Below, one piece after another: positions 1 to 64,000 of a stretch of 64,000 bases of DNA (position 1 is its first letter; each line of letters begins with the position of its first letter). The stretch spans positions 1-64,000 of the forward strand of contig JAFSHA010000026.1 in NCBI GenBank assembly GCA_017440565.1, read 5' to 3'. The position numbers and the translations under genes were made by a program. The DNA is from Eggerthellaceae bacterium (GTDB lineage: Bacteria; Actinomycetota; Coriobacteriia; Coriobacteriales; Eggerthellaceae). The notes under the pieces are model-generated. The model searched no databases. It worked only from the letters and a program-made list of their open reading frames with translations, and had not been told where the DNA came from.

Positions 1-1247
1 GAATGCTCCTCGGGAAGAAGGCCCGAAAAGCCGATGTTCACGCGACGGATGGGCACATCGCGCAGAGTGGTCTCGTCGAAGAGCTCCTCGAGGCGCTCCA
101 AGAGGAAGCGGCGCGAATTCGTGCGGCGGCCAAGCTTGCGGCTACCGCCCGTGTGCTGCCCGAATCGGCCACCCTGCACGGGGCGCTTCCCGTGGCCGCC
201 GTCGAAAAACTCCGCCTTCGCGGGCGACACGGGCAGCTCGGGCAGCTCGGGCAGCGCGGACGGCGCGGCCTTCGCGGGCAGCTCGGGCTCGGAGGCGCTC
301 GCGCGCACCTGCACGCCATCCGGCCCCGCCGTGCGCGAGTAGCCCACCATCAGGCTTATCCCCTCGGCCACCAGGCCCTTCTCGACCAACTCCAAAATGC
401 TGGCCTCGGCCATTTCGCGCATCACCGTGCGCGCCTCGTCGAAGGTGTAGTCGCACGACAGCACCTGCCCGTTCACCAGAGAATGGGCTTCGGGCTCGTA
501 TGCCTGGATCTCGGCGATGGTGCAGGGCTCCTGCCCCCACGCGTGATCGATGAGGTATTCCGCGTTTTTCCCGAACTCGCGGTAAAGCGTGGCGGAGTCC
601 ATGGCGGCTACGCCCGCCAGGTTGCGCACGCCGTACTTCGCCAGGCGCCGCGCGATGCCGGGGCCGATCTGCCAGATGTCGGTGATGGGCTCGTGAAACC
701 ACACCTCGCGCTTGAACGATTCCTCGTCCAGAAAGCCGATGTTGTCGGGCGCATGTTTGGCCGTGATGTCGAGGGCCACCTTCGCGAGGAACAGGTTCGT
801 GCCCACACCGGCCGTGGCGCAGATGCGCGTCTCATCGAAAACCGCGTCCATGAGCATGCGCGCGAACGTGCGAGCGTCGACGCCGTAGAGCGAAAGGTAG
901 GGTGTCGCGTCGATGAAGCATTCGTCGATCGAGTACACATGCACGTCCTCGGCACTGACAAACCGCAGGTAGATGGCGTAAATCTCGGCCGATTTCTGCA
1001 TGTACAGGCGCATACGCGGCTTGGCCATGACGTAGTCGATTCCCGGAGGGATCTCGAACACGCGGCAGCGGTTGCGCACGCCAAGCGCCTTCATAGCCGG
1101 CGTGATGGCCAAGCAGATGGTTTTCTCCGTGCGGTCGGGGTCGGCCACCACCAAGTTATCGCGGAAGGGATCGAGGCCACGCTCGGCGCACTCGACGCTC
1201 GCATAAAACGACTTGAGGTCTATGCATACGTATGTCTTACCAGGCAT
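1..1247 (-). CDS. Y-family translesion DNA polymerase (UmuC/DinB-like), partial
   Basis: This is a lesion-bypass DNA polymerase of the Y family (ImpB/MucB/SamB group). The gene begins at the ATG at 1247 and runs off the left edge, so about 415 codons are visible and the C-terminus is missing. The N-terminal palm motif (CIDLKSFYASVE, catalytic Asp at residue 10) and the second catalytic motif (SIDE, residues 106-109) are intact. The thumb region (GPGIARRLAKYG), which contacts DNA, is also readable. After about residue 280 comes a Pro/Ala/Ser-rich linker. The long plus-strand reading frame over the same DNA is a shadow. UmuC-like and DinB-like members are hard to separate here, so no symbol is given. 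It would act in SOS-type damage tolerance; no LexA box was identified upstream. Confidence 0.9.
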   Translation of the reverse strand, partial: MPGKTYVCIDLKSFYASVECAERGLDPFRDNLVVADPDRTEKTICLAITPAMKALGVRNRCRVFEIPPGIDYVMAKPRMRLYMQKSAEIYAIYLRFVSAEDVHVYSIDECFIDATPYLSLYGVDARTFARMLMDAVFDETRICATAGVGTNLFLAKVALDITAKHAPDNIGFLDEESFKREVWFHEPITDIWQIGPGIARRLAKYGVRNLAGVAAMDSATLYREFGKNAEYLIDHAWGQEPCTIAEIQAYEPEAHSLVNGQVLSCDYTFDEARTVMREMAEASILELVEKGLVAEGISLMVGYSRTAGPDGVQVRASASEPELPAKAAPSALPELPELPVSPAKAEFFDGGHGKRPVQGGRFGQHTGGSRKLGRRTNSRRFLLERLEELFDETTLRDVPIRRVNIGFSGLLPEEH

Positions 1248-1420
1248 GTCCTGCGCCCCCTTCGCCACCGTCGCAATCCCCTTCCCGCTTTCCGCGCCGC
1301 GGCCTTACCACCTGCAGCCCGCCCGCGCCGACACCAGCCTTCGCCATCGCCACAACGAGCAGGTGCGGGAAAGCGCCACAACGACCATCACCGCAGGCCG
1401 GCACCGAGAACCCGCCCCGC

Positions 1421-1578
1421 TTCCCTGCGGGAGCCTCTGCTTTGCCGCGGCTCCGCTGCCGTTTCTGCTTTGCCGCGGCTCCGCTGCCGTTTCTGCTTTG
1501 CCGCAGCTCCGCTGCCGTTTCCCTGCGGGGGCCTCTGCTTTGTCGCGGCTCCGCTGCCGTTTCCCTGCGGGGGCCTCT
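1421..1578. repeat. GC-rich tandem repeat, 28- and 42-bp units
   Basis: Four head-to-tail units start with GCTTTGCCGCGGCTCCG (1439, 1467, 1495, 1537). The first two are 28 bp. The last two carry an additional 14 bp (CCTGCGGGGGCCTC type), a piece that also precedes the first unit. Each unit holds a small GCGG/CCGC hairpin. No coding role is apparent. The array lies upstream of the polymerase gene. Confidence 0.85.
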
Positions 1579-1685
1579 GCATGCCTTCATTATACGAACT
1601 TTTGTTCTTTTTTTACCAACGAAATGCCTTCGGCCGCGAAACATTCGCGCAAAGGCCGGCGATGCGTCCCGGGACGTCTTCCCTA

Positions 1686-1962
1686 TGTTCAAAAACCGCA
1701 TCCTTGTAGGCGCTCGAGATGAGCTGTGTTCAAAATCGCCGTCCTTGTAGGCACGGGGAACTCCTTATGTTCAAAATCGCCGTCCTTGTAGACGCCGAAA
1801 GCGCCTTCCAGGCCCAAATCGACCTCCCTCGCCATGCTTTGGACCAAATTATTCTACATATTTAGTAAATATGTAGAATAATTTTCAGAGAAGTCGTCTA
1901 CAAGGAGGCTCATTTTGAACACGAGACGCCTCGAACGCCTACAAGGATGCGGTTTTTGAACA
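1686..1962. repeat. Intergenic element with three direct and two inverted copies of a 27-bp motif
   Basis: A motif of the form TGTTCAAAA..CG, a short variable stretch, then TCCTTGTAG occurs at 1686-1712, 1727-1752 and 1768-1793 in the plus orientation and at 1895-1922 and 1936-1962 inverted. The outermost copies are a perfect 27-bp inverted repeat. A 39-bp palindrome sits between the two orientations. No ORF fits inside. It could be a MITE-like element or a structured RNA. Confidence 0.8.
1846..1884. repeat. Perfect 39-nt AT-rich palindrome
   Basis: Two perfect 19-nt arms flank a single central G (1865). The arm reads AAATTATTCTACATATTTA. Its very low GC content in a GC-rich genome is striking. 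It occupies the centre of the surrounding inverted-repeat element. Confidence 0.9.
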
Positions 1963-2120
1963 CAACTTTGGAGCAGGAAGGGATCGAATCCCGAAAGGCA
2001 GGATGAAGCAGCCCCAAACGCGAAGCAGCCCTAGGCGGAAGCGATCCTGGACAGAAGCGGTTCCAAGCGGTGCGATCTCCCTTGCGTTTTCTGGCGTTTG
2101 TGGCGTTTTTTCATCGGGGA

Positions 2121-2158
2121 AATAAAAACAGGCCAGACGTTTTTACCGTCTGACCTGC
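2121..2158 (-). terminator. Rho-independent terminator after tRNA-Arg
   Basis: On the minus strand a stem CAGGTCAGACGG / CGTCTGGCCTG is followed by a T-rich tract. It begins about 8 nt past the tRNA 3' end. Confidence 0.85.
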
Positions 2159-2165
2159 GGTTTTG

Positions 2166-2241
2166 TGGTGCCCTTGAGAGGACTCGAACCTCCGACGCAC
2201 GGTTTAGGAAACCGACGCTCTATCCGCTGAGCTACAAGGGC
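2166..2241 (-). tRNA. tRNA-Arg(CCT)
   Basis: A 76-nt cloverleaf with CCA encoded in the DNA. The acceptor stem pairs GCCCTTG with CAAGGGC, the anticodon loop is TTCCTAA (anticodon CCT), and the T loop is TTCGAGT. Confidence 0.95.
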
Positions 2242-2279
2242 TTGTTCTCCTTCGCGCAAGGCGCGCAAAGCCCGCGAGT

Positions 2280-2295
2280 TGTTTCACGTGAAACA
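2280..2295. other. parS site 1
   Basis: Exact TGTTTCACGTGAAACA, the ParB centromere consensus, extended to a 20-bp palindrome. It lies between the tRNA-Arg gene and the shikimate-kinase-like gene. Confidence 0.9.
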
Positions 2296-2361
2296 ACCGT
2301 CACGAGCGAAAGGCGGCAGCCGAAACGGCGGCGCGCGAAAGCAGCGCCGACCATTGTAGCA

Positions 2362-2889
2362 TTACTTCAGCGCGTCGGCCACCTTGCGCGCCGCGGCCGT
2401 GATGCTCAGGTCGTCGACGTTCACCACGAGGTCGGCGTAGCGCTCGTACAGCGGCAGGCGCTCATCGTACAGATCGCGCAGGCTCATGCCGATACCGCCC
2501 TTCAGAACCACGCCGCGCTCCTGGAAGTCGGTCAGGCGCGCCTTCAGCTCTTCGTAGGAGATCTGCAGGTAAACCACGCGACCGATTTCCGCCAGATGCC
2601 TCATGGCCTCCTCGGAATAAACCGCCGAGCCACCCGTGGCGATGACCGTGCGCTCGGCCGCGACGTCCGAAAGGACCTGGTTCTCAACCTCGATGAAGCC
2701 CTCGGGGCCACATGCGTCGATGAGGCGCTGTAGCGTACGATCGCACTGACTTTGGATCAGCAGGTCGGCATCGATGAAGTTGTAGTGCATGATCTTAGCC
2801 AGCACGACGCCCAGCGTCGACTTGCCAGCACCCGGCATGCCAATGAGAATAATGTTGTCCTTGCCCGCTTCGGCAAGCTTTTCTTTCAT
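2362..2889 (-). CDS. Shikimate-kinase-like P-loop kinase
   Basis: A 175-residue P-loop kinase of the shikimate kinase family, which phosphorylates shikimate in aromatic amino acid synthesis. The ATG at 2889 is chosen because AAGGAG lies 8 nt upstream. Visible features are the Walker A motif GMPGAGKST (residues 17-25), the F-I-D-A-D acid pair (D40, D42) and the C-terminal lid motif RLPLYERYAD. Two positions differ from classic AroK: the usual substrate-binding FR is FI in the segment GFIEVE, and the GGG motif reads GGS. Family membership is clear from length and order of motifs, but activity on shikimate is uncertain, so no symbol is given. It stands alone, with a parS site and tRNA-Arg downstream. 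Confidence 0.75.
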   Translation of the reverse strand: MKEKLAEAGKDNIILIGMPGAGKSTLGVVLAKIMHYNFIDADLLIQSQCDRTLQRLIDACGPEGFIEVENQVLSDVAAERTVIATGGSAVYSEEAMRHLAEIGRVVYLQISYEELKARLTDFQERGVVLKGGIGMSLRDLYDERLPLYERYADLVVNVDDLSITAAARKVADALK

Positions 2890-3159
2890 GAGCGCAACTC
2901 CTTCGCATCGCAAACGTTCGGCACATTATATAGCTCTCCGCAGCTGGATGCGCGCAGCGGGCCGCGACCGTTTGATTCATCGGGTTCGTGGGTCTTCCCT
3001 TCGCACGCCGGGTGCGTGCTTTGAGGGCGAAAAGATGGGATGAATAGACGATCCCATGCGCGAAAGAGCACAATCGCAAGCGGCCAGATGCAAAGGCATC
3101 TGCAAGAGGGCTCGCGCATGCCTCATGCGCGGTTCGCATGCGATGAACGAAAAAATTCG
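2890..3159. other. Intergenic region without recognised gene
   Basis: No credible ORF with a ribosome binding site and no repeat was seen here. It holds the upstream regions of the divergent shikimate-kinase-like gene and tRNA-Ser(GCT). Confidence 0.5.
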
Positions 3160-3188
3160 TTGACCCCTCATGCTGGTTCGAGTAAGAT
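3160..3188 (+). promoter_or_regulatory. Sigma70-type promoter of tRNA-Ser(GCT)
   Basis: TTGACC (3160-3165) and TAAGAT (3183-3188) are separated by 17 bp. The predicted start falls within a few bases of the tRNA 5' end at 3201. Confidence 0.75.
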
Positions 3189-3200
3189 GAATCCTTGCAC

Positions 3201-3291
3201 GGAGATGTGACCGAGAGGCCGAAGGTGCTCGCCTGCTAAGTGAGTATACCCCAAAAGGGTATCTAGGGTTCGAATCCCTACATCTCCGCCA
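3201..3291 (+). tRNA. tRNA-Ser(GCT)
   Basis: A 91-nt type II tRNA with a long variable arm. The acceptor pairs GGAGATG with CATCTCC, the anticodon loop is CTGCTAA (GCT), and G plus CCA are encoded at the 3' end. Confidence 0.95.
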
Positions 3292-3302
3292 CCTGCAATG
3301 CA

Positions 3303-3328
3303 CGCCGCCTATTCAGGCGGCGTTTTTA
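3303..3328 (+). terminator. Terminator of tRNA-Ser(GCT)
   Basis: Stem CGCCGCC / GGCGGCG with a 6-nt loop, followed by TTTTTATTTT. Confidence 0.9.
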
Positions 3329-3469
3329 TTTTCCTTCCGGAGACAAAGCGGCGGGGCGAAACGGAGGGGCGCAAAACGGAAGGGCAAAGCGGAAAGACCA
3401 AACGAAAAGTCACAAAACGATGGGTCGGAGCGGAAGGGCGAAGCGAAGGGACAAAACGGCTGGCGCGCG

Positions 3470-3841
3470 CTACTTTCTACCCCAAGGCCAATGCTCTTTG
3501 ATGGTGGCGCGCATGGGCTTCATGCGGTATTGAGGATGATTCTTCAGGAAGCGCCAACGAGCAAGATACGTTCCACCCAGAAGCACAAGGCCCGTAACGG
3601 CAAACCAAAACGCCAAGTCGAACACGAAATCGTTGCCTTCGAACCACGCATACAGGGCCGCCAAACCAAAAAAGGCCGCAATGCCCGCGTTCAGCACGGT
3701 GAACACCTTGATGAGCACCTCTTTGGCGCGCTCGGGCGAGCGTTTCGCCGCGACCACTAAGTACACGATGGCGGCCACCACGCCGAGAAACAACAGCATA
3801 GGAACGATGCGCGAAAGCCTCGCGACTATGAAGGGAAACAT
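3470..3841 (-). CDS. Small membrane protein of unknown function
   Basis: A 123-residue protein that I do not recognise. The ATG at 3841 has AGGAAAGG upstream. It has three likely membrane segments: about residues 12-32 (MLLFLGVVAAIVYLVV), 47-66 and 74-93. A basic stretch (RSPERAKEVLIK) follows the first segment and the C-terminus is charged. It ends about 140 bp after the tRNA-Ser(GCT) terminator in convergent orientation; the DNA between is a degenerate purine-rich repeat of AAACGGAAGGGC type. Its upstream neighbour, ispE, is on the same strand and ends 45 bp before it, so co-transcription is possible. Confidence 0.65.
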   Translation of the reverse strand: MFPFIVARLSRIVPMLLFLGVVAAIVYLVVAAKRSPERAKEVLIKVFTVLNAGIAAFFGLAALYAWFEGNDFVFDLAFWFAVTGLVLLGGTYLARWRFLKNHPQYRMKPMRATIKEHWPWGRK

Positions 3842-3886
3842 GTCCGACCATCCTTTCCTATTGCTACGATAGCTTGGGCAGCCTGC

Positions 3887-5077
3887 TTACTTCGGACGAA
3901 CAGCCGCCTTCAGCGACGACATCATGGTAGCACGCGCCCACCATCCCTTGAGCTGCGCGGCCGCAGCCAGTTCGCACGCCGTTGCGAAATCGTCCACCAC
4001 GGCGAAGGTGGTGGCCCCGCTTCCGCACAGCATGGCGTGCCGTACGCCCAGCTGCGCGTTGGCCCATGCTCGCACCTCGGCAAGCTCGGGCATGAGGCGC
4101 TCGGCCGCAGGCGCGAGGTTGTTGACCAGCGGAACCTCACTCGCACTTTGCGCCGAAAGCGCAGCCTGCATGGCCTCGGCGGGAACGAGGGTCGGTTCTT
4201 CGTCGAAAGCCGCGTACGCAGCCGGCGTCGACACGCCGCCTTCCGGCTTGATAAGCAGCACGGCGTCCTTGCGCGCAGGAAGTGTTCGAACCAGCTTCTC
4301 ACCCGCGCCTTCAAACTGCGCACAGCCTCCGTTCAGGAAAAACGCCACGTCGGCACCGAGGACGCGCGCCACACGTTCGACAGCCGGATCGTCCGCCGAA
4401 AGGCCCCACAAACGCGCCAAACCTACCAGCACCGCGGCTGCATCGGAAGACCCGCCGCCCAAACCTCCCTGATGCGGAACGTTTTTCTCCAAGCGCACGG
4501 CCACTTTTTCACGCACGGTCCTGCCCACGGCACACGCCAAGGCGTCGACAGCTTTCGTGGCGATGTTGTCACGCGCGGGCACGTCAAGCTCGCCTACGCC
4601 CCCCTTGTCAACCGCGTCGACATACACGAGGATGTTCTTCTCCGGCCCGACAATCGCGTAATAATCAGGCAGTTCGGCATCGGTCCTACGCGCATCCGCC
4701 CCCGCATTATCGCAAACGAATGTTTCACGTGAAACATTCTGATCCGCACAGGCGGAAGGCTCGACCTCCGCCGTGCCTGCCACACGAGCCGCCGCCTCGG
4801 CCGCCAAGCACGCCGCCTTCTCGAGGTAACCCTCCTCAGCCGAGCCACGCGCCACCGGACCCGCGTGCACGTACAACGTGTCATGAAGCGCAAGCGCGTG
4901 CATGATGTTCACGACCTCGTGGTAGCCGTCCGCACGCTTATCGCCCACCGCCAAAAACAGGTTCACCTTCGCCGGAGCCACCAGCTTGAGGCTGCCATGC
5001 CCCAAAAACACCTCGGGCGTCCACTGCACGTTGCGGGCGGTACCCACCATATCGACCTTCATCGATTTCTCGCTCAT
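3887..5077 (-). CDS. ispE: 4-diphosphocytidyl-2-C-methyl-D-erythritol kinase
   Basis: IspE is a GHMP kinase that phosphorylates CDP-methylerythritol in the MEP isoprenoid pathway. The N-terminal motif APAKVNLFL (residues 34-42) and the ATP-binding loop PHQGGLGGGSSDAAA (201-215) are intact, as is the C-terminal CGSGATTFA segment. At 396 residues it is about 90-110 longer than most IspE proteins. The excess is mainly between residues 74 and 168, a stretch that contains N-V-S-R-E-T-F encoded by a perfect parS site. The start at 5077 overlaps the tadA stop as TGATG, with an AAGGAAG Shine-Dalgarno inside tadA, so the two genes are probably translationally coupled. Confidence 0.92.
   Translation of the reverse strand: MSEKSMKVDMVGTARNVQWTPEVFLGHGSLKLVAPAKVNLFLAVGDKRADGYHEVVNIMHALALHDTLYVHAGPVARGSAEEGYLEKAACLAAEAAARVAGTAEVEPSACADQNVSRETFVCDNAGADARRTDAELPDYYAIVGPEKNILVYVDAVDKGGVGELDVPARDNIATKAVDALACAVGRTVREKVAVRLEKNVPHQGGLGGGSSDAAAVLVGLARLWGLSADDPAVERVARVLGADVAFFLNGGCAQFEGAGEKLVRTLPARKDAVLLIKPEGGVSTPAAYAAFDEEPTLVPAEAMQAALSAQSASEVPLVNNLAPAAERLMPELAEVRAWANAQLGVRHAMLCGSGATTFAVVDDFATACELAAAAQLKGWWARATMMSSLKAAVRPK
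4721..4736. other. parS site 2, inside ispE
   Basis: Exact TGTTTCACGTGAAACA, palindromic over 22 bp, within the coding sequence of ispE. It encodes V-S-R-E-T in an insert that is not part of the conserved GHMP fold. Confidence 0.9.
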
Positions 5078-5691
5078 CAGCGCTTCCTTCTTTTCGTCGT
5101 GAAAAAATCTCGCAGCAGGGCTGCGCATTCTTCTTGCAGGATGCCCGGCGTAACCTCGAACCGATGGTTGAGGCGTTCGTCGGCGTGGATGGAATACAGC
5201 GTGCCCAGGGCACCTGCCTTTTGGTCGGGCGCACCGTACACGCAACGCGACACGCGCGCCTGATGCATGAGGCCCGCGCACATGATGCACGGCTCGAGCG
5301 TCACGTACACCGTGCAATCGGAAAGCCGCCAGGCATCAAGCGCCGCGGAAGCCCCCATCATCGCGGAAAACTCGGCATGCGCCGAGGGGTCACGCAAGCT
5401 TTCGCGCAGGTTGTGCCCGCGTGCGATAACACGCGGAAGAGCCGTTGGACGACGCGTGCCGCGATCGATGGGCTCGTAGACCACCACCGCGCCAATAGGC
5501 ACCTCGCCCGCCCTAGCCGCCTTGCGCGCCTCGGCTATGGCAAGTCGCATATAGTCCTCGTCGGACAGGCGCTCGTGCGGCTGCCCGCCAGCCAGCGCGA
5601 GCATCGCCTCGGGATCAGCGCAGACAGACAAAGCCCCTTCGGGGCACGACGCCTCTTCGCATGTGTTTTCTTGCTCGACCATGCCATGCAT
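5077..5691 (-). CDS. tadA: tRNA-specific adenosine-34 deaminase
   Basis: TadA converts A34 to inosine in the anticodon of tRNA-Arg(ACG); that substrate tRNA is encoded in this window at 48384-48460. The zinc deaminase signature is complete: HAEFSAM supplies the first ligand and the proton-shuttling Glu, and PCIMCAGL supplies the two Cys ligands. The 204-residue reading from the ATG at 5691 has about 40 residues of N-terminal extension over the usual 150-170. An in-frame ATG at 5682 is an alternative start. The stop overlaps the ispE start (TGATG). Confidence 0.92.
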   Translation of the reverse strand: MHGMVEQENTCEEASCPEGALSVCADPEAMLALAGGQPHERLSDEDYMRLAIAEARKAARAGEVPIGAVVVYEPIDRGTRRPTALPRVIARGHNLRESLRDPSAHAEFSAMMGASAALDAWRLSDCTVYVTLEPCIMCAGLMHQARVSRCVYGAPDQKAGALGTLYSIHADERLNHRFEVTPGILQEECAALLRDFFTTKRRKR

Positions 5692-5754
5692 TATACGGCA
5701 CCCATCCGCCGAAAGACGCGGCGGCGCGTTTGTGGTATCCTTACGAAGCGCTTT

Positions 5755-5842
5755 GGAGGAATGGCCGAGTGGTTGAAGGCGGCAGTCTTGAAAACTGTTG
5801 AGCCGCAAGGTTCCGTGGGTTCGAATCCTACTTCCTCCGCCA
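5755..5842 (+). tRNA. tRNA-Ser(TGA)
   Basis: An 88-nt type II tRNA. The acceptor pairs GGAGGAA with TTCCTCC, the anticodon is TGA in the sequence GTCTTGAAAAC, and G plus CCA are encoded. Its 3' end is duplicated at 6026-6045. Confidence 0.95.
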
Positions 5843-6096
5843 GTAATTCTAGGGTCCCGGCAACGGGGCCCTTTCTTGTTTGGACAAGCCCCTACGAAAC
5901 AGAAGTAGGATTCGAACCGATGAGGTGGAAAACCGTTAAGAAAACAGCCCAGTGGGCTGTTTTTAGGTTTTCGCCCGCAGGCGCCCTGCGCCAAGGGGTC
6001 GAGCGTTGCGCGCAGCGCGACGCGGGAATCCTACTTCCTCCGCCAGTAATTCCAGGGTCCCGGCAACGGGGCCCTTTCTTGTTTGCACAAGCCCCT
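5823..6096 (+). mobile_element. tRNA-Ser(TGA)-associated hairpin element with 71-bp direct repeats
   Basis: The tRNA 3' end plus terminator (5823-5893) is repeated at 6026-6096 with two mismatches. The 132 bp between the copies start with an inverted partial copy of the same tRNA (GAAGTAGGATTCGAACC, complementary to its T arm and acceptor). Then come a nested hairpin (GGAAAACC, AAACAGCCC / GGGCTGTTT, GGTTTTCG) and a GCGTTGCGCGCAGCGCGACGC hairpin. The core is nearly identical to the one at 26294-26434. No protein is encoded. Confidence 0.8.
5851..5882 (+). terminator. Terminator of tRNA-Ser(TGA), first copy
   Basis: Hairpin AGGGTCCC / GGGGCCCT followed by TTTCTTGTTT. A second copy lies at 6054-6085 within the downstream direct repeat. 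Confidence 0.85.
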
Positions 6097-6171
6097 GCAG
6101 GAGACATGGAATTAAACCAGCCTGAATCAATGGAAGATAGCGGCCACCTTGAAACAGGCTTATCCAAAGTG

Positions 6172-6462
6172 ATGGGGTTTGTCACGAAAATCGGCTTTTT
6201 CATCTGAAAAATATCCAAAACAGAGGGGTTTGTCACAGCTCCGCAGGATCAACGGAGTCGAGACAACGTGAAGCTTCGATGAAACAACTTTGTGACCTGC
6301 GGAAACGCTGGAAACACACAATACGCCCGACCTGTCGACCAACCTCGCGGTGCTCGAAATGCATCAAAACAGCATCGAGAGCCTCGTTCATCGTGACAAA
6401 CCCCCGCCTTTTGGATATTTCTTAGCGTAATCAGCCGAAAAACGTGACAAACCCCCTCGTTC
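6172..6462. repeat. 290-bp inverted-repeat element with two-part arms
   Basis: Left outer motif GGGGTTTGTCACG then AATCGGCT, and left inner motif AATATCCAAAA then GGGGTTTGTCAC, are both present inverted on the right (inner 6393-6423, outer 6433-6460). The central 150 bp hold no ORF that I can support. It resembles a MITE or a structured non-coding element. Confidence 0.75.
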
Positions 6463-6483
6463 TGACTGCACACGAGGGGGTTT
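6451..6483 (+). terminator. Possible terminator at the right end of the inverted-repeat element
   Basis: CCCCCTCG / CGAGGGGG with a 13-nt loop followed by TTT. It could also serve the minus-strand gene that ends at 6520. Confidence 0.5.
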
Positions 6484-6519
6484 GCGAATAACGTACCGAA
6501 ACGTTAGCCGAAGGCGACC

Positions 6520-6777
6520 TTAGTCGTCCAGCACGATGGGCTTGCCAAGCAGCGGGTCGATGGCGCCTTCGCCGTCGCGCTTCACGATTCTTCGCCTGCG
6601 CATGTCCATGCATATGGACACCGGCTTGCCGTTGTCGAGGAACATGCTCTTATAGCCGCAGTTGCCGTAGCCACTGCACGAGCGGCACTTGATATCCTGA
6701 ACCTCGAAACCGGCCAGCACCTCATCCGTCATAATTCGCAGTCGCGTGTTCGCGAACTTCTCATTCACATCCGCCAT
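6520..6777 (-). CDS. Small Cys-rich protein of unknown function
   Basis: An 85-residue protein that I do not recognise. The ATG at 6777 is preceded by AGGGGG at a suitable spacing. The longer reading from an upstream ATG overlaps a possible TATAAT box, so the shorter one is preferred. The centre holds C-R-S-C-S-G-Y-G-N-C-G-Y, followed by a fourth Cys in VSICMDMRRRR. This spacing could bind a metal ion, such as zinc or an iron-sulfur centre. A basic patch RRRRIVKR follows. It lies 87 bp downstream of the phenylacetate-CoA ligase gene on the same strand. Confidence 0.6.
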   Translation of the reverse strand: MADVNEKFANTRLRIMTDEVLAGFEVQDIKCRSCSGYGNCGYKSMFLDNGKPVSICMDMRRRRIVKRDGEGAIDPLLGKPIVLDD

Positions 6778-6863
6778 CAACAGCCCCCTAACGCTCAAGC
6801 GGTTTTCAGCGCTCATTATAACGCTTGGGCGACGCGAACCGCCCAAGCGTCAACCGAGCAACT

Positions 6864-8105
6864 CTAGTAGCGGTTATCGAAAATGCGGCGCGTCTTCTTC
6901 TCGCTGCGCGGAAGCTCGCCAACGGCCACGCCCTTCGCCACCGGCGTCATGTTGAGCTTGGCCTTGAACAGCGCCTGCATCTGCGCCTCAACAGCCGCCT
7001 TCTCCTCGCCCACGGCCTCGGTCTCGAAGAAAACGGTCATGATGTCGCGGCCGTCCATGTGGTCGATCATCACCTGGTATTCGCTCGATGCACCGTCGGT
7101 AAACGCGATGATCTCCTCGATCTGAGCGGGGAACATGTTGACGCCCTTAACCTTGACCATGTCGTCGGTGCGGCCGGTGATGATGTCGATGCGCGGGTGA
7201 TGGCTGCCGCAGTCGCACTCGCCGGGCACGATGCGCGAAAGGTCATGCGTGCGGAAGCGAACGAGCGGCGCGCCTTCCTTCTGCAACGTGGTGAGCACGA
7301 TCTCGCCAGGCTGGCCGTCCTCGACAGGCAGGCCCGTTTCGGGATCGACGATTTCCACGAACACGTAGTCGGCCCAGATGTGCATGGCCGAGTCGGCTTT
7401 GCAGTTGATGCCGATGCCGGGACCGTACACCTCGGTGAGGCCGTAGATGTCATACAGCTCGACGCCCAACTCATCGGCGATGCGGGCGCGCATCTTCTCG
7501 CCCCAGCGCTCGCTGCCGATAACGCCCTTGCGCAGCTTGATGGTGTCCTTAATGCCGCGCTTGGCAATTTCCTCAGCCAGAAGCAGCGCGTAGCTTGACG
7601 TGGCGCACAGTACGGTGGATTCCATGTCCTGCATCATCTGCAGCTGCTTGTCGGTGTTGCCCGGGCCCATGGGAATGGCCATGGCGCCCAGCTTCTCGGC
7701 GCCCAGCTGGAAGCCGATGCCCGCTGTCCACAGGCCGTAACCAGGCGTAATGTGGATACGATCGCTCGGCGTGATGCCCGCGTACTCGTAGCAACGCGCG
7801 AACTGAATGGCCCAGTCGTCGACGTCCTTCTGGGTGTAGGGGATGATGACCGGCGTGCCCGTGGTGCCCGACGAGCTGTGGATGCGCACGATCTTCTCGG
7901 GCGGCACGGCGGCCAGCCCCAGCGGGTAAGCCTCGCGCAGATCGCCCTTTTCCGTGAAGGGCAGCTTCTGGAAGTCCTCGAGGGTCTTCACGGCGGAAAG
8001 GTCGATGCCCTCGAACTTCTTGGCGTAGAAGGGCGAGCGCTCCTTAAGATCGACGAACTGCTTCAGGATGGCGTCGAACTGCTCGGGCATGATGGAGTGA
8101 GTCAT
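6864..8105 (-). CDS. paaK: Phenylacetate-CoA ligase family protein
   Basis: An ANL-superfamily enzyme of 413 residues that activates aryl-acetic acids to CoA thioesters with ATP. The P-loop HSSSGTTGTPVIIPY, the YGLTEVYGPG motif and the C-terminal hinge GRTDDMVKVKGVNMFP are all present, and length is normal for PaaK. The start at 8105 has an AAGGAG-like site (AAGGAGACACCC) upstream. It lies downstream of iorA-iorB on the same strand. In anaerobes such ligases are paired with indolepyruvate oxidoreductase in aromatic amino acid fermentation. Whether the physiological direction here is activation or ATP formation cannot be told from sequence. Confidence 0.9.
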   Translation of the reverse strand: MTHSIMPEQFDAILKQFVDLKERSPFYAKKFEGIDLSAVKTLEDFQKLPFTEKGDLREAYPLGLAAVPPEKIVRIHSSSGTTGTPVIIPYTQKDVDDWAIQFARCYEYAGITPSDRIHITPGYGLWTAGIGFQLGAEKLGAMAIPMGPGNTDKQLQMMQDMESTVLCATSSYALLLAEEIAKRGIKDTIKLRKGVIGSERWGEKMRARIADELGVELYDIYGLTEVYGPGIGINCKADSAMHIWADYVFVEIVDPETGLPVEDGQPGEIVLTTLQKEGAPLVRFRTHDLSRIVPGECDCGSHHPRIDIITGRTDDMVKVKGVNMFPAQIEEIIAFTDGASSEYQVMIDHMDGRDIMTVFFETEAVGEEKAAVEAQMQALFKAKLNMTPVAKGVAVGELPRSEKKTRRIFDNRY

Positions 8106-8432
8106 GGGTGTCTCCTTGTTGTGGCTGGTGGAACGCGCGGAACGCGGGCCGCGCTGGCAAAAGAAAAGCCGCGAAATGCGGCGGAAGGTGCTTCAAGCCT
8201 CTTGCGAAACGGGGCGCGCAACGCGCAAAAACAAGCCTCAAGCTCGCACGGCTTGAAGCTAACGCCATCGACCTGCCGAAACCACGGCTGAGAAGGAGGC
8301 TATGTCGAATCGTTTGCTCATGCATGACATTGTAACCGAACTTTTCGCGAAGAAAAGACCCATCCCGCCATCGAGCGGGCGCGGAACGCGGGACGCTGGG
8401 CGCCTGGCACCCGAACACGGGACGCTGGGTGC
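8106..8432. other. Intergenic region between paaK and the LuxR remnant
   Basis: No complete gene was seen. A near-duplicate phrase GGGACGCTGGG occurs twice around 8390-8430, just before the preserved regulator fragment. A GAAGGAGGCTATG plus-strand start near 8295 opens only a short frame. Confidence 0.45.
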
Positions 8433-8603
8433 GAGGCCGAAGTCATGGAGCTCATCGCACGCAATATGACGGTAGCGGCTATCGCCAAGGAGCTGTTCGT
8501 TTCCGAGAACACCGTGCGCACGCACAGCAAGCACATCTACACCAAGATGGATGTACATTCCAAGCAAGAGCTTTCCCAACGCCTCGCGGAAATGGAAGTG
8601 TAG
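8433..8603 (+). pseudogene. Remnant of a LuxR-type HTH regulator
   Basis: About 56 codons ending at TAG (8601-8603) encode a typical C-terminal LuxR/GerE helix-turn-helix: E-A-E-V-M-E-L-I-A, then AAIAKELFVSENTVRTHSKH, then I-Y-T-K-M-D-V-H-S-K-Q-E-L. The large N-terminal part of a normal regulator (sensor, receiver or membrane segments) is absent; the DNA upstream has no matching frame. It lies on the opposite strand between iorB and paaK, so it is probably the residue of a lost local regulator. An in-frame ATG at 8445 would allow a 52-residue peptide, but no good ribosome binding site precedes it. Confidence 0.75.
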
Positions 8604-8682
8604 CCGCCGCGCTTCAGCGCGTCAGGCCGCAAACGAGGCGGACGACCCGCCTTCTTCGTCACGCGTTCCTTTTCGCCCTTTA

Positions 8683-9279
8683 TCATGCCCCCAAGGCGGC
8701 ATCGAGGGCGGCAAGGTTAAGCTCGATGAAGCGCGGCTTCACGCAGGCGGCCAGCGCAGCCTTGATGTCCTCGGCGGAAAGCGGCAAGCAGCCCGTGGCC
8801 AGCGCGCTTCCCAGAAGCACGGTGTTAAGCGCCTTGCGGTTTCCCACCTGCGCGATAAGCGCCTCGTCGTCAACCACCACCAAACGCGCGCCCGTGCCAT
8901 CAAGCGCCTTGCGGATGCCGGCAATCACGTCATCCGCCGCATAGGCCTGCGTCGAAAGCGCTGCCGTCACCGGCTGAATGGCCGTGCTGGCACACACGAG
9001 CACGCCGCCCGGCGCCAGATACGGCAGCACGCGTGCGGCTTCGCCGGGCTCGAAAGCAATCACCAGATCCGCCGATCCCAGCGAAAGCAGCGGCGAATGC
9101 ACTTCTTCGCCCAAATTGCCCATGCGCACGTGCGAGATAACGCTGCCGCCGCGCTGGGCCATGCCGATGGTCTCGGCCGTGCGCACCTGCCAGCCCCTCG
9201 ACTGCGCGGCCTGCGCCAGCACCTTCGCCGCCAGCACGGTTCCCTGTCCGCCAACGCCGGTAAGCATCACGTTAAGCAT
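8683..9279 (-). CDS. iorB: Indolepyruvate oxidoreductase subunit beta
   Basis: The 198-residue gamma-type subunit of 2-oxoacid:ferredoxin oxidoreductases. It starts with the characteristic MLTGVGGQGTVLAAKVL, followed by AETIGMAQRGGSVISHVRMG. With IorA it oxidises indolepyruvate and related aryl-pyruvates, made by transamination of aromatic amino acids, to aryl-acetyl-CoA, reducing ferredoxin. The ATG at 9279 overlaps the end of iorA by 8 bp, as expected for two subunits made in equal amounts. Confidence 0.93.
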   Translation of the reverse strand: MLNVMLTGVGGQGTVLAAKVLAQAAQSRGWQVRTAETIGMAQRGGSVISHVRMGNLGEEVHSPLLSLGSADLVIAFEPGEAARVLPYLAPGGVLVCASTAIQPVTAALSTQAYAADDVIAGIRKALDGTGARLVVVDDEALIAQVGNRKALNTVLLGSALATGCLPLSAEDIKAALAACVKPRFIELNLAALDAALGA

Positions 9280-11398
9280 TCTGCACTCCTTTCACCAGCG
9301 AGCCAAACGGGCACACCTGCGTGCACAAGCCGCATCCGTTGCACAAGCTTGCATCCACGAACACCTGGCCGCGGTCCTTGCTCCGAGGCCCTCGCGCCGC
9401 GCGGTCAAAACCAATAGCGGGGCAGCCTATCTCGGTGATGCACTTCTTGCAGCCGGTGCAGGTTTCCGCATCCACGCAAATGGCAGGCTCGGGCTTGACA
9501 AGCTGAATGCACGGCGAAACCAAAATGAGTGCCGAAGGACCCTCGAAGTCGATGGCACGCTTGGCTGCCGTGGTGCATTCTTCGAGGTCAAGCGGGTTTG
9601 CGCGCTCGATACACTCCACGCCCAGCGCAGCCAGCACCGCCGCAATGTCGATGGGCTTGCGGCGCGGACCCATAAGCGTCACGCCCGTGCCAGGGTGCGG
9701 CTGGCTTCCCGTCATGGCGGTAGTGGCGTTGTCGAGCACCACAACCGTTATGTCGTGCCCGTTGTACACGGCGTTCGCCACGCCCGTCAGCCCACTGGCG
9801 AAGAACGTGGAGTCGCCCACGAACGCCACCTGCTTCTTGTGCGGCTCAGCCACCGCGAAGCCCTGCGCCATGGTGATGCCAGCGCCCATGCACAGGCACG
9901 TGTCCACTGCGTCAAGCGGCTGCGCGTTGCCAAGCGTGTAGCAGCCGATGTCACCGCACAGCACGGCGGGCTGCTTGCCCAGCGCGCGCTTCACCGCGTA
10001 GAAGCTGCCACGATGCGGGCACCCCGCGCATAGAACCGGCGGGCGGGTGGGCAGGCTCGCCTGCAGGTCGGCAAAGACCGCAGGCGCCTCGGCGGCCTCG
10101 AACGTGGCGACGAAGTCCTCGATGCGCCGCTGCGCAAGATTCCACTTGTCGAACGGACGCTCGAAGTCGGCATCGGCTTCATCACCGCGCTCGGGCTCCC
10201 ATGCCGCGCGATACGCCTCATAAGCCTCATCCGTCATATGCGACTCAAAACGACCGTTCCAAACCTCGCCGAACAGGCGTACCAGGCGCAAAGCGATATC
10301 ATCGACCGTGTTCTCGCCGCGATCGCGCGCATGGCCGGTATAGCGACCGAGCACCTTGCAAGTCAAGAAGCCCGAGTAGTCGCCGCCCAGATCGACCTCA
10401 TCCAGCGCGTCGATGCCAAACTGGCCGGCAACCTTGAGCATCTCGTCCTCGAGCACCGAGTCAAGCTCCTCAAGCACCAGCACGGCGTCAAGCCCATGGG
10501 CAAACTTCTTGGCCGCCTCCACAGGAAACGGATACGGCGTACCCACCTGCATGAGGCGATAGGCGGGCAACTTCAGGCCGGCCTCGGCGGCCTTTCGCTC
10601 GATCATCGCGAGCGCCTCGCGCGCATAGGCGGCGGAAATGCCGCCAGCCACGATGCCGACAGACGGCATTTCGCGCGAGGATCCGCCCTCGAACACGGGG
10701 TTGAACTGCGCAAACAACGGATCAGTCGCGAAATCGTGCGCGATCTTGGGCAAACGCCCGTTGATTTCGCCATGCGCCTGGAACGCGCGACGCGGGAAAA
10801 TGACCCACTTCGGGTCTTTCTGGAAACCTTCCTCGGGCACGGGGCGCGCAACCGTGGAATCGGCTACGTCGATGAAGGTTGATGCGTGGCACACGCGCGT
10901 GGTGGGGCGCACGATGACGGGCGTGCCGTAGCGTTCGGAAAGCTCGAAGGCCGCCTGCATCATGGCAAAGCCCTGCTCGGGCGTTGCGGGGTCGAGAACC
11001 GGCACTTTCGCAAACGAGGCGAACCGGCGCGTATCCTGCTCGGTTTGCGATGAGATGGGGCCGGGGTCGTCGGCCACGAACAGCACCATGCCACCACCCG
11101 TGCCGATGTAGTTGAGGCTCATGAGGGCATCGCTCGCCACGTTGAGGCCAACCTGCTTGCAGGTAAACAACGTGCGTGCGCCGGCGTACGACGCGCCGGC
11201 CAAAAGCTCGAGCGCAGCCTTCTCGTTTGTGGACCACTCCACATGAACGCCCTGCGCACAGCCCTCGGCGTGCAGCTTCGCAACCGTCTCCACCAATTCG
11301 GAAGAGGGCGTGCCGGGGTAGCCCGCCACCACGCGCACCCCCGCCTCAAGCGCCGCGTGCGCAAACGCCTCGTTTCCCATAAGCAGTTTTGTCGTCAT
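9272..11398 (-). CDS. iorA: Indolepyruvate ferredoxin oxidoreductase subunit alpha
   Basis: The catalytic TPP-dependent subunit, 708 residues, longer than the common 580-640. It begins with LLMGNEAFAHAALEAGVRVVAGYPGTPSSE, the pyrimidine-binding domain. The TPP-binding half carries ALCGDIGCYTLG-like sequence (VLCGDIGCYTLG) and GDSTFFASGLTG. The C-terminus has two ferredoxin-type clusters: CTGCKKC with a distal Cys-Pro, and CNGCGLCTQVCPFG. It heads the transcript iorA-iorB, with paaK about 580 bp further on. It is probably the carbon-to-ferredoxin step of aromatic amino acid fermentation. Confidence 0.93.
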   Translation of the reverse strand: MTTKLLMGNEAFAHAALEAGVRVVAGYPGTPSSELVETVAKLHAEGCAQGVHVEWSTNEKAALELLAGASYAGARTLFTCKQVGLNVASDALMSLNYIGTGGGMVLFVADDPGPISSQTEQDTRRFASFAKVPVLDPATPEQGFAMMQAAFELSERYGTPVIVRPTTRVCHASTFIDVADSTVARPVPEEGFQKDPKWVIFPRRAFQAHGEINGRLPKIAHDFATDPLFAQFNPVFEGGSSREMPSVGIVAGGISAAYAREALAMIERKAAEAGLKLPAYRLMQVGTPYPFPVEAAKKFAHGLDAVLVLEELDSVLEDEMLKVAGQFGIDALDEVDLGGDYSGFLTCKVLGRYTGHARDRGENTVDDIALRLVRLFGEVWNGRFESHMTDEAYEAYRAAWEPERGDEADADFERPFDKWNLAQRRIEDFVATFEAAEAPAVFADLQASLPTRPPVLCAGCPHRGSFYAVKRALGKQPAVLCGDIGCYTLGNAQPLDAVDTCLCMGAGITMAQGFAVAEPHKKQVAFVGDSTFFASGLTGVANAVYNGHDITVVVLDNATTAMTGSQPHPGTGVTLMGPRRKPIDIAAVLAALGVECIERANPLDLEECTTAAKRAIDFEGPSALILVSPCIQLVKPEPAICVDAETCTGCKKCITEIGCPAIGFDRAARGPRSKDRGQVFVDASLCNGCGLCTQVCPFGSLVKGVQNA

Positions 11399-11459
11399 GT
11401 TCGTTCGCTCCGTTCGAAAAGGGCCCGTTTTCGCGTCTCAAACGCAGGCTTTTCAAGAG

Positions 11460-11640
11460 TTGTGTGCAAAAAAAGCGAGTTTTGGATCTTTTTCCGAACG
11501 ATTTTGGCTCATTTCGATGCCCATCGCCCCTCAAAGCTCCACGGCAAATCGCAAAACCGCAGGTCAGCTAAAATCGCGCTATCTTCGACAGCCGACGGCA
11601 GGGCCAAAAGTGTACAAAATTTGCCATTTTTGCACACAAC
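11460..11640. repeat. 181-bp intergenic element with 14-bp terminal inverted repeats
   Basis: GTTGTGTGCAAAAA at the left end (11460-11473) is perfectly inverted at the right end (11627-11640). The interior has no ORF. The terminal sequence resembles the end of the element at 1686-1962 (AAGTTGTGTTCAAAAA on the minus strand), so the two may belong to one family. It lies upstream of iorA and downstream of purE. Confidence 0.7.
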
Positions 11641-11688
11641 TTGGAAAGAACCAGCCAAATCAGCCCGAATTACACCCCGAAACAGCCC

Positions 11689-12156
11689 TTACGCTTCCGC
11701 CATTTCGCGCTTCATGTCGATGATGAGCTGCAGCATGGCAGGATCGCCCGCGCCCATGATTTGCACAGCAAGGATGGCGGCGTTTTTCGCGCCGTTGATG
11801 GCAACGGTTGCCACCGGCACTCCCGAGGGCATCTGCACCATGGAAAGCAGCGAATCCAGACCACCGAGGTCGCTCGTCTTCATGGGCACCGCGATAACCG
11901 GCAGCGGCGTGAAGGCGGCAACAACGCCACCCAGGTGTGCCGCCTTGCCCGCTGCGGCGACGATGACCTTGATGCCGCGTTCGTGCGCCTCGCTTGCCCA
12001 CGCGTGCACAACATCAGGCTTGCGGTGCGCGCTTGCAACCTTGAGCTCGTAGGGAATGCCCCACGCCTCAAGCTGCTCCATGCACGGCTGCATAGCCGGC
12101 ATGTCGGAAGTCGATCCCATGATAATGCCCACAACGGGCGCTGCATTCTCGGTCAT
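11689..12156 (-). CDS. purE: N5-carboxyaminoimidazole ribonucleotide mutase
   Basis: PurE class I moves the carboxyl group of N5-CAIR to give CAIR in purine synthesis. The protein is 155 residues with the signature [11 protein letters not shown] near the start, VASAHRKP (catalytic His) and [17 protein letters not shown]. The ATG at 12156 is preferred over an upstream one because GAGAGG precedes it at good spacing. It is not linked to purK here; purD lies 7 kb away on the same strand, so the purine genes are scattered. Confidence 0.93.
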
Positions 12157-12326
12157 GTCAACCCTCTCGTTCAGCTCGATAGCGCATGCAACCATTCTAC
12201 TCCACGCGCAACAGCGAGACACCATCAAGCCCGACAACGAGCCAACGAGCCCGGTTTACCAACCTGTACTTGAAAAGGCAAACGCCAGAAGTCGGCAACC
12301 TTTAAGAGAGCTCAGCACAAGGTCGC

Positions 12327-12492
12327 AGGTTGGCGTCAGTAAGTCAGCGAGCGGGGCTGTGGTGCCCGCCATTGCTGCGTCTTGCGGCTGAGCGCACTAG
12401 GGTGCGCGAAGGAAAGCGAGAAAGCGGCAAGGGTGGGTGCCACAGCTCCGCGCAGCGTCGAGAGGTCCGCCGTCCGTCAGGACGGCGGAACC
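12327..12492. repeat. 166-bp structured repeat, copy 1
   Basis: It shares most of its sequence with 19319-19484: CAGTAAGTCAGCGAGCGG-like start, a central GCGCAC-TAGG-GTGCGC hairpin followed by GAAGG.AAGCGAGAAAGCG, and a terminal hairpin. The helix GCTGTGGTGCC / GGTGCCACAGC encloses a second helix TTGCTGC / GCGGCAA. The last hairpin is GTCCGCCGTCC / GGACGGCGGAAC. Helices are preserved in copy 2 with different bases, which supports a functional RNA or DNA fold. Confidence 0.75.
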
Positions 12493-12495
12493 AAC

Positions 12496-12732
12496 AAAAA
12501 AGGCCAGCCGCTTGGGCTGACCTGGAAAGTCGTGGTGGTCGGAGGGGGACTTGGGCGTTTTCTCTTCGCGAAACCGCAGGCCTGCGCTCGGCTTCGCCGT
12601 GCTCGGCCCGAAACAGCCCCCCGGGCTGTTTCGCCGTCGCAGGGTTCAAGCCCCCACTACCTCTTCCGAAAAATAAAAAAGGCCAGCCGCTTGGGCTGAC
12701 CTAGAAAGTCGTGGTGGTCGGAGGGGGACTTG
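12496..12732 (-). mobile_element. tRNA-Phe-associated hairpin element with 58-bp direct repeats
   Basis: The tRNA-Phe 3' end plus terminator (12675-12732) recurs at 12496-12553 with one mismatch, a 179-bp period. On the minus strand the 121 bp between hold an inverted partial copy of the tRNA T arm (GGGGGCTTGAACCCT), a GAAACAGCCC / GGGCTGTTTC hairpin and a further GC-rich hairpin. The order of parts is the same as in the two tRNA-Ser elements, although the sequence differs. Confidence 0.75.
12672..12702 (-). terminator. Terminator of tRNA-Phe, first copy
   Basis: GGTCAGCCC / GGGCTGGCC-type stem (minus strand GGTCAGCCCAAGCGGCTGGCC) followed by TTTTTTATTTTT. A second copy lies at 12494-12523. 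Confidence 0.85.
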
Positions 12733-12787
12733 AACCCTCGGCACGCGGATTTTCAGTCCGCTGCTCTACCAACTGAGCTACCCGACC
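12712..12787 (-). tRNA. tRNA-Phe(GAA)
   Basis: A 76-nt cloverleaf with encoded CCA. The acceptor pairs GGTCGGG with TCCGACC (one G-T), the anticodon loop is CTGAAAA (GAA), and the T loop is TTCAAGT. Confidence 0.95.
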
Positions 12788-12815
12788 ACGGGATGCGTTT
12801 CTAACGCGAGTAGAT

Positions 12816-12844
12816 ATTCTAGCAACAACCCCGCACTCACGCAA
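12816..12844 (-). promoter_or_regulatory. Promoter of tRNA-Phe
   Basis: On the minus strand TTGCGT (12844-12839) and TAGAAT (12821-12816) are 17 bp apart, about 28 bp before the tRNA 5' end. Confidence 0.7.
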
Positions 12845-13019
12845 GAATTATTTTGCATCTATTTGCGCAAAACGCCCTTTCGCCAGCACCTAGCCTTCTC
12901 GTTGAAGCCAAGCACTGCCTTTCGTCAAGCGTCGCCGACGCGCCCACGCAGCCCCATGCAAGCACGCAGGTCGGGCGCGGCGACTTTCCGAAGGCCGCAA
13001 TCCAAGAGAAGGACGCATC

Positions 13020-16000
13020 GTGAACAGCAAGGTCAAAGTATCCGTCAACGCAAGGGAGACCCTCAACTACGCAAACAGCTGCGCTGGACAGCCGATTGTC
13101 TCAAGCGTCGAGGTGGAAAACACGGGCGAGATTCGGCTGGAGAACGCACGCCTTGTGTTGCGCGCCCAGGAAAACGAGATCGTGCGCGCAAGCTTCGACC
13201 TTCCCCCGCTCGAGCCCAAGCAGAAGGCAAGCCTTTCCTGCGCGGGCGTGCGTGCAAACCCCCGCGTCATCCAGCTGGTGACGGAAAGCTACGAGAGCGC
13301 CGTTCACGCCGAGGTGCTCTGCGGAGCCGACCTCCTAGGTGGCGCCTCGCACACCATCAACGTGCAGCCCATCGACATGTGGGAAGGTTTTGAGGCAACC
13401 ATTGCCCTCGCTTCGTTCTGCACGCCCAACCACCCCGCCCTCGCCGGGGTGTGTTCGCGAGCCGCCGAGATGCTGAAGGAAAAGCACGGCTCATCCTCGC
13501 TCAGCGGATACGACAACGCCGATCCCCAGTGGCCGCGCCATCAGGCCGCGGCGCTGTTCAACGCGCTTGCCGAGCAGAAAATCGCCTATGCGCCTCCGCC
13601 CAACTCGTTTGAGCACGGCCAGCGCATCCGCTTGGCCGATCGCGTGCTGCGCGAGCGCAAAGGCACCTGCATCGACCTCGCCTTCACCTATGCATCCCTG
13701 CTCAGCAGCGTGCGGCTGAGCCCCATCATCCTCATGTACGACACCCACGCCTTCGTCGGCGTGCGTATAAAACCTGAAAAGGCCTCCAACGCCATCTGCA
13801 AAAGCAAGGAAGAGTTGTGCAAGCTGGTAGAGGGCGAAGATCCGAGCGTCCTTTTAGTCGAATGCACAACGCTTACGCACACCTCAAGCAACGACTTCGA
13901 AGCCGCCGTGAAAGCCGGCACGGCCAAGTTCGCCGAAAGACCGGGCTTCGAATACTGGCTCGACATCGACGCCGCCCGCGCTCGCGGAAGCCGGCCCATT
14001 CCCCTGTTCGCAGAAGGAGCCGCGGAAAGCGCCTCGAGCGAGGGAGCGGGTAGCCTGGGCGAAACCGAAGGCGACGTCGAGGGCGCAAGCGCAACCGAGC
14101 CCGACGCGAACCGCGAGGCACAGGCCGAAACCTGCCTTTCCGCAGGCGAAGGAGCCTCGGTCGACAGCGCACGGCCTGGCACCCGTCGTCCAAACGACGA
14201 GGTCATAGCCCAGCTGCGTGAGCACGCGGGCGAATTGGGATACAACGAGCTCACGCGCGCCCTCATGGGAGAGCCGCTCAAGCACGCGCATTGCGACATC
14301 CCCGAGCCCTCGTTCATCGATCCAGCCGGCATGCTGGTTCCGCTGGCGGCTGACGCCTCCCAGCTGCGCGCCATGCAGTACGTGGCCGAGGGCGGCAGCT
14401 GCGTGCTCGTAGGCCCTCCCGGAGCAGGAAAGACGCAGGTCATCGCCAATGTTGCGGCCAATGCTGTCGCGCGGGGCAAGACGGTGCTCGTTGCCGCACG
14501 CAACGCCGAGCCCCTCAACGTCATCGCCGATCGCATGGCATCGGCCTGCATGTCGCCCTTCGTCTTGGAGCTGCAGGACAAAAACGCCTCGCCGTCAACC
14601 GCTCTTGCCCAGCTCGAGCTTGCGGCCACCTTCGACAAAGCCGACGCCGAGGCGCTGCTCGAAACGCGCGGCTTCGTGCATGGCGAACGCGTCGGACTCG
14701 ACGACCCGACAAGCGTCGTCGAACTTTCCCGCAACTTGGATGCCTACGGCACGGCGCTCTCGCGCAAAGACGAAACCGGGCGCTCCCTGCGTGACCACAT
14801 ATGCGCTTATCAGGCCTTCCGCAACGCAAGCGACATGATCGTGCTGGGCAACGAGGCCATCGAGGCCCTTTCCTCCAAGCAGGCCTTCGAACGCATGCTG
14901 ACCCTCATTGAAGACGCGACCGACCACGTTACCCTCATGGAGGGCGTCCAGAACCACCCCCTTGCCCACATTGACGAGCTTGACGCAAGCGAGACCACCT
15001 CCGCCCTGCACCTTCAGGCCGACATGCGTGCGGCGCAGCTTTTCGAGCTCAAGGCGGGACTCGATGAGCTGGATGCGCTTGTCGCCGATGAAGCCCCCGT
15101 CGCGCATATTCAGGAAGCGGCGCCTCCCCTCTTGCGTGACCTCGCTGAAATCTGCGCAAACCCCTGGCTCAACCAGCACGTGGGGCTTCTTGTCAAACAG
15201 CTTACGAGCAAGCACTGCGCGCTGGCAGCCCAAGCCGACGAATTCGCTCTCGAAGTGGGCAGGCTGTGGAAGGAGGGGTTCTTCGCCCTTTCCGCGGAAG
15301 AGCTGGCATGCGACTGGGCGCAGGCCTGTTCGGCGCCCCTTTGGCAGCGCCGCCGCGCGAAAGAGGGTATTCTGGGCAAACTGCAGGACCACGCTTGGAA
15401 GTCCCTTTCGTTCGACGATGTCGAAAACGCCATCGGTGCTTTGGAGTACCACGAAGAGCGCCGGCGCTTCGCCAGCCTATCGCTTCTCGCCGATGCCGCA
15501 AGCATATCCGCCCTGCTAGAGGAGGAAATCGAGGCATGCGAGAGCATCGCACGCGCGGGTGACGAAATCAACGAGTGGCGCCGCTGGCTCAAGCTGCGCG
15601 AAGAGGCCCTGGAGCTTGGCCTTGGCAGCATGGTGGCCGCACTCGAAGCCGGCGAGGATGCCGGTGAAGTTGCCCTCGCCGCAAAGAAGGCCGTTTATCA
15701 GGCGCTGTGCTTCAAGGCCATCGGCGGCAATCGGCACCTGCGCGGCTTCTCGGGCGCGTCTTTCGAGCGAGCCATCGACCGCTACGTTGCCGCCGACCGC
15801 GACGCACGGGCCCGCTCTGCGCGAGCGCTTCTGGAAAGCAGCTTGGCGCGCACGGCCGAAACCCTTGCCGACACGCGCCTCGTCGACCAAGTCGAACGCT
15901 TCAAGAGCGCCGTTCAGTCGAAGGGTCGAGGCGAAACGCACCGCGCGCTTCTGGAGGCGTTTCCCAACGTGGCCCTCGGGCTGTGCCCGTGCGTGCTGGC

Positions 16001-17249
16001 GACACCGCTTACCGCGGCGCGCCATCTTCCCTGGGATATGAAGTTCGACCTGCTCGTCATCGACGAAGCCTCGCAAATCGAAACGCTTCAGGCCATCGGG
16101 TTGCTCGAACGCGCCCGGCAGGTGCTCGTGGTGGGCGACCAGAACCAGCTGCCTCCCGCCTCGTTCTTCGCCGTCAAAGCCGACCCCGCCGAATTCGGCA
16201 TCGCCTGCCGCGGCGAGTCGCTGCTCGACGAGTGCATGATATCTGGACTCGCCCAGCTCATGTTGCGCTGGCACTACCGCAGCCGCCACGAAAGCCTGAT
16301 CGCGTTCGCCAACCGCACGTTCTACCGTAACCGCCTGCTCACCTTCCCCTCGGCCGACGACCGCATATCGCGCGTGAGGCTGCGCTGGGTAGAGGGCGCC
16401 TACGACGGCCACGGACGTAACGAGGCGGAAGCGCGCGCCATTGTAGACGAGCTCAAACACCGTTTCACGGAAGGGTTCGGCAGCGAAAACGGCTGCAGCA
16501 TCGGCGTCATCACGTTCAACGTCAAGCAGCAGGCGCTGGTGAACAGCCTGCTTGGCAGGGAGTTTTCCCAAGATCCCGCCTTCGCCCACTGGGCACGCAG
16601 CGGAAGCGAGCCTCTGTTCGTGCGCAACCTGGAAACCGTGCAGGGCGACGAGCGCGACCTTATCCTGCTCTCGATTACGTACGGCCGCGACGCCAACGGG
16701 CGCCTTTCGCTCAACTTCGGTCCTGTCAACAAAGCTGGCGGCGAACGCCGTCTGAACGTGGCGCTCACGCGAGCGCGTTGCGAGATGCTGGCGTTTTCGA
16801 CCATGACCGCGGGAGACATCGAACTTACCGACGCCCACTCGAAAGGCGCGCACGTCATGCGCGACTTCCTGGCCTACGCACAAGGGGCCCGCGTCAACGA
16901 GGCTCCAGAAGGCAAGCCCGGCGGCGAAGCCTGCGTCATTGCCAAACGCCTTTGCGTTGAGCTGGGCCGACACGGGTACAAAACCCAGCTTGATGTCGGC
17001 ACGTCCCACGCGAAGGTCGACGTAGCCGTGGTGGACCCGCGCGACGAAAGACGCTACCTTGCCGGCATCCTGCTTGACGGGAAGTCGTACCGCATGGCAC
17101 GCTCCACGCGCGACCGCGAGCTAGGCCGCATCGAGCAGCTGCGTGAACTGGGTTGGAACGTCCTGCGCCTGTGGTCGGTCGACTTCCTCTACGACGAGCA
17201 GCGCTGTCTCGAACGCGCAATCGTTTTCTTGGAGGAAGCCGCTCGCTAG
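13020..17249 (+). CDS. Transglutaminase-like / SF1 helicase / PD-(D/E)XK-type nuclease protein
   Basis: A 1409-residue modular protein. Residues 1-120 look like a beta-sandwich (CARDB/Ig-like). Residues about 205-250 have a transglutaminase-like Cys (RKGTCIDLAFTYASL) and His (THAFVGV). After an acidic linker comes a Upf1/Dna2-type SF1 helicase: Walker A GPPGAGKTQ (about 465), DLLVIDEASQIE (about 1012), VVGDQNQLPP, a WHYRSRHESL arginine motif, VQGDERDLILLS and GGERRLNVALTRAR. The last 110 residues (DVAVVDPRDERRYLAGILLDGKSY) have the layout of a Vsr/MTES_1575-type nuclease domain. The start is GTG at 13020 with AAGGA upstream. Relatives (DUF4011-type helicases) occur in accessory and defence islands; a defence role here is inference. 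It is the only plus-strand gene in its neighbourhood. Confidence 0.85.
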   Translation: MNSKVKVSVNARETLNYANSCAGQPIVSSVEVENTGEIRLENARLVLRAQENEIVRASFDLPPLEPKQKASLSCAGVRANPRVIQLVTESYESAVHAEVLCGADLLGGASHTINVQPIDMWEGFEATIALASFCTPNHPALAGVCSRAAEMLKEKHGSSSLSGYDNADPQWPRHQAAALFNALAEQKIAYAPPPNSFEHGQRIRLADRVLRERKGTCIDLAFTYASLLSSVRLSPIILMYDTHAFVGVRIKPEKASNAICKSKEELCKLVEGEDPSVLLVECTTLTHTSSNDFEAAVKAGTAKFAERPGFEYWLDIDAARARGSRPIPLFAEGAAESASSEGAGSLGETEGDVEGASATEPDANREAQAETCLSAGEGASVDSARPGTRRPNDEVIAQLREHAGELGYNELTRALMGEPLKHAHCDIPEPSFIDPAGMLVPLAADASQLRAMQYVAEGGSCVLVGPPGAGKTQVIANVAANAVARGKTVLVAARNAEPLNVIADRMASACMSPFVLELQDKNASPSTALAQLELAATFDKADAEALLETRGFVHGERVGLDDPTSVVELSRNLDAYGTALSRKDETGRSLRDHICAYQAFRNASDMIVLGNEAIEALSSKQAFERMLTLIEDATDHVTLMEGVQNHPLAHIDELDASETTSALHLQADMRAAQLFELKAGLDELDALVADEAPVAHIQEAAPPLLRDLAEICANPWLNQHVGLLVKQLTSKHCALAAQADEFALEVGRLWKEGFFALSAEELACDWAQACSAPLWQRRRAKEGILGKLQDHAWKSLSFDDVENAIGALEYHEERRRFASLSLLADAASISALLEEEIEACESIARAGDEINEWRRWLKLREEALELGLGSMVAALEAGEDAGEVALAAKKAVYQALCFKAIGGNRHLRGFSGASFERAIDRYVAADRDARARSARALLESSLARTAETLADTRLVDQVERFKSAVQSKGRGETHRALLEAFPNVALGLCPCVLATPLTAARHLPWDMKFDLLVIDEASQIETLQAIGLLERARQVLVVGDQNQLPPASFFAVKADPAEFGIACRGESLLDECMISGLAQLMLRWHYRSRHESLIAFANRTFYRNRLLTFPSADDRISRVRLRWVEGAYDGHGRNEAEARAIVDELKHRFTEGFGSENGCSIGVITFNVKQQALVNSLLGREFSQDPAFAHWARSGSEPLFVRNLETVQGDERDLILLSITYGRDANGRLSLNFGPVNKAGGERRLNVALTRARCEMLAFSTMTAGDIELTDAHSKGAHVMRDFLAYAQGARVNEAPEGKPGGEACVIAKRLCVELGRHGYKTQLDVGTSHAKVDVAVVDPRDERRYLAGILLDGKSYRMARSTRDRELGRIEQLRELGWNVLRLWSVDFLYDEQRCLERAIVFLEEAAR

Positions 17250-17289
17250 ACCGAAGGCGGACCGCTAAACCAAAGACAGCCGGGCCCCG

Positions 17290-17835
17290 TTACATGAACG
17301 CGAGCGCCACCGCAGCGCCGCACATGATAGCGGGGCCGAACGGCACGTCCTTCAGCAAGATGGGGCGTGCCGGGTCGGGAATGCCGTCGCCATCGACGTC
17401 ATTGGAGGTGGCCAGCTCCTCATCCGTACGCGGAATCTTCCACCCCAGGCGCGGCAGCGCAAACGAAAGGACCAGCGACGCCACGCAGGCCACCATAAGA
17501 CACACAAGCCCACCCTCAATGCCCAGGTACAGGCCGACCATGGCCAAAAGCTTGATATCGCCGCCGCCCATAGCGCGCTTGTGCGTGATCATCTCGTACA
17601 CGGCCGTGACCAGAAGCAGGCCGCCACCCAGCAGGATGGCACCCACGATTCCTTGGGAAAACGTGATCGGCGCCGTGGTTACGCCGCCGAAATGCACGGC
17701 CAAACGCCACGCCAGCCACACGACGAACAGCGCCACGATAACGGGGTCGGGAATGCGCAGCGTACGCAGGTCGATGACGGTTGCCACAACCAGAAGGCCG
17801 ATGAACGCCGCGTACACGACTATCGTCAAAAGCAT
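17290..17835 (-). CDS. A24-family prepilin peptidase
   Basis: A 181-residue membrane aspartyl protease of the TadV/CpaA/PilD type, which cleaves and may methylate prepilin signal peptides. It lacks the N-terminal methylase domain, as usual for CpaA. The first catalytic Asp is in VATVIDLRTLRIPD, the second in the GxGD motif AMGGGDIKLLAMVGLY. Several hydrophobic segments span the length, ending FGPAIMCGAAVALAF. A soluble, Asp-rich insert (TDEELATSNDVDGDG) lies near residue 140. No pilin or Tad secretion genes are in the window, so its substrate is unknown. Confidence 0.88.
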   Translation of the reverse strand: MLLTIVVYAAFIGLLVVATVIDLRTLRIPDPVIVALFVVWLAWRLAVHFGGVTTAPITFSQGIVGAILLGGGLLLVTAVYEMITHKRAMGGGDIKLLAMVGLYLGIEGGLVCLMVACVASLVLSFALPRLGWKIPRTDEELATSNDVDGDGIPDPARPILLKDVPFGPAIMCGAAVALAFM

Positions 17836-17891
17836 CGCGCCCCCTTCCGCCTTTACCGATCTTTCGCCAGCCGCCCTGCCGCCCGCATGGG

Positions 17892-19244
17892 CTAACCGAA
17901 AATGAGCTCGCGCTCCTCGCCCGTCAGCGCCGCACGCGCCTGATCACGCAGGTTGTTCACGCCAATGAAGAACTGGCGCATCATGACCACCACGAGGTAA
18001 CGGCCCTTCGGCGTGAGCGTAAGCTCCTCTGCGTTGTCGGTGGCAAACGCGCCGCACGCGCGCATGAACGCCATCTCCACAGGCAGACCGACGTCGATCG
18101 AGCAACCGAAGTCACGCTCGAACTCGCGCTTGTCGAGGCGCAGGCCGAACAGCTGCATCATGAAGCGGTAACGCATGCGATCAAGCTTCTTGAACGTGGT
18201 CTTGCCCATCATGGACATGCGCCCCGCCTCGATGGCCGCGTTGTATTCGTTCACGCTGAACGTGTTCACGTACAGGTTCGACCCCAGATACGTAATGCCA
18301 CCGCTGCCGATGGCGGGGTACTCCTCGTAGTTCACCACGTACTCGTCAATCATGGCATCCGGACCCGCGGCCGAGGTCGACCTGCGGTTGAACGTCCAAG
18401 CGCTGCCGAACTCGAACAGGCCACGCTCGCCGTTGGGGCCGGCGGGCAGATCTGCTTCCGCGCTTCCGGGAACTTCGCCCGTCAGAAGCTCGCAGATAAT
18501 CTCGTAGAATCGCTTCTCGCGGTCATAATCCACCTTGCCAACCGTGCGCGCAAGCGATCGCTCCACCGAAGGCGAGGCCATAAGCGGATAGAACGTGGTC
18601 TGGCTCGCGCCCGATTCAATAACGCGCTCGATGTCGCGAATGAGGATGTCTTCGGTTTGCGCGGGGAAGTTGAAGATCATGTCGGCGTTCATGGACACGA
18701 AATACGGGCTGGCTTCCTGAATGCGCTCCATGATTTCCTGACCACAGCCGTACTTGTCGTAGCGGTCCATCTGCTTGAGCAGTCCGTCGTCGAAGCTTTG
18801 CACGCCAACCGAAAGGCGCTGCACGCGCCCCTGCAGCTTCTCGAGGTAGCTGGGAATCAGGTGGTTGGGGTTGGTTTCGCTGGAAACTTCTTTGATGTTG
18901 AACAGGTCGCGCGCCTGATCGATGGTCTCGCACAGCTCGTCGAGCAGGATGGTGGGCGTGCCGCCGCCGATGTAGACGCTGTCGAAGTCGTAGCCCAGGT
19001 CCTTAAGCATGCGCATCTCCTTGCGCATGTTGGCGAAGTACGGCCGAGCGCGGTCTTCGCGGAAGGGGAAGCGGTTGAACGAACAGTACGGGCACAGACG
19101 CTCGCAAAACGGCACGTGCATATACAGCATGTAAGGCTGGCCGGGCACCGGCGCGGGCATCATGGTTTCCTCGCACGGCCCCAGCTTCAGATAGCCCTTC
19201 GTGCATTCGCGCATAACCGTCGTAAGCATTCGCTCAGAAAGCAT
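17892..19244 (-). CDS. HemN/HutW-family radical SAM protein (coproporphyrinogen III oxidase-like)
   Basis: A 450-residue radical SAM enzyme. The 4Fe-4S motif CERLCPYCSF lies at about residues 47-56, preceded by YMLYMHVPF as in HemN/HemW proteins. GGGTPT, SVGVQSFDDGLL and a C-terminal HemN-like domain (RMRYRFMMQLFGLRLDKREF) follow. The CPYCSFNRFPF wording and length fit the HutW/ChuW-type branch, which acts on heme or porphyrins anaerobically, better than HemW. No heme uptake or heme synthesis gene is adjacent, so oxidation of coproporphyrinogen and heme breakdown both remain possible. Several in-frame ATGs occur near the start; 19244 gives the full frame. Confidence 0.82.
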   Translation of the reverse strand: MLSERMLTTVMRECTKGYLKLGPCEETMMPAPVPGQPYMLYMHVPFCERLCPYCSFNRFPFREDRARPYFANMRKEMRMLKDLGYDFDSVYIGGGTPTILLDELCETIDQARDLFNIKEVSSETNPNHLIPSYLEKLQGRVQRLSVGVQSFDDGLLKQMDRYDKYGCGQEIMERIQEASPYFVSMNADMIFNFPAQTEDILIRDIERVIESGASQTTFYPLMASPSVERSLARTVGKVDYDREKRFYEIICELLTGEVPGSAEADLPAGPNGERGLFEFGSAWTFNRRSTSAAGPDAMIDEYVVNYEEYPAIGSGGITYLGSNLYVNTFSVNEYNAAIEAGRMSMMGKTTFKKLDRMRYRFMMQLFGLRLDKREFERDFGCSIDVGLPVEMAFMRACGAFATDNAEELTLTPKGRYLVVVMMRQFFIGVNNLRDQARAALTGEERELIFG

Positions 19245-19318
19245 CTCGTTCGTTCTCCATTCCGAAAATGAGTCAACGAGCCAGGCTCATTGACTCATTG
19301 CATGCAATTTTGTCACCT

Positions 19319-19484
19319 AGGTTGGCGTAGTAAGTCAGCGAGCGGAGCCGTGGTGCCTTCAGATGGCGCGTCTCGCAGCTGAGCGCACTAAGGTGCGCGA
19401 AGGCAAGCGAGAAAGCGCCAGCTGGAGGCGCCACGGCTCCGCGCAGCGTCGATCGGTTGCGGCGGCCTGACAGCCGCCGCAACC
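19319..19484. repeat. 166-bp structured repeat, copy 2
   Basis: Partner of 12327-12492, with the same length. Its outer helix is GCCGTGGTGCC / GGCGCCACGGC and its terminal hairpin GTTGCGGCGGC / GCCGCCGCAAC, so pairing is kept while bases differ from copy 1. It fills most of the gap between the purD stop and the HemN-like gene. Confidence 0.75.
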
Positions 19485-19487
19485 ACC

Positions 19488-20780
19488 TTACTTCCAGGCG
19501 TCGCGCCCCAGCTGGGCTTTGCGGCCGATATCGTTGCGGTACTGCTTGCCCTCGAAGTTGATGAGATCGCAGGCACGGTAGGCGCGCTCGCGAGCCTTCT
19601 CGAAGGTCGAGCCCAGCGCTACGACGTTAAGCACGCGGCCGCCATTGGTGACCAGCTCTCCATCGTCGTTGAACTTGGTACCCGCATGGAACACCATGAC
19701 GTCCTTAATGGCCTCGGCCTCCTCGATTCCCAGGATGACCTTGCCCTTCTCGTAAGCGCCCGGGTAGCCCTCGCTGGCCAGAACCACGGAAATGGCCCAA
19801 GTATCCGACCACTCAAGCTCGATATCCTCGGGACGCCCCTCGGCCACGGCCATCATGACCTCCACGAGGTCGCTTTCGAGGCGCGGAAGCACAACCTGCG
19901 TCTCAGGGTCGCCAAAGCGCGCGTTGAACTCGACTACCTTCGGGCCGGCGGGCGTCAGCATGAAGCCACCGTACAGCGTTCCGCGGTAGTCGGCGGTGAA
20001 GGGGTCGCGCGCAGTGGCAGCAGCCGACTGCTCCATGATGGCAACCATGGTGGCCATCTCCTCATCGGTCACGATGGGTACCGGCGAATAGACGCCCATG
20101 CCGCCGGTGTTGGGACCCATGTCGCCGTCGTAAGCGCGCTTGTGATCCTGCGCCGGGGCCATGGGGAAGGACTTGCCGCCCGTGACAAAGCACAGAAGCG
20201 AGCACTCCGGGCCAGTCATGCACTCCTCGATAACCACCGTGTGACCCGCCGCGCCGAACGCGCCGTCGAAGCAGTCGCGCACGGCAGCTTCCGCAGCCTC
20301 GAGCGTCTCGGCCACGACAACACCCTTGCCAGCAGCTAGGCCATCGGCCTTGATGACGATGGGCGCGCCCTGCTCACGCACGTACTCAAGCGCCGGCTCG
20401 CACGCGTCGAACTTCGCATATGCGGCGGTGGGAATGTCATTGGCCATCATGAAGGCCTTGCTGTAGGCCTTCGAGCCTTCGAGCATGGCACCGTCTTTGT
20501 TGGGGCCGTACACGGGCACGCCAGCCTCGCGCAGCACATCGGCCACGCCAGCGACCAGCGGCGCCTCGGGGCCCACGACAACCAGGCCGATTTCATTCTC
20601 CTCGACGAAAGCCAGAACGGCAGCGCCGTCCATCATGTCCAGGTCGCCCACGTTTTCGGCAACACCCGCCGTGCCGCCGTTGCCGGGAGCCACGTACAGG
20701 GCGTCGGTGTTCGGAGACTTGGCAAGCGCCCACGCAATCGCATGCTCGCGGCCGCCAGAACCAAGGACCAAAATGTTCAC
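19488..20780 (-). CDS. purD: Phosphoribosylamine-glycine ligase
   Basis: GAR synthetase, the second step of purine synthesis, an ATP-grasp enzyme of 430 residues, the usual length. It starts with [18 protein letters not shown], the N-domain nucleotide-like loop. [16 protein letters not shown] and [10 protein letters not shown] are in the ATP-grasp domain, and [14 protein letters not shown] holds the Mg ligands. The ATG at 20780 has a GAAAGGAACG ribosome binding site. It follows dnaB by 84 bp on the same strand. Confidence 0.96.
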
Positions 20781-20864
20781 GTTCGTTCCTTTCAGCGAAC
20801 TGTAATTACCAGTATCCGCTATTGTCTCACATATCGCCTGACATACGCGAGCGTTTCCGCGAGC

Positions 20865-22292
20865 TTACATGTAACCAGCAGCCACGGAATCGTCGATGTA
20901 GTCCATGAAGCGGGTGTACTCGGGATTGAAGGCCAGCGTGATGTCGCGCGTGGGGCCGTTGCGGTGCTTGGCCACGATAAGCTCGGCGGTGCCCAGATCG
21001 GGACGACCGTCCTGCTCAGCCTCCATCTCATCCATGCTTCGGTCGATGAACATGACGATGTCGGCGTCCTGCTCGATGGAGCCCGATTCGCGCAGGTCGG
21101 AAAGCATCGGGCGTTTCTTGCCGCGCATTTCAACCGCACGCGAAAGCTGCGAAAGCGCGATGACCGGCATGTCCATCTCCTTCGCGAGGATCTTCAGGCC
21201 ACGCGAGATTTCGCCGACCTCGACGGCGCGGTTGCCGTCACGGCGCGTTTGCGGCGGCTGCATGAGCTGCAGGTAGTCCACGATGATAAGGCCCCTGCCC
21301 TGACCGGAGGCATGGCGCAGCTCGCGGCGCGCCTTCGCGCGGGCCTCCAAGATGGAAAGACCCGGCGAGTCATCAATGTAGAGCTCCAGCTTGGAAAGCG
21401 TGTTCGAGGCATCGGCGATGGCGCTCCAGTCGCCTTCCTGAATGAAGCCGCCGCGAATCTTCGAAAGCGAGACGCGGGCCTCGGCGCACAGGATGCGCTG
21501 CACCAGCTGCCCGGCGCTCATTTCCAGCGAGAAGAAGGCAACCGCCGTACCCGCCTTGGCCGCGTTCACGGCTAGGTTGAGCGCAAACGAGGTCTTGCCC
21601 ACACCGGGACGCGCCGCCAGGATGACCAGGTCGCCGCCGCGCAGGCCATGAAACAGGTTGTCGGCATCCTTGAAGCCGGTGGGCACTCCCGCCATGTGGC
21701 TTTTCTGCTCGGCCAACTTCGTGATTTCCTCGAAGGCGTCGGTAAGCAGCACGTCCATTTTCCGGAAGCTCGATGAAACGCGTTTTTCGGTGACGTTGAA
21801 CAGGGTTTTCTCGGCTTCTTCAACCACTTCGTTCAGGTCGTCGGGGGCATCGTAGGCAAGCGCCTTGATGCTGGCGGAAGCGTACACGAGCTCGCGCAGG
21901 ATGGCGTTGCGCTTGACGATGTCGGCGTGGCGATGCCAATTGGTCAGCGCGAACGTGTTATCGGCCAGCTCGGCCAGATAGGCCTTGCCGCCGGCGGCCT
22001 CGAGCTGGCCCTTAGCTTGCAGCGTATCGGCCAAGGCGATGGGGTCCACCGGAATGCGACGCAGGCACAGGTCGGTCACCGACTCGAAAATGATGCGGTG
22101 CGACGCGCGGAAGAAGTTCTCGGGCTTGAGCTTGAGCACCAGCTCTTCCACTGCCTCGCCGTTGAGCATGCACGCCGCCAGAACCGATTGCTCGGCCTCG
22201 ATGTTCTGCGGAAGCTGCGCATGCTTCATGGTGTCGTTGGAGCTGGCAGCTTGGCTTGCAGCGGGCGGGTTTGCGGAAGGGTTCGCGGGCAT
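20865..22292 (-). CDS. dnaB: Replicative DNA helicase
   Basis: The hexameric replication-fork helicase, 475 residues from the ATG at 22292, chosen for AAAGGA 9 nt upstream; an in-frame ATG at 22364 would add a stretch with no ribosome binding site. The N-terminal domain starts at PQNIEAEQSVLAACM. The RecA domain has Walker A AARPGVGKTS, FFSLEMSAGQLVQR, IIVDYLQLM (Walker B) and SGSIEQDADIVMFI. It comes after rpsF-ssb-rpsR-rplI but is separated from them by a probable terminator and 290 bp, so it may have its own promoter. Confidence 0.96.
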   Translation of the reverse strand: MPANPSANPPAASQAASSNDTMKHAQLPQNIEAEQSVLAACMLNGEAVEELVLKLKPENFFRASHRIIFESVTDLCLRRIPVDPIALADTLQAKGQLEAAGGKAYLAELADNTFALTNWHRHADIVKRNAILRELVYASASIKALAYDAPDDLNEVVEEAEKTLFNVTEKRVSSSFRKMDVLLTDAFEEITKLAEQKSHMAGVPTGFKDADNLFHGLRGGDLVILAARPGVGKTSFALNLAVNAAKAGTAVAFFSLEMSAGQLVQRILCAEARVSLSKIRGGFIQEGDWSAIADASNTLSKLELYIDDSPGLSILEARAKARRELRHASGQGRGLIIVDYLQLMQPPQTRRDGNRAVEVGEISRGLKILAKEMDMPVIALSQLSRAVEMRGKKRPMLSDLRESGSIEQDADIVMFIDRSMDEMEAEQDGRPDLGTAELIVAKHRNGPTRDITLAFNPEYTRFMDYIDDSVAAGYM

Positions 22293-22489
22293 GGCATCGT
22301 GTCCTTTTTTCGCTGGATCTTGAAGCGGCGGTTTATGCAGCGCGGCCTTTTCGAAGGTTCGCAAGGCGCGGCCGCGTTTTGCACCTCGTGGGCAGCCACG
22401 TTATGATAGCGCAAATAGTCGCAGGTCAGTTGGCTTTTTTGCCGTGTGGCGTCGGCCCCTGACGCGCGCTTGGAGTTTTCCATAGCGGA

Positions 22490-22535
22490 AAGGGAAAACC
22501 CCTCCCGCGCCATCTGGCACAGAAGGGGTTTTCCT
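22490..22535 (-). terminator. Terminator after rplI
   Basis: AGGAAAACCCCT / AGGGGTTTTCCCT inverted repeat with the T-rich 3' arm on the minus strand, about 50-90 bp past the rplI stop. Confidence 0.65.
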
Positions 22536-22582
22536 CATTTTCCACAGGACAAACCCGTGGAAAAGTTTTTTCAGCGAGCGTG

Positions 22583-23098
22583 TTACTCGGCCTCGACCTC
22601 AGCGGTCTCCTCGACCTCAGCGGCCTCCTCGACGACCTCTTCCTCAACGAGGTCGGCCTCGGCGCCAACGAGCACGTTGACGGTAGCCTTGATGTCGCGG
22701 TAGATGGAGATGACAACCTCATGCGCGCCGGCAACCTTGATGGGCTTGCCCAGCTCGATGCGGCGCTTGTCGATCTCGACGCCAGCGGCGGCCAGAGCCT
22801 CGGCGACCTGGGCAGCGCCCACGGAACCGAACAGCTGACCCTCTTCGCCAACCTGAGCGACAACCTTGACGGTCATAGCGCCCAGCTTCTCCTGGAGAGC
22901 GACGGCGTCGGCCAGGCGAGTCTCCTCGCGCTTGGCGATGTTGGCCTTGCGCTCCTCGAGCTGCTTCAGGTTGCCCTTGGTTGCCTTGACGGCATAGCCC
23001 TGCGTGAGCAGGAAGTTGTTGGCAAAGCCGGCGGCCACGTCGACGACGTCGCCTTCGCCACCCTTGCCCTTGAGCTCCTTAAGAAGAATAACCTTCAT
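22583..23098 (-). CDS. rplI: 50S ribosomal protein L9
   Basis: L9, 171 residues, with the standard N-terminal start MKVILLKELKGKGGEGDVVDVAAGFANNFLL split here as the RNA-binding module, then the long connecting helix and the C-terminal domain (QLFGSVGAAQVAEAL). The last 25 residues are a Glu/Val/Ala-rich acidic tail that ordinary L9 lacks. The ATG at 23098 has GGAGG upstream and lies 15 bp after rpsR. Confidence 0.96.
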   Translation of the reverse strand: MKVILLKELKGKGGEGDVVDVAAGFANNFLLTQGYAVKATKGNLKQLEERKANIAKREETRLADAVALQEKLGAMTVKVVAQVGEEGQLFGSVGAAQVAEALAAAGVEIDKRRIELGKPIKVAGAHEVVISIYRDIKATVNVLVGAEADLVEEEVVEEAAEVEETAEVEAE

Positions 23099-23113
23099 GG
23101 TAACCTCCTTCGC

Positions 23114-23374
23114 TTAGCGGTTGCGGCGATCGCCACGGCCGCTGACAGCGGGAACCACATACGGCATGAGCGCCATCTCGCGAGCGCGCTTGACGGCGTT
23201 CGCGATGTCGCGCTGGTGCTGGACGCAAGCGCCCGTCACGCGGCGGGGCTTGATCTTACCGCGATCGGTAACATATTTACGCAGCATCTGAGTATCTTTG
23301 TAGTCGACGTACTCCGCGTTGTCCTTGCAGAACTGGCAGTACTTACGACGAGGCTGCTTTGCGTAATCGGACAT
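23114..23374 (-). CDS. rpsR: 30S ribosomal protein S18
   Basis: S18, 86 residues, binds with S6 to the 16S platform. CQFC near the N-terminus and a further Cys in [18 protein letters not shown] mark the Cys-containing (zinc-type) form. The C-terminal extension is short and basic. It sits between ssb (23 bp upstream) and rplI. Confidence 0.96.
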
Positions 23375-23397
23375 TACTTTAACCTCTTTCGTTTCGC

Positions 23398-23961
23398 TTA
23401 AAACGGGATGTCTTCGTCATAAACCGAGGAAGAGGCGATGGAGGGCGCCGAGGTGCCGTAGCCGCCCGCATTGCCGTAGGATTGCGCATTGCCGTAAGGC
23501 TGGGCGCTCTCCTGGGCAGGAGCGTAGCTGGGCTGGCTTGCGTACGCAGGCTGAGCGCCGTAGGTCGGCGCAGCGTAGGCCTGGTTGGCAGGAGCCTGGT
23601 TGACGTAACCGCCGGAGCCTTGAGCATCCGAGCTGCGGCTGGACATGAACTCCAGCTCGTCGACGATAACCTCAAGCTTGCTGCGCTTCTGACCGTCACG
23701 CTCCCACTGGCTCCAGCGAAGCTTGCCCTCGATGGACACTTTGGTGCCCTTCGTCAGGTATTTCGCAACAGCCTCGGCGCGGGAGCCGAACATGGTGCAG
23801 TCGATGAAGTTCGGGCAATCCTCCCACTCACCGGTCTGCGGGTTCTTGCGACGATCGTTGACGGCAACGCCGAAACCCAGAACGTGCATTCCCGTGCCCG
23901 TCTGGCGAAGTTCGGAGTCGCGCGTCAGGTTACCGCTGATCATGACTCTGTTGATGCTCAT
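23398..23961 (-). CDS. ssb: Single-stranded DNA-binding protein
   Basis: SSB, 187 residues. An OB fold starts at [19 protein letters not shown] and contains the FIDCTMFG and [10 protein letters not shown] segments. A Gln/Ala/Tyr-rich disordered linker of about 65 residues leads to the acidic tip DEDIPF, which recruits replication and repair partners. It lies 51 bp after rpsF in the usual S6-SSB-S18 order. Confidence 0.96.
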
Positions 23962-24012
23962 TTCGACCTCTTCTCATTCGGAACGGCGCGGAAGCCGTCC
24001 CCCAATTTCACA

Positions 24013-24306
24013 CTAATCGCGGTCCGTGCGGCGGACGATCATGTGGCGAACAACGACGTCGTTGATACGCAGGACACGATCGAGCTCGGCAATGTGATCG
24101 GCGTTCGCGTGGAAATCGATGAGGGTGTAGTCACCATCGGTCAGACCGTTGATCTCGTAAGCGAGTTTGCGCTTGCCCCACACGTCGACGTTGTCAACCA
24201 CGCCAGCACCTGCGGTGATCGTGGTCTCGATGCGCTTCATGACGCCTGCACGAGTTTCCTCGTCGATAGTAGGAGCGACAAAAAACAGCAGTTCATAAGC
24301 CTTCAT
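24013..24306 (-). CDS. rpsF: 30S ribosomal protein S6
   Basis: S6, 97 residues from the ATG at 24306, which has GGAGGTGAGCTG upstream and gives the standard start MKAYELLFFVAP; a longer reading from 24354 would place the ribosome binding site inside the gene. The S6/S18-interaction strand (KRKLAYEINGLTDGDYTLI) is present. It is the first gene of the rpsF-ssb-rpsR-rplI operon. Confidence 0.95.
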   Translation of the reverse strand: MKAYELLFFVAPTIDEETRAGVMKRIETTITAGAGVVDNVDVWGKRKLAYEINGLTDGDYTLIDFHANADHIAELDRVLRINDVVVRHMIVRRTDRD

Positions 24307-24309
24307 CAG

Positions 24310-24375
24310 CTCACCTCCTTTGGACTTTACGGCCCCGGGCTGGTGAAGGCACACACCGGGGCAGGAATTCAGCCT
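24310..24375 (-). promoter_or_regulatory. Possible S6:S18-binding leader of rpsF
   Basis: Just upstream of the rpsF ribosome binding site, the minus strand can form CCCCGG / CCGGGG with a 17-nt loop, followed by CCG. Autoregulatory S6:S18 leaders have a hairpin with a CCG element in this place. The match is by position and outline only. Confidence 0.35.
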
Positions 24376-24776
24376 GCCTAGTTTAGCAAAGCAGATCCCC
24401 TGGGGGAAGATCCAATTTGCTGGCGTTCACATTTGCAACACATGAATCCATCTGGGCCTACAGGCTTTCGCGCGGTGTCGGAGGACGCAGCCACCCGCCC
24501 TCCGACATCCTTCTGCCGGTCCGATCAGCGGCCCGCGAAAGCCCCGTATGGCTCAGGCGTGATCCCATGCCTCGCAACGTCTTTGCCTCTTGAAGGCTTC
24601 TTCTGCTGTTTTCGATCCGCCGAAGCTCATGCCGAAGCTCTTAAGCCCACTATACGGATCGCAAACCGTGCAATCGACGCCGCAACCTTGCAAATTCGCC
24701 CCCTCAACCAGCGGGCGCCAACCGCCCTGATGGATGTTCGGAAGCCGTCCGAGAGGGCTTCTTTCCGCCGCCCTGG

Positions 24777-24935
24777 AGGAAACGTCTTTACCGTCCGCAA
24801 GTCGGCCAAAAGGAAACAGTTTGTCGGCCGCAAACCGTCGCGAAGGAAACGTTTTTGCCGTCCGCAAACCGTCGCGAAGAAGGCGTTTCTGTCGGCCTCA
24901 AACCGACCCGAAGGAGGCCCTTTGCCGACGCAAAC
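24777..24935. repeat. 34-bp degenerate tandem repeat, about 4.7 units
   Basis: Units begin AGGAAACG (or AGAAGGCG, AGGAGGCC) and contain a CCGTCCGCAAACCGTCGCG-like middle. Units start at about 24777, 24811, 24844, 24878 and 24912. No ORF of plausible composition uses it. The rest of 24376-24776 holds nothing that I recognise. Confidence 0.75.
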
Positions 24936-24943
24936 TATCCTAA

Positions 24944-24978
24944 ATAAAACAGAAAGGCCGCGGAAACATCCCGCGGCC
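24944..24978 (-). terminator. Terminator of the acidic hypothetical gene
   Basis: Minus-strand stem GGCCGCGG / CCGCGGCC followed by TTTCTGTTTTATTTA. Confidence 0.85.
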
Positions 24979-24996
24979 CCAAGCAATTCAGCTGTC

Positions 24997-25515
24997 TTAC
25001 CAAGCCTCGTCGACGCCGTCCTCGTCCAGGTACTTCTCGTCGATCTCATCCTCGGCGTATTCCGCGGCTTCCTTCAGCGCGCTCATGAAGTTCGGCGCCT
25101 CGCCCACATAAGCGGGCTCGTCCTCGAATTCAGGCTTACCGTCTTCGCCCATCTCGTACAGATAGCAAATGGCGTAACCGTCTTCCTCGCCGGGAATGCC
25201 ACCTTCGGCGATGAGAGCGTCGATATCGCCGTCATCGGTGTCGATGAAGCCGTCGTAGCACAGCGCGTAAGCCTCAGCGCCACGAGCACCCTGCACCGTG
25301 TGCTTAGCTGCGGCGAAGCACTCCTCCGGATTGTCGCCCGGATGGCTCTCGATGAACAAATTCTCCTTGATGACCAGCGCCGTGAAGGGAACGACCTCAG
25401 CACCCTGGGTCATCTTCTGCTTCGCCTCGTCAAGGGCGAACAGCAAAACCTTCTCGAGCGCCTCGGGAATCTCCGGTACCTCGATGCTGTCGTTTTCGAC
25501 CACTCGATCTGCCAT
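24997..25515 (-). CDS. Acidic protein of unknown function
   Basis: A 172-residue, strongly acidic soluble protein that I cannot assign. The ATG at 25515 has AAAGGAG upstream. Its middle reads FTALVIKENLFIESHPGD and AEAYALCYDGFIDTDDGDID, a pattern of short beta strands and Asp-rich turns. The end is Glu/Asp/Ala-rich (AAEYAEDEIDEKYLDEDGVD). It has its own terminator and sits alone upstream of the 34-bp repeat array. Confidence 0.65.
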   Translation of the reverse strand: MADRVVENDSIEVPEIPEALEKVLLFALDEAKQKMTQGAEVVPFTALVIKENLFIESHPGDNPEECFAAAKHTVQGARGAEAYALCYDGFIDTDDGDIDALIAEGGIPGEEDGYAICYLYEMGEDGKPEFEDEPAYVGEAPNFMSALKEAAEYAEDEIDEKYLDEDGVDEAW

Positions 25516-25882
25516 TTCGGCTCCTTTCACTGCGGTGCGTTGGGCGGTCCCCGCGTCGCACCTGATGTTTGTCCTGGCAGCCGCACTATCCGCTCACAAC
25601 GCGAAACGCGCGAGCCGCTACCCCGTGCGGGTTGAGAGTGTTTCACGTGAAACACTCTTGGTTGCTTGATGCGCTAGTTTAACCGAGAAACACGCATCAA
25701 AGCCAGCACAGCCGCAGTCGGCACCATAAGCCCACCTTCTGCCCGCCTCATCCCGCGCCCTCGCCTTTAATCGTTTCACCGCGGGTCGTTTCGTTTTGGA
25801 TGATTCCGTTTCAAATGGTTTGGTTTGTTTCGCCTTGTGCGAATTATCCTGAAACAAGGATAAATCTTCTGGAAATTGGTTC
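25516..25882. other. Intergenic region with parS site 3
   Basis: Apart from parS at 25639-25654, only a T-rich stretch (25780-25860, TCGTTTCGTTTTGG-like phrases) is notable. No gene was recognised. Confidence 0.5.
25639..25654. other. parS site 3
   Basis: Exact TGTTTCACGTGAAACA, palindromic over 24 bp (AGAG...CTCT). Confidence 0.9.
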
Positions 25883-25911
25883 TTGAGTCGAGGGGAAGTG
25901 TTCGCTATACT
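25883..25911 (+). promoter_or_regulatory. Promoter of tRNA-Ser(GGA)
   Basis: TTGAGT (25883-25888) and TATACT (25906-25911) with a 17-bp spacer, about 40 bp upstream of the tRNA. Confidence 0.75.
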
Positions 25912-25951
25912 ACATATTCGCTGCATCAGCAAATGCGGCGTAGGCGGAAGC

Positions 25952-26043
25952 GGAGAGATGTCCGAGCTGGCCGAAGGAGCACGATTGGAAATCGTGTATG
26001 CCCCAAAAGGGTATCTAGGGTTCGAATCCCTATCTCTCCGCCA
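25952..26043 (+). tRNA. tRNA-Ser(GGA)
   Basis: A 92-nt type II tRNA. The acceptor pairs GGAGAGA with TCTCTCC, the anticodon loop is TTGGAAA (GGA), and CCA is encoded. No duplicated 3' end follows this one. Confidence 0.95.
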
Positions 26044-26082
26044 TTTACAAACCCCGAGGGAAACCTCGTAACCGTTTCAAGA

Positions 26083-26104
26083 AGGCCGTACATGCGGCTT
26101 TTTT
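26083..26104 (+). terminator. Terminator of tRNA-Ser(GGA)
   Basis: GGCCG / GCGGC-type hairpin followed by TTTTTT. Confidence 0.65.
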
Positions 26105-26160
26105 GCTAGATGGCCCAAGGGCTCGCAGCCAGCGCCGGCGAAACGGGCGCAACCCCATGC

Positions 26161-26253
26161 GGAGGGGTGGCAGAGTGGTTGAATGCGGCGGTCTCGAAAA
26201 CCGTTTTACCAGTGTCCCTGGTAACGAGGGTTCGAATCCCTCCTCCTCCGCCA
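26161..26253 (+). tRNA. tRNA-Ser(CGA)
   Basis: A 93-nt type II tRNA. The anticodon loop is CTCGAAA (CGA), the variable arm is long, and G plus CCA are encoded. Its 3' end is duplicated at 26435-26454. Confidence 0.95.
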
Positions 26254-26494
26254 GGAAAGTTAACGCTCCCAACCGGGAGCGTTTTTCGTTTTCGGGGAAA
26301 TCCCGAACAAAAAGGAGGGGTTCGAACCGATGAGGTGGAAAACCGTTAAGAAAACAGCCCAGTGGGCTGTTTTCAGGTTTTCGCCCGAAGGCGCTTGCGC
26401 CGAGGGATAGAGCGTTGCGCGCAGCGCGACGCGGGAATCCCTCCTCCTCCGCCAGGATAGTTAACGCTCCCAACCGGGAGCGTTTTTCGTTTTC
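26234..26494 (+). mobile_element. tRNA-Ser(CGA)-associated hairpin element with 60-bp direct repeats
   Basis: The tRNA 3' end plus terminator (26234-26293) recurs at 26435-26494 with one mismatch. The 141 bp between contain an inverted partial copy of the tRNA (GGAGGGGTTCGAACC), then the same core as the tRNA-Ser(TGA) element from GATGAGGTGGAAAACCG to GCGCAGCGCGACGCGGG, with only a few differences. No protein is encoded. Confidence 0.8.
26263..26292 (+). terminator. Terminator of tRNA-Ser(CGA), first copy
   Basis: ACGCTCCC / GGGAGCGT followed by TTTTCGTTTT; duplicated at 26464-26493. Confidence 0.85.
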
Positions 26495-26501
26495 TGAAGA
26501 A

Positions 26502-27686
26502 TTACGAGCAAAAGCCCACGGGGGCCGTCTGCTTGGCGGCATCCGAAGCCGCCTCCTTCGCGAAAGCCGCACGCAGGGCGCGGGCGGAAATCTCGCGGCC
26601 CCCTCCGCAACGACACGCCTGCTCGATAACCGACTTATCGAAAAGCTTCCGCGCCGATCGCGCGTTGGCGAAGCGTTCGCCACCCTTAAGCTGCGCAAAC
26701 ATGCCCGCAAGCTCGGCTTTCGCCGCCTCGCTCACGCAAAAGCCCTTCGCCGCTGCAAACCCTGCGTAAATTTGCGCAAGGACATCCTCGCCGTAACCGG
26801 GGAAATCCACGTAGAACGCGAAGCGATGCGCAAGACCGGGGTTCGCATCCAGAAACGCGCGCATCTCGCGACGGTACCCTGCGCAGATGACCAGCGTATC
26901 GCGGTCGCGCTCCATGAACTCGTTGAGCGCGTGAATGGCCTCGAGTCCATAACCACCCGCATCGGTGGAAAGGCGGTACGCCTCGTCCAAGAAGAAAATG
27001 CCGCCGCGCGCCCGCGCCCACTGCTCCTTTACCAACGTGTGCGTTTGGCCTGCGTATTTCGCAATCAGGTTCTCGGCCGACACCTGGCGAAACGGTCCCG
27101 CCACCACGCCCTCGCGCTTGGCGTATTCCGCGAACGCCCGCGCAAGCGAGCTCTTGCCCGTACCCGGATCGCCCGTCAGCACCACGTTGCGGCTCTCAAG
27201 CGCATCCCGACCGTACTCTGCAACGGTGCGCGCCAGGTCACGAAACACGCCCACTTGCTCGTCGAGCCCGACGAACCCCGCGAACGGATCGTCCGACCCA
27301 GCACCAGCACCCGAACCCGTGCGTACAGCCGCCCCCGCCGCAACATCTGAAAGCGTGAACGGCACGGTCTCGCCCGCCATCTCGAGCTCTTTGGCCAAGG
27401 CCAGATGCTGCACATTGGCAACGGAAGGCTCCAGGGGCACGCACGTAAGATCGCACCCCGCAAGCACCTTCTTGAAGTCGGCCACGCGCAAGTCGCGCCC
27501 TGACAAACCCGAAAGGCCGCCGCTTTCCTTGAACCCGAAGGGCAGGGTGGTCCTGCCCTTCGACTCGCGTGCGCGACCCAGCACGATGCGCGCATCCCGG
27601 GCAACCAGCAGATTCAACGCCGCAAGCACCTCTTCGGCACGCTCAAGCTCGTACGAGATAGTCCCGCCGAAATAACCGCCGCTCAT
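26502..27686 (-). CDS. CbxX/CfxQ-type AAA ATPase
   Basis: A 394-residue AAA+ ATPase of the CbxX/CfxQ (SpoVK, EccA-like) class, proteins that remodel partner proteins in the cytosol. Residues 1-150 are not recognised. The AAA module has Walker A LTGDPGTGKSS (about 168-178), Walker B GGIFFLDEAYRL (about 228-239), a sensor segment ICAGYRREMRAFLDANPGLAHRF and an arginine-finger-like RSARKLFD near the end. It follows the 176-residue unknown gene by 2 bp, as the third gene of a three-gene operon whose first two products are candidate substrates. Unlike EccA, it has no visible TPR half and no type VII genes are near. Confidence 0.85.
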   Translation of the reverse strand: MSGGYFGGTISYELERAEEVLAALNLLVARDARIVLGRARESKGRTTLPFGFKESGGLSGLSGRDLRVADFKKVLAGCDLTCVPLEPSVANVQHLALAKELEMAGETVPFTLSDVAAGAAVRTGSGAGAGSDDPFAGFVGLDEQVGVFRDLARTVAEYGRDALESRNVVLTGDPGTGKSSLARAFAEYAKREGVVAGPFRQVSAENLIAKYAGQTHTLVKEQWARARGGIFFLDEAYRLSTDAGGYGLEAIHALNEFMERDRDTLVICAGYRREMRAFLDANPGLAHRFAFYVDFPGYGEDVLAQIYAGFAAAKGFCVSEAAKAELAGMFAQLKGGERFANARSARKLFDKSVIEQACRCGGGREISARALRAAFAKEAASDAAKQTAPVGFCS

Positions 27687-27688
27687 GG

Positions 27689-28219
27689 CTAGACACCTCC
27701 GATAGCCGCCGCAGCCCTGAAGAAGTCGGAAATGGTCATGCCGTCAATGTCGGTGCGGGAGAAAATGTCGTCGGAATCGCCCTCATCGGACGCCGGCTCC
27801 TCGCCCGCCTCCTCGATGTCGGCCTCGGCCAGAGCCGCATAGCCATCAAGATCGTCCCAATACGCATCCAAGCAAGCTGCAGCCTTCGCGAGCGCGGCAT
27901 CCAGCTCCGCAACGCAGGCCTCGCGCAGATAGCTCACGTGCTTGGTCTCGCCGTCAAACGGGTCGATCCACAGGCCGAACGCCTCGTCGCCGCGCGTGGC
28001 AAAATCGTCGTAAGCCACCCACGTCGTCGCGCCCTTGATGGCAAAAGGAAGATGCGCCTCAAGGTGCAGCTGGCCATCGTGGTCGCGCAAGCTCACCGGC
28101 ACGACCACGCCGTCGCGAACGGCCAGGCTGGCAATCAGGCGATCCTTCTTCTCGAAGCTGAAATCCGCCACGCTCGACTCGAATGCAAAGGTCAAGCTGT
28201 TATCGCTGTTGATGATCAT
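27689..28219 (-). CDS. Operon partner of the AAA ATPase, unknown function
   Basis: A 176-residue acidic protein that I do not recognise. It opens with alternating hydrophobic strands (LTFAFESSVADFSFEKKD, then IASLAVRDGVVVPVSLRD), typical of a small beta-rich domain, followed by a Trp-containing core (TTWVAYDDFA). The helical middle (AACLDAYWDDLDGYAAL) leads into an acidic tail with EEAGEEPASDEGDSDD. There is no signal peptide or membrane segment. It lies 13 bp after the preceding gene and 2 bp before the AAA ATPase gene, so these are almost certainly co-translated and may interact. Confidence 0.65.
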   Translation of the reverse strand: MIINSDNSLTFAFESSVADFSFEKKDRLIASLAVRDGVVVPVSLRDHDGQLHLEAHLPFAIKGATTWVAYDDFATRGDEAFGLWIDPFDGETKHVSYLREACVAELDAALAKAAACLDAYWDDLDGYAALAEADIEEAGEEPASDEGDSDDIFSRTDIDGMTISDFFRAAAAIGGV

Positions 28220-28232
28220 GATTCTTCCCTTC

Positions 28233-28829
28233 CTACGAAAATGCTTCCATCAGCTGCTGCAAATCCTCGACACCAGGCGTTTTACCGCCGGAGAATCGGT
28301 GCGCCAGCAGGCTCTTCTTCATCTGGCCGAGCCTGATGTCGCCATAGATGTCGCGAACACGCGCGCCAGCGACAATGCGCTCAAATGCCTGCGCCTGGTC
28401 GACCACGGTAAACACGCAGCGGCCGACTATGTTCTCCACGACCAGCTCATCGGTCGGGCGCAACGTCACGCGAAACGCCACGTTTTCGCCCGCGTTCGCC
28501 ATGCGGTAACCCGCCGTCTTGAAACTGCCGTTCTCGACCATCTGGAGAATGCGGCACTCACGCTCGCATTCCGCCGTGACGCCGATGCCCGAGTCGACCT
28601 CGATGACGAGGAAGCCCTCTTCATCGAGCGAAACCTCAACGTCGAGGATGCGGGACTTGCGAAGAGCCTTCGCCTTCCAGCGAGTCGGTGCAACCTGCAT
28701 GTAGCACAGGTCCTTGTCTGCCTCGAGCTGGTGCTCCAACCAGGCCAGAGGATCCTCCGCCGCCGAGGGAGCCGACGGGCCGCCGAGTCCCGTGATACCG
28801 CCGAACAGTTCGCCCCAATCCATATCCAT
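28233..28829 (-). CDS. First gene of the AAA operon, possible YbjN-like fold
   Basis: A 198-residue soluble protein. The start MDMDWGELFGG at 28829 has AAAGGAG upstream; a frame that stays open much further upstream is a shadow. After a Gly/Ala/Pro linker come residues with the rhythm of an alpha-beta YbjN/secretion-chaperone-like fold (LDVEVSLDEEGFLVIEVDSG, then FRVTLRPTDELVVENIVG). That resemblance is only in pattern and is offered weakly. It is transcribed divergently from the RodA/PBP fusion gene, 403 bp away, with a parS site and a short palindromic repeat in between. Confidence 0.65.
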   Translation of the reverse strand: MDMDWGELFGGITGLGGPSAPSAAEDPLAWLEHQLEADKDLCYMQVAPTRWKAKALRKSRILDVEVSLDEEGFLVIEVDSGIGVTAECERECRILQMVENGSFKTAGYRMANAGENVAFRVTLRPTDELVVENIVGRCVFTVVDQAQAFERIVAGARVRDIYGDIRLGQMKKSLLAHRFSGGKTPGVEDLQQLMEAFS

Positions 28830-28964
28830 GGTCTTCTCCTTTGTCTCAGACGTTGTCTTCCGGATGCGGAAGGGGCTGCTTGCCTCGCGCCGCGTTGCCG
28901 CTTGCCCCCTTTCGCACTGCGAACACTGGCAGACGCAAATCGCCCGTTTTGCGCAAAAACCGCA

Positions 28965-28990
28965 TGACAAAGGGACGGGTCGTTTGTCAC
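28965..28990. repeat. TGACAAA...TTTGTCA palindromic repeat, copy 1
   Basis: TGACAAA, 12 bp of GGGACGGGTCG type, then TTTGTCAC. A close copy is at 35839-35867. It could be an operator or a dispersed hairpin repeat. Confidence 0.7.
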
Positions 28991-29040
28991 AGTAGAGCGA
29001 TAAAGCGCTTGACGGTTTAACGGCCGCCGCCTCCCGCAGC

Positions 29041-29074
29041 GGGCCGCAGTGTTTCACGTGAAACACTGCGGCCC
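29041..29074. other. parS site 4 inside a 34-bp perfect palindrome
   Basis: parS (29050-29065) is flanked by GGGCCGCAG and CTGCGGCCC, making a perfect 34-bp palindrome that is followed on the plus strand by TTTCTGTTTT. The whole has the form of a rho-independent terminator built around parS. Confidence 0.85.
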
Positions 29075-29232
29075 TTTCTGTTTTGCGCAAAAGAGACACG
29101 GGGCGTGGGCCAAGGTAGATGCGGAAGATTCTGCACGCGCACGGAAGACCAGGCACTTGGCGCCCAACGCCCAAAGCGAGACGCCAGATGCCTGGCGCCA
29201 ACAACCAGCGCGCCCAAGAGGAAGGAATTCCT

Positions 29233-31986
29233 ATGACCGCTGTTGCCGTGGAAGCCGTCGCCGGCGCTGCCGCCATCTCGGGCACCGCCGCTGCCGTCGC
29301 GGCGTTCGCCGCCCGCATCGCCTTTTTCGCCCTAGCCGGAGCCGCCATCACGTGTGCCTTCCGACAGAGCCCCCGCGCAAGCGCCTTCGCTCTCGCAGCC
29401 AACGCCGCACTCGTGGGGTCGTGCGCGCTCAGCACGCCGCAGGCTTTTCCCACCGGCGCCTTCTCCATTCTGCTCATCGCGCAGGCGTTTGTCGCGATCA
29501 TCGTCCACAAGGCGGGATCGGGCCATCGAAACGCCGCCGACGTCATGCCCTTCGTCATGCTGCTGACCTGCATGGGCGCGTGTGCGGTCTTCGACGTCCA
29601 CCTAGCCCAGGGCGCGGCGCAAGCGGGCGTTGAGCGCTGGGGCGAATCAGCCGAGCTCGCCAACGCCGCCAAAGTCGCAGCCGCTCAGGCAAGCCGCCAC
29701 GTCATATATATATGTGCGGGACTGGCCGTCATGACGGCCGCGCTCTTCCTCGCGAAGGCGCGCCCGACGCTGCTTTCGGGACACGCAGGCGCTTTCTTCT
29801 TGGCAAGCTTGGCGCTTTTGGCCCTGCCCCTGATCTTCGGCTTCGAAGCGGGCGGCGCGAAAAGTTGGATAGGCGTGGCAGGCGTTTCGCTGCAACCGTC
29901 CGAATTCGCCAAGGTGACGCTCATCATTGCGGCTGCAGGCTACCTAGCCGCCAACGCCTCGCGCCTTGCCCAGTTCTCCATCAGGGGAATCGCGCCCATT
30001 GGCGTGGTGTTTGCCGTGAGCCTGGCGACGGTGGCCCTGCAGCGCGACCTAGGCTGCGCTCTCATCCTGTTCCTAGTTCTAGCCGTCATGATGGCGAACT
30101 CCACGCGCAACGGATGGGTGTACCTGCTGGCGCTCGCGTGCGCGGGCGCGGGCCTGGTGGCCGTGGCCTACGTCGGATTCGACCATGTGAAAGCACGCTT
30201 CGACGTGTGGCTTGACCCTCTTGCCGATCCACTTGGCGCGGGTTATCAATACCGCATGGCCATGCGGTGCATCGCAAACGGCGGGCTTGTTGGCTGCGGT
30301 CTGGGACACACCCTTGCGCTGGCCGATCTCCCCGTTGCGCAAAGCGACTTCATCTACGCCGCTTTGGCCGAGGGTCTAGGAGTTGCGGGGTGCGCCGTGA
30401 CGCTGGCCTGCTACGCCGGTATCGTGCGCACGGCTGCTTGCTGCGCCTCAACGCTTCCCCGCGCCAGCTTCGAGCGCAACCTCATTGCTGCGGCGGGTGC
30501 GCTCGTGGGCGCGGAGGCGTTGCTTATCACGGCAGGCGTGCTGGGCCTCGTTCCCCTGACGGGCATCACCCTTCCCTTGGTAAGCCAGGGCGGCTCATCG
30601 TGCGTGGCCACGCTTGCGGCGCTCGGCCTCATGATGGGTGCCAGCCTGTGCTCCAAAGCTCAAGCAGCCGACACGGACAACGCCCAGCTCACCGCACCGA
30701 AGATTCTTTCGACCCTCATGTGTCTGCTGCTTGCCGCGTGCCTTGCCGCCACCGTCGATGCCAACGTCCGCTTCGCGGGCGGCCTTCGCACATGCGGGAC
30801 CACCGCCCATCAGCACAGCAGAGGAAGCATTACGACCATCGACGGCGTGGTGCTGGCATGCGACATCTTCGAAGACGGGGTGACAAGCCGAGCCTACCCG
30901 CAAGGCACGCTGGCCTGCCACGTTGTGGGCGCGGCATCCGACGGCCTTGAAGCCCGAGAAGCGCCCGAGCGCGAAAGCTCGCTTGCCAACGTCTTGGCGT
31001 TGCCCGAAGTGGGCGAAAACTTCGCGCTCACCATCGATGCGCGCGTACAGCGCGAGGCCGAAAGCCAGCTTGACGGGGCCACGGGCGCCATTGTGGCCAT
31101 CGATCCTTCAACGGGGCGCGTGCTGGCCATGGCGTCGGCCCCAACCTACACCCCCGGTCAAGCCGTCGATGAAAGCACGCAAAGCCTGATCAATCGCGCA
31201 ACTTCTGCGCTCTACAGCCCTGGATCAACCTTCAAGCTCATCACGCTGGCAAGCGCCCTCGAACGGGGGGTAGCCACGCCCGAAACCGCCTTTTCCGCAC
31301 CCGCCGAACTGCCCTTCGGTGCCGGTGCCGTACGCAACTTCCAAAGCCAAAGCTGGAAGCGCCTTACGCTCACCGACGCCGTGAACGCCAGCGCCAATAC
31401 CGTGTTCGCCCAGCTCGGCGAACAGGTTGGCGCCGAATCCCTTCTTCGCACCGCCGAGCAAATGGGCTTCAACGCACCGCTTTCCTTCGACGTGGGCACG
31501 GCTGCCTCAAGCGTGGCAGGCCTTGAAACGCCCTTCGAACTAGCCTGGGCCTCGGCTGGCGTGGCGCAGGGAGACACCGTCCTTTCCGCGACGCCCCTGC
31601 AGATGGCGCTTGTCATGTGCGCCTTGGCAAACGAGGGAACCATCATGCAGCCGCACCTCATTGACAGCCGCGCCGATTCCACCGGCAAGCTGACCGAGCG
31701 CACCGAGCCTAAGGTCCTGAGCAAAGCCCTTTCGCCCGGAACCGCTCAAACCATCGTCGCAATGCTTGCGGAAAACACCGCCGCACGCGCCTTCTGTCCG
31801 AGCATCGTGGCGGGCAAGACCGGTACCGTCGAACACGAAGGGCGCGCCGACGACGCCTGGTACGTCTGCTTCGCCGAGCTTGACGGGCGAAAGGTTGTTG
31901 TGAGCTGCATCGTTGAGAACGCGGGCACTGGCAGCGCCGCCGCACTGCCCCGCGCCGCCGCCGTAGCGCAGGCCGCCCTGGAGTAA
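29233..31986 (+). CDS. RodA/FtsW (SEDS) - class B penicillin-binding protein fusion
   Basis: One 917-residue polypeptide joins the two enzymes of septal or elongation peptidoglycan synthesis: a SEDS glycosyltransferase and a class B PBP transpeptidase. The ATG at 29233 has AAGGAAT upstream. Residues 1 to about 480 have 10-12 membrane segments, with SEDS landmarks VSLQPSEFAKVTLI, QRDLGCALILF and LPLVSQGGSS. A further membrane segment (LSTLMCLLLAACLAATVDANVRF split) leads to the PBP part. This carries all three active-site motifs: SPGSTFKL (nucleophile Ser), SAN in NASANTVFAQ, and KTGTVE. Separate rodA and pbpA genes are adjacent in other Actinobacteria, and the fusion keeps that partnership. 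It is the first gene of the plus-strand operon. Confidence 0.92.
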   Translation: MTAVAVEAVAGAAAISGTAAAVAAFAARIAFFALAGAAITCAFRQSPRASAFALAANAALVGSCALSTPQAFPTGAFSILLIAQAFVAIIVHKAGSGHRNAADVMPFVMLLTCMGACAVFDVHLAQGAAQAGVERWGESAELANAAKVAAAQASRHVIYICAGLAVMTAALFLAKARPTLLSGHAGAFFLASLALLALPLIFGFEAGGAKSWIGVAGVSLQPSEFAKVTLIIAAAGYLAANASRLAQFSIRGIAPIGVVFAVSLATVALQRDLGCALILFLVLAVMMANSTRNGWVYLLALACAGAGLVAVAYVGFDHVKARFDVWLDPLADPLGAGYQYRMAMRCIANGGLVGCGLGHTLALADLPVAQSDFIYAALAEGLGVAGCAVTLACYAGIVRTAACCASTLPRASFERNLIAAAGALVGAEALLITAGVLGLVPLTGITLPLVSQGGSSCVATLAALGLMMGASLCSKAQAADTDNAQLTAPKILSTLMCLLLAACLAATVDANVRFAGGLRTCGTTAHQHSRGSITTIDGVVLACDIFEDGVTSRAYPQGTLACHVVGAASDGLEAREAPERESSLANVLALPEVGENFALTIDARVQREAESQLDGATGAIVAIDPSTGRVLAMASAPTYTPGQAVDESTQSLINRATSALYSPGSTFKLITLASALERGVATPETAFSAPAELPFGAGAVRNFQSQSWKRLTLTDAVNASANTVFAQLGEQVGAESLLRTAEQMGFNAPLSFDVGTAASSVAGLETPFELAWASAGVAQGDTVLSATPLQMALVMCALANEGTIMQPHLIDSRADSTGKLTERTEPKVLSKALSPGTAQTIVAMLAENTAARAFCPSIVAGKTGTVEHEGRADDAWYVCFAELDGRKVVVSCIVENAGTGSAAALPRAAAVAQAALE

Positions 31987-32059
31987 GCGAGGGTTTTGCG
32001 CAAAAGGGGCGGGGCTGGTTTGACAGGATTCGGAACAGCAAGGCAAAGGAGGAGGACCC

Positions 32060-33457
32060 ATGAGCAACCACATGAGCAACCGCACGAGCAGCCACACGAA
32101 CGCCCGCGCGCGCAATCGCATCGGCCCGCAGGATTTCGAAGCCTGCCTGTATCCGCTCGTCCAGCGCGAAGCGGGCAGCAAAGAGACCGCGAACTTTTGG
32201 GAGGTGCGCATCTCGCACGCAGACGCACGCACTCTCACGCTGCACCTGGCCGCACGCTTCGCCCTCGACGCGCTCGAGCATTTCGGCAACGAAGAGCCCA
32301 CCCTCGGCCCGTCCTTCGTCGAGAGCATCACCGTCATGGCCACACCCGACAAGGCGCTATCCCAGGGCAGGATTACCGCCCAGGCGCAGCGCCTCGACAA
32401 GCAAGCCGTCGACGCCCAGCGCGCCCGTGCGGCCATCCTGGGCAATGCCGTCCTCACCAAACGCGAAATGCACGCCGCGCCCGCCGCACGCATCATCACC
32501 CTCCCGGCACCCGCCAACGCACCCGCCAACGCAAGCGCCTTGCGCGCGAAAGGAGACACCATGGACCTCAAAAACCTCTTCAACGCCCTGCGGCCCGCCG
32601 CGCGCCCTGCGCAAAGCAGCATCGCAAGCAGGCAGATCGACCCCGTCACGCTAATCCAAAGCGTGCTTGACGAAGTGGACGCCAACGCCATGACCTGGCC
32701 AAACGGCCGGGATCTGCCGCATCGCGTCATCGTGCACTTAAGCCAAGCCGACTACGCCTACTACGGCCCGCGCAAGCAGGCAAGCGAGCAGCACATCGCC
32801 CAGGCCATCGGTTCCTACGCGCGCGAGTGCGGCGCCTTGCTCGAATGCGATCCGCACGTCACCATCAAGGTCGACCCGATGCTCTACGGCGCGCAGATGC
32901 GCATCGAGACATCGTTCGCCGAAGCGCCTGGCAGCACGCGCCCCGATGAGGTATCCCATCACGCCAACGCATCTGCAAGCGCGCCTGCGAGCAACTTCGA
33001 ATACCCGCACCCTACAAGGCAGAAACCCGCGCCCTCGCAGCCCGCAGGCGCAAGCAGCCGAAAAACCCCCGAGTACAAGCCGCGCGCAGCATCAATGCGC
33101 ACACCCGTCTGCGGAGCCTACGCCAGCAAGCAAGCCATCGCGCGTCTGTCGGGCACCACCTTCCAGACGGCCGTGCTGCCCGGCGACACCATCGGATGCG
33201 TCCGCTATGACGACAGCCGCCCCGCGCCCAGCATCACCCTCGAAGGCCCCGACTTCGAATTCGTCTCCCACGCCCAGGGTTCTTTCGCCTTTGACGAAGA
33301 CGGTTGGACGTTCACCTCGCTCGGGCGCAACGGCACCAGCGTGCAGCGCAAGGGCACGTGGCTGAAACTCCCCGAAAACGAGCCCTTCCCCCTTGAAGAC
33401 GGCGACTGCATCTCCTTCGCGAAAAGCGCGCCGCTTACCTTCTCCGTCGCAAGCTAG
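32060..33457 (+). CDS. FhaA-like FHA-domain protein
   Basis: A 465-residue protein whose C-terminal 90 residues form an FHA phosphothreonine-binding domain (GDTIGCVRYDDSRP, SLGRNGTSVQRKG, LEDGDCISF). Residues about 190-300 resemble the N-terminal domain of actinobacterial FhaA (DUF3662 type: LPHRVIVHLSQADYAYYG, then CDPHVTIKVDPML), joined by a Pro/Ala/Ser linker. The first 165 residues look like a second, related module. An in-frame ATG at 32561 has AAAGGAG upstream and would start M-D-L-K-N-L-F-N-A-L, like a normal FhaA start, so a shorter 298-residue product may also be made. In mycobacteria FhaA couples kinase signalling to peptidoglycan assembly; the position after the RodA/PBP gene fits that. 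Confidence 0.85.
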   Translation: MSNHMSNRTSSHTNARARNRIGPQDFEACLYPLVQREAGSKETANFWEVRISHADARTLTLHLAARFALDALEHFGNEEPTLGPSFVESITVMATPDKALSQGRITAQAQRLDKQAVDAQRARAAILGNAVLTKREMHAAPAARIITLPAPANAPANASALRAKGDTMDLKNLFNALRPAARPAQSSIASRQIDPVTLIQSVLDEVDANAMTWPNGRDLPHRVIVHLSQADYAYYGPRKQASEQHIAQAIGSYARECGALLECDPHVTIKVDPMLYGAQMRIETSFAEAPGSTRPDEVSHHANASASAPASNFEYPHPTRQKPAPSQPAGASSRKTPEYKPRAASMRTPVCGAYASKQAIARLSGTTFQTAVLPGDTIGCVRYDDSRPAPSITLEGPDFEFVSHAQGSFAFDEDGWTFTSLGRNGTSVQRKGTWLKLPENEPFPLEDGDCISFAKSAPLTFSVAS

Positions 33458-33472
33458 CAGAAAGGAGCGCTC

Positions 33473-34450
33473 ATGTTCATCCGCCTTCTTTCCGCTAAGC
33501 GCAACGCAAACGCCCCGCGCCACCCCGCCGAGGCAATCGATCGCGAGCAAATTCCGCGTACCGCCAGCCCCGCGACAGCGGAAAGCACCCTCACGCTCGC
33601 GGTCGGCATGGCCTCCAAACGCGGCCCGCGCGAGCGAAACGAAGATGCCGCCAGCATCTCGAGCAGCCACGATCTATTCGCCATCGCCGACGGCATCGGC
33701 GGCGCTCCTCTTGGCGACATCATGAGCACCGCCAGCTGCAACGCCGCCGTCAGCGCCTACGAAGAGGGCGCCTCCCTGTTCGAGGCGTTCAACGAAGCGA
33801 ACCTAACCGCCATCGAGCTCAAGCAGCTGCTCTGGACGCACAACGCCCTCACCGAGAATCTCTCGCCCCTGACCACGGCCCACCGCTCCGGCGGCGCCGA
33901 GCGCAAGCTGCGCGAACACGCGGCCCGGCTTGCGCTGCCAACAGCCGGCGCAGGCTCGACCATCCTCTTGGCCGAGCGGAAGGATACGCACCTGAACCTG
34001 GTTTGGGCGGGCGATACCATCGCGCTTCTGCTGCGCGGCAATGCCCTTCGCCTCGCGGCCGCACCCGACAACGTGCAGGGAACCAACGAGCTTGGCAGCG
34101 CGGTGGGATACGAGGCAACCGCAACGCCACGCTTCGCCACCTACGACCTCGAACCGGGTGACCGCATTCTTCTATGCACCGACGGCGTGTGGGGCACCCT
34201 TGACGAAGAACGCCTCTCTGAACTGCTGCGAAGCTCGGATAACGCCCCATGGCTCGCGCAAATCATCACCAAGGAAGCCGCCGACCTAGGGACCGACAAC
34301 GCCACCGCTATCGTTCTTATCGCGGAAAGAGCCGACCCGACGCCTAACGTCGAGTGCGCGGCCGCAGCCGAAGTCGAAGCGCGTCTCGAGACCCTGCCTC
34401 TTCCCGCAGTGCCCTGCACGCCCAACTACCCCACCTTCCGCTGCGCCTGA
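33473..34450 (+). CDS. PP2C-family Ser/Thr phosphatase (PstP-like)
   Basis: A 325-residue metal-dependent phosphatase, presumably reversing the adjacent kinase. All PP2C metal motifs are visible: RGPRERNEDAA, IADGIGGAPLG, LLCTDGVWG and GTDNATAIVLI. A short N-terminal extension of about 40 residues precedes the fold, and no membrane segment is present, in contrast to mycobacterial PstP. AGAAAGGAGCG precedes the ATG. It starts 15 bp after the FhaA-like gene and ends 13 bp before the kinase gene, so the three are one transcription unit. Confidence 0.92.
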   Translation: MFIRLLSAKRNANAPRHPAEAIDREQIPRTASPATAESTLTLAVGMASKRGPRERNEDAASISSSHDLFAIADGIGGAPLGDIMSTASCNAAVSAYEEGASLFEAFNEANLTAIELKQLLWTHNALTENLSPLTTAHRSGGAERKLREHAARLALPTAGAGSTILLAERKDTHLNLVWAGDTIALLLRGNALRLAAAPDNVQGTNELGSAVGYEATATPRFATYDLEPGDRILLCTDGVWGTLDEERLSELLRSSDNAPWLAQIITKEAADLGTDNATAIVLIAERADPTPNVECAAAAEVEARLETLPLPAVPCTPNYPTFRCA

Positions 34451-34463
34451 AAGCGAGTCGACC

Positions 34464-35810
34464 ATGAGCATCCCGCTTACCCCCTCCCCCGCAATCCTTT
34501 CGCCCACGCGCCCGGGCCCCACCCTCGCTTTCGCGCCCGATCGTGCGCCCTCTCCGCGCGCCTGCTTCATCGCAGGCAAAGCCACCGCGCACTGCCCCTT
34601 CGACACGCCGCTTGACATCATGCCCGCCGATGCCGAGGAAGGTGGCTTGGCGAAGCTGTTCACCGCGCGCCTTGCAAGCGGGCAGACCATCGCCGTCAAG
34701 CGCTTCCATGCCACGCGTGAGCTTGACGGTCCTCTCTTCGAGCAGCATCTCCAAGCCGCCGCCGACGAGTTCGACCGCATGGTCGACCTTGACGGTGCCG
34801 ACGGCCATGCGCCGCGCGCCTTCGCGCTGGGTAGTTGCTTCGACGAAAGCGGCCACGAGCATCCGGCTATCGCCATGACCTACATCGAGGGCTTCACGCT
34901 CGAATACGCCCTGCGCGCAAGCCTGCTTTCCGCGAGCCTGCGCACTCGTGACAAGACGCAGGCCATCCTCTCGGTCGGCCTCCACGTTGCGCGCGCCCTG
35001 AAGGCCTGCGGCGCATGCGCACACCGCGACCTCAACCCGCGCAACGTCATGCTGGTCATGAACCCCCGTGGCGAAATAGACCGCGCGGTCATCATCGATT
35101 TCGGACAGTCCGTCGAAGCGGCAAGCCCGCTGGTCACGCCGAGCGCGCGCCCGCACCGCCTAGCCACCATCAGCTTCGGCGCACCCGAAATCTACGGCGG
35201 TCCCTTCTACGCCTGCCGCAACGAAGCGGCCGTCGACGTGTACTCGTTCGGCGCCCTGCTCCACTATCTGCGCACGCGCACCATCCCCTTCCTGGATCTT
35301 TCGGCCCTTGACGCATCGCGCGCCGACCATGCGCAGAAAATCGTCGCGGCCAAGCGCACTCCGCTTGACACCGCGGCCCTGCTGGGACCCTCGCTGCGCC
35401 CCATCGAGCGAAAACTAGCCGATCTCGTGGCCGCCTGCACCGCATTCAACCCCAGCGCGCGCCCCGGCATCGACGCCATCATCGCGCAGCTTTCCGAGCT
35501 CACCGGAGAAACCGCTCGTGCCGAAGGCACCCCCGCGCAGGAACATCAAACGCCCGAGCAGCTGCTCAAGCAGGCGGAAAACCACTTCTACGGACATGCC
35601 GGGCTCACGCGCTCGAGACGCCTTGCCCGCGAAAGCCTCGAGCGCGCCGCGGAAGCCGGCAACCCCACCGCCCAGTTCAAACTGGGAAAGAGCCTCGCGC
35701 TCGGACAGCACGAGCGCGTTGATGCCGCCAAAGCACGCTTCTGGCTGGAGGCGGCGGCCGCAGCAGGCCATCCCGGCGCGGCCGTCACCCTACGCGCACT
35801 CGCCCTCTGA
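34464..35810 (+). CDS. Ser/Thr protein kinase with Sel1-like tail
   Basis: A 448-residue Hanks-type kinase. The ATP-anchoring Lys is in TIAVKRFH (about 77), the catalytic loop is HRDLNPRNVML (about 188-198), the metal motif IIDFGQ (about 211-216), and the APE motif appears in SFGAPEIYGG. The catalytic loop has Asn-Pro-Arg-Asn rather than Lys-Pro-Glu-Asn. The last 75 residues contain a Sel1/TPR-like repeat (RLARESLERAAEAGNPTAQFKLGKSLALG). It has no membrane segment or PASTA repeat, unlike PknB, so it must sense something other than muropeptides or act through partners. Confidence 0.88.
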   Translation: MSIPLTPSPAILSPTRPGPTLAFAPDRAPSPRACFIAGKATAHCPFDTPLDIMPADAEEGGLAKLFTARLASGQTIAVKRFHATRELDGPLFEQHLQAAADEFDRMVDLDGADGHAPRAFALGSCFDESGHEHPAIAMTYIEGFTLEYALRASLLSASLRTRDKTQAILSVGLHVARALKACGACAHRDLNPRNVMLVMNPRGEIDRAVIIDFGQSVEAASPLVTPSARPHRLATISFGAPEIYGGPFYACRNEAAVDVYSFGALLHYLRTRTIPFLDLSALDASRADHAQKIVAAKRTPLDTAALLGPSLRPIERKLADLVAACTAFNPSARPGIDAIIAQLSELTGETARAEGTPAQEHQTPEQLLKQAENHFYGHAGLTRSRRLARESLERAAEAGNPTAQFKLGKSLALGQHERVDAAKARFWLEAAAAAGHPGAAVTLRALAL

Positions 35811-35838
35811 TATAGTGTGACGGGAACAAGCGGCGGCA

Positions 35839-35867
35839 TGTGACAAAGGGGCGGGTCGTTTGTCACA
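35839..35867. repeat. TGACAAA...TTTGTCA palindromic repeat, copy 2
   Basis: TGTGACAAA, 11 bp, TTTGTCACA, immediately upstream of the coiled-coil FHA gene; the copy at 28965-28990 differs by one base in the core. Confidence 0.75.
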
Positions 35868-35882
35868 CTGGGAGGCGAAGCG

Positions 35883-37697
35883 ATGCTCGAGCAGAAGCAG
35901 AAGAAGATCATGAGCGGTCAGGAGCTGACGAACCGCCTGGCCTTCCTTGTCGCGGCCATCGAGGCGTGCTCCGTCCACCTGTGCGGCGAGGAAGCGCGCA
36001 AGGGCCGCGCCGTGCTTTTGTTCTTGCCAAGCAAGCCCAAGGACAGCGACGCGCGCCTGTACAACAACATGGTCTTCCACCGCTATTACCGCGAAAAGCT
36101 GGCCGACGCACGCGAGGTCGAGGAGCGAGCGCGGGTGCGCAGAGCCGAAACCGTACAGCTTATTGAGGGTAAACTTGCGGAAACGTCCAGGGCGAAGGAG
36201 GCCCTCTCGCTGGCAAAGCAGGCCTATTTCGACGAGGGCGGAAGCGCGGGCGAAAGCAGCGAGGCCGCCGTAACCGCAGCCGAGGCGCACCTTGACGCCC
36301 TTGAAGCCGAGTTGGCGCAGCTGCGCGCGGCGCAACAGCGCGCCCAAGCCAGCCTTAAGGCGGCAAGCGCTCGCGTGAATGCCGCCACGTCGAAGCTTGT
36401 CGAGCTCGACAACGAGCGGGCGGGCAAGAAGCTTTCCGCGTTCTGCGAGCTGGCCTGCACCATACGCGCCGAACATGGCCTCGCAGAATGCTCCCTCGAT
36501 CCGCATGACCCCCGCGCCTTCGACGACGTCATCGGCTTAGGCGCACCGTGTGCCGAAGCCGACAACACGTTCGTGTCACGCGCGGCTACCGACGATTCAA
36601 ACGCCTCCATCCTCAACCACTTCATCATCTGCAACCAGGTGGTGGCGCCAGCGTTTGCCGCCGAGGGCATCTGCGCCTGTCGCGATAGCTTCATCCGCGA
36701 CACCGATCCCTCCTTCGCCTCCGAGATTATCGCCGCGGCGCGCTCCCGCATTGGCAAGCTCATCGCCCCACCCGAACTGGCCTGCGGAGACTACCCCACC
36801 CGTCAAAGCGTCGAAGCGCTTACGCAAGCGCTTCTCGGAAAAGGCGCTCCCGCCCTCAGGCCGGCCGAGATCAACATCGTGTACCAGATCGCGTCGAGCA
36901 ATGCCTTTCCCGTCATGGTGGAAGAGCAGCTCAAGATCGGCCTGCTCGAAGGCCTAGCTCGCTTCGGCGGCCATGACGCCCAAGGCGAATTCACCCGCAA
37001 GCTGAACGTGCTTTCCTACAACGAGCAGCTTGCCCGCGAGGCGCATGCGCGCGCCCTCGAGGGCGCAGGCGAAAACGCGACGATGCGCTACATCGAGCTT
37101 TTGGCCGCGCGTGCCGAGATCCTAAGCTTCATGCTTTCCTGCGCGCTTTTAGGCACAGAAGGGGTCGACGCCTTCGAGGTGAACATGACCCGCCTGCAAA
37201 ACATCGTCACCAAAGCACCCGCCCTCTCGCGCCGTCGGGCAAACGAAGGCGCCGCACAAGCACGTGCGGTGCTCATCGAGCAGATTCCCAACGTCGAAGG
37301 CGGCGTTTCGCTGGGCCGCACATGGAATCTGGACCAGACGCGGCCGACGCTTGTGGGCCGTGCCCCCTACGACACCGCCCTCGATCATATCGTGGTGCCC
37401 GCCGGATGCGCCCCCGCGCCCGGCTTCGTCGATTTCGCCTCCGCGGTAAGCCGCGCGCACGCCCTCGTGGAGTTCGATGGGGAAAGGTGGATGGTAAGCG
37501 ATGCAGGATCAGCCTACGGAACGGCCGTGATAGGGCCGGCCGACGGCCGCGCAACCGGAAGGATGCTCGTCGATGACGAGCGCTGTCCTTTGCGAAGCGG
37601 CGATGTGCTGGCGCTTTCGCCCATCGAGCTTGAGGACGGAAGCGTGACATGCGACTTGCACTTCGGCTTCTCCTACCGCTTCGAGGTCACGGGCTAG
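35883..37697 (+). CDS. Coiled-coil protein with C-terminal FHA domain
   Basis: A 604-residue cytosolic protein. Residues about 60-185 are heptad-rich coiled coil (LADAREVEERARVRRAETVQ and onward). The middle 300 residues are mostly helical and not recognised. The C-terminal 110 residues form an FHA domain (VGRAPYDTALDHIVVP, SRAHALVEFDGERWMVSDAG, SAYGTAV), with Ser-Arg and Ser-Ala-Tyr-Gly at the usual binding positions. The start at 35883 has GGGAGGCG upstream. It is the last gene of the operon; its stop codon overlaps the stop codon of the convergent kinase gene in CTAG (37694-37697). Confidence 0.8.
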   Translation: MLEQKQKKIMSGQELTNRLAFLVAAIEACSVHLCGEEARKGRAVLLFLPSKPKDSDARLYNNMVFHRYYREKLADAREVEERARVRRAETVQLIEGKLAETSRAKEALSLAKQAYFDEGGSAGESSEAAVTAAEAHLDALEAELAQLRAAQQRAQASLKAASARVNAATSKLVELDNERAGKKLSAFCELACTIRAEHGLAECSLDPHDPRAFDDVIGLGAPCAEADNTFVSRAATDDSNASILNHFIICNQVVAPAFAAEGICACRDSFIRDTDPSFASEIIAAARSRIGKLIAPPELACGDYPTRQSVEALTQALLGKGAPALRPAEINIVYQIASSNAFPVMVEEQLKIGLLEGLARFGGHDAQGEFTRKLNVLSYNEQLAREAHARALEGAGENATMRYIELLAARAEILSFMLSCALLGTEGVDAFEVNMTRLQNIVTKAPALSRRRANEGAAQARAVLIEQIPNVEGGVSLGRTWNLDQTRPTLVGRAPYDTALDHIVVPAGCAPAPGFVDFASAVSRAHALVEFDGERWMVSDAGSAYGTAVIGPADGRATGRMLVDDERCPLRSGDVLALSPIELEDGSVTCDLHFGFSYRFEVTG

Positions 37698-39118
37698 CAC
37701 GCATCGGCACCGCCGCCGTCGCTTGCGCCAGCCACAGCATCCAGTGCATCCTCGAGCCAGCCCCAAGCGTTCGACGCGAGGTCGAAAACCCCCTCAACCA
37801 AGGCATCTGCCAACTCGGCTGCCTTCGAAAGAGCCACTTCCACCTGCGGTGATGCCGATTCCCAAGCATCTTGCGCGGCACTTGCCGCACCCTGAGCGAA
37901 CTCAGCCGCATCGCAGGCGAGCCTCCACGCGCCCTCGGTGAATCCCTGCACCTGACCGCACGCAGCATCCGCGGCAAGGCGCGCCTCATGCCACGCACCG
38001 TCGAGAGCAGCGGTTGCGCCTTGCGCGAACCCGGCTGCCTCTTGCGCAAACCCAGCCAATTCGGGCATGCAGGCGCAGCAGGCGAAGGCCATCACCGAAG
38101 CCCCGGCCGCAAAGCCCAGCCCGCCCACAACGCGCCGCACGCTCAAACCCGAAGGCGCCACCTCAAGCGCCGACCTCTCTTCCGCAACCGCCACGCGAAC
38201 CTGCCCGCACACGGGGCACGTCTCGAACGCCTGTCGTTCAAGGCCGCTCAAGCAGGCAGCGTAGTCCGCCGCGTTCGGAATGAGTTCGTAGGGCCCCTCG
38301 AAGGTTCGTCGAAACAGATTCCCCAGTTCTCGCCCAAATGCATCGGGTCCGCAGCAACGCCTTTCATTCGCAAAGCCGAAACGACAAGCAGTCGCATTGC
38401 GGGCACGCATTTCAGCGGGAGACACGTCCGCGGCATATTCGTCAAGCGGATGCGCATCGAACAGCAGGCGAAAAACCTCCACCGCGACCAGGAAGTCGTC
38501 GCTTCTCGACGTGAGCACCACCTCACCCATACGGCCCGCCAGCATCTCGGGAGACTTCTCGCGGCTTTCCGTGGTGGGGTAGATGCAGCCCGTCGCCTCA
38601 TCAGCCACCTGGGCAGAATCGATGTCGACAAGCGCCAAGCGGTCATGCGCTTCGTCGTACATGAAATTCGAGAGGCTCACATCACCCAGCACGACGCCGT
38701 GCGCATGGAGCGCAGACACCAGTTCGCAGGCACGCCGCGCCTGGCGAACCTTCACTGCAGGCGCAATCGCGCCATCGGCCTTCACCGCATCAAGCGGCCT
38801 TCCCTCCATCGCCCGCATCGCAAAGCCGATCCACCGGCCTTCCTCATAGGCCGAGGTCACAGGCCACGCCACCGCGCAACCAGCAGGCAAGGTCTTTCCT
38901 TGCGCGGCCCCGCGCCCCATGCGCTCAAGGCACGCCACCTTCCGCTGTCGCCCCTCGGTGCGCCAACGCCCCTCGACCTGCTTCAGCACCAGCTTCTTCT
39001 TTGCCTGCGGCATCTCGGGAGGCGCCAGCATCACGGGAAGGACCTTTCCGCGTCCGCCCTTCCCCAGCGTATCGTCGCTAACGCCCATAGGGCCGAAATC
39101 CGTGTCGAAATACCTCAT
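37694..39118 (-). CDS. Atypical Ser/Thr kinase of a TerY-type triad, membrane-anchored
   Basis: A 474-residue protein with a divergent kinase domain. The Lys motif is KLVLKQVEGRW, the catalytic loop reads GVVLGDVSLSNFMY (Gly-Asp where most kinases have Arg-Asp, Asn retained), and the metal motif is LVDIDSAQV (DID for DFG). This pattern matches the YegI-like kinases that accompany TerY VWA and PP2C proteins. A CPVCG pair at about residue 300 may be half a zinc ribbon. It is followed by a membrane segment (about 335-355) and a 120-residue Ala-rich amphipathic tail. It is the third gene after VWA and PP2C. Confidence 0.82.
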   Translation of the reverse strand: MRYFDTDFGPMGVSDDTLGKGGRGKVLPVMLAPPEMPQAKKKLVLKQVEGRWRTEGRQRKVACLERMGRGAAQGKTLPAGCAVAWPVTSAYEEGRWIGFAMRAMEGRPLDAVKADGAIAPAVKVRQARRACELVSALHAHGVVLGDVSLSNFMYDEAHDRLALVDIDSAQVADEATGCIYPTTESREKSPEMLAGRMGEVVLTSRSDDFLVAVEVFRLLFDAHPLDEYAADVSPAEMRARNATACRFGFANERRCCGPDAFGRELGNLFRRTFEGPYELIPNAADYAACLSGLERQAFETCPVCGQVRVAVAEERSALEVAPSGLSVRRVVGGLGFAAGASVMAFACCACMPELAGFAQEAAGFAQGATAALDGAWHEARLAADAACGQVQGFTEGAWRLACDAAEFAQGAASAAQDAWESASPQVEVALSKAAELADALVEGVFDLASNAWGWLEDALDAVAGASDGGGADAC

Positions 39119-39151
39119 GCCTTGCCCCTTCCACGACCGCGCGCTTGCACG

Positions 39152-39931
39152 CTACGCCGAGACCAGCACAAGCGTGCGGTCGTCAGTCACGTCATCCATG
39201 AGCCAGCCCAGGTCATCCTCCGAGGGCCTTGCGCTCGAAAGCGCGTTGTCCAGCACTATGCGCAACTGTTCGCCGCCCAGGCGAGCAGGCTTTCTCAGCA
39301 AGCCTTTCACCAGCTTGCGCACACGACGACCTCGAATCGACGTCGCCTCCGGAAGCCTTCCACCAGGGCACAGCCGCTCGAACAGGCCGTCGGTACACAC
39401 GAAAAACGCCAGCACGTTCTCGCACGAGCCGAACAGCCAGTCGCCGCAACTGTGCAGCGGCGTGGTCTGCCCCGGACGCGCACCCCTCGCCGCCTTCGTG
39501 AGCAGGCGCACCTTTCCGCCGCGCGTGAGGGCCACGATGCCGCCGTCGCCGCAGAAGCCATACTCGAGCCGCCCCGAGCGAGCGTCGAAGCCGGCGCACA
39601 TGAACGTGGTCAGCATGTCGCGCGTGTCCCATCCGCCACGATCTGCCGCACCGATAAGCGAGTTGTAGGCAATGGGGAAAGCGGCGCGCACGGCAAACCC
39701 CAGGGAAGGAGCGCGCAGCGCCTCGTTGGGCACATACGTCCAGGGAACCAGTGCAGCCGCGGCTTCAACTGCAGCACGAGCCGCCTCGCCGCCGCGGGCG
39801 GCGCTGCCCATGCCGTCGGCTACGAACACGAAGGCGACGTCCCCATGGGCAGCCACCGCCTGTGCGTCCTCGTTTCCGCGCCCCGCCAACACATGCGAGG
39901 TTCCCGCCTCGCTGAACTGGTACGTCAGCAT
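39152..39931 (-). CDS. PP2C-family phosphatase of the TerY-type triad
   Basis: A 259-residue PP2C phosphatase with intact metal motifs: GRGNEDAQA, FVADGMGSAARGG, FCGDGGIVAL, VCTDGLFERL and a final DDRTLVLVSA. The start at 39931 is 8 bp after the VWA stop; the frame that continues upstream would overlap the whole end of the VWA gene and is rejected. Its likely partners are the VWA protein before it and the kinase 33 bp after it. It is clearly distinct from the PstP-like phosphatase 5 kb away. Confidence 0.88.
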   Translation of the reverse strand: MLTYQFSEAGTSHVLAGRGNEDAQAVAAHGDVAFVFVADGMGSAARGGEAARAAVEAAAALVPWTYVPNEALRAPSLGFAVRAAFPIAYNSLIGAADRGGWDTRDMLTTFMCAGFDARSGRLEYGFCGDGGIVALTRGGKVRLLTKAARGARPGQTTPLHSCGDWLFGSCENVLAFFVCTDGLFERLCPGGRLPEATSIRGRRVRKLVKGLLRKPARLGGEQLRIVLDNALSSARPSEDDLGWLMDDVTDDRTLVLVSA

Positions 39932-39939
39932 TATGTCCC

Positions 39940-40908
39940 CTATCTCACCACGCGAAACTTCGTCGCGTCGAACACCAGCGCATCGGCGTAGCTCGGCAGG
40001 CGCGATGCTTCCTCCTCCGACCCCACCACAAACGGCGTGCCCGTCGAGGAGGAGCTCGCACGGCCCACCAAGCTGCATACGGCCTCCCAGCACTGACGGC
40101 TTCTGTAGTCGTCGCCGGTGTAGCGCACGGCGCGCGGCGACTCGAAGCACGTTCCGTCGGGCAGTTTCTCGATCGCAGGCGGGCCTACCTGACGCAGCGT
40201 CGCGTCATCCACATCCCCCATGCCGATGACGAACGTCGACGTCGAGCGCGTTTCGTTGCGTTCGCGAATCTCGTCAACCAACAGCGCCGAGAGCGGCTTG
40301 AGCGATCCCGTCTCGTCGGTGGGCCGACCATCGGTCACCATGAGGACAAGTGATCCGGCACGCGGCGTGCGCGCGGCATCCTGCGCAGCCTTTTCGGCGT
40401 CGATGCGCGCGAAGGCCTCCCACAGGGCGTCTTCCATGCACGTCACGCTGCGGCACTCGAGCGTTGGCAAGCTGGCGCGGGCGGCTAGCTCGTGAGCGGG
40501 CGCGAACCCGAGAACTTCCTCCGTCGTGTCAGAGAAGGCGAACAGGGCGAAGTTGTACAGTATCTCGTTGCTTTGCGACTGATCGCGCAAGGTGTTCAGA
40601 ATGCAGCGCAACCCCTCGCCCGACACATGGTCAAGCGCTTCTTGCCCCAACGAATACGACACGTCAACCAGCATCAGCACGTTGGAAACCGGCTTCGAGG
40701 GCCTCGCCTGGGCGGCCACACCATCCAGGCGCGCATGTGCGCTTGTCCCCGTAGCCCCCGCAAGGGAAGACCCCGTAGGTGCAGATCCTGCGAGCGCAGC
40801 GCTCTTTGCGCTAAGGCCGCTGCGCCTGCCGCGCGCGCCTTGATTGTCACGCGCGTTTTGCGTGCTTCGAATCCCCTGATCACCCAGCAGTTTTCCCAAC
40901 CAGCCCAT
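39940..40908 (-). CDS. TerY-like VWA-domain protein
   Basis: A 322-residue cytosolic von Willebrand A protein. The metal-dependent adhesion motif is complete: MLVDVSYSLG (D-x-S-x-S) and MVTDGRPTDE, with a Thr in SVTCMEDAL. The N-terminus MGWLGKLLGDQG is short and amphipathic. The last 80 residues (KFRVVR end) lie beyond the VWA fold. GGGAGG precedes the ATG at 40908. Gene order VWA - PP2C - kinase is that of the TerY-P triads described in tellurite-resistance/stress systems; no TerD, TerC or TerZ gene is present nearby. Confidence 0.88.
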   Translation of the reverse strand: MGWLGKLLGDQGIRSTQNARDNQGARGRRSGLSAKSAALAGSAPTGSSLAGATGTSAHARLDGVAAQARPSKPVSNVLMLVDVSYSLGQEALDHVSGEGLRCILNTLRDQSQSNEILYNFALFAFSDTTEEVLGFAPAHELAARASLPTLECRSVTCMEDALWEAFARIDAEKAAQDAARTPRAGSLVLMVTDGRPTDETGSLKPLSALLVDEIRERNETRSTSTFVIGMGDVDDATLRQVGPPAIEKLPDGTCFESPRAVRYTGDDYRSRQCWEAVCSLVGRASSSSTGTPFVVGSEEEASRLPSYADALVFDATKFRVVR

Positions 40909-41209
40909 GAAGCCTCCCTTCCTCAAGCGTCCGCGAACGCCGCCTTCAGCAAGCGCCGCGAACGCCGCCTTCCAACTGACGCCCGCGGACGCCGCCTTCT
41001 AACTGGCCTCATGCTACGAACCGCCCGCCTCCCCTTTTGCGCAAAACCTGCGCGCTCGGCCGCTTCGCCCCGCAACTCGCCTTAGCAAGACAGGAAACGC
41101 CAGCGAACAGGCTCTCAAGACGACGCGCACAACCGCGCCTTCCGGGCACTGCCCTATGATGACGTGCTATATTGATGCGGAGAAAACGAAGGGCGCGGAA
41201 GGAGGGGCC
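40909..41209. other. Divergent promoter region between the TerY triad and the kinase gene
   Basis: A three-fold phrase (GCGAACGCCGCCTTCA, GCGAACGCCGCCTTCC, GCGGACGCCGCCTTCT) occurs at about 40932-41002. TATATT at 41168-41173 could be the -10 box for the plus-strand kinase; no convincing -35 was seen. Confidence 0.5.
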
Positions 41210-42895
41210 GTGGAACGCAGACCTGCGCAAACCGACGTCACGCGCATGCCGCGACGCATGGCGAAAACCCCCGAGCCACATGCGGCCATCGCACGCGATC
41301 ACGCAGGCCCCGCGAGCGCCAGCGGCCAAGCGGGCGCGCCAAACCCCGAAGGCGCCGACGAGGTGCCCACCCTCACCATAACGAGGATCGACACCGCGTT
41401 GCGCGAGCTCAAAACCGACGAGCAGCGGCTCGTTTTCGCGCTCGAAAAGCGCCTGGGCAGCGCCGCCCACCAGGCGGCCCACGAAAGCACGCAAGAGCAA
41501 ACCGCCCTCTACCAAGCCCGCTGCACGAGCAATCCGCATCGAGACCTCGCGCGTTGCGTGGTGAAGATGACCTGCAACGCCGAACTCGCGCGCAACGAAT
41601 GGGATCACCTCATCACCACGCGCAGCTCCGTTTTCCCCACCCCCTTCGTCATGGGCAGGGTGGAAGAATCACCCAGCGCAGGCCCCACGCGTTACGTCAT
41701 CGTCATGGAATTCGTACATGGCGAGACGCTCAGCGCGCTTATGGAGAAAGGCTTCGGCGAAGACGCCGGTTCCGCACCCGTCGAGAAAGCGCTCGAGATC
41801 ATAAGCCCGCTTGCCAGCGCCTTCCGTGACCTCGCACTTTCGCTGCACCCCTTCGTCCACCGAGACGTCAAACCCGATAACATCATCGTGAGCCAGCTGG
41901 GCGGAAAGCGCCGCACACGTCTCATCGACCTAGGCGTCTCTTCCCACGTGGGAGACCCGCGGCAGCGCGAGCACCTGGGCTATTCGGCCCTCTACGCCGC
42001 CCCCGAAATCGCCCGACCCGAAACCTACCCCGCGCACGAGACCTTTTCCATCGACGATGCGCGCATCGACACGTACGGTCTGGCAGCAACGCTGCACGCG
42101 CTGTTGCTGGGAAGCCCGCCGAAAACTCCCCTTTCGCTCGGCGCTGCGCAACTGCGCCACGACGCCGAGATCATCCGGGAAATAAAGCAGCTGACTGCGG
42201 AAAACGTCCGTGCGAAACACGGCATAGAGCCCGACCCGAAAACGCTCGACCAGCTGGCTGCCGCCGTCATCAGAGAACACGACGACGCCCTCCTCCGTGC
42301 ACTCGAGCGCGGCCTTGCGCCCCTGCAGTCGCAGCGCCCCACGCCCACCGAGTTCTTCGACATGCTGCCCACCAACTACCGCGCGCACGTCGCGGGCGAC
42401 ATCCACCTGCGGTTCCTCGAGCAACTGGCAAGCAAGTCCTCCCCTGCGGCAGGCCCGCTGAACACCGTGCGCCTTGCCGAGGCAGAATCGGTCGACCTGC
42501 ATGGCACGGCGCTCGACGATGCCTACCGCTACCCCGCCTTCCACGAAGACTTTCACCATGCTTCGATGCTCTACAACTCCGGAAACTATCAGGAAGCGGT
42601 ACCGCTGCTCATGAAGCTTACCGAGGCGGGCGACGCCGTTTCCTCGTACAACCTGGGCGTTTGCTACAAAGACGGCCTCGGCGGCCTTAAGCGGGACGAG
42701 CGCAAGATGCTCGCCTGCTGGATGCGCGCGGCCGATGGCGGGCACATCGTGGCCATCCACAACGTGGGCGTATGCCACGAAGAAGGCCGGGGTGTTCCGA
42801 ACACCCCCGAGATGAAGGCTGCCGCGCGCATCTGGTACGAACGTGCCGCCGCCTTGGGCTTCCCCGCCGCCATCGAACGCCTCGCCTCCTTATAG
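41210..42895 (+). CDS. Ser/Thr protein kinase with C-terminal Sel1 repeats
   Basis: A Hanks-type kinase of 561 residues from the GTG at 41210, chosen because AGGAGG lies 4-5 nt upstream and because an ATG further up (41156) precedes a likely -10 box. The catalytic loop is VHRDVKPDNIIV (about 219) and the metal motif is LIDLGVSS (DLG). YAAPEIARPE follows. About 130 residues of helical linker lead to two Sel1-like repeats (AVPLLMKLTEAGDAVSSYNL, then WMRAADGGHIVAIHNVGVCH). No membrane segment is seen. The shared Sel1-type tail suggests kinship with the kinase at 34464-35810. Confidence 0.88.
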   Translation: MERRPAQTDVTRMPRRMAKTPEPHAAIARDHAGPASASGQAGAPNPEGADEVPTLTITRIDTALRELKTDEQRLVFALEKRLGSAAHQAAHESTQEQTALYQARCTSNPHRDLARCVVKMTCNAELARNEWDHLITTRSSVFPTPFVMGRVEESPSAGPTRYVIVMEFVHGETLSALMEKGFGEDAGSAPVEKALEIISPLASAFRDLALSLHPFVHRDVKPDNIIVSQLGGKRRTRLIDLGVSSHVGDPRQREHLGYSALYAAPEIARPETYPAHETFSIDDARIDTYGLAATLHALLLGSPPKTPLSLGAAQLRHDAEIIREIKQLTAENVRAKHGIEPDPKTLDQLAAAVIREHDDALLRALERGLAPLQSQRPTPTEFFDMLPTNYRAHVAGDIHLRFLEQLASKSSPAAGPLNTVRLAEAESVDLHGTALDDAYRYPAFHEDFHHASMLYNSGNYQEAVPLLMKLTEAGDAVSSYNLGVCYKDGLGGLKRDERKMLACWMRAADGGHIVAIHNVGVCHEEGRGVPNTPEMKAAARIWYERAAALGFPAAIERLASL

Positions 42896-42904
42896 CGGCG
42901 CCCG

Positions 42905-42968
42905 AATGCCCGAAAGGGGTCGGGGGGTATGGGCGCATGCCTGCACCCCCCGACCCCTTTCGGGCATT
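42905..42968. terminator. Bidirectional terminator, perfect 24-bp stem
   Basis: Arms 42905-42928 and 42945-42968 are perfectly complementary (AATGCCCGAAAGGGGTCGGG...), with a 16-nt loop. It lies between the convergent kinase and foldase genes. The arms end AATG/CATT, giving a weak T tract either way. Confidence 0.75.
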
Positions 42969-42984
42969 TGCCGCGCATCATGCA

Positions 42985-43010
42985 GAAAACCCGTCGGCAG
43001 ACGGGTTTTC
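42985..43010 (-). terminator. Terminator of the foldase gene
   Basis: GAAAACCCGT / ACGGGTTTTC with a 6-nt loop, 29 bp after the stop codon. Confidence 0.75.
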
Positions 43011-43038
43011 GCTTACGTTCGGAATATGTTGCGCGAAG

Positions 43039-44244
43039 CTACTCGGCAGCGGGCTGCTCGGCGGTGTCGGCCTCGCCCTCAGCCGCGGCGTCTTCACCCT
43101 CGGCTGCAGCGCCTTCCGCTTCAGTCCCATCGGCCGAAGCCTCGACGTCACCTTCGACGGTAGCGTCCTCGGGTGCATTGTCGGCGGCATGCTCGGCCTC
43201 GTAGGCCTCCATGTCAACGTAGTAGGAAAGGCCCTCGGGCATGTCGTTGATCACGATGTCACCCGACTCAAGCTGCTCGTCAAGCCAGGCCTGATACTCG
43301 TCGGCGCACATCTGCTCGTAGAGCATGTCGTAGACGATGTCGTAGAACTCCTGCGGGAAGCCGTCAAGGCTGGTCATTTCCTCGGGAGCGGTGTACACGT
43401 CGGTACACTGGATGATGTGAATGCCGAACTGGCTGGTCACAAGCCCACTTACTTCGCCAACCTCAAGCGCGTCAAGGCCGGTTTGATACTCGGTCACAAA
43501 CGTGGTCAGCGCATCCCAACCCACGTTTCCGCCATCAGCAGCCGAGCCGTCCATGGAGTATTCCGCCGCGGCATCGGCGAAGGCAAGCTCACCGGAATTG
43601 ATCTTGTCCAAAACCTCCTGCGCAAGCGCTTCGTCAGCCGCGTCAAACAGGATGTGCGAGGACTTCTTCGCGCCGTCGAAGCTACTGGCGTACATCTGCG
43701 CATACATCAGCAGATCTTCCTCGGCGGGCTCGGCGTCGACGGTGAAGGTCTGCTCGAATCGCTCGACCACAAGCGAGGTCTCGATGGTCTCACGGTACTC
43801 AGCCTCGTCGGCAAAACCGGCGCCCGTGAGCGCGGTAAGCCAGGCCTCGTCATCCTCGAACTGGGACTTCATGCTGTTCACGTAAGAATCGATCTCGGCA
43901 GCGTCGATGACGATGCCCGCCGCCTCGGCGCCCTGGCGCACCAGCTCCTGCTCGACATAGCCGTCGATCACTTCGCTGCGAACCGTTTCGGAGGTGTAGC
44001 CGTAGGTGTGCATCCAGTCAGCCCACGACGCCTCATCGGTGATACCGTAATTCGTACGCACCGACTCGACGGCAAGCGTCACGTCGTCCTCGGCAATCTC
44101 GACGCCGTTGACGGTGGCCGCAACGCCACCCGTAAGGCCCGTTGGCTCCGAAGTTTCCTCAGCCGAGCAGCCAGCCATGCCCCACACGCAGGCAGCAGCC
44201 ACGCCGGCCGTCAAAACCATTTTCGCAACAGAATGCTTCTTCAT
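43039..44244 (-). CDS. PrsA/SurA-like peptidyl-prolyl isomerase lipoprotein
   Basis: A 401-residue exported foldase. The N-terminus is a lipoprotein signal: MKKHSVAKMVL, a hydrophobic core, and a lipobox ending M-A-G-C, with Cys 25 as the lipidated residue. A SurA_N-like helical part (ATVNGVEIAEDDVTLAVE) is followed by a parvulin PPIC domain at about 205-300 (SSHILFDAADEALAQEVLDK, GGNVGWDALTTFV, VTSQFGIHIIQ). The last 55 residues are a Glu/Ala-rich disordered tail. It would help secreted proteins, perhaps including the PBP part of the nearby fusion, to fold outside the membrane. Confidence 0.9.
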   Translation of the reverse strand: MKKHSVAKMVLTAGVAAACVWGMAGCSAEETSEPTGLTGGVAATVNGVEIAEDDVTLAVESVRTNYGITDEASWADWMHTYGYTSETVRSEVIDGYVEQELVRQGAEAAGIVIDAAEIDSYVNSMKSQFEDDEAWLTALTGAGFADEAEYRETIETSLVVERFEQTFTVDAEPAEEDLLMYAQMYASSFDGAKKSSHILFDAADEALAQEVLDKINSGELAFADAAAEYSMDGSAADGGNVGWDALTTFVTEYQTGLDALEVGEVSGLVTSQFGIHIIQCTDVYTAPEEMTSLDGFPQEFYDIVYDMLYEQMCADEYQAWLDEQLESGDIVINDMPEGLSYYVDMEAYEAEHAADNAPEDATVEGDVEASADGTEAEGAAAEGEDAAAEGEADTAEQPAAE

Positions 44245-44578
44245 ACATACCTTCCCTCAAACATGGAAACGCCCGCATCGGCGCCGCGCATGGGAAGAAG
44301 GCCCCCTTGCGCACCATGATTAAATCCGGCGTGTATTTTCCCACACCGCGCAAAACCGCGCGCACCTTGCACAATATGTTCACTTTTGAATCATACGAAA
44401 GAGGGGGCGAATCGGCTCGTCTGGAAGCTGATGGCAACCCATGAGCGTCCGAAAGCGGAACAGGGATCTCGGCTCCGCGTCGCACTCTGCGTCCCACTCC
44501 CGCCCGCATGCCCCCTTCGGGCACCGGACGACGAAGCGGGCGTTCGACGTGAATCAAATCCACCGCAACCCATTCCGC
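44245..44578. other. Intergenic region between foldase and typA
   Basis: It contains the foldase upstream region (an AT-rich patch near 44380-44395) and a GAGGGGGCGAATCGGCT stretch. I see no gene or repeat. Confidence 0.4.
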
Positions 44579-44615
44579 AAAAGAGAAGCGGCGCGAAGGA
44601 AACCTCCGCGCCGCC
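44579..44615 (-). terminator. Terminator of typA
   Basis: Minus-strand stem GCGGCGCGGAGG / CCTTCGCGCCGC followed by TTCTCTTTT. Confidence 0.8.
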
Positions 44616-44639
44616 ATTTTCAACCGTGAAACGTCAAAC

Positions 44640-46451
44640 CTACTGCTTGGCAGCCTTCTTGCGATCAACCGCCGAAAGCAGGCGCTTGCGCAAACGAACG
44701 CTCTTCGGCGTCACCTCGACCAGCTCGTCGTCCTGGATGTACTCGAGCGCCTCCTCGAGCGTGAACGTGATGGGCGGCGTGAGCTGAATGGCCTTGTCCG
44801 CCGAGCTCGAGCGCTGGTTGCCCAGGTTCTTCGTCTTCTCGACGTTAACCACCATGTCGCCTTCCTTGGCCGACTCGCCCACGATCATGCCCTCATAGCA
44901 GTCGTCGCCCGGGCCCACGAACAAACGCCCGCGCTCCTGCAGCGTGTCGAGCGCGTACGCTACGGCCTTGCCGGTGGACATCGCAATGAGCGCGCCGTTC
45001 TTGCGCCCGGCCATCTCGCCGGTGAACGGGCCGTACTCGCGGAAGCGGTGGAACAGGATGGCCTCGCCGTGCGTGGCGTTAAGGATGCGCGTCTTCAGTC
45101 CCATGGTGCCGCGCGAGGGAATGCGGAAGGTGAGGTGCGTCATGGTTTCGTCCGAGGCCATTTCCTCCATGATGCCGCCGGCCATGCCCATGACCTCGAT
45201 GGCCTTGCCCGCGTACTCGTTGGGAACGTCAACCGTAGCCTCCTCGATGGGTTCGAGACGGCTGCCGTCGGCGGCCTTCTTGTACACCACGCGCGGGCGG
45301 CCCACCTGGAACTCGAAGCCCTCGCGGCGCATGGTCTCCATCAAAACGGAAAGGTGCAGAACGCCGCGACCAGCCACTTCCACGCCGCTCTTGTCCTCGA
45401 GCTCGTTGATGCGCATGGAGATGTTGCTCTCCTTCTCGCGCATGAGGCGCTCCTTAAGCTGGCGCGCGCCCACGATCTCGCCCTCGCGACCCACAAGCGG
45501 GCTGTTCGACGCCTCGAACACGATGGCCATGGTGGGCTCCTCCACGGCGATGGGCTCCATCTCCACGGGGTTCTCGATGTCGGTCAGGATATCGCCGATG
45601 TCGGCATCCTCGATGCCGATAACCGCCACGATGTCGCCCGCGTGCACCTCGGGTACCTCGGCCTTGCCCAGATTCTCGAACGTGTACACCTTGCGAACCT
45701 GCGCGGTGCGGCGGGTGCCGTCGGCCTTCACCACGAGCACCTGCTCCTTCTCATGCAGAACGCCGCTGCGCAAACGGCCCACGCCGATGCGGCCCTCGTA
45801 GCTGGAGTGGTCGACGGTGCAAATCTGCATGGCCACGGGACCTTCCGCCTCCACCTCGGGGGCGGGAACCTCGGCCAAGATAGCGTCAAGCAGCGGCACC
45901 ATGTCCATGTTGTCGTCAGCGGGGTCAAGGCGCGCATAGCCGTTCACGGCGGAAGCGTACACCACGGGGAAATCCAGCTGGTGGTCATCGGCGCCCAGCT
46001 CGACCATGAGGTCGAACACCTTGTCCACGGCACCTTCCGGATCGGCGTTGGGGCGGTCGATCTTGTTCACCACCACGACGATGCGCAGGCCGCGGGAAAG
46101 CGCATGGGAAAGCACGAAGCGCGTCTGCGGCTTGGGGCCTTCGTACGCGTCGACAATGAGCAGCGCGCCGTCGGCCATGTTCAGCACGCGTTCCACCTCG
46201 CCGCCGAAGTCCGCATGGCCGGGGGTGTCGATGACGTTGATCTTCACGCCCTTGTAGCCGATGGAGATGTTCTTCGACAGAATGGTGATGCCGCGCTCGC
46301 GCTCCTGGTCGTTGCTGTCGAGCACGCGCTCGGCCACCTGCTGGTTCTCGCGAAACACGTGCGACGCCCACAGAAGGCGGTCGACCAGCGTGGTCTTGCC
46401 GTGGTCAACGTGCGCGATAATGGCGACGTTGCGAATGTTTTCCTGCTTCAT
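44640..46451 (-). CDS. typA: Ribosome-associated GTPase TypA/BipA
   Basis: A 603-residue translational GTPase related to EF-G, which binds ribosomes under stress and in subunit assembly. G1 is AHVDHGKTT (13-21), switch [15 protein letters not shown]4 NKIDRPNA. The BipA-specific C-terminal domain is present ([54 protein letters not shown]). Length is standard. It is monocistronic, with a terminator 25 bp downstream. Confidence 0.96.
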
Positions 46452-46579
46452 GTATGTGCTTCTTTCTTATTGCGTTCAGCGGAAGTGCAACCGAGAATAA
46501 TACCACGGATGCGCCCGTTTGACGCCAAACTCCCAGCACACACGCATTCGCTTCGGCAGCCAGCGGCAGGCGGCTTTCC

Positions 46580-48013
46580 TTAGCGCTCGTCCATGGGCTT
46601 GTATTCGCGGCCCTTCGCGTAGGTGTTCTTGTACGCAGGGCGAATGATGCGCTTGCCCGAGGCGATTTCCTCGAAGCGATGCGCCGCCCAGCCGGCCATG
46701 CGCGCACAGGCGAACAGCGGCGTGAAGAGGTCTTCCGGGATGCCCATCATGGAGTAGATGAAGCCGGTGTACATGTCCACGTTGGCGCACATGTCCTTGC
46801 GCGTGCCCTTCTCGCGCAAGATGACCTCCGGCGCGAGGCGTTCGATACGCTTAAGCAGGTCGAACTCAGCCTCATGATCAGTACCGGTAGCCAGCTTCTC
46901 CGCGAAACGCTTGCAAATCACGGCGCGCGGATCGGAAAGCGTGTACACCGCATGGCCCATTCCGTACACCAGGCCCGTCTTGTCGTAGGCCTGCTTGTTC
47001 ACGATCTTGGCCAAATACGCGGCAACTTCGTCGTCGCTTTCCCAGTTCGCCACGTTCTGCTTGATCTCGCGCTGCATGGCGAGCACCTTGTGGTTGGCGC
47101 CGCCATGGCGAAAGCCCTTGAGCGAGCCGATGGCCGCCGCGTACGTGGAGTACGGGTCGGTATCGGAAGAGGAGAGAACGCGCGCGGTGAACGTGGAGTT
47201 GTTGCCGCCGCCATGCTCGGCGTGCACGCACAGCAAAATGTCGAGCATGCGCGCCTCCTCGGGCGTGAACTGGCGGTCGGGGCGCAGCATGGACAGGATG
47301 GTCTCGGCGGTGGACTGCCCGGGAATGAACCGATGCATGATCATGGACTCGCCGTGGTAGCGGGCGCGCGAGGCGTAATAGGTAAGCACCATGATGCGCG
47401 GCAGACGCGAGATAAGCGAAAGGGCCGTGTTGATCTCGTGCTCGGGCGTGCGGCTTTCGGCGTTTTCGTCGTGGCCGTACAGGAGAAGGACCGAGCGTGC
47501 CAGCACGTTCATGATGTTGGAAGGCGTGTTCGACATGATCATCGAGGCGGTGAAGCCGTCGGGCAGCTCGCGCTGCGCGTCGATGACCTCAATGAAGTCG
47601 GTCAGCTGCTGGCTGGTGGGAAGGTCGCCCATGAGCAGCAGATAGGCCACCTCCTCGAAGTTGAAGCGGCGATGGACCGAGTCGTCACCCAGAATGTCGT
47701 AAAGGTCGTAGCCGCGCAGGCGCAGCCAACCCTCGTCGGCCACCTTCTCGCCGTCGGATATCACGTATCCGTGCACGTTGGAGATGTTGGTCATGCCGGC
47801 AAGCACGCCCGTACCGTCGGCGTTGCGCAGGCCGCGTTTGACGTCGTAGCGCTCGTAGAGGCGCGGATCGATGCGGTTGATCTGATCGAATTCCTCGAAA
47901 AGCGAGATTTTGGCGGTTGCGGGGACGCTGACGCCGAAAGCGGGCGCAGCCGGCGCGGCGCTTGCGGCGTTGGCGGAATCGGGCGAGGCGTTGGGGGCAG
48001 TGCTGATTACCAT
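46580..48013 (-). CDS. gltA: Citrate synthase
   Basis: Condenses oxaloacetate and acetyl-CoA. 477 residues from the ATG at 48013, which has AAAGGA upstream. The active-site His and Asp regions are visible: CVHAEHGGGNNSTFTARV, GSLKGFRHGGANHKV, VYGMGHAVYTLSDPRA, and the Arg-containing FTPLFACARMAGWAAH at the end. The first 35 residues are an Ala/Pro-rich extension. No other TCA gene is adjacent. In an anaerobe this enzyme probably serves glutamate synthesis in an incomplete cycle, which is inference. Confidence 0.93.
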   Translation of the reverse strand: MVISTAPNASPDSANAASAAPAAPAFGVSVPATAKISLFEEFDQINRIDPRLYERYDVKRGLRNADGTGVLAGMTNISNVHGYVISDGEKVADEGWLRLRGYDLYDILGDDSVHRRFNFEEVAYLLLMGDLPTSQQLTDFIEVIDAQRELPDGFTASMIMSNTPSNIMNVLARSVLLLYGHDENAESRTPEHEINTALSLISRLPRIMVLTYYASRARYHGESMIMHRFIPGQSTAETILSMLRPDRQFTPEEARMLDILLCVHAEHGGGNNSTFTARVLSSSDTDPYSTYAAAIGSLKGFRHGGANHKVLAMQREIKQNVANWESDDEVAAYLAKIVNKQAYDKTGLVYGMGHAVYTLSDPRAVICKRFAEKLATGTDHEAEFDLLKRIERLAPEVILREKGTRKDMCANVDMYTGFIYSMMGIPEDLFTPLFACARMAGWAAHRFEEIASGKRIIRPAYKNTYAKGREYKPMDER

Positions 48014-48334
48014 GGCAGGTCCTTTCGTCATATCCGCCCATCATAGCCGCGCCGCGATGCCAAACGTTACGCGCACGTTAAAGCGTAGGCGAAACGCCAT
48101 CAAGCGGGCTCCTCGATCCCAAGGCCGTTTTGTTTTAGTTGATCTAAAACGAAACGATTTTCGCCAAAACGATCTCGTTCAAACCGAAGACGAAGGGCGA
48201 ACGCCAGGCGCCAATGCGCAAAACTTCCCGCACACCGCAACTCGCTGCGCATTGCAATAGATCGTGCCGAATCGCAGCGAATCACGAACTTCCGCAACTT
48301 CCGCAAATTTTTTCATTCTGTAAGAAAATTTTTC
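48014..48334. other. Intergenic region upstream of citrate synthase and tRNA-Arg
   Basis: The one clear structure is an inverted repeat at 48126-48156 (CGTTTTGTTTTAG / CTAAAACGAAACG, 12 of 13 paired). It could be an operator or a hairpin. No gene was recognised. Confidence 0.5.
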
Positions 48335-48363
48335 TTGACTTCGGAAGTTTAGAAGCGCAAAAT
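48335..48363 (+). promoter_or_regulatory. Promoter of tRNA-Arg(ACG)
   Basis: TTGACT (48335-48340) and CAAAAT (48358-48363) with a 17-bp spacer, 20 bp before the tRNA. AT-rich DNA (AAATTTTTTC and AAAATTTTTC) lies just upstream, like an UP element. Confidence 0.7.
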
Positions 48364-48383
48364 AGCCTTTGCTGTTTCGATGT

Positions 48384-48460
48384 GCGCCGTTACCTCAGCT
48401 GGATAGAGGGACTGACTACGAATCAGTACGTCGGGGGTTCGAATCCCTCACGGCGCACCA
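48384..48460 (+). tRNA. tRNA-Arg(ACG)
   Basis: A 77-nt cloverleaf. The acceptor pairs GCGCCGT with ACGGCGC, the anticodon loop is CTACGAA (ACG), and CCA is encoded. It is the expected TadA substrate. Confidence 0.95.
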
Positions 48461-48471
48461 CTTTAACAGCC

Positions 48472-48513
48472 GGGGCCGCAACGACTGTAGAACAGCACGT
48501 GCGGTTTTTTTAT
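48472..48513 (+). terminator. Terminator of tRNA-Arg(ACG)
   Basis: CCGCAACGACTGT / ACAGCACGTGCGG hairpin (bulged) followed by TTTTTTTATT. Confidence 0.75.
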
Positions 48514-48776
48514 TGCCATCTATCGGAAAGGAACGTACTTGAAGGTTCGAAAATCGAAGCCTCACAGTATGTAATCTTCCGACTCCATCCCCGCGTTGGC
48601 AGTCGGAAGACGACTGCGGCGCGCTCACGTAAGGCACCACCCCCCTCCTCGCCGTTCCGCTTACAATGAAACGGAAGCGGAATCGAACGCAGGCAAGCCA
48701 TATGGCTTGAACCTGACTCGACACCGCAAAGCCAGGGCACCTGCCTCGCGAGCGCTTACACACGTAAGGGATGCTT
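48514..48776 (+). other. Leader region of the MgtE-N/CBS gene
   Basis: A CTTCCGACT / AGTCGGAAG hairpin (48577-48611) and a CCGCTT...AAGCGG hairpin near 48657-48683 lie in about 260 nt upstream of the start. A Mg-responsive leader is conceivable, but I could not match the M-box consensus. Confidence 0.35.
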
Positions 48777-50144
48777 ATGCTCTATCTGTCTCAAATGCTG
48801 GGCAAGCCCGTCATCGACGCGACGGGCGAGAAGATCGGCACCATTTCCGACCTCGCCATTTCCACTGGCGAGGTGTTTCCGCGCATCACAAGCCTCGCCT
48901 TCCAAGGCCCTGGGCGCGTGCCGTTCATGATCTCATGGCGCAAGTACGTCGGCGAATTCGGCGCCGACGGCATCACACTTTCCGTCGAAGCCCACGACAT
49001 CCGCTTCAGCTACCTGCAGCCCGACGAGGTCCTGCTCACGCGCGATCTGCTAAATAAGCAGATCGTCGACACGCAGGGCATGAAGGTCGTTCGCGTAAAC
49101 GACCTGAAGCTGTCGAAGTCGGGGACGCAGCTGCGCCTTCTGGGTGCGGAAGTGGGCGTGCGCGGCATCCTGCGCGGCCTGCACCCGCTTATCGAGCGCG
49201 CGGTGGTAGCCTGCGCCGGGCTTTTCCGCAAGCGCATCGACGAGCAGATCATCGCATGGAACTACATGGACCTGCTTGACCGCGACCTTTCCGAGGTTCA
49301 GCTTTCCGTCACGCACCGCCGCCTTGACGAGCTGCACCCCGCTGACGTGGCCGACATTCTCGAGCAGCTCGACCCGCAGCAGCGCGCCACCGTATTCAAG
49401 CACCTCGATGACGCGCAGGCTTCCGAGGCTATTTCCGAAATGGAAGACGAAGAGCGCGCGGAGTTCATCGACGAGCTTGACGACGTACGCGCGGCCAACC
49501 TCCTGGGCAACATGGATCCCGACGACGCGGCCGACATCGTGCGCGACCTCTCCTACGAGAAGGCCGAGACGCTTCTGCGCCTCATGGGCGTAGAGGACGC
49601 CGAGGAGATCCGCCGCCTTCTGGGCTACAAGGACGGCACCGCGGGCGGCATGATGACCACGCAGTTCGTGGCCGTGAGCGCCGGCGCCACCGTGCGCGAG
49701 GTCATTGAGGCCCTGCGCGGCCTCGAAGAAGACCACCCCACCGTGCACTACGTCTACGTCAACGACGAATACGGCAAGTTCATCGGCGTGCTCTCGCTGC
49801 GCACGCTCGTGCTTTCCGACGACGACACGCTGGTCGAAAGCGTCATGTTCGACGAAGTCATCTCGGTGACGCCGAACGAAACCGAAGAGGACGTGGCCGA
49901 AGCCATCTTCAAGTACAACATTCCCGCCATGCCCGTTGTCGACGAGCGCGGCGCACTGCTCGGCATCGTCACCATCGATGACGCTTACGACGCCATCGAA
50001 GAAGACGCCGCCGAGGAGAAGACGCGCGCCACGGCACTCATGGTCGTAGGAATAGGGCTTGCCGCCGTGCTCATTCTCGGCTTGTATACGCTCGTCCTGC
50101 TTGAGGTGCTTACCACCGCCGGCTACCTGAACTTCGGCGCATAA
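48777..50144 (+). CDS. MgtE-N / CBS-domain protein with single membrane segment
   Basis: A 455-residue protein built from the Mg-sensing part of MgtE without its transport domain. A PRC-barrel-like part (LGKPVIDATGEKIGTISDLA) is followed by a second one (LLNKQIVDTQGMKVVRVNDL). MgtE_N helices follow (RRLDELHPADVADILEQLDP and onward). Two CBS domains come next (TTQFVAVSAGATVREVIEAL; SVMFDEVISVTPNETEEDVA), then one C-terminal membrane helix. The ATG at 48777 is preferred since AAGGG is 7 nt upstream. The NRAMP-like gene starts 15 bp after its stop, so it probably gates or regulates that transporter in response to Mg. Confidence 0.85.
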   Translation: MLYLSQMLGKPVIDATGEKIGTISDLAISTGEVFPRITSLAFQGPGRVPFMISWRKYVGEFGADGITLSVEAHDIRFSYLQPDEVLLTRDLLNKQIVDTQGMKVVRVNDLKLSKSGTQLRLLGAEVGVRGILRGLHPLIERAVVACAGLFRKRIDEQIIAWNYMDLLDRDLSEVQLSVTHRRLDELHPADVADILEQLDPQQRATVFKHLDDAQASEAISEMEDEERAEFIDELDDVRAANLLGNMDPDDAADIVRDLSYEKAETLLRLMGVEDAEEIRRLLGYKDGTAGGMMTTQFVAVSAGATVREVIEALRGLEEDHPTVHYVYVNDEYGKFIGVLSLRTLVLSDDDTLVESVMFDEVISVTPNETEEDVAEAIFKYNIPAMPVVDERGALLGIVTIDDAYDAIEEDAAEEKTRATALMVVGIGLAAVLILGLYTLVLLEVLTTAGYLNFGA

Positions 50145-50159
50145 CGGGGCTGATCAGCC

Positions 50160-51488
50160 ATGATTTTCGGAAAGCGCAAGACCATCGAGGACCTGGCCGC
50201 CCAGCCCATTGAGCACCTCGACGCAAGCCAGCTTGAAAGCGCGAACGGCGCAGAAGAACGCAAGCCCTCGCGCCTCTTGCTCATCTTGGCCGCCATGGGC
50301 CCGGGCATCATCACCGCCATGGCCGGCAACGACGCCGGCGGCATCTCCACCTACTCCACCGCCGGTGCAAGCTTCGGCTTCGCCACGCTGTGGGTCATTC
50401 CCATCATGTGCGTGCTGCTCATCGTGGTCGAAACCACGGCCGGGCGCATGGGCGCCGTCACGGGCAAGGGCTTCGCCGCGCTCATCCGCGAGCGCTTCGG
50501 CATTCGCCTCACTGCGCTGGCCATGCTTGCGCTGCTCATCGGCAACGTGTGCACCACGTTCTCGGAATTCGCCGGCATCGCATCGGGCATGGAGATGTTC
50601 GGGGTGCCGAAGCTGTTCTCGGTGCCCGTGGCCGCGGTGGCCGTCTGGCTGCTTGTCGTCGGCGGCTCTTACAAGCGCGTGCAAAACGTCTTCCTCATGT
50701 TGTCGCTCGTATTCGTTACCTACGTTATCGCGGCTTTCCTCGCCGAGCCGAACTGGGACGAAGCCGCTCGCAACACCGTCATTCCCGCGCTGGTAAACGA
50801 CAGCAACTTCATCTCGCTTGTCATTGCCATGATCGGCACCACCATTGCGCCGTGGATGATGTTCTACACGCAAAGCAACGTGGTTGAAAAGGGCCTTACC
50901 ACCGACGACCTGTTCTCGCAGCGCGTCGATGCCGTGTCAGGCACGGTGGCCGCGTGCCTCGTGGCGTGGTTCATCATCGTCACCACCGGCTCGGTTCTGT
51001 TCCCGCAGGGCATTAGCATCGATAGCGCTGCCGACGCCGCAGCCGCCCTCGCGCCCTTCGCCGGCGAATACGCCGAGGCGCTGTTCGCCATCGGGCTTGT
51101 GGCCGCGTCTTTCCTCGCCGCCTGCGTGCTTCCGCTCACCACCGCCTTCGTCATCTGCGAGGCCTTCGGCTGGGAGGCGGGCGTTTCCCTTTCCTGGGAA
51201 GAGGCGCCGGTGTTCAAGAGCATCTTCACCTTCGTCATCGCATTCTCGGCGGCCGTGGTGCTCATCCCCAACATCAACCTGCTCGGCGTCATGCTGACGG
51301 CTCAGTTCATCAACGGAATCATCCTGCCCATCCTGCTGTGCTTCATGGCCATCATCTCAAGCGACAAGCGAATCATGGGCGCCTACCGCTCCAAACCCCT
51401 CACGAAGGCCCTCATCTGGGCAACCGTAGGCATCGTAGCCGTACTCACGGTCGCCCTGCTGGTCATGCAGGCCCTCGGGTTGGGATAG
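50160..51488 (+). CDS. NRAMP-related divalent metal transporter, probably Mg (NRMT type)
   Basis: A 442-residue transporter of the NRAMP/LeuT fold with 11 likely membrane segments after a 40-residue cytosolic N-terminus. The two metal-binding helices differ from canonical NRAMP: helix 1 has GNDAGG in place of DPGN, and helix 6 has IAPWMMF in place of the MPHN type. NRAMP-related Mg transporters, known from Eggerthella lenta, lack the transition-metal-selective Met and bind hydrated Mg. The changes here and the MgtE-N/CBS partner immediately upstream both point to Mg rather than Mn/Fe. That substrate call is inference. Confidence 0.85.
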   Translation: MIFGKRKTIEDLAAQPIEHLDASQLESANGAEERKPSRLLLILAAMGPGIITAMAGNDAGGISTYSTAGASFGFATLWVIPIMCVLLIVVETTAGRMGAVTGKGFAALIRERFGIRLTALAMLALLIGNVCTTFSEFAGIASGMEMFGVPKLFSVPVAAVAVWLLVVGGSYKRVQNVFLMLSLVFVTYVIAAFLAEPNWDEAARNTVIPALVNDSNFISLVIAMIGTTIAPWMMFYTQSNVVEKGLTTDDLFSQRVDAVSGTVAACLVAWFIIVTTGSVLFPQGISIDSAADAAAALAPFAGEYAEALFAIGLVAASFLAACVLPLTTAFVICEAFGWEAGVSLSWEEAPVFKSIFTFVIAFSAAVVLIPNINLLGVMLTAQFINGIILPILLCFMAIISSDKRIMGAYRSKPLTKALIWATVGIVAVLTVALLVMQALGLG

Positions 51489-51572
51489 GGTAAAAAGCGC
51501 TCGCCCTGATGAAAGGTGCGCAGGACGATCCTTACTCGCAACATAGCGCCCCGCGTCCATCTTGCACAGCGC

Positions 51573-51615
51573 AACACCCTGCACCCATCCGAATTCCGAC
51601 CAGGTGCAGGGTGTT
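51573..51615. repeat. Hairpin running into parS site 5
   Basis: AACACCCTGCACC (51573-51585) and GGTGCAGGGTGTT (51603-51615) are perfectly complementary; the 3' arm shares its last 4 bases with parS. It may terminate the transporter operon, although a T tract is lacking. Confidence 0.6.
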
Positions 51616-51627
51616 TCACGTGAAACA
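51612..51627. other. parS site 5
   Basis: Exact TGTTTCACGTGAAACA between the NRAMP-like and Rrf2 genes. Confidence 0.9.
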
Positions 51628-51698
51628 CTTAAATGCAGAAATCTCCTTGGCGGAACTCGGTGGGCGAATGCGCCGCCGCGAAGCTGGCTCCCAGCCGC

Positions 51699-52184
51699 CT
51701 AGCGATACGCAAGCGAGTTCCCCTCTTTCTGCAAGAATCGGCTCGCCAGGCAAGCCTCGCCCGCAGAAGAGTCCCCCGAGCAATCCAACAGCATATCAAG
51801 CGTGATAGCGTCCAGATACGAGTCGTAGCTTTCCAAAGCCAGCTGGTAGGCGCGCTTGATCCTTTCGGCTTCCTCTGATTTCGCAGGCAGCCCTCGACGG
51901 CGCGACTGCTTCTTTCGCGTCTCCGTCTTAGGCTCTTCGTCAAGCGCCGTCATTACCGAAAGCAGCGATATTTCCGAGGGATCCTTCGCCAGACGGTACC
52001 CACCGTGCTTGCCAGGCCGAGCCTCCACGATTCCAGCGTTTCGCAGAAGCTGGGCGAGCTGAATGAGGTAATCGCGCGGAATGGCCATTTCCCGAGCGAT
52101 GTCGCGCGACGAGCACAGCCCGTCTTTGTGCGCCAAATACAAAACGGCACGCAAGCCGTAATCGATCGATGCTTTCAGCTGCAT
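51699..52184 (-). CDS. Rrf2-family transcriptional regulator
   Basis: A 161-residue winged-helix regulator. It starts MQLKASIDYGLRAVLYLAHK at 52184 with GGGAGG upstream, the classic Rrf2 opening. The DNA-binding core is SSRDIAREMAIPRDYLIQLA and the wing ARPGKHGGYRLAKDPSEISL. The Fe-S ligand set of IscR (three clustered Cys) is not present; only two Cys lie in LLDCSGDSSAGEACLAS. A basic insert (TRKKQSRRRGLPAKSEEAER) follows the wing. The signal it senses and its targets are unknown. Confidence 0.9.
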   Translation of the reverse strand: MQLKASIDYGLRAVLYLAHKDGLCSSRDIAREMAIPRDYLIQLAQLLRNAGIVEARPGKHGGYRLAKDPSEISLLSVMTALDEEPKTETRKKQSRRRGLPAKSEEAERIKRAYQLALESYDSYLDAITLDMLLDCSGDSSAGEACLASRFLQKEGNSLAYR

Positions 52185-52419
52185 GATCGCCTCCCGTTCG
52201 TCGAGGCGGATACGTGCTTGCAGTGTAGAACGCTCTCGACGACAGCCCAAGGCGGCAACCTTAACGATGAGCGAGGCGATCGCCAATCGTTACCCGCGCG
52301 AAACCCACGCCTGTGGCAAAGCTCGGCAGAAGCAAAATCCATTCAACAGCGTGTCGTGAGAACCCCTGAGCCCGCGGGCAAAGCGCCCCGCCCGCCAACA
52401 GTCGGATATCAAGCAAGAG

Positions 52420-52435
52420 TGTTTCACGTGAAACA
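52420..52435. other. parS site 6
   Basis: Exact TGTTTCACGTGAAACA in a 24-bp palindrome, upstream of the Rrf2 gene; 76 bp from site 7. Confidence 0.9.
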
Positions 52436-52495
52436 CTCTGCGGCATTTAATACGCCGCCCTAAGCTCAAACGCGCCTACCTTTGTCGTGCGGAAG

Positions 52496-52511
52496 TGTTT
52501 CACGTGAAACA
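52496..52511. other. parS site 7
   Basis: Exact TGTTTCACGTGAAACA, 12 bp past the stop of the wHTH gene that ends at 52524. Confidence 0.9.
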
Positions 52512-52523
52512 CTCCGCCGCGCT

Positions 52524-52868
52524 CTAGGCCAGTTTCTCGCGGAATAGGCGCTCAGCTTCTCGGTTGAGCTCTTCGGCAATCTCGAAGTAGGCGTCAAGCA
52601 GGCGATTTCCCTCGGGGGTAAGCACGCTGCCGTGCGCGCCATCGCGATCCAAAAGCTGCATTCCCAGCGACGCCTCCGAATCCCTGATCACGCGCCAAGC
52701 TTTGCTGTATGCCATGCCCATGCTCTTTGCAGCGGCATTAAGAGAGCCGCGTTCGCGAACGCCAAGGCAGAGGGTGGCTATGCCGTAGCCAAAGCCGGCA
52801 TCCTGCTCAACGTTCTCGCCTTTCACGGAAAGCCTGACCGACGTCGTCAGGTAATCGAACCGACCCAT
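52524..52868 (-). CDS. ModE/LysR-like winged-helix regulator
   Basis: A 114-residue protein consisting of one winged-helix domain of the ModE N-terminal/LysR type: GIATLCLGVRERGSLNAAAK, SMGMAYSKAWRVIRDSEASL, GMQLLDRDGAHGSVLTPEGN. In ModE this domain binds DNA and a separate MOP domain binds molybdate; no MOP domain is present here. Such stand-alone forms occur in many anaerobes. GGAGG precedes the ATG at 52868. No molybdate transport gene is adjacent, so the effector is unknown. Confidence 0.85.
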   Translation of the reverse strand: MGRFDYLTTSVRLSVKGENVEQDAGFGYGIATLCLGVRERGSLNAAAKSMGMAYSKAWRVIRDSEASLGMQLLDRDGAHGSVLTPEGNRLLDAYFEIAEELNREAERLFREKLA

Positions 52869-53290
52869 TCGCTTCCTCCGATCTCACCCGCATTGCGCGG
52901 CAGATCCCCCACCTCTCAATTCTCGCTCTCTGTCCATTATCTCACAGCGAGAACAATTCGCCCAGCTTGCGCAAACCTGGTCAATTTTTTTCACACTACT
53001 GCGAAATTTACTGTTCACTGTCAAATTCAGTAAGAGTTTGAAAAGATGGGTTTCTACATGCATCTCGACATTTGTCAAAGTGGTTTCGACTTCGGCGCGG
53101 CACCCGATAAGCCAATCGCATATGAAGGAATTGTGACGCTCAGGGCGCCGAAAAACGTATCAAACACTCCCCATTCCAGACACGAAAGGAGCGCCGAAGC
53201 GCTCCTTTTTGCAGAAAGACGGCTATGTTCCGCTCGTGTCTGACCAAGCTCCGGTTTGATGCCCGCCTACGATGTTTCTTACGGTGAGGA
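52869..53290. other. Intergenic region with a plus-strand terminator
   Basis: The first part is AT-rich (ATTTTTTTCACACTACTG, AATTTACTGTTCACTG). A 65-codon frame at 53046-53243 is not supported, because a strong terminator lies inside it. A small plus-strand RNA from about 53000-53040 to the terminator at 53210 is possible. Confidence 0.4.
53185..53210 (+). terminator. Rho-independent terminator without an assigned gene
   Basis: AGGAGCGC / GCGCTCCT with a 4-nt loop (CGAA) followed by TTTTT. No plus-strand protein gene precedes it. Confidence 0.85.
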
Positions 53291-53340
53291 ATAGCCAAGG
53301 TTCCATTAATCACTATCCAAGGTTCCGCTAATGGCTATCC
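53291..53340. repeat. IS21-type terminal repeat remnant
   Basis: Short phrases repeat: ATAGCCAAGGTTCCATTAATC, shortened here, and ACTATCCAAGGTTCCGCTAAT, then GGCTATCC. Spaced repeats with CTATCC/GGTTCC/TAAT are typical of IS21-family ends. Confidence 0.55.
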
Positions 53341-53446
53341 AGCCGTCCGAAGGTTAGACGAGGCTTCAGGGGGCTGCAGGACCACGCACCGCGCTATACG
53401 CCGAAAGGCTTGAGAAGCATGCTCTCTCTGAACGGCAAGTTGCAAT

Positions 53447-54073
53447 TTAAGGAATGTTCAGCACGCCATGGACAAACCAAGTTTGGGCGGTGATCATGAT
53501 GGCAAATGCGCAAACGGCGAAGAAGATCACTTCGGCCGTGGCGTTGACGAACCTGGATTGAAGCTGCTTATCCAGATTGGCGGGCAGAACTCTCGACAGC
53601 AGGCGATATGCCAAAAAACCGATACAGGTTCCCACCGTGTTTGTCATCAGATCGTTGATATCCGAGGAGCCCCAGCCGAACATCTGAAAAAACTCAACGG
53701 CCAGAGAAAGCAGGAAGCCGACCAATGCAACCGCCTTCGCGCTGCGACAGCTCTTGTACAGCAACGGCAGGAAGAATCCAAGTGGCACGAACAGGACGAT
53801 ATTCAGAACGGTCTCAACCGGCCCGGTTACCATGCCGACAAAAGGCGTCCAAGAAACGTCTGGGCTAAAGGCTATCGCGCTGGTGAAGCCGATGCCTGTC
53901 ACGGTCAGAAGTCCGAACAGATAGTACCCAAAAACAAACGCCGCGACGGTATGGGGAAGGCTCTGTGCTCTCCCCGTTTTTTTGAGCCACATGAAATACA
54001 GGGCGAAGATCGGAAGCATGAACAAATAGCCGCTCATCGAGCGGACAAGAATATCAGAAACAGGTATCACCAT
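53447..54073 (-). CDS. VanZ-like membrane protein
   Basis: A 208-residue VanZ-family protein with five likely membrane segments. The family core is visible: FVGMVTGPVETVLNIVLFVP, then GFFLPLLYKSCRSAKAVALV, and SLAVEFFQMFGWGSSDINDL with its conserved E...DINDL. VanZ in glycopeptide-resistance clusters gives low-level teicoplanin resistance, but most homologues have no known role. Its start (54073) overlaps by 20 bp the end of a transposase fragment, and IS21-like ends lie downstream, so it appears to sit in insertion-sequence debris. Confidence 0.85.
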   Translation of the reverse strand: MVIPVSDILVRSMSGYLFMLPIFALYFMWLKKTGRAQSLPHTVAAFVFGYYLFGLLTVTGIGFTSAIAFSPDVSWTPFVGMVTGPVETVLNIVLFVPLGFFLPLLYKSCRSAKAVALVGFLLSLAVEFFQMFGWGSSDINDLMTNTVGTCIGFLAYRLLSRVLPANLDKQLQSRFVNATAEVIFFAVCAFAIMITAQTWFVHGVLNIP

Positions 54074-54278
54074 TCCACCTCGTCGAATCCCGGCCTGTCG
54101 CTCCGCGCTCTCGCCGATCGCTAAACCGCTGCGGCAAGCTTAGCATATCGTCGCGGAGGCGGGCGACGGTGCCGTGCGAGCACCCAGCTGACGCGGCTAT
54201 CTCGCGCTGGGTGTAGTGGCCGTCCGCGAAGGTGAGCCTTGCGATCTCCTTGTAGGAGATATCCGGCTTTCTTTCCAT
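54054..54278 (-). pseudogene. IS21-like transposase (IstA) N-terminal fragment
   Basis: 74 codons with a good start (AGGAAGGAGT before the ATG at 54278). The first 45 residues form the helix-turn-helix that opens IstA proteins: SYKEIARLTFADGHYTQREI, AASAGCSHGTVARLRDDML. The rest (RFSDRRERGATGRDST) is unrelated, and the catalytic domain and istB are missing. A full IstA has about 500 residues. This is a truncated relic, and its downstream part was replaced by the VanZ gene. Confidence 0.7.
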
Positions 54279-54295
54279 ATGACTCCTTCCTGAAT

Positions 54296-54336
54296 CAATG
54301 GGCCTGCATGGTCGTCTTTGCCATGCAGGCCCATTG
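54296..54336. repeat. 16-bp perfect inverted repeat
   Basis: CAATGGGCCTGCATGG (54296-54311) and its exact complement (54321-54336) with a 9-nt loop, just upstream of the transposase fragment. There is no T tract in either direction. Confidence 0.75.
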
Positions 54337-54452
54337 TTGGGGAGTGATATGGAGTTCGTTTGCGCAAACCTTCCGAATAAACCACATTGCGCCGTTATAG
54401 ACTCAACCTATAACCGAGTAAAATATTCTGCAGAATAAGGAGAGGATCGCCC

Positions 54453-55382
54453 ATGACTTTGCAGCAACTTCGCTACCTCATAGCCATTTCCGAATACGGC
54501 TCCATCAACGCCGCCGCACAAAACCTCTACGCCTCGCAGTCGAACCTCTCGACCGCCATCAAGGAACTCGAGCAGGAGCTCGGCATCACCATCTTCACGC
54601 GCAGCAACCGCGGCGTTACCCTCACCAATGACGGCACCGAACTACTCGGCTACGCCCGGCAGGTCATCGAGCAGGCCACCATGCTCGAAGAGCGTTACGC
54701 GCCTGGCGAAAACAAGCACGCGCGCCTGGCCATCTCGACGCAGCACTACGCGTTCAGCGTCTCCGCGTTCATGGATATGGCGAACGAGTTTTCCGGCGAA
54801 GAATACGACTTCATCCTACGTGAATGCAGCACCGGCGAAATCATCGACGACGTGCGCACCTTCCGCAGCGAAATAGGCATCCTCTACACCGACGAGTTCA
54901 ACCGCCGCGTGCTGTCGAAGGCCTTCTCCGACGCCAACGTCACCTACTACCCCCTGTTCGAGGCCAAGGTGCACGTCTTCGTAGGCGAACATCATCCCCT
55001 TGCCTCGCGCAGCATCCTCGATATCGCCGATCTCGAGCCCTACCCGCGTTATTCGTTCGAGCAGGGCACCACCAACTCGTTCTACTATTCCGAAGAACCC
55101 TTAAGCCATCTGCCCCACAAGAAAAACGTGCGCATCTCCGATCGCGGCACGCTCACGAACCTGCTCACCAACCACAACGGCTACACGCTTTCCACCGGCG
55201 TGCTTTCGTCGGAAATGCATGCGGGCATCGCGAGCATCCCGCTGAACGTCGATGCGCTCATGCAGGTCGGCTACATCATGCACAACGAACGCCGCCCGAG
55301 CGACCTGCTGCTCAGCTTCATCGAGCATTTGCGCGCAGGCATCAAGCAAAATCCCAGCGTGGACGAGTATTTGGGAGAATAG
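54453..55382 (+). CDS. LysR-family transcriptional regulator
   Basis: A 309-residue LysR regulator. The N-terminal wHTH is typical: MTLQQLRYLIAISEYGSINA, AAQNLYASQSNLSTAIKELE, QELGITIFTRSNRGVTLTND. A substrate-binding domain fills the rest (ARLAISTQHYAFSVSAFMDM onward). The ATG at 54453 has AGGAGAGG upstream. The adjacent gene in front is insertion-sequence debris and behind is convergent, so no target can be read from context. Confidence 0.93.
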   Translation: MTLQQLRYLIAISEYGSINAAAQNLYASQSNLSTAIKELEQELGITIFTRSNRGVTLTNDGTELLGYARQVIEQATMLEERYAPGENKHARLAISTQHYAFSVSAFMDMANEFSGEEYDFILRECSTGEIIDDVRTFRSEIGILYTDEFNRRVLSKAFSDANVTYYPLFEAKVHVFVGEHHPLASRSILDIADLEPYPRYSFEQGTTNSFYYSEEPLSHLPHKKNVRISDRGTLTNLLTNHNGYTLSTGVLSSEMHAGIASIPLNVDALMQVGYIMHNERRPSDLLLSFIEHLRAGIKQNPSVDEYLGE

Positions 55383-55488
55383 ACGCACACGACGCCAGGA
55401 AAACGACGGCAAGCCGACTTCCAACAAGCCAAATTGAATAAGAAGGGAATCGACGGTTCCGTTTCTGCGCCGTGCAGCAAAAACGAGA

Positions 55489-55534
55489 GCTGGGATTGAA
55501 ACAGGGCTTGCGACCCCCGCTCCAATCCCAGCTC
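55489..55534. terminator. Bidirectional hairpin between convergent genes
   Basis: AGCTGGGATTG / CAATCCCAGCT, 11-bp perfect stem with a 24-nt loop; CCTTTA follows on the plus strand. Confidence 0.65.
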
Positions 55535-55557
55535 CTTTACGCTATCCTGCCGACGCC

Positions 55558-58500
55558 CTATATCTGCTTGAGAAGCTCCATGACGAAATCGGCGTTGCGC
55601 ATGAGGGTTTCCTCGTCGACGTTGGCAACCACATCGTCCTCGCGACCGAAGCGCGCCGGCTTCCCGTCAAGCGCGCCGACCAGATGAAGCGCCTGGTATC
55701 CGCGCCTCATAGCGTAAGCCGCCGACGTCTCGCGCCAATCGATGTCAATATGGGCAAGAGGAATGCCGAACTCAGCCGAAGCCTTCGCGGCGTAACGCCT
55801 CATGCGCGAAGGGCTCGAAACGGTCTTGTTCAAACCTTCGCGTTCAACTACGGCCAAATCGCCCGCGCCAAGACCCTCGAGCTCGACGATAACGGCACCT
55901 CGCAAATCCGACGCATGCTCGGCCATGAACGCCTCCATGCCTCCGTTGGCCGCAAGCTCGGAACCCAGCGCGACAAACCAAACCTCGATGTCGATATCGG
56001 GATGACGGAAACGATACACGCCTTCCTCGGCCGCACGCGCCTCAGCCACGAACTCCTCGGCATCAGCCTCGCCGGAAAGCATCGAAACGCGTCCGAGTCT
56101 CTCGCGAGAAACCGCGCCACCTTCCCAGCGGCGCGTACGTCTACCGCCGCCACGGCGTCCAGTGAACTCATCCTCATCAGAGAAAGCGGCTTCGAGCTCG
56201 CCTGTATAACGCACGTCGGCTGCAGGCTCTTCGTAATCCGCCTCGTCCTGGCGGAAGCTTTCCCAACCGCCGCGCGCAGCACCCACCGTACGCGCATCGA
56301 AATCGCTGTCGACCTCAAGCCACTCCTGCGGAGTCATGTGCTCCTGCTTCACGCTGCGGCGCTCGCCATTGTTTTTCGCGAACCTTCCCAGAAAACCCTG
56401 AATACGCGACTTGGGCATCTTGGAATAACCGGGATGCGCGGCGGGCTGAGAAGCGGGCGCGGACACCTCGGGCTCGTGCTCCTCGACTTCCGGACCTTCG
56501 TCATCAGGCCAAGGCAGATCCTCTATCTGGTTGGTGATCGTCACCTCATCGGCAGAGTCGGCAACATCCGAAAGGTCATAGGGCATAAACGCCGTCGTAG
56601 CGCCAAGGTCAGCCTCCGCGGCCGAATCAACCGAGCTCACCTCTGGCACGGAAACCTTCAGGTTCGCGACGCCAAGCGTCGACGCAGGCGATGATGCTGC
56701 GGAATCCGTCTGGCCCTCAGCCACGTCAGACTCAGAGGAAATCGCAGGCAAATTCGCGATCTTAGCAGCGGAACGTCGCACGGGGCGCGCCTTCGGTTCC
56801 TTCGCCTGGCTTTCCGCAGAAGCATCGGTCGATGACCCGATGGAGGGAATCCTCGCCCGCAAATTTTGAATGGCGCTCGCCTTCCCCTCGGCCGCGCTGG
56901 CGCCTTCCGAAGAATCGGCGCCCTCGGCCGCTTCTTCCCTTCCGATCGCCTTGCCAATGCTCGGCAACGCGATCGCACGCTTCTTTCGCGGCTGCGGCTT
57001 CTTCGCAGCAGACGGGACGGCAGCAGCTGAAGCCTTCTGCTCGCTTTGCGCAGATTGGCTGCTGGATGAAGCGATCGGCGCCGCAGCAGCAACCTCCGAG
57101 GCAGCGGCAACAGCCGCACCCGCTGCGCCGGCAGCTCCCATCACAGACGCTGCAGCAACACCAACTGCAGAAACCTCCGCACCTTCGGCAAGCGAAGAAT
57201 CGACGTCACCAGGCTGCTCAGAAGGCGCCTTAGTCACGCGGGGCTCGCCAATGCGCGGCGCACGCACCTCCATGATGCTCTCACGCACGCGCTGCAAACG
57301 CTCCTCGGTTTCGCTTATCGCCGTACGGCTGGCCTCCTCTTCAGCTGCCTGCGCACGAGCCGCGCTTTCACGTGCCGCGGCATCAAGGGCGTCGGCATAG
57401 CGCGAGCGATACGCCGGATTTGCATCCGCTGCAGGCTTCTTCGCCTTTTCCTGCGCCTTGCGGAACCAGTCAGGCACATCGCTTTTCTCCGTAGCGGGTG
57501 CGGCAAACGACGATTCGAGAACCGGAGGCTCAGAATCCTCTCCCTCGCTAGGCGCCGCTTCGCCAAAAGCGACCGCAGGCACCGTCTCGCTTCCGGGCTC
57601 AGAGGACTCGGGGGATTCTGCAATTTCCTCGAAGTCTTCCGCCTCGAACACATCACCCCAAACCATTCCGTTTGAAAGGCCTTCGCGCGGAGCGTCCTTT
57701 TCGTCGGCGGACTCCTCGAACTCAATATTCACCGAAGAACTTACCGGCTTTCCCGTCAATGCAGCCACTGCGGCCTTTGCGGCCAGCAGACGCGCGGCAG
57801 GCGAACCTTCCGGCAAATCAGGATCGGCGACAGACGGCATCGCGCTCACTTCGTACACCAGCTCGGCCTCTTCGGGAATCAGGCCAGCGGCACGCGCTGC
57901 CTCTTCGCCATGAACTTCAGGATCTCGGCGCGGTGCGGAAGCGCTTTCCGCATAGTAATCCCAAGAGGAGCTGCTGCCAGCGTAGCCAATGCGCTTGGCA
58001 ACCTCCATGAGCACGGCAACGCCCGACGCATTGCAGTTCGCCGCTTCGTTGTACGGGGCGGCGCGGTTCACCACGAACTGAGCGATGGGCAGGGCCGCAC
58101 ACAGCATAGCCGCACCAGTGAGCACGTTCACCGCAATCAAGGTCGTGCCGCCAAACGTCAAAACACTGCGAACCAACATGATCAACGGAATGACGAACAG
58201 GCCCGTGATGGCGATAATCTGGGCAACGCCTGCTTTACCGAGCGTTCCCTTGCGCGTTTTCCCGCTGTCGTAGTGGGCGACGAGGATAACCTTGCGGCGG
58301 CGGGGCGCGGGAGCATCCTCGCTTGGCGCGGGGACGTATTTGGCCACGACGTTTTGGCTCACCCCGTTACCCAACAGGCGCGAAAGCTTCGTTCGGCCAA
58401 GCGATTCGGTAACGTAAAGAACGGCACACACCAGCGTGACGATAAGCGTCGGGATGACCATCACCTGAACGAACATGGCAACAAGGGCCATAAGAAGAGA

Positions 58501-58695
58501 CACCACGCAAAGAACCACGCGCGGAATGTCGTGATCGGGGCTGCAGTTAAAATCCTCGATCACGGCCGCCAAACCAGAATCTCTCTGGATTTCCTCGGTG
58601 ATATACAAAGCCGCTTGCTGTTCTTCCTCGGTACCCGCAGGACGCGGTCCGATGGATTGGGCAAGATACGCTACATTCTCCATTGGTTCGGCCAT
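55558..58695 (-). CDS. M28-peptidase-like membrane protein with a 600-residue insert
   Basis: A 1045-residue protein. The N-terminal part resembles the start of an M28 aminopeptidase (GPRPAGTEEEQQAALYITEE). It is interrupted by two membrane-helix pairs (about residues 60-95 and 155-210). KVILVAHYDSGK supplies the first metal His/Asp and EAANCNASGVAVLMEVAKRI stands where M28 has its second Asp ligand. Residues about 290-870 are low-complexity Ser/Ala/Glu/Pro. The fold then resumes (EVWFVALGSELAANGG, then the end EETLMRNADFVMELLK). The usual Glu-Glu pair reads Ser-Glu, and the last His ligand is not seen in ARFGREDDVVANVD. A non-catalytic scaffold is therefore likely. Confidence 0.7.
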   Translation of the reverse strand: MAEPMENVAYLAQSIGPRPAGTEEEQQAALYITEEIQRDSGLAAVIEDFNCSPDHDIPRVVLCVVSLLMALVAMFVQVMVIPTLIVTLVCAVLYVTESLGRTKLSRLLGNGVSQNVVAKYVPAPSEDAPAPRRRKVILVAHYDSGKTRKGTLGKAGVAQIIAITGLFVIPLIMLVRSVLTFGGTTLIAVNVLTGAAMLCAALPIAQFVVNRAAPYNEAANCNASGVAVLMEVAKRIGYAGSSSSWDYYAESASAPRRDPEVHGEEAARAAGLIPEEAELVYEVSAMPSVADPDLPEGSPAARLLAAKAAVAALTGKPVSSSVNIEFEESADEKDAPREGLSNGMVWGDVFEAEDFEEIAESPESSEPGSETVPAVAFGEAAPSEGEDSEPPVLESSFAAPATEKSDVPDWFRKAQEKAKKPAADANPAYRSRYADALDAAARESAARAQAAEEEASRTAISETEERLQRVRESIMEVRAPRIGEPRVTKAPSEQPGDVDSSLAEGAEVSAVGVAAASVMGAAGAAGAAVAAASEVAAAAPIASSSSQSAQSEQKASAAAVPSAAKKPQPRKKRAIALPSIGKAIGREEAAEGADSSEGASAAEGKASAIQNLRARIPSIGSSTDASAESQAKEPKARPVRRSAAKIANLPAISSESDVAEGQTDSAASSPASTLGVANLKVSVPEVSSVDSAAEADLGATTAFMPYDLSDVADSADEVTITNQIEDLPWPDDEGPEVEEHEPEVSAPASQPAAHPGYSKMPKSRIQGFLGRFAKNNGERRSVKQEHMTPQEWLEVDSDFDARTVGAARGGWESFRQDEADYEEPAADVRYTGELEAAFSDEDEFTGRRGGGRRTRRWEGGAVSRERLGRVSMLSGEADAEEFVAEARAAEEGVYRFRHPDIDIEVWFVALGSELAANGGMEAFMAEHASDLRGAVIVELEGLGAGDLAVVEREGLNKTVSSPSRMRRYAAKASAEFGIPLAHIDIDWRETSAAYAMRRGYQALHLVGALDGKPARFGREDDVVANVDEETLMRNADFVMELLKQI

Positions 58696-59224
58696 GTGAC
58701 GCCTTTCGTTGTGCGCAGGAAACGCCTGTAGACATAGTTGTAATAAGTATCAATCTACTTTGCTTTTTAATCAACATAACCTGCGGTAATTCCCAAGAAG
58801 TTACCAAACTGACGTCCGCGCCCATCAACCCCATCAACCCCATCAGCTTCTTGATCGAGCGAGTGAAAGATCCTGTGAATCAAGACGCAACTCAACCCCT
58901 CGCAACCCATTTTGCGCAGAATCGTTTAAAACAGAATGATGCAAGGTGCACACATGCGTGACAAAACGCACAGCACCACGCACGCACGCACGCGTACACG
59001 CACGGCTCTGCGCTGGGCGTAGCACTTAGTACCGCACAGCGCACAATACCAAGCATCGCGCCAAGCACGACACCATGCACATGCGGACACTATGTAGCCT
59101 GCGTGGCACCACGCACATGCGCGCCACCACGCAGGCTACATACGCACACGAGCACCCACTATTGCCGACAACCCGCAACCCAATTCAATTAATTCAATTC
59201 AAACAAAATGAACCAGAACGAACG
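58696..59224. other. Intergenic region with short repeats
   Basis: It contains ACCCCATCA repeated three times (58824-58852), a CACGCACGCACGCACG run near 58975-58995, many GCACNNNGCAC phrases, and the inverted repeat at 59093-59140. No gene was recognised. Confidence 0.5.
59093..59140. repeat. 14-bp perfect inverted repeat downstream of the coiled-coil gene
   Basis: TGTAGCCTGCGTGG and CCACGCAGGCTACA with a 20-nt loop. It may stabilise or end the minus-strand transcript that stops at 59225. Confidence 0.65.
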
Positions 59225-60679
59225 CTATTTGGAGAGGTATTCGCGCAGAGAGGTGTCGGCGATGCTTGCATGGGAGCGCGCGTCCGCGTAGGCGTCCACC
59301 TCGTCCTCTATTCCCGCATCGACAATTGCCGCCACCATTTCAGCCGGTTCGGATCCTATCTGCTGTGCAAGGGCGGCCGCCTCGGCATCAAGCTGGTTGT
59401 ATTGGTCGTTTTCAGCCGCTGCCTTCTCCTTGTTCCTGTCGAGGTAAGCCTGGTCGGAAAGAAGCGCGTGCTTGGTGGCCTCGATCCTCAACTCCACATA
59501 ACGCTCGTACTCGGAGAAATCCAGACCCTCCATCTCCGATTCAGCCGCCGCCAAACAGGGCAAAACCTCTGAGAACGCCGCAAGGGCCTCATTTGATTTC
59601 TGCATGGAAAGAGCCACGGTTTCCTTCGATGTATCCGAAGCCAGCGACGCTGCCTCCCTTGCAAGCGAATCGCCTTCGACCAAGTTGATCCACGCCTCCT
59701 CGGCATGATCAAACGCGTTATTAGCCAGCACCGCATGCTCGACAATGGCGCAGCCCGACTCGATCATGGCCAACCGCGTCCTCACAGCGACAAGCGCCTG
59801 TGAAGCGGCCTCTTGGTCATACGGATCCTCCAGGCTAGGCTGGATCGCTTCGATATTCGCCGCCGCATCAGCAAGCATCACCGCGGAATCGGAAAGATCG
59901 GCTTTGACCCGCTGGTATTCTGCACTTGCATCACTCGGAAGGCTCTCCCACCCGTCGTTGATGCAGGTAACCACCATTTCATCGAGCTCAAGAACAGCCT
60001 CGTCGGCTTTCTCGATCGCTTTTATGTTCCCCACAAGGCGCGAACGCGCATCCTGCTGCGCCTGCACGCTTCCATACACGGTCAAGCCAACCGCGGCGAC
60101 TGCGACAATGCAGGCAGCGGACAAAACAAAAGCCACGAACGCCTTTCGGCGCTTGCGAGTCGCCTTGCGTTTCGCCACCTCATCATACGGCGCGGCCCAA
60201 GCACCCGCAGAAACGTCTTTCGAAGAGGCGGCAGATGCAGCTGCAGAAGCTGGCGCAAGGGACGAAGCCAACCCGACGATCCCCCCAGAAGCTCCGTCTG
60301 ATGCAGAAGCCGCCTTGCCACCCGTTTCGGTTAAGCTCGACGTATCCCCCGCCGAAGACCCCTCCCCCAACGTGACCGAGCTCGTCACGCTTGGAAGCAA
60401 GGGCGTCGAGGAAGAGCCACCTTCGGTTGAGACGAACTCGCCGGAAGGCAGCATGAGGCCCTGCTCCTTCACGGGCGTTGCCGGAGGCTTCTTACGCAAA
60501 CCGAGCGTGAACAGCGAAATGATTCCCAAAGAAGGAGCCTTTATCGACGGGGTGCTTTTCCCGCCGTCAAGGGATTGCTTGGCAGCATCGAGCACGCTGA
60601 ACGAAATCTCGTTCGACGTTCCGTGCGTGTTGCTCTTAATGTGAGCCGCGCGTGCTATTTTGCTTTCCCGTTTTTTCAC
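59225..60679 (-). CDS. Membrane-anchored helical protein of unknown function
   Basis: A 484-residue protein that I do not recognise. The start is GTG at 60679, preceded by GAGGGGGAGC. Residues 1-165 are disordered and Ser/Gly/Ala-rich, followed by a basic patch (KRKATRKRRK). One membrane helix follows (AFVAFVLSAACIVAVAAVGL). The outer 280 residues are helical with many Ala/Glu, suggesting an extracytoplasmic coiled coil. The arrangement (cytosolic disordered arm, basic stop-transfer, long outer helical part) resembles cell-surface or division scaffold proteins, but no family motif is seen. Confidence 0.65.
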   Translation of the reverse strand: MKKRESKIARAAHIKSNTHGTSNEISFSVLDAAKQSLDGGKSTPSIKAPSLGIISLFTLGLRKKPPATPVKEQGLMLPSGEFVSTEGGSSSTPLLPSVTSSVTLGEGSSAGDTSSLTETGGKAASASDGASGGIVGLASSLAPASAAASAASSKDVSAGAWAAPYDEVAKRKATRKRRKAFVAFVLSAACIVAVAAVGLTVYGSVQAQQDARSRLVGNIKAIEKADEAVLELDEMVVTCINDGWESLPSDASAEYQRVKADLSDSAVMLADAAANIEAIQPSLEDPYDQEAASQALVAVRTRLAMIESGCAIVEHAVLANNAFDHAEEAWINLVEGDSLAREAASLASDTSKETVALSMQKSNEALAAFSEVLPCLAAAESEMEGLDFSEYERYVELRIEATKHALLSDQAYLDRNKEKAAAENDQYNQLDAEAAALAQQIGSEPAEMVAAIVDAGIEDEVDAYADARSHASIADTSLREYLSK

Positions 60680-60727
60680 GCTCCCCCTCTCAATTTGCTT
60701 CGCCTATTGTACTTTCGCCGTTCGGAA

Positions 60728-60743
60728 TGTTTCACGTGAAACA
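60728..60743. other. parS site 8
   Basis: Exact TGTTTCACGTGAAACA in a 24-bp palindrome, 3 bp past the end of the helicase gene. Confidence 0.9.
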
Positions 60744-60746
60744 TTC

Positions 60747-63700
60747 CTACGCGAATTCTCCCCTTATTCGCTCGACGATCTCGCGCATGGGAAGAATTTG
60801 CACGTTTTTGCTGGGTAACGAGCGAATGAACGACTTCCCATAGCTCTTCGTCAAAAGCCTTCGGTCGGCCAGAATCAAAACTCCCCGGTCGTCCGCCCGG
60901 CGAATCAAGCGCCCCGCCGCCTGTTTGGTCTCCAAAATGGCCGCAGGCAGCACATAGCGACGCCACGCGTAGTCATCCCGTGCGCTGCGTTCGCAGGAAA
61001 GCGGATCGGTTGGCTTCGCAAACGGAAGTTTCGGGATAATCACAGCCTTCAAGGTGGCACCAGGTGCATCGAACCCTTCCCAGAAGCTCTTGAGCGCGAA
61101 GAGCGAAAGATGCTCATCAGCTAGGAAGTCATCGCGCAATCCTTTGACTGAAACGCCCCACTTTTGGCAAACCAGGCGAAGGCCCTGCTCCTTCAACGCG
61201 GGATTAACCTCGTCGAAGCACTTTTCCATCTCCTTGCGATTAGTGAACAGGGTGAGCATCGCCCCGCCTTGCGCAATGTGAGCTTCTGCCAAGAACGCCT
61301 GCAGCTCGGCAAGATAGCGCGGGTCGTTGGGTTCCGGGATGTCATTGGCCACGTACACCGTCATCTGGCGGTCGAAATCATAGCTTGAAGCCAGCGCGAG
61401 CGCGTCAGCGCGCGAGTTCTCGCCCGTATTGAGACCCATAGCGTCTTCGAAGGAGGCGAACGAATCACCCACGGCCAGCGTTGCCGAAGCATAGACAACC
61501 GATTTCGTATTCGCGTAAAGCGTCTCGTTGAGCGTATCTCCCACGTTGAAGGGCATAGCTTCGAGTTTGTCGACGGGTTTGTCTCCGCGCTTGCTCAGAG
61601 TAGTTGCGTACACGTAGTTGTCGCTTGGATTGAACAGGATGGTTTCAGCTGCGCGAATCAGCTCCTTGAGATCCATTGCAACAACGGCTATTTCCCGCTG
61701 AATCGCGGCCGCGCGCTCTTGGTCATCCAGGTAGGCAACAAGCTCCTGGCATGCGGAAGCAAGTTTTTCCGCATGCGAAACCATGGTTTTGCCATAACCG
61801 ATCAAACTCGCAAAGGCGCTTGAGGCACGAACTTCCCCGTTAATCCAAAGCTCGGCAATCTCGTAACCCTTGCTGCGTTTGCTCGGATCAAAAACCAGCA
61901 GATCGCGCATATGATCGCAGAATTCCGCCGCCGCATCCGCAAAGGACGATCCCGCAGCTTTCGCACGATTGGTCAAAGCGTAGAACAACGTTGCTGCGCT
62001 TTCGCCGCCAGAAATCGTCACGGTGCGCTCGGCTCTCGTGAAGACGTTTCGCGCAGTCTCCTCGGATGAGACCTTCTGCGCCAGATACCTTATCTCCTCG
62101 GCGGTCATTTCCATCGAGAAAGCCCGGCGGGCTTCGTTTTCCGCGCCGTGGGCCTCATCAACCGCCCAATAGCGAATAGGCGGGAGAAGCCCATTGCCAG
62201 CCGCAAGGTCGCAAAACAGCAAGCTGTGGTTAGTGACCACGACATGAGACGCCTCCGCCTTCCTTCGTGATCCGTGAACAAAGCAAGCTGTACCATAGAA
62301 GGGACACTTTCTACGAAGGCACTCATGGCTCGAAGTCGTGATGATCTTCTTGGGTAGCGTCCTATAATCGATTTTAAGAGAATCGAGATCATCGTACTCA
62401 GTTTGCTCTATGAAGGAGAGCAATGCCGCGAGCGCAGGGGCTTGGCTGCACTCCTTAGAAGCAACCAGTCGCCTTTTCGGACCTTCGTTGACGATACGCT
62501 CGATCCTTCTCAAGCACGGATAGTGCGAAAAGCCCTTGAGCGCCGTATAGGTTAGGTCGATACCCTCTTCGGAAAGCGATTCACGCAGGCGCGGCAGCTC
62601 CTGATAAACGAGCTGATCAAGCAGAGCATTCGTCTTGGTTGCGACACCGACGTTAATGTTGTTCTTCGTTGCGGTCAGTACGAGGGGGACCAGGTAAGCC
62701 ATGGACTTTCCCACGCCCGTACCTGCCTCAACCGCCAGGTTTCTCTTTTCCCTGAGTGACCTCGCCACCGCAAGGGCCATTTCAACCTGCTCATTGCGAG
62801 CCTCGTAGCTTTCGAAGCGCCGACCCACCAGCCCATCAGCGGAAAAGGCCTGCGAGATCTCTTCTCTCTCCGGAAACTCAAGGCTCTGCGACAAGCCTCC
62901 CTCAGTTTCCTTGTCCCATGAATCTGATTCAATCAACGAAGGTCGCAGCGCAGCCTCATTGGCAGGGTTCTTCACCGTCACGCGAACCTGACCCGATCCA
63001 AAGTAGGAAACGCTTTCGAAGGGCTCATCTCCCCCATCGAGCGTATTTGCATCGCGTTTCGCGCGCATCTCAACGTTTCGTATACGCTCGCTTCTCAGTC
63101 GACGTATCGAGAAAGGCCTCCGCTTCGAAAACAGTTCCATCTGTCCGATCTGCTCCGTCGGCGACACATCATCAGGTTCTCCGCCAAACAACGCGCTTGT
63201 TGATGTTTCACGTGAAACATTTTCTGTCGTGGAAACTGCAAATTCGCTCGATTGAGCCGCGAAAATTACCGTTTCGAATGTTTCACGTGAAACATTCTTC
63301 TCGCTATTTTCATCGAAAGGAACCGCATCATCAGCGCGTCGCTTGCTATATCCTTCCGCGAAATGCTTGAACACTACCACTGTCGGCCAATTCGCAGGAT
63401 CCTCCATCTGAGCAATTTCACGCAGGAGCACATCTGGCATGGAACTGACGGCCGCAAGCAAGATGCGATACAACGCACAGGTAGCAGCAACATCTTCATC
63501 AGCTCGATGGGTCGACAAGGGCGCGCCAAATGCCTTAACCAAATCGATTAACCTATGGGATTTCATCTTAGGCAAGGAAACGCGAGCCAAATCAAGCGAA
63601 TCAAGCCACGTGTTCCCGAGAAGTGGATAACCAGCAGGATGCTTTGTCGTGAAATTACGATCGAACTCCGCGTTATGAGCGACAATCTTCGCATCTCCGA

Positions 63701-63998
63701 CAAACGAAACGAGTGCAGAAAGGGCCTCTTCCGGACTTGGAGCATCCGCGACATCCTCATCATGTATGTTCGTCAAATGAGCTACATCATCAGGGATACT
63801 CTTTCCGGGATTAACGAACGTCACAAACCACTCGACGATCTCCCCTTTCTCCAATCGAGCAGCCGCAATTTGGGTCAATTCATCGTGGTTGAGGGAAAAT
63901 CCAGTTGTCTCGGTATCCAAAACAACAACGTTTCGATCGAACTCGCCATAGTCATTTTGCTTTGCCTTGTCAGGAAGCAGGGCATATCGATCAATCAC
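60747..63998 (-). CDS. DEDDh exonuclease - DinG-type helicase fusion, 5' end at the window edge
   Basis: A 1083-residue protein joining a DnaQ-like 3'-5' exonuclease to a DinG/XPD-type SF2 helicase, as in Firmicutes DinG. Exonuclease motifs: VVLDTETTGF (about 25-34), HNAEFDR, HRADEDVAAT. A long linker (about 230-400) contains two parS-encoded V-S-R-E-T segments. Helicase motifs: EAGTGVGKSMAYL, an Fe-S-type Cys set (CLRR and CPFYGTACF), VDEAHGAEN, ASATLAVG and QAAGRLIRRADDRG. The visible start is a GTG at 63998, two bases from the edge, so its ribosome binding site cannot be checked and the true start may lie outside. It probably acts in repair or on replication-transcription conflicts. Confidence 0.9.
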   Translation of the reverse strand: MIDRYALLPDKAKQNDYGEFDRNVVVLDTETTGFSLNHDELTQIAAARLEKGEIVEWFVTFVNPGKSIPDDVAHLTNIHDEDVADAPSPEEALSALVSFVGDAKIVAHNAEFDRNFTTKHPAGYPLLGNTWLDSLDLARVSLPKMKSHRLIDLVKAFGAPLSTHRADEDVAATCALYRILLAAVSSMPDVLLREIAQMEDPANWPTVVVFKHFAEGYSKRRADDAVPFDENSEKNVSRETFETVIFAAQSSEFAVSTTENVSRETSTSALFGGEPDDVSPTEQIGQMELFSKRRPFSIRRLRSERIRNVEMRAKRDANTLDGGDEPFESVSYFGSGQVRVTVKNPANEAALRPSLIESDSWDKETEGGLSQSLEFPEREEISQAFSADGLVGRRFESYEARNEQVEMALAVARSLREKRNLAVEAGTGVGKSMAYLVPLVLTATKNNINVGVATKTNALLDQLVYQELPRLRESLSEEGIDLTYTALKGFSHYPCLRRIERIVNEGPKRRLVASKECSQAPALAALLSFIEQTEYDDLDSLKIDYRTLPKKIITTSSHECLRRKCPFYGTACFVHGSRRKAEASHVVVTNHSLLFCDLAAGNGLLPPIRYWAVDEAHGAENEARRAFSMEMTAEEIRYLAQKVSSEETARNVFTRAERTVTISGGESAATLFYALTNRAKAAGSSFADAAAEFCDHMRDLLVFDPSKRSKGYEIAELWINGEVRASSAFASLIGYGKTMVSHAEKLASACQELVAYLDDQERAAAIQREIAVVAMDLKELIRAAETILFNPSDNYVYATTLSKRGDKPVDKLEAMPFNVGDTLNETLYANTKSVVYASATLAVGDSFASFEDAMGLNTGENSRADALALASSYDFDRQMTVYVANDIPEPNDPRYLAELQAFLAEAHIAQGGAMLTLFTNRKEMEKCFDEVNPALKEQGLRLVCQKWGVSVKGLRDDFLADEHLSLFALKSFWEGFDAPGATLKAVIIPKLPFAKPTDPLSCERSARDDYAWRRYVLPAAILETKQAAGRLIRRADDRGVLILADRRLLTKSYGKSFIRSLPSKNVQILPMREIVERIRGEFA
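63204..63219. other. parS site 9, inside the DinG-type gene
   Basis: Exact TGTTTCACGTGAAACA in the region encoding the linker between the exonuclease and helicase domains. Confidence 0.9.
63279..63294. other. parS site 10, inside the DinG-type gene
   Basis: Exact TGTTTCACGTGAAACA in a 22-bp palindrome, 75 bp from site 9 and in the same reading frame (V-S-R-E-T-F). Confidence 0.9.
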
Positions 63999-64000
63999 CG

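What the first reader, a model, noticed from the sequence alone, without database searches (positions are those of the whole stretch)
5755..6096. tRNA-Ser(TGA): hairpin element between 71-bp direct repeats of the tRNA 3' end and terminator
The tRNA end, the CCA and the locus-specific terminator are repeated 203 bp downstream. The insert starts with a perfect 17-nt inverted copy of this tRNA (GAAGTAGGATTCGAACC), then carries a multi-hairpin core. Because the direct repeats include a terminator unique to this locus, they look like target duplication rather than an att core carried by the element. A 60-70 bp target duplication plus an inverted piece of the target is unlike ordinary transposons or integrases. 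It may reflect a template-switching or RNA-primed process, or a non-autonomous element class that targets tRNA 3' ends.
Basis: partly seen in the sequence, partly recalled or inferred. Interest (0 to 1): 0.85.

Follow-up and report, generated by a model that had tools for sequence, protein, structure and literature searches.

The report
Self-spreading hairpin element at tRNA genes
Directly after three tRNA genes in this window lies a small folded non-coding element that carries an inverted copy of that tRNA's own T-arm and repeats the tRNA's end and terminator; the same element sits at many tRNA genes and at the tmRNA gene across the gut-bacterial class Coriobacteriia, and looks like an undescribed kind of copying genetic element.

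Summary
Confirmed, and much larger than one locus. The window holds three copies: tRNA-Ser(UGA) (the finding), tRNA-Ser(CGA) at 26161 and tRNA-Phe at 12787 (- strand). A covariance model hits 74 of 137 Eggerthellaceae and 108 of 348 Coriobacteriia genomes; a 396-genome phylum sample gave hits only in that class.

Copies follow tRNA genes (19 anticodons in one census) or tmRNA, on the same strand. The order is: tRNA, terminator, inverted copy of that tRNA's T-arm, ~105-nt core, then a repeat starting at nucleotide 57 (mid T-loop) and usually including the terminator. Seven core helices covary strongly, and wobble pairs point to the tRNA-sense strand. Core similarity follows the genome, not the tRNA, and eight species of one genus lack the copy at a tRNA where a ninth has it. 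So it behaves as a spreading element whose ends match the target.

Reverse transcriptase, TnpB, Y1 and IS110 transposases are missing from element-rich genomes; integrase overlap and MITE rules are not met. How it moves is unproven. I favour T-arm pairing and template switching. Rivals: a host-functional RNA with gene conversion, or a recombinase-driven element. No Rfam match; no description found in the papers searched.

The parts
5755..5842 (+). intact tRNA-Ser(UGA), host of copy 1
   Evidence: ARAGORN; Rfam tRNA 59.3 bits
5823..5893 (+). first direct-repeat copy: tRNA nt 57-76 (CCA) + locus-specific terminator
   Evidence: terminator 5851-5872
5902..5918 (+). anti-T-arm: inverted copy of this tRNA's T-arm, spanning the C56|G57 junction
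   Evidence: I3, 17/17 complementary
5919..6025 (+). conserved structured core (GATGAGG...CGCGG): GNRA-like hairpin, long covarying helix with terminator-like hairpin, two more hairpins
   Evidence: CM R1 140.4 bits over 5900-6041; fold; covariation
6026..6096 (+). second direct-repeat copy: tRNA nt 57-76 + terminator; its first 12 nt pair with the anti-T-arm and close the structure
   Evidence: D1, I6; terminator 6054-6075
26161..26253 (+). tRNA-Ser(CGA), host of copy 2
26234..26312 (+). copy 2: first direct repeat with a different, locus-specific terminator
   Evidence: D1, 90% over 79 nt
26313..26328 (+). copy 2: anti-T-arm matching tRNA-Ser(CGA), one mismatch in 16
26329..26434 (+). copy 2: structured core, 93.5% identical to copy 1
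   Evidence: CM R1 146.7 bits
26435..26513 (+). copy 2: second direct repeat
12712..12787 (-). tRNA-Phe(GAA), host of copy 3
12675..12731 (-). copy 3: first direct repeat (A57 to terminator T-run)
12643..12655 (-). copy 3: anti-T-arm of tRNA-Phe (one deletion)
12553..12642 (-). copy 3: divergent structured core, not reported as a hit by CM R1
12496..12552 (-). copy 3: second direct repeat with the same locus-specific terminator

Best explanation
It is one copy of a dispersed, protein-less, structured genetic element that lodges at the T-loop of tRNA and tmRNA genes. SHOWN: a ~105-nt core with conserved helices; an anti-T-arm matched to the resident tRNA on its left; on its right a repeat that starts at nt 57 of that tRNA and usually includes its terminator; near-identical cores at different tRNA genes of one genome; empty sites in relatives; tandem units; cores at points of rearrangement. 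INFERRED: the copying strand (an RNA, or single-stranded DNA of the same sense) pairs through its GGTTC/GAATCC-complementary end with the T-arm of another tRNA gene. A polymerase switches to the core, then re-enters the target at nt 57, where the core's own 3' half is homologous to every tRNA. The tRNA 3' half and terminator are thereby copied again, so the essential tRNA survives and the new copy carries ends that match its new host. Insertions that did not preserve the tRNA would be lost. Which polymerase or nuclease acts is unknown.
For: Found at many tRNAs: of 101 scored loci 95 have an intact tRNA immediately upstream on the same strand (19 anticodons), one a tmRNA; later loci add Val, Thr, Phe and tmRNA. 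Junction at C56|G57 in 84 of 95 (20 or 21 matching nt). Locus-specific terminator duplicated: 0.71 vs 0.40. Anti-T matches its own tRNA at 57-61 (0.966 vs 0.832 shuffled) and 62-65 (0.719 vs 0.520), beyond every one of 1000 shuffles. tRNAs or tmRNAs with A52 carry GAACT instead of GAACC (Asp, tmRNA, Leu-CAA), so the match also covers the left side of the junction, which the second copy lacks. Core identity: same genome/other tRNA 0.78, other genus/same tRNA 0.615; up to 0.99 between Arg and Met loci of one genome. Empty sites: tRNA-Ser UGA and CGA in the sister species; tRNA-Gly(UCC) filled in G109 and empty in eight congeners, with no anti-T in the empties. Covariation: 96.1% of cells paired vs 76.5% shuffled and at most 49% slid; 590 double changes vs 159; G-U cells 120 vs A-C 20 (53 vs 20 without one conserved G-U column), favouring the tRNA-sense strand. 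Tandem units, full or partial; hybrids joining two loci.
Against: No enzyme, transcript or intermediate has been seen. The inferred copying needs several switches, one of them (terminator to anti-T) without homology. In some loci the two terminators are unrelated (about 15 of 88). In two Gln/Ser loci of G113 the anti-T and a few flanking nucleotides look donor-derived rather than copied from the target. In probable Collinsella the copies after Ser(CGA) and tmRNA recur in most of the genomes looked at, as a host-functional RNA would. Genomes are one per species, many are MAGs, so no strain-level movement was seen.
Confidence: 0.5

Rival explanations
1. Host-functional cis RNA: the read-through product is a non-coding RNA that acts on its own tRNA (3' maturation, antisense to the T-arm, back-up terminator); intragenomic similarity comes from gene conversion.
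For: Strong covariation and sense-strand wobble pairs; strict position downstream of tRNA/tmRNA; copies at Ser(CGA) and tmRNA recur in most of the probable Collinsella genomes looked at, and keep the closing stem while the CCA of the repeat decays.
Against: Patchy: 0 to 17 copies per genome, absent from about half of Eggerthellaceae; empty sites without remnants in close relatives; many different tRNAs occupied; truncated and tandem copies. Where first and second 3' halves differ the anti-T usually follows the tRNA, not the repeat, so the closing stem is not strictly maintained.
Confidence: 0.22
2. [quoted passage not shown]
For: Same insertion point and 20-nt repeat as the ssrA islands (PMC3146451); tandem units separated by the repeat; some carrier tRNAs are 5'-truncated, as attR sites are.
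Against: A recombinase element carries one attachment site; here repeats and terminators differ per locus and match the host. A 7-bp tyrosine-integrase overlap (T54-T60) would have to be in both copies, but 54-56 are missing from the second. An inverted T-arm is not explained. No longer gene-carrying version was seen.
Confidence: 0.13
3. Retroelement: target-primed reverse transcription at a nick between C56 and G57, with the long repeat as a variable target-site duplication.
For: Fixed right junction with a variable other end of the duplication is the pattern of target-primed insertion; RNA structure conserved.
Against: RVT_1 is found in only 28 of 137 genomes and not in the complete genome G052 (11 copies), nor in G000, G136 or G113.
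Confidence: 0.07
4. Guide RNA of a TnpB/Cas12-like, IS110 bridge-RNA or Y1 system that finds the tRNA by its 20-nt 3' half next to a TTC motif.
For: Scaffold-then-20-nt layout with TTC present at the tRNA and absent at the repeat.
Against: TnpB (PF01385) in 3 of 137 genomes; Y1 missing from G052, G136, G064, G096; IS110 missing from G052, G136, G113, G109.
Confidence: 0.05
5. Simple old local duplication of the tRNA 3' end.
For: Repeat and tRNA are adjacent.
Against: Same core at dozens of tRNAs, class-wide, with empty sites.
Confidence: 0.01

Closest known systems
Dehalococcoides ssrA genomic islands (PMC3146451)
   Different: Kilobase islands with a CcrB-like serine recombinase and one target; here ~105 nt, no gene, many tRNAs, locus-specific terminator also repeated, anti-T-arm and conserved fold.
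tRNA-integrating prophages/ICEs (tyrosine integrases)
   Same: Use of the tRNA 3' end; a copied 3' half keeps the tRNA intact.
   Different: Identity block should contain the whole crossover overlap and belongs to the element; here it starts at nt 57 and comes from the host locus.
Bacterial MITEs (e.g. Correia/NEMIS, RUP, YPAL; PMC2229807)
   Same: Small, dispersed, protein-less, structured transcripts.
   Different: MITEs mostly have fixed terminal inverted repeats and short target duplications and often an IS parent; here the inverted arm is host-specific and the duplication is long and starts at a fixed point.
IS110 bridge RNA / TnpB omega-RNA / group I and II intron guides (general knowledge)
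   Same: An element RNA whose segment is complementary to the insertion site across the junction.
   Different: TnpB and IS110 proteins are missing from element-rich genomes; the core matches no Rfam family.

Membership tests
MITE | constant terminal inverted repeats shared by all copies | tested here: not met
   Left arm varies with the host tRNA; 12 nt further left unrelated between loci
MITE | short target-site duplication of fixed length | tested here: not met
   Duplications of tens of bp to over 100 bp, variable right end
Tyrosine-integrase element | identical crossover overlap in both repeat copies | tested here: not met
   T54-C56 absent from the second copy in most loci
Integrase/recombinase element | encodes or is mobilised by a site-specific recombinase | tested here: inconclusive
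   The ~105-nt core is too short for a recombinase gene; recombinases were not searched by profile, and a motif scan of 65% of G052 was too strict to be used
Retroelement (TPRT) | reverse transcriptase in the genome | tested here: not met
   RVT_1 absent from G052, G000, G136, G113
TnpB/omega-RNA system | TnpB nuclease present | tested here: not met
   3 of 137 genomes
IS110 bridge-RNA element | DEDD transposase present | tested here: not met
   Absent from G052, G136, G113, G109
IS200/IS605 (Y1) | Y1 transposase present | tested here: not met
   Absent from G052, G136, G064, G096
Any Rfam family, incl. RF01700 Collinsella-1 | covariance-model match | tested here: not met
   Only tRNA/tmRNA matches above gathering score in the window and in nine loci of another family; nothing above a gathering score in a permissive scan of the locus except tRNA

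The most novel reading that the evidence does not exclude
A categorically new kind of selfish element: a ~105-nt structured strand with no protein of its own that copies itself from tRNA gene to tRNA gene by pairing with the universal T-arm, each time rebuilding target-matched ends and duplicating the tRNA tail so that its essential host gene keeps working.
Probability: 0.4. Interest if true: 0.95.

Novelty: categorically new. Interest (0 to 1): 0.85.

Why it matters
A widespread element in gut bacteria (Eggerthellaceae and other Coriobacteriia families, one probably Collinsella) has not been annotated: no Rfam match and no description found. It combines a conserved fold with ends that match each insertion site, which no transposon, integrase or retroelement class known to me does. 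If it moves, it shows how a gene-free element can use the one sequence shared by all tRNAs as a landing pad without killing the host. If instead it is host-functional, it is a new RNA acting on tRNA and tmRNA genes. Either way it is testable in culturable relatives.

Tried and rejected
No match in PLSDB plasmids or INPHARED phages or by three patterns in IMG/VR, so no phage or plasmid carrier was found. Cas12/TnpB-like guide idea: attractive layout, dropped. Reverse-transcription stop at m1A58: dropped as an RT-dependent model. T-box resemblance of GAGGTGGAA: the GTGG part varies and sits in a covarying helix. Hammerhead-like CUGAUGA...GAAA: considered by eye only; the conserved loop is a GNRA-like hairpin. 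Element wholly donor-carried to matching tRNAs: only a weak link between T-arm heptamer and core identity (0.824 vs 0.771, p about 0.04 ignoring dependence). The two tRNA-Asp genes of G052 looked like a filled/empty pair, but the second has its element separated by an inserted transposase-bearing segment. Papers: seven searches gave no description of the element.

Full report
OBSERVATION. The repeat contains two near-identical terminators.

MORE COPIES. Searching the window's own genome found the core again after tRNA-Ser(CGA) at 26161 in the same window, after tRNA-Leu(UAA) on another contig, and at a contig end beside a tRNA-Gly 3' half. At Ser(CGA) the repeat contains a different terminator and the inverted piece matches that tRNA instead. 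A later check of all seven tRNAs in the window found a third, divergent copy after tRNA-Phe on the minus strand. The other four are empty. The sister species has both Ser tRNAs without the element.

FAMILY. A covariance model from 35 copies hits 74 of 137 Eggerthellaceae genomes, with up to 17 copies each, and 108 of 348 Coriobacteriia genomes. A phylum-wide sample of 396 gave 7 hits, all within the same order. These numbers are lower bounds, because the Phe-type core is not reported by the model. Of 101 loci examined, 95 have an intact tRNA directly upstream on the same strand, one is a tmRNA (called as such), one is cut by a contig end, three follow tRNAs with a missing 5' half, and one near a contig end shows no tRNA. 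In 1.6 Mb of the complete genome G052 all hits above 50 bits trace to a tRNA or tmRNA. The one that first looked like an orphan is an Asp copy separated from its tRNA by an inserted segment. There the anti-T-arm search is bimodal: 0 mismatches at the carriers and 3 or more at the other tRNAs, apart from one poorly predicted tRNA.

ANATOMY. From left to right: tRNA; terminator; anti-T-arm; core; tRNA nt 57-76; terminator. The repeat begins at nt 57 (20 or 21 matching nt) in 84 of 95 loci. The anti-T-arm matches its own tRNA at positions 57-65 far better than the tRNAs of other loci do. Positions 66-71 are not above the shuffles on average, so the 17-nt match of the finding is a long case. Positions 52-56 also match: the few hosts with A52 (Asp, tmRNA, Leu-CAA) carry GAACT where others carry GAACC. 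The 45 nt after the CCA are 0.71 identical between the two copies of a locus and 0.40 between loci. The core has seven helices with strong covariation (590 compensated cells vs 159 in shuffles). Wobble pairs are commoner on the tRNA-sense strand, also without one conserved G-U column (53 vs 20).

BEHAVIOUR. Core identity follows the genome, not the tRNA: 0.78 for different tRNAs of one genome, 0.615 for the same tRNA in another genus, up to 0.99 between Arg and Met loci. At tRNA-Gly(UCC) one species of a genus is filled and eight are empty without any anti-T-arm. In 26 of 88 loci the second repeat runs on into another anti-T-arm, from partial to nearly full further units; arrays of three units exist. 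Two loci join the left part of one tRNA locus to the right part of another (Gly/Lys; Ser-CGA/Ser-GCU), so cores probably serve as recombination sites. A lone anti-T-arm after tRNA-Lys in G052 is what recombination between repeats of a tandem copy would leave (inference).

WHAT IT IS NOT. Not a tyrosine-integrase remnant by the overlap criterion; not a MITE (no constant inverted repeats, long variable duplication). Reverse transcriptase, TnpB, Y1 and IS110 enzymes are lacking in at least two complete element-rich genomes, G052 and G136. A former or unrecognised enzyme is not excluded, and recombinases were not tested by profile. No Rfam family matches. The closest precedent in insertion position is the ssrA islands of Dehalococcoides, which use a serine recombinase and one target (PMC3146451).

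MECHANISM. The features that must be explained together are the fixed entry at nt 57, the host-matched anti-T-arm on both sides of that point, the duplicated host terminator with a variable end, and a conserved sense-strand fold. Template switching guided by the T-arm would account for the first three: the element's two borders, ...GGATTCGAACC and GAATCC..., are homologous to every tRNA, so copying can leave and re-enter at the T-arm. Re-entry at nt 57 duplicates the tail, and only insertions that leave the tRNA intact survive. The conserved fold then suggests that a structured single strand is the copied form. The order of switches and the enzymes are inference.

VERDICT. A real, class-wide, apparently undescribed kind of element. 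Existence and architecture are near certain; spread by copying with target-matched ends is likely; the mechanism is open.

Noticed in passing
6161-6484: A separate element: 66-nt inverted arms (76% complementary), each arm with two short direct copies of GGGGTTTGTCAC-type sequence; looks like a MITE. No PLSDB match.
   Followed up: partly
L123:140-520 and L178 (minus strand): Chimeric loci: left flank of one tRNA locus, right flank of another, joined through the core (Gly/Lys; Ser-CGA/Ser-GCU), suggesting element-mediated rearrangement.
   Followed up: partly
L120, L153, L173 upstream of the core: tRNAs with missing or replaced 5' halves, as left by integrative elements entering the same tRNA.
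   Followed up: no
G052 1135788-1137612 (L324): A transposase-bearing segment splits an Asp copy inside its terminator, separating tRNA from anti-T-arm and core by about 1.6 kb.
   Followed up: partly
G000 C93:3068, C67:15099, C65:71229: The hairpin GAAAACAGCCCAGTGGGCTGTTTTC of the core also occurs alone, flanked by GCAGTTCCGCAGC...CCAAAGCGAGGACTG: another dispersed repeat sharing the hairpin.
   Followed up: no
G052 1243100-1243503 (minus strand): tRNA-Lys(CUU) followed by terminator and a perfect anti-T-arm but no core: possible excision scar.
   Followed up: no
L181, L183, L186, L188, L246: Copies after Ser(CGA) and tmRNA in genus g52 (probably Collinsella) keep the closing stem of the repeat while the rest of the 3' half and the CCA have decayed.
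   Followed up: partly
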